Shown here: in pieces, positions 1-14,073 of the stretch
Layout: every line of letters starts with the position of its first letter
How positions within the stretch are numbered: the stretch's first letter is position 1
Source: Candidatus Amesbacteria bacterium
GTDB lineage: Bacteria; Patescibacteriota; Microgenomatia; CAZETR01; Amesbacteraceae
Reading direction: 5' to 3'
Assembly (NCBI GenBank): GCA_030681075.1
Contig: JAUXUE010000076.1
Location: 1-14,073 of the forward strand
Length of the DNA stretch: 14,073 nt
Translations under genes and position numbers: made by a program
The notes under the pieces: model-generated
The model's database searches: none
What the model was told of the DNA's origin: nothing
Seen by the model: the letters and a program-made list of their open reading frames with translations, nothing else

Positions 1-2
1 CA

Positions 3-1328
3 AATCCAAAATTATTATTGGCAGGAGTAGTCATGATGGCTGTTTTCTCAGTTGTCACTGCAGGACTTTTGTATCGCAAGCAAAATAGCAACCAAGCCTC
101 CCAGTTTGTCGCCCGCAAAACCTCTGCCGCTACCACTACCACCATCTCTGACAATTTCAATGGCGCGACTTTAGATACTGCAAAATGGGGAATATTAAAA
201 ACTGTAACCACAAGTACTGCTGTCGTAACTGGAGGAAAATTAGATATAGTGTCTTCACCAAACTCATCTGCCAACTCGATTACTCATGCACAGACTGTTT
301 CAATTATTACAGGAGATTTTACAGCTGAAGTTGATATTTCAAATTTTTTGACATCCACTGCGACAATTGGATCCGCTGTTTTGACTATTGAAGATGGAGC
401 GGGGTTGTGGTCATCTGTATATTGGAACAAATCAACGAATTCCATTAGTATGTCAAACAAGACAACTTCTTCAGCCACCGTTATAAATGTCGGTAATTAT
501 GCACTTGGATCAGCAATAAACGTAAAACTAATATTAGTTAGAGTAGGAACTACTATTCAAGGTTTCGCCGATTCTGGATCTGGTTATGTGCTTGTCAGCA
601 GTATTCAAAATGCTTTTGCAGGAGACGGAAAACTTGCCATTGGACCACATAATGATTCGACCACAGGTAATATTCAAACCTCTTTTGACAATTTTACAGC
701 CCAAGTAAATTTAGTAGGGGCACCGACACCGGTGCCGGGATCAACTGCTGCCTGCCAGACATTTTTCAATGTCTTGCCATTATCAGCAACTCCGACCCCA
801 TTCCCAACACCAACACCTACACCCACCCCTTCGCCTACTCCCACACCTACACCCACTCCGCCGGCTCCTTCGCCTTCGGCTTCGGCGACCCCAAGTCCGA
901 CTCCCGTCACAGGCTGTAATTACGCGTGTACAAACAATGCTGATTGTCCATCCACTCTATTTTGTTACCAAGGAGCTTGCAGAAATGCATCGTGCTCAAC
1001 TGCTGCCAGCTGTATTTGTGGAGGACCCACCCCCACTCCGTCTCCGACTCCGGTTGGGGCAAGCCCTACACCTGTTCCCACTACCCCGCCATTCTGTGCC
1101 AGCACTTGTACCACAAACAGTGAATGTCCATCTACTATGATTTGTTACACTGGATCATGTCGCAATCCGTCATGTGTCACAGCTACCAATTGTCTCTGTG
1201 CCGGTGCCACACCCAATCCCACACCCCTGACCAAGCTAACCCAAGCTGGATCAGTCGCTGGCACCTGGACTATCTCCATTGCCGGAATAATAATGGTAGC
1301 GCTTGGTGCACTAATGCTCGCCTTCTAG
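3..1328 (+). CDS. Secreted, membrane-anchored Cys-rich surface protein with Pro/Thr linkers (5' partial)
   Basis: The reading frame is open to the left edge, so the true start lies upstream; residues are counted from the TTG at 18. The N-terminus is a hydrophobic segment (LLLAGVVMMAVFSVVTAGLLY), a signal or anchor helix. Residues about 43-230 read as an all-beta, Ser/Thr/Asn-rich domain. It starts DNFNGATLDTAKW, like LamG/concanavalin-type beta-sandwich domains that often bind sugars; this is a resemblance, not a proven family. Residues about 255-298 are a PT/SP-rich linker. Then come two 35-residue modules (300-334 and 360-394), each with eight cysteines at identical spacing, separated by a second PT linker. 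A C-terminal hydrophobic helix (about 413-436) ends the protein. It is probably displayed outside the cell; the many Cys imply disulfides, and the PT tracts are plausible O-glycosylation targets for the PMT enzyme encoded 12 bases downstream. No enzymatic motif was recognised. Confidence 0.8.
   Translation, partial: NPKLLLAGVVMMAVFSVVTAGLLYRKQNSNQASQFVARKTSAATTTTISDNFNGATLDTAKWGILKTVTTSTAVVTGGKLDIVSSPNSSANSITHAQTVSIITGDFTAEVDISNFLTSTATIGSAVLTIEDGAGLWSSVYWNKSTNSISMSNKTTSSATVINVGNYALGSAINVKLILVRVGTTIQGFADSGSGYVLVSSIQNAFAGDGKLAIGPHNDSTTGNIQTSFDNFTAQVNLVGAPTPVPGSTAACQTFFNVLPLSATPTPFPTPTPTPTPSPTPTPTPTPPAPSPSASATPSPTPVTGCNYACTNNADCPSTLFCYQGACRNASCSTAASCICGGPTPTPSPTPVGASPTPVPTTPPFCASTCTTNSECPSTMICYTGSCRNPSCVTATNCLCAGATPNPTPLTKLTQAGSVAGTWTISIAGIIMVALGALMLAF
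787..909 (+). repeat. Low-complexity (ACACCY)n-like tract encoding a Pro/Thr/Ser linker
   Basis: The strand is nearly free of G for about 75 bases, made of repeating ACACCT/ACTCCC-type hexamers that encode PT and SP dipeptides, then a TTCGGC-rich end. It lies inside the surface-protein gene and links its beta domain to the cysteine modules. Mirror open frames on the other strand (Gly/Val repeats) are by-products of this composition. Confidence 0.85.
915..1019 (+). repeat. Cys8 module, copy 1 (35 residues)
   Basis: Cysteines sit at module positions 1, 5, 11, 17, 22, 27, 33 and 35, with the recognisable cores NNADCPS and GACRNASC. The spacing is identical to copy 2 at 1095-1199, so this is an internally duplicated disulfide-rich module. 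I recall similar C-x(5)-C-P-S ... C-R-N-x-x-C modules from Microgenomates surface proteins, but I know no named family. Confidence 0.8.
1095..1199 (+). repeat. Cys8 module, copy 2 (35 residues)
   Basis: This is the second copy of the module at 915-1019, with all eight cysteines at the same positions and the shared strings CPST and CRN. The codons have diverged, so this is an old protein-level duplication, not a recent DNA repeat. Confidence 0.8.
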
Positions 1329-1334
1329 TAAAAT
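1329..1334 (+). promoter_or_regulatory. -10 element (TAAAAT), leaderless PMT gene
   Basis: TAAAAT (5/6 match to TATAAT) ends 6 bases before the ATG at 1341, placing transcription start at or next to the start codon. It begins one base after the stop codon of the preceding gene. The best -35 candidate, TTGGTG at 1303-1308, has a long 20-base spacer and is weak. Support comes mainly from the same arrangement at six other gene starts in this window. Confidence 0.5.
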
Positions 1335-1340
1335 AGTCCC

Positions 1341-2459
1341 ATGCTTGGATTAATAATTGCATTTACTTTAATCACGCGGCTTTGGAATCTACATCTTCCC
1401 ACTGAATATTATTTTGACGAAGTATATAACGCGTTTACTACTCAAGAGATTGTCAAAAATAATATTAAGGCTTATGAATGGTTTCACACATCCCCTGTCG
1501 TTGGCACTGCTTATGGTTGGACTCACCCACCACTGGCAAAGCTTATTTCAGCAATTGGCATTTTATTATTTGGTGATAATAGTTTTGGTTGGCGAGTAAG
1601 CGGCGCTGTTCTTGGTACTGGCGTAATTTACTTAACTTATTTGATTGCAAAAGAATTTATGACCAAGAAGTGGGCTTTGTTGGCAGCTTTATTTGCGAGC
1701 TTGGATGGATTAATTCTTGTCCAGTCACGAATCAACATGAATGATATTTATGCCTTATTTTTTATCTTATTAGTATTTTATTTTTTTGTTAAAAAGAGAC
1801 TTTTACTGTTGGCCATAAGCTTGGGAATGCTTTTGGCTACCAAATGGACGGGACTTTATGCCATTGCGATTTTCGGCTGGCGAAAGAATATAATCGGAGT
1901 TCTGATCGTGGTATTGGGAATCTACTTACTGTCGTATTCACATTATTTTTATCTGGGCGGGACTTGGCAAAATTTTATTGAGCTACAGAAACAAATGTGG
2001 TGGTACAATACCAATCTGACTGCCACTCACACTTATCAATCCTCCTGGTGGACTTGGCCCTTTAACCTTCGCTCTGTCTGGTATTATGTCAATTATCAAA
2101 TTGATCAGATTGCCAATATCTATGCTTTGGGTAATCCGATAATTTTTTGGGCTGGAATCCCGGCAGTTATATATGCATTATTTAAACGTCAATGGTTGAT
2201 AGTTATTGGTTACTTAGCCTTTTGGTTACCATGGGCCAGAGCCCCACGTATTATGTTTCTCTACCACTACTTACCCTCTGTCCCATTTATTTGTATGGCA
2301 ATAGCTTATTCGTTATCTCAAATCAAAAACAAATATTTAACTATTGGGATTTGTGGCTTGGTCATTGTGGCTTTTGTCTATTTTTATCCCCTCTGGACAG
2401 GTATTCCAATGCCCAAAGAATTTGTTAATCAGTATTTTTGGTTACCAGGATGGAAATAG
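1341..2459 (+). CDS. PMT-family (GT39) dolichyl/polyprenyl-phosphate-mannose-protein mannosyltransferase
   Basis: A 372-residue multi-pass membrane protein of GT-C fold. It should transfer mannose (or another hexose) from a polyprenyl-phosphate carrier to Ser/Thr of a secreted protein on the outer face of the membrane. Family marks: the catalytic acidic pair D26-E27 in the first external loop (YYFDEVY), H62-P63-P64 in WTHPPLAK, the DG..L.QSRI stretch with R130, KWTGLYA, and a late FLYHYLPSVPF segment. Bacterial PMTs are usually around 500 residues, so this is a short version lacking much of the C-terminal membrane region. The ATG at 1341 gives a natural hydrophobic N-terminus and sits 6 bases after a -10 box. 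Its last 10 bases overlap the next gene. The protein encoded just upstream is rich in Thr/Pro/Ser and is an obvious candidate acceptor; that link is inference. Confidence 0.85.
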   Translation: MLGLIIAFTLITRLWNLHLPTEYYFDEVYNAFTTQEIVKNNIKAYEWFHTSPVVGTAYGWTHPPLAKLISAIGILLFGDNSFGWRVSGAVLGTGVIYLTYLIAKEFMTKKWALLAALFASLDGLILVQSRINMNDIYALFFILLVFYFFVKKRLLLLAISLGMLLATKWTGLYAIAIFGWRKNIIGVLIVVLGIYLLSYSHYFYLGGTWQNFIELQKQMWWYNTNLTATHTYQSSWWTWPFNLRSVWYYVNYQIDQIANIYALGNPIIFWAGIPAVIYALFKRQWLIVIGYLAFWLPWARAPRIMFLYHYLPSVPFICMAIAYSLSQIKNKYLTIGICGLVIVAFVYFYPLWTGIPMPKEFVNQYFWLPGWK

Positions 2460-4099
2460 TTGCTATTGCCATCATTATCTCGACCATGGTCGCCACCTGG
2501 TCTTCTTTTTTGGTTTCATTAATATACAAAGACTTTCTCATCTGGCCTGCCATTATCAGTTTTTTAGTTGTATTTATTTTTTTAATTAAATATTTAAAAG
2601 TCCAAACCTCTGTGTCCTGGGTCCTGTTTTCTGTGACTATCCTTGGTTGGTCTGTTTATTTAATAAAACTCTTTTCACAAATGTTAGTTGAGACATCGGA
2701 GGGCATTTGGGCAGGTGGAAGCAATGTCTGGGGCGATTGGGCAGGACACATTGGCTATATAGCCAATTGGTTGTATGGAGCAAATTGGCCTCCCCAAAAT
2801 CCTTGGTATTCAGGAGTTCGTCTGGCCTACCCATTCCTTTTTGATTACACTTCTGCCATTCTTGCCAAAATTGGCTTATCAATTCCTTGGTCACTCCAAT
2901 TACCAGGTATTATCTTCGGTATTATTTTAGTTATTTTGATTTATACCTTAACTGTAAAACTGACCAAGAATAATGTGGCAGCAGTCCTGGCTATTAGTAT
3001 CTTTATGTTCTCAGGAGGACTTGGATTTATATACAAAGACACCAAAGAATTGACTCATTCATACGAACACAATATTCAATGGGTGAATTTTGTCATTTCC
3101 GAAATGGTTCCCCAGCGCGGAATATTGCTTGGTCTGACAGCAGCGCTTACCATTTTTATTCTCTGGGAGAGTCAATATTTTTTGTTAGCTGGAATTGTAG
3201 CCGGCCTTATCCCTTTTTTTCATGCTCATACATACCTTATGGTGATGTCAATTTCCGGAATATATTTTTTGTATAGACCGTCCAAAAAGTGGTTTGGTTT
3301 TTTTATTCCTGCAATTATTATGGCAATTCCTCAGTATTTATATTTCCTACCACAGACCAAAGGATTTATTAGATGGCTTCCGGGCTGGGCTGCCCATGTT
3401 CAAAACGACAATTGGCTCTGGTTCTGGTTTAAAAATATGGGGTTTATGCTTCCCCTATTGCCTATTGCCTGGTTCACTAGCTTTTTTAAAGAGCGTCGTC
3501 TCTTCTGGCTTTATCTTCCGTTTGTCATAATATTTATTGTCTGCAACCTCTGGATATTTCAGCCTTGGGAAAACGATAATTCCAAGATGTTACGCTATTG
3601 GTATTTAGGTTCAGCTATTTTGGCGGGGTGGTATCTGACCAAAATACCAAAAATACTTGCTCTATTATTATTTGTCGGAATTATATATTCTGGTGCATAC
3701 GATGCCAAATCATGGCTCGATTTTGAAAAAAATAAACTGATGCTCTGGAGTAGGTCCGATATCGAATCTGCCGAATTTATCAAAGCCAATACTACTCGTG
3801 ACTCAATCTTTTTGACGAATGATAACCACAATCACTGGTTGGTAGATTTATCGGGACGAAAAATCGTCATGGGCTTTAGAGGTTGGCTGTGGTCTTGGGG
3901 TATCAACTATAGTGAACGGGAATCAGACGTCCGTAAGATATTTAATGGAAATTCGGAACTTCTGAAGAAATACTCTATTGATTATGTCTTGATCGGAGAA
4001 GGGGAAAAAAGCAATTTTGGAGCCAATGAAAAATATTTTGTAGATAAATACCCAGTATTATTGGACACTGGGTTTCAAAAAATCTTTGACGTAAGATGA
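2450..4099 (+). CDS. Multi-pass membrane protein, GT-C-like glycosyltransferase
   Basis: A 549-residue protein with about 10-12 hydrophobic segments through residue about 420, then a soluble C-terminal domain of about 130 residues. A loop after the first three membrane segments carries GDWAGHIGYIA (D96, H100). This acidic loop position, followed by NPWYSG and YPFLFDY, is typical of GT-C enzymes that use lipid-linked sugars. The tail (SDIESAEFIKANT, YSIDYVLIGEGE) resembles the terminal domain of many uncharacterised prokaryotic GT-C membrane proteins. I chose ATG 2450 over the TTG at 2438: it gives a clean hydrophobic start and a 10-base overlap with the PMT stop (ATGGAAATAG), a classic translational-coupling arrangement. 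An AGGA overlaps the start itself and is too close to be a normal ribosome site. The two genes are surely one operon. Sugar donor and acceptor cannot be told. Its 3' end overlaps the convergent LCP gene by 42 bases. Confidence 0.7.
   Translation: MEIVAIAIIISTMVATWSSFLVSLIYKDFLIWPAIISFLVVFIFLIKYLKVQTSVSWVLFSVTILGWSVYLIKLFSQMLVETSEGIWAGGSNVWGDWAGHIGYIANWLYGANWPPQNPWYSGVRLAYPFLFDYTSAILAKIGLSIPWSLQLPGIIFGIILVILIYTLTVKLTKNNVAAVLAISIFMFSGGLGFIYKDTKELTHSYEHNIQWVNFVISEMVPQRGILLGLTAALTIFILWESQYFLLAGIVAGLIPFFHAHTYLMVMSISGIYFLYRPSKKWFGFFIPAIIMAIPQYLYFLPQTKGFIRWLPGWAAHVQNDNWLWFWFKNMGFMLPLLPIAWFTSFFKERRLFWLYLPFVIIFIVCNLWIFQPWENDNSKMLRYWYLGSAILAGWYLTKIPKILALLLFVGIIYSGAYDAKSWLDFEKNKLMLWSRSDIESAEFIKANTTRDSIFLTNDNHNHWLVDLSGRKIVMGFRGWLWSWGINYSERESDVRKIFNGNSELLKKYSIDYVLIGEGEKSNFGANEKYFVDKYPVLLDTGFQKIFDVR
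4051..4072. terminator. Possible weak bidirectional hairpin at the GT-C/LCP convergent junction
   Basis: CCCAGT (4051-4056) and ACTGGG (4067-4072) form a 6-base-pair stem with a 10-base loop. It lies at the 3' overlap of the two convergent genes and is followed by T-rich sequence on both strands. The stem is short, both tails are interrupted, and it lies within coding sequence, so it may be chance. Confidence 0.25.
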
Positions 4100-5059
4100 G
4101 ATCTTGGAGAAATCGTCCCCAACAGGCATTAATACCCATTGAGAATCAACCAATGCGAGAGGATTGTATACAAGTGTCGAAATGTTAGTAGTACGAACGG
4201 GGGTTTTATATACACCTAAGCCAAGCTTGATTACTGCCGGAACCAAGTCAGGTGATATATCAGAAAGCGTAAGCTTACGGGCAAGGCTTTGTAACTCAAT
4301 TATTTTTAATGGATTTTGGATTATTTTTTCTCTTACAGCTTTCATGACTTGTTCCTGGCGAATACTCCTTGCAAAGTCAGACCCTTCATCGTTTTCGGAA
4401 TTACGAGACCTGGCAAATTTTAAGGCAGTCGAACCAGACATAGATTGTATTCCAGCATCAAATTTTATAATTTCGTACCGGCAGGATTCACAGGGGTCAT
4501 TTTCTTTTCCGGCAATGGGATAGAGCTTATCTTCAAAAGAATTCAAGACATTTATTTCTACCCCACCTATCACATCAATCAGTTTTTCAAATCCCGAAAA
4601 ATCTATTTTAGCCGCATAATGAATGGGTATACCCAGGACTTCAGACACGGTCGATTTGGCCAAAATAAACCCTCCACCTGCTTGTTTTTCTTCACCGTAA
4701 TAATACATGGTATTTATTTTTGCCTTGAGGCTTTGGATCCACAAATCACGGGGAATAGTAATGACTGCGACATCAGGCGGTTCAGACCGGACTGACACCA
4801 CAGCCATGGTATCGGTAAGATCAGCTCCTGTATGACTACCTCCACCCACACCCATGACCAAAAAATTGGTTCTGTCATCAGACACGGGGAGCTTGATTTG
4901 AGAGAGCTTCCAGGCTGATTTGGTAAATCCGAACGCTGGCATAAACAAGTATCTAATACCCAAAAGTAATATTACTAGGCTTATTATTATAAATACCCCC
5001 CGTTTTAGATAAACTCGGGATAATAACTGCCGTTTGATACGGTTATAATTGACATCCAT
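4058..5059 (-). CDS. LytR-CpsA-Psr (LCP) family glycopolymer-peptidoglycan phosphotransferase
   Basis: A 333-residue protein with a short cytoplasmic N-terminus, one membrane helix (about 22-39) and an extracytoplasmic LCP domain. LCP enzymes move polyprenyl-phosphate-linked glycopolymers (teichoic-acid-like or capsular) onto peptidoglycan. Visible family residues: NFLVMGVGG, TDTMAVVSV (D83), IPRDLW (R104-D105), K..IN, DVIGGVEI, and ALKFARSR (R217, R219) followed by SDFARSIRQEQ (D228, R231, R234). An extra loop between these carries DPCESC (C190, C193). The start is ATG 5059, complementary to the palindrome CCATGG; an earlier TTG at 5086 would only add a non-hydrophobic stretch inside the helicase gene. 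A -10-like TAGAAT lies 7 bases upstream. The gene converges on the GT-C gene, suggesting both serve envelope polysaccharide assembly. The LCP domain and phosphotransferase class are clear; the polymer is unknown. Confidence 0.92.
   Translation of the reverse strand: MDVNYNRIKRQLLSRVYLKRGVFIIISLVILLLGIRYLFMPAFGFTKSAWKLSQIKLPVSDDRTNFLVMGVGGGSHTGADLTDTMAVVSVRSEPPDVAVITIPRDLWIQSLKAKINTMYYYGEEKQAGGGFILAKSTVSEVLGIPIHYAAKIDFSGFEKLIDVIGGVEINVLNSFEDKLYPIAGKENDPCESCRYEIIKFDAGIQSMSGSTALKFARSRNSENDEGSDFARSIRQEQVMKAVREKIIQNPLKIIELQSLARKLTLSDISPDLVPAVIKLGLGVYKTPVRTTNISTLVYNPLALVDSQWVLMPVGDDFSKISSYVKDFLKPSVQ
5044..5049 (+). promoter_or_regulatory. -10 element (TATAAT) for the UvrD-like helicase gene
   Basis: A perfect TATAAT ends 8 bases before the ATG at 5058, implying a leaderless or near-leaderless transcript. 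It lies wholly inside the first codons of the divergent LCP gene. No good -35 hexamer is seen at 16-18 bases. Confidence 0.6.
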
Positions 5060-6878
5060 GGATACTATTCTACAGGGCTTGAACAAGGCTCAACAAGAGG
5101 CGGTTTGTTTTGCCGATACACCTTTGCTTATTTTGGCAGGGGCTGGCTCTGGAAAAACCAAAGTTTTGACTCACCGAGTGGCATATTTTATAAAAAACGG
5201 TGTTTCACCCGAAAACACATTGCTCCTAACGTTTACTAACAAGGCTTCTGAAGAGATGATAAAAAGAGTAAAAATTCTGACTGGAAGCGCTAATGTTTCT
5301 GGCGGAACTTACCATAGTTTTGGAGCCAAAATATTACGAAAGTATCACCATTACTTAGACCTAAGCCCAGATTTTACAATTTTTGACACTGACGATCAGA
5401 TGGATACCATGAAACAAGCCTTTGCCAATCTAGGGATTGACCCAAAAACCACCAAAATTTCTTCTGTCCTGGGCACAATATCCAGTGCTAAAAATGAGCT
5501 TATTAGCGCCTCTGAATATATTAATTATGCCAGAGGGCAGTTTCAGGAATTGGTGGCGAGGTGTTATTTGGCTTATCAGCAATTATTAAAGAAGTATCAC
5601 GCCTTGGATTTTGATGATTTATTGGTCAAAACAGTTGAATTGTTAAATAATCCGGAAGTTTTGAATAAGCTTAATGAGATTTTTACCCATATTTTAGTGG
5701 ACGAATATCAAGATACCAACAAAGCTCAGTTTCAAATAACCAAGTTGCTAGCCAAAAAAGATCAACACCTGACGGTCGTAGGTGACTTTAGTCAGGCAAT
5801 TTACAGCTGGAGAGGTGCTGATTACCGCAATATGTTGCTTCTCAAGCAAGACTTTCCTAATCTCAAAACGATAAATCTCGAGCAAAATTATCGATCGACC
5901 CAAAATATTTTGGATGCCGCCAACAACGTTATATCCAAAAACAAAAATCATCCAATTCTTTCATTGTGGACTGAAAAGTCTGATGGTTCAAAAATAGTTT
6001 TGTATGAAGCAGATAACGAATGGCGTGAAGCTGAATATATTGCTGAAAATATCACGATATTTTCTGACGCTGCGGTTCTATATCGAACTAACGCCCAATC
6101 GCGGGTTATTGAAGAAACTTTTTTACAGAAGAATATTCCTTATGTTCTTATCGGTGGAACACGTTTTTATGAACGCAAGGAAATAAAAGATGTCTTGTGC
6201 TATTTGCGTTTACTAATCCATCCCGGCGATGAAGTTTCAGCAAAGCGCGCTGAAAAAATTGGGAAAATGCGGCTAAACCAACTTCTAATCTCTAATATCC
6301 AATTTCTAGATAAGCCAACTCTAGAGGTACTGGAAAATGTTCTGAGAGTCACGAAGTATCTAGAGTTATATGATGTTGATGATCCCGAGGACGCGGGTAG
6401 ATTAGAAAATATCAAAGAATTGTATTCTGTAGCCAGTCTCCATCCAAACCTCAATGAATTTCTAGAAAAGATTGCTTTGACCGAGAAAGAATCCAAAAAA
6501 ACTCACACGTCAGAAAAGGGTTATGTGACACTTATGACCATGCACGCAGCCAAAGGACTCGAGTTTAAGCATGTCTTTATTGTGGGCCTAGAGGAAGGAT
6601 TGTTCCCCCATTCACGGACATTGTTGGATCCAACCGAGATGGAAGAAGAAAGACGCCTTGCTTATGTGGGAATTACCCGAGCAATGGACAAGCTTTATCT
6701 GACTTATGCCAGATCTAGAATGTGGTTTGGCCAAAGAAATTCAAATACCATATCTCGTTTTGTTTCTGATATCCCAGAAAGTTTGTTAGAAACAAGCAGT
6801 CTGCCTACGCCAAGGCTACGGCAAGATAAATGGGGTTTTGACGAATCAGGCAACTGGCAATGGAAACCAGAGGACTAA
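5058..6878 (+). CDS. UvrD/PcrA/Rep-like superfamily 1A DNA helicase
   Basis: A 606-residue ATP-dependent 3'-5' DNA helicase acting in repair and replication-fork processing. All SF1A motifs appear in order: Q motif LNKAQQEAV (8-16), Walker A AGAGSGKT (27-34), Ia LLTFTNKASEEM, Ic TYHSFG, motif II DEYQDT (215-220), motif III GDFSQAIYSWRGAD, motif IV LEQNYRST, motif V TMHAAKGLEF with GLEEGLFP, and motif VI RRLAYVGITRA (532-542). It is shorter than typical PcrA/UvrD (about 720-750 residues): the 2B region looks reduced and the C-terminal extension is missing. Motif III reads GDFSQ where GDDDQ is usual. ATG 5058 places the Q motif at the usual distance from the N-terminus; the TTG at 5049 is less likely. 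It starts back to back with LCP and ends overlapping the next convergent gene by 4 bases. Whether it is the UvrD, PcrA or Rep ortholog cannot be decided here. Confidence 0.93.
   Translation: MDTILQGLNKAQQEAVCFADTPLLILAGAGSGKTKVLTHRVAYFIKNGVSPENTLLLTFTNKASEEMIKRVKILTGSANVSGGTYHSFGAKILRKYHHYLDLSPDFTIFDTDDQMDTMKQAFANLGIDPKTTKISSVLGTISSAKNELISASEYINYARGQFQELVARCYLAYQQLLKKYHALDFDDLLVKTVELLNNPEVLNKLNEIFTHILVDEYQDTNKAQFQITKLLAKKDQHLTVVGDFSQAIYSWRGADYRNMLLLKQDFPNLKTINLEQNYRSTQNILDAANNVISKNKNHPILSLWTEKSDGSKIVLYEADNEWREAEYIAENITIFSDAAVLYRTNAQSRVIEETFLQKNIPYVLIGGTRFYERKEIKDVLCYLRLLIHPGDEVSAKRAEKIGKMRLNQLLISNIQFLDKPTLEVLENVLRVTKYLELYDVDDPEDAGRLENIKELYSVASLHPNLNEFLEKIALTEKESKKTHTSEKGYVTLMTMHAAKGLEFKHVFIVGLEEGLFPHSRTLLDPTEMEEERRLAYVGITRAMDKLYLTYARSRMWFGQRNSNTISRFVSDIPESLLETSSLPTPRLRQDKWGFDESGNWQWKPED
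5067..5072 (-). promoter_or_regulatory. -10 element (TAGAAT) for the LCP gene
   Basis: On the minus strand TAGAAT (5/6 to consensus) ends 7 bases before the LCP ATG at 5059. TTGTTG (5096-5091) stands 18 bases upstream as a moderate -35 (3/6). The whole promoter lies inside the first codons of the divergent helicase gene, mirroring the promoter at 5044-5049. Confidence 0.5.
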
Positions 6879-7450
6879 CCTTGTTTCTTAAATTCCATAC
6901 GCTTCTTAAATAGATTTTCCCTAAATCCGCCCTTTTCAATATAACTTTTCTGAATTCCAGCCAAGAAACGATCCATTAGAAAACTTTCTTTTGTACAAAG
7001 TGTGACCATAAGATTAGCAAATGCTTCCTTATCTCCAAAGTCAATCCCATTAGACTCATGTGCCCCATGAGTAACATGGGTCTCATGCGTATCTACACGA
7101 ATTCCTCGTAAACGAAGCACCCGCGGGTCATCCTTTTCCCAAAGTTTCAGTCCATTTTTCCAAAGAAAATCTTTATAGTCCTCAATTAATTCACCAAAGC
7201 TGGCTCGGGAAACACCTGTTAGTTTCAAATTACTTTCGGCCGAATTCTCCAATGACCCCTCAACTAGATTCTGTTTACAACTCCGCGCAGCCTGAATCAT
7301 TTGATCAAATGTTCGCGAAAATTTATCGACGTAACGCTCACAAAATATTGTATTTAAATTGAATATCTCTACTGCCAACCAATAAACCAGTGTATTCTCT
7401 ATTCCTCCGTTCATTTTGCTCATGAGACCCATTAGACCCATGGTTCTCAT
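6875..7450 (-). CDS. Four-helix-bundle 'suffix'-domain protein (S23/IVS-related)
   Basis: Up to 191 residues. The core has the marks of the four-helix-bundle family related to proteins encoded in 23S rRNA intervening sequences: YWLAVEIF, FCERY, then DQMIQAARSCKQNLVEG (49-65), followed by SRASFGELIEDYKDFL. Its molecular role is unknown; here it stands alone, not inside an rRNA gene. Five in-frame ATGs (7450, 7441, 7432, 7423, 7414) lie exactly 9 bases apart, giving M-R-T, M-G-L, M-G-L, M-S-K, M-N-G. The start is therefore ambiguous; 7450 is favoured because TATTAT ends 6 bases upstream of it, but translation from 7414 would keep the whole conserved domain. A second 9-base repeat array inside the gene inserts a His-rich stretch (H122, 125, 128, 131) between helices. 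The TAG stop overlaps the helicase TAA in the sequence CTAA. Confidence 0.8.
   Translation of the reverse strand: MRTMGLMGLMSKMNGGIENTLVYWLAVEIFNLNTIFCERYVDKFSRTFDQMIQAARSCKQNLVEGSLENSAESNLKLTGVSRASFGELIEDYKDFLWKNGLKLWEKDDPRVLRLRGIRVDTHETHVTHGAHESNGIDFGDKEAFANLMVTLCTKESFLMDRFLAGIQKSYIEKGGFRENLFKKRMEFKKQG
7052..7087 (-). repeat. 9-base tandem repeat (x4) encoding H-E-T/H-V-T/H-G-A/H-E-S
   Basis: On the minus strand CAT recurs every 9 bases (CATGAGACC, CATGTTACT, CATGGGGCA, CATGAGTCT). It is in frame and inserts a His-rich linker in the four-helix-bundle protein. The unit ATGAGACCC is the reverse complement of GGGTCTCAT and matches the array at 7412-7450 in a different reading frame. Confidence 0.8.
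7412..7450 (-). repeat. 9-base tandem repeat (x4-5) at the 5' end of the four-helix-bundle gene
   Basis: On the minus strand ATG recurs every 9 bases: ATGAGAACC, ATGGGTCTA, ATGGGTCTC, ATGAGCAAA, then ATGAACGG. It supplies five alternative in-frame start codons. The units belong to the same ATGGGTCTC/ATGAGACCC family as the internal array at 7052-7087, shifted by one base of reading frame. Confidence 0.8.
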
Positions 7451-7456
7451 TACTTA

Positions 7457-7462
7457 ATAATA
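7457..7462 (-). promoter_or_regulatory. -10 element (TATTAT) for the four-helix-bundle gene
   Basis: TATTAT on the minus strand (5/6) ends 6 bases before ATG 7450. ATGACT (7486-7481; 4/6 to TTGACA) lies 18 bases upstream and overlaps the start codon of the divergent FemAB gene. This predicts a leaderless transcript beginning at the first of five possible ATGs. Confidence 0.5.
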
Positions 7463-7472
7463 CATCAGATTG

Positions 7473-7478
7473 TATAAT
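7473..7478 (+). promoter_or_regulatory. -10 element (TATAAT) for the FemAB operon
   Basis: A perfect TATAAT ends 6 bases before ATG 7485, implying a leaderless mRNA. There is no convincing -35 (TTACTT at 7450-7455 is poor). The divergent -10 at 7457-7462 is only 10 bases away, so the two polymerases could not bind at once. Confidence 0.6.
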
Positions 7479-7484
7479 CTAGTC

Positions 7485-8375
7485 ATGAGTCATCCATTAC
7501 AATCCAACGAATGGGGTGAGTTTAGAGCCGAAAATGGTAATCTAGTGACAAGGGTCAATGGCTTTCAGATCATCTGGAGCAAAATACCCCATACTCCATA
7601 TTACTTTGGAACATTATTAAAAAGTGAGATTCCATCTAAAATCGATCTAGATAAATTTAAAGAAGAGGCTAAAAAAATAAATGGCATTGGTATTAGGATG
7701 GAACCAAATGCCCAAAACGGAATACTTCCTGATGGATTAGTCAAAGGTAGACGGTTCTTTACTCCCCAAACTTTTTGGCTTGATTTGACTCAACCTGAAG
7801 AAGAACTTTTGAAAAATATGCACCCCAAGGCTAGATACAATATCAGAGTCGCTCAAAAGCACAAAGTTGTAATCAAAGAAAGCCATGATATAGAAGTTTT
7901 TTTGGTCTTAAATAATCTTACTCAAAAACGCCAAGGCTTCTTTGCTCACGATGAAAAATATTTTAGAAACATGTGGAAGCATCTTGGCGGGAAAATCGCA
8001 CATTCATTTGTGGCTGAATATGAAGACGAAGCTTTGGCAGCTTGGATTATATTCAAATATGAAGATAAAATATATTATCCGTACGGTGCTAGTTCCGATA
8101 AGTTTAGAAATGTCCAAGCTACCAGCCTTATGCTCTGGGAAACAGCTCTTTGGGGAAAGAAACAAGACTGTAAAATATATGATTTATGGGGAGTGGAAGA
8201 GGGCAAGGGCTTTACCAGATTCAAAGAGCAATTTGGCCCACTACTAATTACGTTTGTAGGCACATATGATTTGCCCATCAATCCAGCTTTATATTGGTTA
8301 TTTAGATTTATGGAATATTTAAGATGGCAGATCTTAGGCAGTCTCCGGCATTTGCGCGGTATCTTGGCACATTAG
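7485..8375 (+). CDS. FemAB/FemX-like peptidoglycan-bridge aminoacyltransferase
   Basis: A 296-residue cytoplasmic protein of the FemAB family (paired GNAT-like folds), which adds amino acids from aminoacyl-tRNA to the peptide side chain of lipid-linked peptidoglycan precursors. Marks: MSHPLQSNEWGEFR at the N-terminus (the usual S-x-x-W-G start), TFWLDLTQPEEELLKNMHPKARYNIR (basic substrate loop from about residue 112), then AAWIIFKYEDKIYYPYGASS, and at the end YDLWGVEEGKGFTRFKEQFG with FVGTYDL, the classic FemAB C-terminal signature. It lacks the coiled-coil insertion of staphylococcal FemA. ATG 7485 is preferred to the TTG at 7470 because the TTG lies across the -10 box and the conserved start follows the ATG. 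The last 52 bases overlap the second FemAB copy, so the two were probably co-translated. The amino acid added is unknown. Confidence 0.87.
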   Translation: MSHPLQSNEWGEFRAENGNLVTRVNGFQIIWSKIPHTPYYFGTLLKSEIPSKIDLDKFKEEAKKINGIGIRMEPNAQNGILPDGLVKGRRFFTPQTFWLDLTQPEEELLKNMHPKARYNIRVAQKHKVVIKESHDIEVFLVLNNLTQKRQGFFAHDEKYFRNMWKHLGGKIAHSFVAEYEDEALAAWIIFKYEDKIYYPYGASSDKFRNVQATSLMLWETALWGKKQDCKIYDLWGVEEGKGFTRFKEQFGPLLITFVGTYDLPINPALYWLFRFMEYLRWQILGSLRHLRGILAH

Positions 8376-9052
8376 GCTGGAAAGTGGAAAAAGGAATCTT
8401 CATTAGACCACTTTGGATTTTTGGTGCTCTGGCCAAAATCCAGCGGGGGGTTCTACCCGGCAATTGGAAAGCAATATTAAAAAAGCACCGTGTCTGGTAC
8501 TTTGAGATAAACTATTCGCCTTCAAAGACTTTACGTATTGATCTGACTCCTTCGGTCAAAAATATCTTTGCGCAATTTAAAAAAGACGCACGTTATGTAC
8601 TTCGTAAATTTCAAATTTCAAATTTCAAATTTCAAATTAACCGTTTTGATGATTTTTATACTATCTGGCAAAAATCAGCAAAACGTAAGGGGTTGTGGAT
8701 TCCAAAAGAAAAAGAATACTTCAATTTACTAAAGTGCTTTAAAAATAAATGTTTTTGTATAACTATAAATGATCAGGCTGGTGCACTTGTCTTGATACAC
8801 GATTCTATTGCATATTACTATTACGCAGGTGCGACCAAGGAGGGCGTCAAGCAAAACCTACCCTATTTGGTTGTCTGGAAATGTATGCAAGAAGCCAAAT
8901 AGAGAAAATGTAAGCGGTGGGATTTTGAAGGAATTTATGATTCCCGCTTCCCCAATAAAGACTGGCTGGGCTTCTCCCACTTCAAAAAGTCCTTCGGTGG
9001 CAGTGAAATCCTATTCCCAGGTGCAACTACTTCTTATCACAAAGCATTTTGA
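8324..9052 (+). pseudogene. Second FemAB-like transferase, interrupted by an in-frame TAG at 8900
   Basis: The intact part (8324-8902, 192 residues) begins MADLRQSPAFARYL, a typical FemAB N-terminus, and carries IDLTPSVKNIFAQFKKDARY, W.KSAKRKGLW and YYYYAGATKEGVKQNLPYLV. It stops at TAG 8900-8902 right after MQEAK. The same frame then continues without another stop for 49 codons: RKCKRWDFEGIYD, then DWLGFSHFKKSFGG and FPGATTSY, ending at TGA 9050-9052. This is exactly the missing FemAB C-terminal signature, in frame, so a single base change (for example AAG to TAG) explains it; no frameshift is needed. Options are a nonsense-inactivated copy, a truncated product, readthrough, or a base error in the sequence. 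A 7-base tandem repeat lies inside it. The tail overlaps the convergent helicase-nuclease gene by 26 bases. Confidence 0.8.
8606..8638 (+). repeat. 7-base tandem repeat (AAATTTC)x4.7 inside the second FemAB copy
   Basis: Four perfect AAATTTC units and a partial fifth encode KFQISNFKFQIN. The unit length is not a multiple of 3, so gain or loss of one unit would shift the frame. The repeat sits next to the conserved substrate-loop motif (FAQFKKDARYVLRK). Confidence 0.9.
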
Positions 9053-11693
9053 AGGCGCAGGAGGAGCAATAGAAGCCGGTGCAGCAGAAGTCACTGGATT
9101 GGATTTCGTCGCGAATCTTTAGGATTTGTTCTTTGGCTTTTTCGAGATCATTGGATGTACGTGTAGTTGATATAGCTTCACCTGTCTGGAGAAAATACAA
9201 GGTTAACTTTATTTTTGGACCAAGATTTAGGGCTTCAGCTGCCAGAGCATAAAACGATAACTGGAGGTTTTTGTCTACATCTTTTTGTTCTGCTGGTTTT
9301 CCTGTCTTATAATCGATTATCTCGACGGTCCCGTCCTCCCAGATATCTACTCTGTCCATTCTCCCAGTAATTTTTAAGTCATTGGTGATAGGAATCGAAA
9401 ATTGGTGCTCGGTATATTTTGGTTTGTGTTTTGAATATTTATCGTAAGCTAAATATTTGATTATCAGTTCCTCACCCAGTTTTTTTGTTTCCTTTCTTTG
9501 CTGAGGACTCATGAATCCGGCGTCGCGCCAGGATGTCCTATATGTTTCTAGTGGATTATCACTATTTAGAGCCTTATGAACCACAGTCCCAAGAGTCGTC
9601 ATAGAAGTAGCAGGCTCAGAAATACCCAAAATATATTTGGCTTTATAGTGCGCCGGACATTCTTCGAATGAAGTAATATGAGAATAAGATAAGTTATCTA
9701 TATGTAAAGTATGTATAGGATTGTCCGAAACCGAACGGAGTGAGGAGGGGTGATACTCGTTTTTTGATTCGGTAACACCTGTCTCACCAACAAAAATTGA
9801 AACCTTCTTTGCCCTCTTTGTTTCTCCATAATAATCGGAAGCAGTTAAATATAGTCTGGACTTGGCCCGGGTCATACCTACATAAAACAAACGACGTTCC
9901 TCTTGTAAGTGAAAGTCTAATTCTGGAAGTCGTTCTTTGATAAGAGATGTTGGAATCGGCAATTGCTCAGATCGGTTTCGGGATGGAAACCTATCCATAA
10001 CCAAGTTTGTCATAAAGACTGTCTCAAATTCCAAGCCTTTGGCAGAGTGAACAGTCAGAATATTGACCGCGTCATTTTGTCTCCAATCCGAATCGACACT
10101 GGCTTGGGGTGATTCTCCCATCTGCATATTCAGATCAATCCAATCGACTACTGTTCTGACTGATGCATCGCGTGAGTCCTCAAAGCTTTTGACACGCTTG
10201 AAAAATTTGGCAATGTTTTTGGCTTTATTATCATCTTCAATCGTCATTAATATTTTAGTCTCTACCAAGAAATCATAGAGAATTTGGCCAGCACTGTTAT
10301 TACTCGATTTTTGTATAGCGGATTTTAGAAACGAAATTGCACTTAGATCAAGATCGCTACATATTTCAAACAAAGTTTTACCAGTATGCCTGGTTTTGGC
10401 AAACAAATCAGCTAAGTAGTTATTATCTATTTGCCAAATGTCCATTGCCAGTACCCGATAGAGTGAAATGTCATCATCCGGATTATCAATTGCGCGTAAT
10501 ATGGCAATTAAATCTTTAATTTCAGGTTGGACAAAAAGTTGGGCTGGGCCCAAGAACTGGACTGGTACTCCTGCCCGCTCTAGTGCTTTCACAAATGGCT
10601 CTGCTTGAGAATTAGAGCGAACGAGAATGGCGTGATCTTTAAAATTATTATGTATTTGACTAGTAATCCAATCAGCTTCATCCTCCCCGCGCGAAAACTT
10701 CTGAAAAACTACTTCTCCTTCTGGTCTGCCTGGCAATGCTACCAGCTTTTTATCAATACTGGCTTTTATTTCCAAGCGGTCAGGATTGTTATGGCTAATT
10801 AATTTATAAGCTGCGTCCAAGATTTTTTGCCCGCTTCTGTAATTTTGAGTCAACACTACAGTCTTGACATCTTTGTAGGTATCAAAGAATGACAAGACAT
10901 TACCGACAGCTGCCCCACGAAACCGGTACACAGCCTGGTCATCGTCGGCCACGACATTAATATTGCGGTGCTTTGATGCCAGAATCTCCAAGATTTTGTT
11001 TTGAGCATAGTTGGTATCCTGATATTCATCTACCAAGATATATTTAAAGTTCTCTTGATATTTTTTGGCAATTTGAGGACGATTGATTAATATATGAAGT
11101 GTGTAATAAATTAAGTCTGCAAATTCCATCACCGAATTATCAGCCTTAATCTGTTCCCACGATTTATATAAGTTTGCCAATTCAATATCATTTGGTTCTT
11201 TTACAAATTTAATGTAATCATCAGGCGTAACGTCCTCATCCTTCAATCTGGAAAAATGTTTTAGAATCGCTTCGATAAACCTATGGGGATTACCAAGGGG
11301 GCGATAATAGTCCAAATTAAATTTGTAAATATTTTTCTTAAACAGAGCGACAGCGTCTACTTCTGTCAGTAAATCAAATTCAAAGTCGATTCCAATATTT
11401 ATTCCCTCATCTCTCAAAAATTGCTCGCAAAAAGAGTGAAAGGTGCCGATAAACATTTTGGAATAGCCGAGGGGCATGACTTCATCTAGGCGGTCTTGCA
11501 TTTCGGTAGCTGCTTTCTCTGTAAATGTCAGAGCCAGTATTTCATTTGGCAAGGCCTGTCCGCTTGATAGTAAATATTTTATTCTTTCCGTAATAACGGT
11601 CGTTTTTCCCGTTCCTGCACCGGCAATAACCAATAGCGGACCAGATTGGTGTTTAATAGCTTCGAGCTGTTGGGGATTAAGAGTTTTATTCAT
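9027..11693 (-). CDS. UvrD-type helicase fused to a RecB/Cas4-like PD-(D/E)XK nuclease with Fe-S cysteines
   Basis: An 888-residue helicase-nuclease of the AdnA/AddB-like class, expected to unwind and resect DNA ends for recombinational repair. Helicase motifs: Walker A AGAGTGKT (24-31), LTFTEKAATEM, GTFHSF, motif II DEYQDT (222-227), ADDDQAVYRFRGA, TQNYRSG, TVHSAKGLEFETVF, and EERRLFYVGMTRAK. The C-terminal nuclease has ITSFEECPAHYKAKY (C679), GTVVHKAL (H706), GRMDRVD (D780), IIDYKTGK (D794, K796) and Q811-x3-Y815. The last residues form C876-x2-C879-x5-C885. Together with C679 this is the four-cysteine 'iron staple' of Cas4, AddB and AdnA/B nucleases. All catalytic residues are present in both halves, so the protein looks active. 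Start ATG 11693; unlike its neighbours, the nearest -10 (TATTAT) is 15 bases upstream. A partner subunit, needed by AddAB and AdnAB, is not visible; the other UvrD gene in the window lacks a nuclease. Confidence 0.92.
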   Translation of the reverse strand: MNKTLNPQQLEAIKHQSGPLLVIAGAGTGKTTVITERIKYLLSSGQALPNEILALTFTEKAATEMQDRLDEVMPLGYSKMFIGTFHSFCEQFLRDEGINIGIDFEFDLLTEVDAVALFKKNIYKFNLDYYRPLGNPHRFIEAILKHFSRLKDEDVTPDDYIKFVKEPNDIELANLYKSWEQIKADNSVMEFADLIYYTLHILINRPQIAKKYQENFKYILVDEYQDTNYAQNKILEILASKHRNINVVADDDQAVYRFRGAAVGNVLSFFDTYKDVKTVVLTQNYRSGQKILDAAYKLISHNNPDRLEIKASIDKKLVALPGRPEGEVVFQKFSRGEDEADWITSQIHNNFKDHAILVRSNSQAEPFVKALERAGVPVQFLGPAQLFVQPEIKDLIAILRAIDNPDDDISLYRVLAMDIWQIDNNYLADLFAKTRHTGKTLFEICSDLDLSAISFLKSAIQKSSNNSAGQILYDFLVETKILMTIEDDNKAKNIAKFFKRVKSFEDSRDASVRTVVDWIDLNMQMGESPQASVDSDWRQNDAVNILTVHSAKGLEFETVFMTNLVMDRFPSRNRSEQLPIPTSLIKERLPELDFHLQEERRLFYVGMTRAKSRLYLTASDYYGETKRAKKVSIFVGETGVTESKNEYHPSSLRSVSDNPIHTLHIDNLSYSHITSFEECPAHYKAKYILGISEPATSMTTLGTVVHKALNSDNPLETYRTSWRDAGFMSPQQRKETKKLGEELIIKYLAYDKYSKHKPKYTEHQFSIPITNDLKITGRMDRVDIWEDGTVEIIDYKTGKPAEQKDVDKNLQLSFYALAAEALNLGPKIKLTLYFLQTGEAISTTRTSNDLEKAKEQILKIRDEIQSSDFCCTGFYCSSCAFKMLCDKK

Positions 11694-11740
11694 AAGGGTA
11701 CATACCTAATAATATGGGTACAGTCCTTTCATTTTACTAC

Positions 11741-11769
11741 TTGACAGTCTACTCCGTACCGTCTTTAAT
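11741..11769 (+). promoter_or_regulatory. Sigma-70-type promoter (TTGACA-N17-TTTAAT), leaderless
   Basis: A perfect -35 TTGACA (11741-11746) and a -10 TTTAAT (11764-11769, 5/6) are separated by the ideal 17 bases. The -10 ends 6 bases before the ATG at 11776, so the transcript should start at or beside the start codon. This is the best promoter in the window and anchors the reading of the other -10 boxes. Confidence 0.75.
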
Positions 11770-11775
11770 TATATC

Positions 11776-13806
11776 ATGAAATATTCGGAACTTGTGCAAA
11801 AGATTGGTATTGGATTATCGTTGGTTTTTGTCTTTTTATTTCCCCTGTGGTTTCTGCCTATTACTTCGGACTTCTATGAATTTAACAAGCAAATTTTACT
11901 GATTGGCACTTCATTGGTCTTACTCTTGGTTCTGAGCTTACATTGGGTCATGGAGAAACAAGTCAAAATTCTCCGTACTCCTTTGGGACTTCCGGTATTA
12001 GCTTTGGCAGTGTCAGTTTTGCTTTCGACAGTTCTGCGCAGCCCAAATAAAATAGAGGCTCTTATAGATCCCGCTCAGACCGGTACTATTCTGGCGGGGT
12101 TAGTACTATTTTTTGCGGTCAGCAATTTGTTTAAAACCAAGCAGGAAATTTCTCTATTGGTGACTACATTCTTCGCCTCGTCTCTTGCAATATCGACCCT
12201 GGGCTTACTCTGGGGATCTGGAATTATTCTCAAGATACTTCCTGAATCGATGAATTTTACCAAATCCGTCATCTGGTCACCCACCGGAGCTTCACTAAAC
12301 TCTATTGTATATCTCGTAGTTTCGCTGGTTATGGCCGCTGTCATATTAATAAGAAACAAATGGACAGGAACTGCCAGTGTCTTACCAGCAGCAGTTGTGT
12401 CTGTAAATTTAGTTACTATTGTATTGACTGGATATCTTATCTTTGCACCCCAATCAGCCTATAAACCAACTTTTCTACCCCAATCAACAGGTTGGGCAAT
12501 AGCCCTCGAAGTCCTGAAAAGCTCACCCATTCTTGGATCAGGACCTGCAAGTTTCTTGTCTGATTTTACCCAGTTTAGACCAATCATTTTTAACCTGACA
12601 CCAAATTGGGCTGTCCGCTTTACTTCGAGTAGTAATCAATATCTGCAAATGTTGACAGTTACTGGTTTCTTGGGATTTGTAGCTTATCTGTATTGGTTAG
12701 TAAGACAAGTCCAAATGTTTGTCAAATCATTTGCTTCCAAAGAATTTTTACCTTTGGCTGTAGGTTCGGCCATGATTGCATTAATGTTTGTCCAGATCTG
12801 GCTTCCCCTGACTACAGTGACGTTTGGGCTTATGTTTATACTAACAGCCATGTTGGTATTGGCCCATCGTCAGGCGGGATTATCGACTGTCCATGAATCT
12901 ACTTTGGATATAGTCGCTACTACATCTACCGGCCACTCACCTATTTTTCCTTGGGCAATATTACTATTAGTCTTATTGGTCTTTGTACCCAGTGTCTATT
13001 TGGTTTCAAGAGCTTATGGCGCAGAAATACTATTTCAAAAATCCCTTGTCGCAGCATCAGCCAATGATGGCAAAAAGACCTACGACACCCTTATTGCAAC
13101 TGTCCAGATGAACCCATATCGCGATACCTACAGAGTTGCTTATTCGCAGACAAATATGCTGATAGCCAATACTCTTGCCAGCAACAAGGATATTTCCGAT
13201 GCCGATCGAAATACCGTCACTCAGCTAGTCCAGCAGGCTATCCGCGAGGCCAAAAATGCCGTCGCCTTGAATCCCACCAAAGTAACCAATGTTGAAAATC
13301 TGGCATCTATCTATCGCAATCTTTTGAACTTTGCCCAAGGTGCTGACGCCTGGACCACGGCGTCATACCAACAAGCCGTAGCGCTTGATCCCATCAATCC
13401 CAATCTCCGGATTGCCTTGGGTGGCGTTTATTTTGCTCAGAAGAATTTTGATGAAGCTGTCCGTTTGTTTCAAACTGCGGTAGACCTTAAGCCCGATCTA
13501 GCCAACGCACATTATAATCTTGCTGCAGCCCTTCGCGAAAAAGGTCAATACGAAAAAGCCTTGGCTAGTCTAGATCAAGTGTTACAGCTTATTTCTGACA
13601 AAAATTCTGAAGATTATACCAAGGCATCAGAAGAAGCTGACGAGTTGCGCAAAAAAGTGACTTCTAAAGAAGAAGCTAAAAAGACAAACACTCCCTCTCA
13701 ATTGACAAGCCCCGAATCAGCCCTACCTAAACCAAAGATTGTTCCTCCCATCAAAGTTTCGGAAGCGCTAGCCCCTGAAGCTCCATCCACTCCATCCGCA
13801 CAATAA
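11776..13806 (+). CDS. O-antigen ligase/polymerase-like (WaaL/Wzy) membrane protein with C-terminal TPR domain
   Basis: A 676-residue protein with roughly 10-12 membrane segments up to about residue 420, then a soluble TPR region and a disordered Pro/Ser/Ala tail (about 640-676). Residues about 247-300 carry the O-antigen-ligase core: SSPILGSGPASFLSDF, then SSSNQYLQMLTVTGFLGFVAYL, matching the G-x-G and N-x-(Y/F)-L...G-x-x-G pattern of Wzy_C proteins. The His usually just before the Asn is not there (SSSNQY). Such enzymes join undecaprenyl-linked glycans to an acceptor on the outer face of the membrane. TPR helices are clear from about 526: WTTASYQQAVALDP, then FAQKNFDEAVRLFQTAVDLKPDLANAHYNLAAALREKGQYEKALASL. 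They probably bind a partner protein. Fits the envelope-glycan theme of the PMT, GT-C and LCP genes. ATG 11776 is set by the promoter 6 bases upstream. Acceptor and polymer are unknown. Confidence 0.82.
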   Translation: MKYSELVQKIGIGLSLVFVFLFPLWFLPITSDFYEFNKQILLIGTSLVLLLVLSLHWVMEKQVKILRTPLGLPVLALAVSVLLSTVLRSPNKIEALIDPAQTGTILAGLVLFFAVSNLFKTKQEISLLVTTFFASSLAISTLGLLWGSGIILKILPESMNFTKSVIWSPTGASLNSIVYLVVSLVMAAVILIRNKWTGTASVLPAAVVSVNLVTIVLTGYLIFAPQSAYKPTFLPQSTGWAIALEVLKSSPILGSGPASFLSDFTQFRPIIFNLTPNWAVRFTSSSNQYLQMLTVTGFLGFVAYLYWLVRQVQMFVKSFASKEFLPLAVGSAMIALMFVQIWLPLTTVTFGLMFILTAMLVLAHRQAGLSTVHESTLDIVATTSTGHSPIFPWAILLLVLLVFVPSVYLVSRAYGAEILFQKSLVAASANDGKKTYDTLIATVQMNPYRDTYRVAYSQTNMLIANTLASNKDISDADRNTVTQLVQQAIREAKNAVALNPTKVTNVENLASIYRNLLNFAQGADAWTTASYQQAVALDPINPNLRIALGGVYFAQKNFDEAVRLFQTAVDLKPDLANAHYNLAAALREKGQYEKALASLDQVLQLISDKNSEDYTKASEEADELRKKVTSKEEAKKTNTPSQLTSPESALPKPKIVPPIKVSEALAPEAPSTPSAQ

Positions 13807-13843
13807 TACCTCACCCCCCACGGCCCCCCATTTACCTCACCCC
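13807..13843 (+). repeat. C-rich spacer with 11-base direct repeat (TACCTCACCCC)
   Basis: TACCTCACCCC occurs at 13807-13817 and again at 13833-13843, with a very C-rich stretch between. It directly precedes the hairpin at 13844-13873. This short non-coding stretch is unlike the AT-rich DNA around it and may be part of a mobile or dispersed repeat unit with the hairpin. Confidence 0.6.
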
Positions 13844-13873
13844 TACCCCTCTCCTGATTTTAGGAGAGGGGTA
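13844..13873 (+). terminator. Perfect 12-base-pair hairpin (CCCCTCTCCT/AGGAGAGGGG)
   Basis: TACCCCTCTCCT (13844-13855) pairs perfectly with AGGAGAGGGGTA (13862-13873) across a 6-base loop GATTTT. It lies 37 bases after the stop of the TPR gene and could terminate it. However, it is followed by TAATTTATAT, not a clean U tract, and its right arm overlaps the -10 box of the next gene. A dispersed palindromic element is an alternative reading. Confidence 0.55.
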
Positions 13874-13877
13874 TAAT
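13872..13877 (+). promoter_or_regulatory. -10 element (TATAAT) for the DUF559 gene
   Basis: A perfect TATAAT ends 6 bases before ATG 13884. Its first two bases are the end of the hairpin's right arm, and the place of a -35 box is taken by the hairpin itself (CTCTCC), so no -35 is present. Confidence 0.55.
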
Positions 13878-13883
13878 TTATAT

Positions 13884-14073
13884 ATGAAAAGTATTTTTCA
13901 CAAAGTATTAAATACAAATCGAATGGTTGATAGGAGAAGAGATTTGAGATCTAAATCAACTCCAGCAGAAAATATACTTTGGCAACAATTAAGAAACAGC
14001 AAGCTTATATTTAGGTTTAAGAGACAATACAGCATAATGAACTATGTAGTTGATTTTTACTGTCATAAAGCAA
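13884..14073 (+). CDS. DUF559 (Vsr-like PD-(D/E)XK endonuclease fold) protein, 3' partial
   Basis: The first 63 codons are present and the right edge cuts the gene. The sequence shows the DUF559 N-terminal signature: LRSKSTPAENILWQQLRN (E29), FRFKRQYSI and MNYVVDFYC (D57). Full-length relatives are about 110-130 residues and have a fold like very-short-patch-repair endonucleases; E29 and D57 match the conserved acidic positions. The function of most members is unknown; DNA cleavage is inferred from the fold. It has its own promoter and an immediately upstream palindrome. Confidence 0.88.
   Translation, partial: MKSIFHKVLNTNRMVDRRRDLRSKSTPAENILWQQLRNSKLIFRFKRQYSIMNYVVDFYCHKA

Follow-up and report, generated by a model that had tools for sequence, protein, structure and literature searches.

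The closest described counterparts of the arrangement treated here are the TA-led genes, which, in the sections of Zheng et al. (2011, PMC3160421) that deal with them, carry a TANNNT/TATAAT signal whose first T lies about 12 bp 5' of the start codon, coexist with genes preceded by a Shine-Dalgarno (SD) sequence, and account on average for 39.4% of the genes in Deinococcus-Thermus and 19.2% in Actinobacteria, with other groups also represented; the Table 2 passage on these genes has no row for Patescibacteria. Leaderless genomes are also predicted by GeneMarkS-2, according to a passage of PMC9581028. SD-less initiation of another kind is described in PMC6847099 for Flavobacterium johnsoniae (an SD-less member of the Bacteroidota), whose mRNAs lack an SD and whose ribosomes keep the anti-SD. 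As for the Patescibacteria/CPR, the nearest remark found concerns YchF, which is known to promote the translation of leaderless mRNAs and is broadly conserved in the CPR genomes studied (PMC12641178), the passages in question claiming no leaderless genes in CPR; no report of such genes in Patescibacteria/CPR was found in the open-access literature as far as it was searched.

Boxes, starts and genes in the window

The DNA analyzed here is a stretch of 14,073 nt from Candidatus Amesbacteria (hereafter, the window), which is contig C85 of an assembly of 636,582 bases in 105 contigs, estimated as 90% complete. A preliminary description had proposed that seven of its genes start directly behind a -10 box, and printing the 60 bases before each start bore this out: all seven boxes were found at the positions and spacings given for them (Table 1), each agreeing with TATAAT in at least five of its six bases and ending 6-8 bases 5' of the ATG, as were the perfect TTGACA claimed 17 bp 5' of the box for 11776, the missing box (at 5-8 bases) of the two genes taken as internal (2450 and 8324), and the one departing start, 11693 on the minus strand, with its TATTAT at 15. 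The standing of 1341 as a leading start is less secure: its box is present, but a gene on the same strand ends at 1328, only 12 bases before it, so that by distance it is no operon head. Seven of the eight starts treated there as leading have a box, the probability of which is ~1e-9 at the genome's own background rate (a chance of ~0.04 per start), a post hoc value, since the starts had been picked by the author of that description; the window is, by this count, richer in boxes than the genome as a whole.

Table 1. Candidate promoter elements and associated genes in the window
Feature	Position	Strand	Remarks
-10 box TAAAAT	1329..1334	+	6 bases 5' of ATG 1341; PMT mannosyltransferase gene (Pfam PF02366/PF16192)
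Gene without box at 5-8	2450..4099	+	overlaps preceding gene by 10 bases; co-transcription expected
-10 box TATAAT	5044..5049	+	8 bases 5' of ATG 5058, UvrD helicase; within coding sequence of divergent LytR gene
CCATGG palindrome	5056..5061	.	start codons of two divergent genes overlap here by two bases
-10 box TAGAAT	5067..5072	-	7 bases 5' of ATG 5059 (minus), LytR-CpsA-Psr; within UvrD coding sequence
-10 box TATTAT	7457..7462	-	6 bases 5' of ATG 7450 (minus); weak 23S rRNA IVP match below Pfam cut-off
-10 box TATAAT	7473..7478	+	6 bases 5' of ATG 7485; FemAB
Second FemAB-like gene, without box at 5-8	8324..8902	+	overlaps preceding gene by 52 bases
UvrD/PD-(D/E)XK helicase-nuclease	9027..11693	-	leading gene, no near box; TATTAT at 15
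-35 TTGACA (perfect)	11741..11746	+	17 bp 5' of box for ATG 11776
-10 box TTTAAT	11764..11769	+	6 bases 5' of ATG 11776; Wzy_C/TPR protein
-10 box TATAAT	13872..13877	+	6 bases 5' of ATG 13884; DUF559, cut by window end

A Pfam search assigned the window proteins to families, with one protein left without a match. The protein encoded at positions 3-1328 is incomplete; it contains Thr-Pro-rich repeats as well as two Cys-rich ones, and its C-terminal end is hydrophobic. A TAG (8900-8902) ends the second FemAB-like gene, past which similarity runs on in the same frame to about 9025 (with one TAG inside), a frame that is open in the same-genus relative; the region 8324-9025 may represent a truncated copy or an error of the assembly.

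Position of the box across the genome

The genome was sampled as 50 readable contigs plus the window (51 contigs, 340,476 bases), in which a length-based gene caller, replacing an earlier codon-model one (251 genes, 74% coding), delineated 366 ORFs with 325 usable starts, the start being the first in-frame ATG, a rule that is blind to the box and by which some starts have surely been mis-chosen. A box was defined as TATAAT with at most one mismatch, the gap as the number of bases between box and ATG, and a start was counted as internal (169) when its gene followed a same-strand neighbor at a distance of 20 bases or less, and as leading (156) otherwise. A box at gap 6 precedes 37 of the 156 leading starts (23.7%; background ~1.35% per position, binomial p about 1e-34), and leaving the window out changes little (34/150, p about 1e-31). 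Widening the gap to 5-8 gives 59 boxed leading starts (38%) versus a mean of 8.7 in shifted controls, 31 of 72 divergent starts (43%), and 32 of the 169 internal ones (control mean 7.4). When all hexamers were counted by position, TATAAT at gap 6 ranked first in leading genes (14 versus 6 over 29 far positions), and when each gene's first four start codons were all considered, gap 6 was occupied in 69 of 328 genes (60 ATG, 6 GTG, 3 TTG), as compared with 7-32 genes at the other gaps between 0 and 29. The preliminary description had held that an alignment of genes across the genome should display a -10 peak; one is there, at -12 to -7, and the contrary outcome, no peak, did not occur.

That AT-rich intergenic DNA would always yield some TATAAT-like hexamer for a selective reader to find is an explanation to which both the AT-richness of the sequence and the one-mismatch threshold lend something, but the box is position-specific and rare at shifted positions, and E. 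coli K-12, given the same treatment, had no box peak (1/97 leading starts boxed, and 2/35 internal ones, both at gap 8), so that chance has a practically negligible probability. Nor do we think it at all likely that the boxes are promoters of leadered mRNAs whose real start codons lie further downstream, as a mechanical choice of starts might lead one to suspect: a wrong ATG would not lock at exactly 6 bases, a gap-6 box being found at 1.1% of 1,914 in-frame ATGs inside genes and at 0.4% of 3,143 out-of-frame ATGs, and in most of the relatives displayed the conserved LN motif of UvrD begins at most about ten residues from the start.

A lack of the box at internal genes, as claimed, is seen where a gene overlaps its predecessor by ATGA, only 1 of 48 such genes being boxed (versus 59/156 leading starts, Fisher p about 1e-7), but not at other close-following genes, 31 of 121 of which have a box; this is unexpected if the latter are purely internal and counts against a leaderless explanation. 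The preliminary description, which spoke of a rule for most operons, had the right kind of picture but overstated its reach: a near-consensus box precedes 38% of leading starts, or maybe half of them with a looser model, and 43% of divergent ones, and 97 of the 156 leading starts have none at gap 5-8. The looser motif, fitted by EM, gave 52% of leading and 61% of divergent starts, fractions that are themselves loose, as the divergent set reached 100% motif usage and the same seed moved away to a different motif in E. coli (14% at gap 5-9), and the model probably overfits. As for the 97 unboxed leading genes, their starts may have been wrongly chosen or may be GTG or TTG codons, their boxes may be weaker, or they may have short leaders with no SD; leadered SD-less initiation of the Bacteroidota type may operate at these starts. 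The base just 5' of the ATG in leading genes, boxed or not, is rarely G (4%) and commonly T (51%).

Promoter-like signals and the weak Shine-Dalgarno

In a logo of the 58 gap-6 genes, position -16 favors A or G, -15 favors T (48%) and -14 favors G (45%), while -35 to -33 lean toward a TTG-like sequence. Matches to TTGACA at four or more of its six places, counted before 91 boxed genes, number 16 at spacer 17, the other spacers between 10 and 25 having 0-10 each (10 at spacer 25), while TG at -15/-14 is present in 17 of the 91 boxed versus 21 of 234 unboxed genes; in three family members, whose boxed genes number 73, the TTGACA-like matches again peak at spacer 17-18 (10 and 9, other spacers 2-5). 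As judged from these motifs, the box signal is that of a promoter with a -35 at spacer 17 and an extended -10. In sigma-70 geometry, a hexamer at -12 to -7 puts the transcription start on the A of the ATG, and such a start is predicted here because the aligned boxes carry the -35 at 17 bp and the extended -10.

Short spacers between divergent genes (median 41 bases in 32 pairs here; 214 in 22 pairs in E. coli stretches), down to two genes sharing one CATG, fit leaderless starts. The start codons of the UvrD and LytR genes overlap within the CCATGG palindrome, and therefore each -10 box lies within the first codons of the other gene. The best lineage-named relatives of this UvrD are three Candidatus Amesbacteria sequences with 61-62% identity (one partial locus titled only "bacterium" reaches 66%), which makes the source most likely a member of the Microgenomates/CPR near Candidatus Amesbacteria, and near-zero UvrD/LytR spacing is kept in three Amesbacteria relatives, the candidate starts having the same two-base overlap in one (L100) and three bases between them in the other two (L101 and L102); the divergent boxes have no match at one mismatch and gap 5-8 in L101 and L102.

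The preliminary description had also stated that the boxed starts have no SD, and no SD excess was indeed found before them, anti-SD pairing of -6 kcal/mol or stronger occurring at 4 of 59 boxed leading genes and in 6 of 59 control stretches; genome-wide, though, the SD is weak and not nil, the pattern GGAGG-N4-9-ATG exceeding its reversed control (70 versus 47). Leading genes have no excess of GGAG/GAGG/AGGA at -18 to -4 (10, control 13), and internal ones have a slight one (16, control 10); pairing energies give a small excess for unboxed internal genes (23 versus 14 of 137) and 13 versus 10 of 97 for unboxed leading genes. E. coli K-12, given the same treatment, has a clear SD at its leading starts (48 of 97, control 9). 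Initiation by a strong SD was ruled out for this genome. SD initiation may still serve some genes, as the 16S tail has a canonical anti-SD, and S1, IF3 and S21 are all present: each of these proteins was matched in all 13 genomes searched for it, the own genome included, where the S1 match comprises four domains within a single 385-residue frame (below the curated cut-off were one IF3 match and three S21 matches, all of them in other genomes). The 16S rRNA gene of the own genome has a group I intron match (62 bits; L001 1335-1543 minus, contig C3) shortly 5' of its 3' end and anti-SD.

The weak SD is also what would be expected if the AT-rich hexamer were a translational signal within a leader, as in the SD-less Bacteroidota, and no promoter at all, and the elevated frequency of A at -2 to -4 before internal starts (45-48%), along with the boxes at some close-following genes, points the same way. 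The -35 at 17 bp and the TG at -15/-14, however, fit a promoter, and the ATGA-coupled genes, presumably translated and not separately transcribed, should not lack a translational signal as they do; we regard this alternative as quite unlikely. With high, if not complete, confidence we take the boxes to be sigma-70-type -10 elements giving leaderless mRNAs translated by direct recognition of the 5' AUG. An ordinary -10 of this type would here direct transcription to start at the A of the ATG or no more than about three bases away from it, the mRNA would begin with, or almost with, 5'-AUG, and the ribosome would recognize that AUG directly, with no need of an SD, whereas the ATGA-overlap genes within operons would probably start by reinitiation. 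The DNA itself shows that the -10 is position-locked, extended and partnered by a -35 at 17 bp, that the SD is weak, and that the arrangement recurs in relatives, and it is from these features that we infer the exact transcription start and leaderless ribosome entry.

Recurrence in relatives and place among known systems

Three genomes of the same family, pooled, have 47 of 210 leading starts boxed (control 10.9), with an excess in each and a box at only 3 of 43 ATGA-overlap genes, and five genomes of the same class have 40 of 144 (control 7.0), with an excess in all five. Beyond the class, six of the eight genomes analyzed have an excess (a further one, G068, represented only by two pieces shorter than 2 kb, was left out), and none was seen in the sampled stretches of G089 (1/9) and G141 (1/16). 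In a pattern count over 286 genomes of the phylum, the own one included, gap 6 scored 7,358, gap 12 2,801 and the reversed pattern 2,988; gap 6 was higher than gap 12 in 263 genomes, lower in 15 and equal in 8, and higher than the reversed pattern in 258, lower in 20 (e.g., G089, 16 versus 52) and equal in 8. All 24 genomes comprising the own one and its class have gap 6 above both, and the difference from gap 12 reaches p < 0.01 in 18 of these 24 and in 126 of the other 262. Among 25 named genomes, the 12 CPR ones gave 370 versus 121, and the 13 others (seven Bacilli among them) 552 versus 540, one of these, G321 (titled Nitrospirae), having 16 versus 4. By these counts, the box arrangement appears widespread in the phylum.

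The SD pattern GGAGG-N4-9-ATG, summed over 24 of the 286 genomes (the own, one family member and 22 of the class), scored 3,917 versus 2,682. A clear SD is found in G126, G184 and G258 of another family, f24, where box and SD coexist; within the phylum sample, the f24 genomes G126, G173, G258 and G266 rank among those most strongly enriched at gap 6 (G126, 124 versus 9).

At the level of single genes, the box stands 6-7 bases 5' of a candidate start in 10 of 12 FemAB orthologs (the own included; 9 of the 11 others in the family), and its spacing is kept as the candidate start shifts by up to 10 codons; these 12 were examined out of 28 matches, of which a further one was truncated by the end of its contig and 15 were set aside as weak or paralogous, with at most three candidate starts displayed for each. 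Against this stand the UvrD orthologs: only 7 of the 18 loci examined (out of 80; 16 with CPR-type names and two titled only "bacterium") have a box at gap 5-7 when one mismatch is allowed.

A broader proposition, to which we give somewhat less than even credence, is that leaderless initiation is standard and ancestral across the Patescibacteria/CPR and that in this family it took over, together with ATGA reinitiation, most of the work of the SD despite the presence of the anti-SD, S1, IF3 and S21. Should RNA evidence bear out leaderless starts, many genes would begin in this way across a large section of the bacterial world that is known mostly through metagenomes. This would bear on gene-start annotation where an SD is assumed, on the expression of CPR genes in other hosts, and on ideas about the age of leaderless initiation in bacteria.

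Set against the known systems, the genome resembles the TA-led class, as the sections cited above (PMC3160421) describe it, in its genome-wide gap-6 peak with the first T at -12, and differs from it in a fuller TATAAT with an extended -10, a small CPR genome and a weak SD. Flavobacterium johnsoniae (PMC6847099), whose mRNAs lack an SD, likewise keeps the anti-SD, but initiation there is tuned by mRNA structure and nearby bases, whereas here the start codon has a putative promoter at a fixed distance from it. To the known class of leaderless bacterial genes this would add a large branch of bacteria not described for it as far as searched, with an unusually weak SD.
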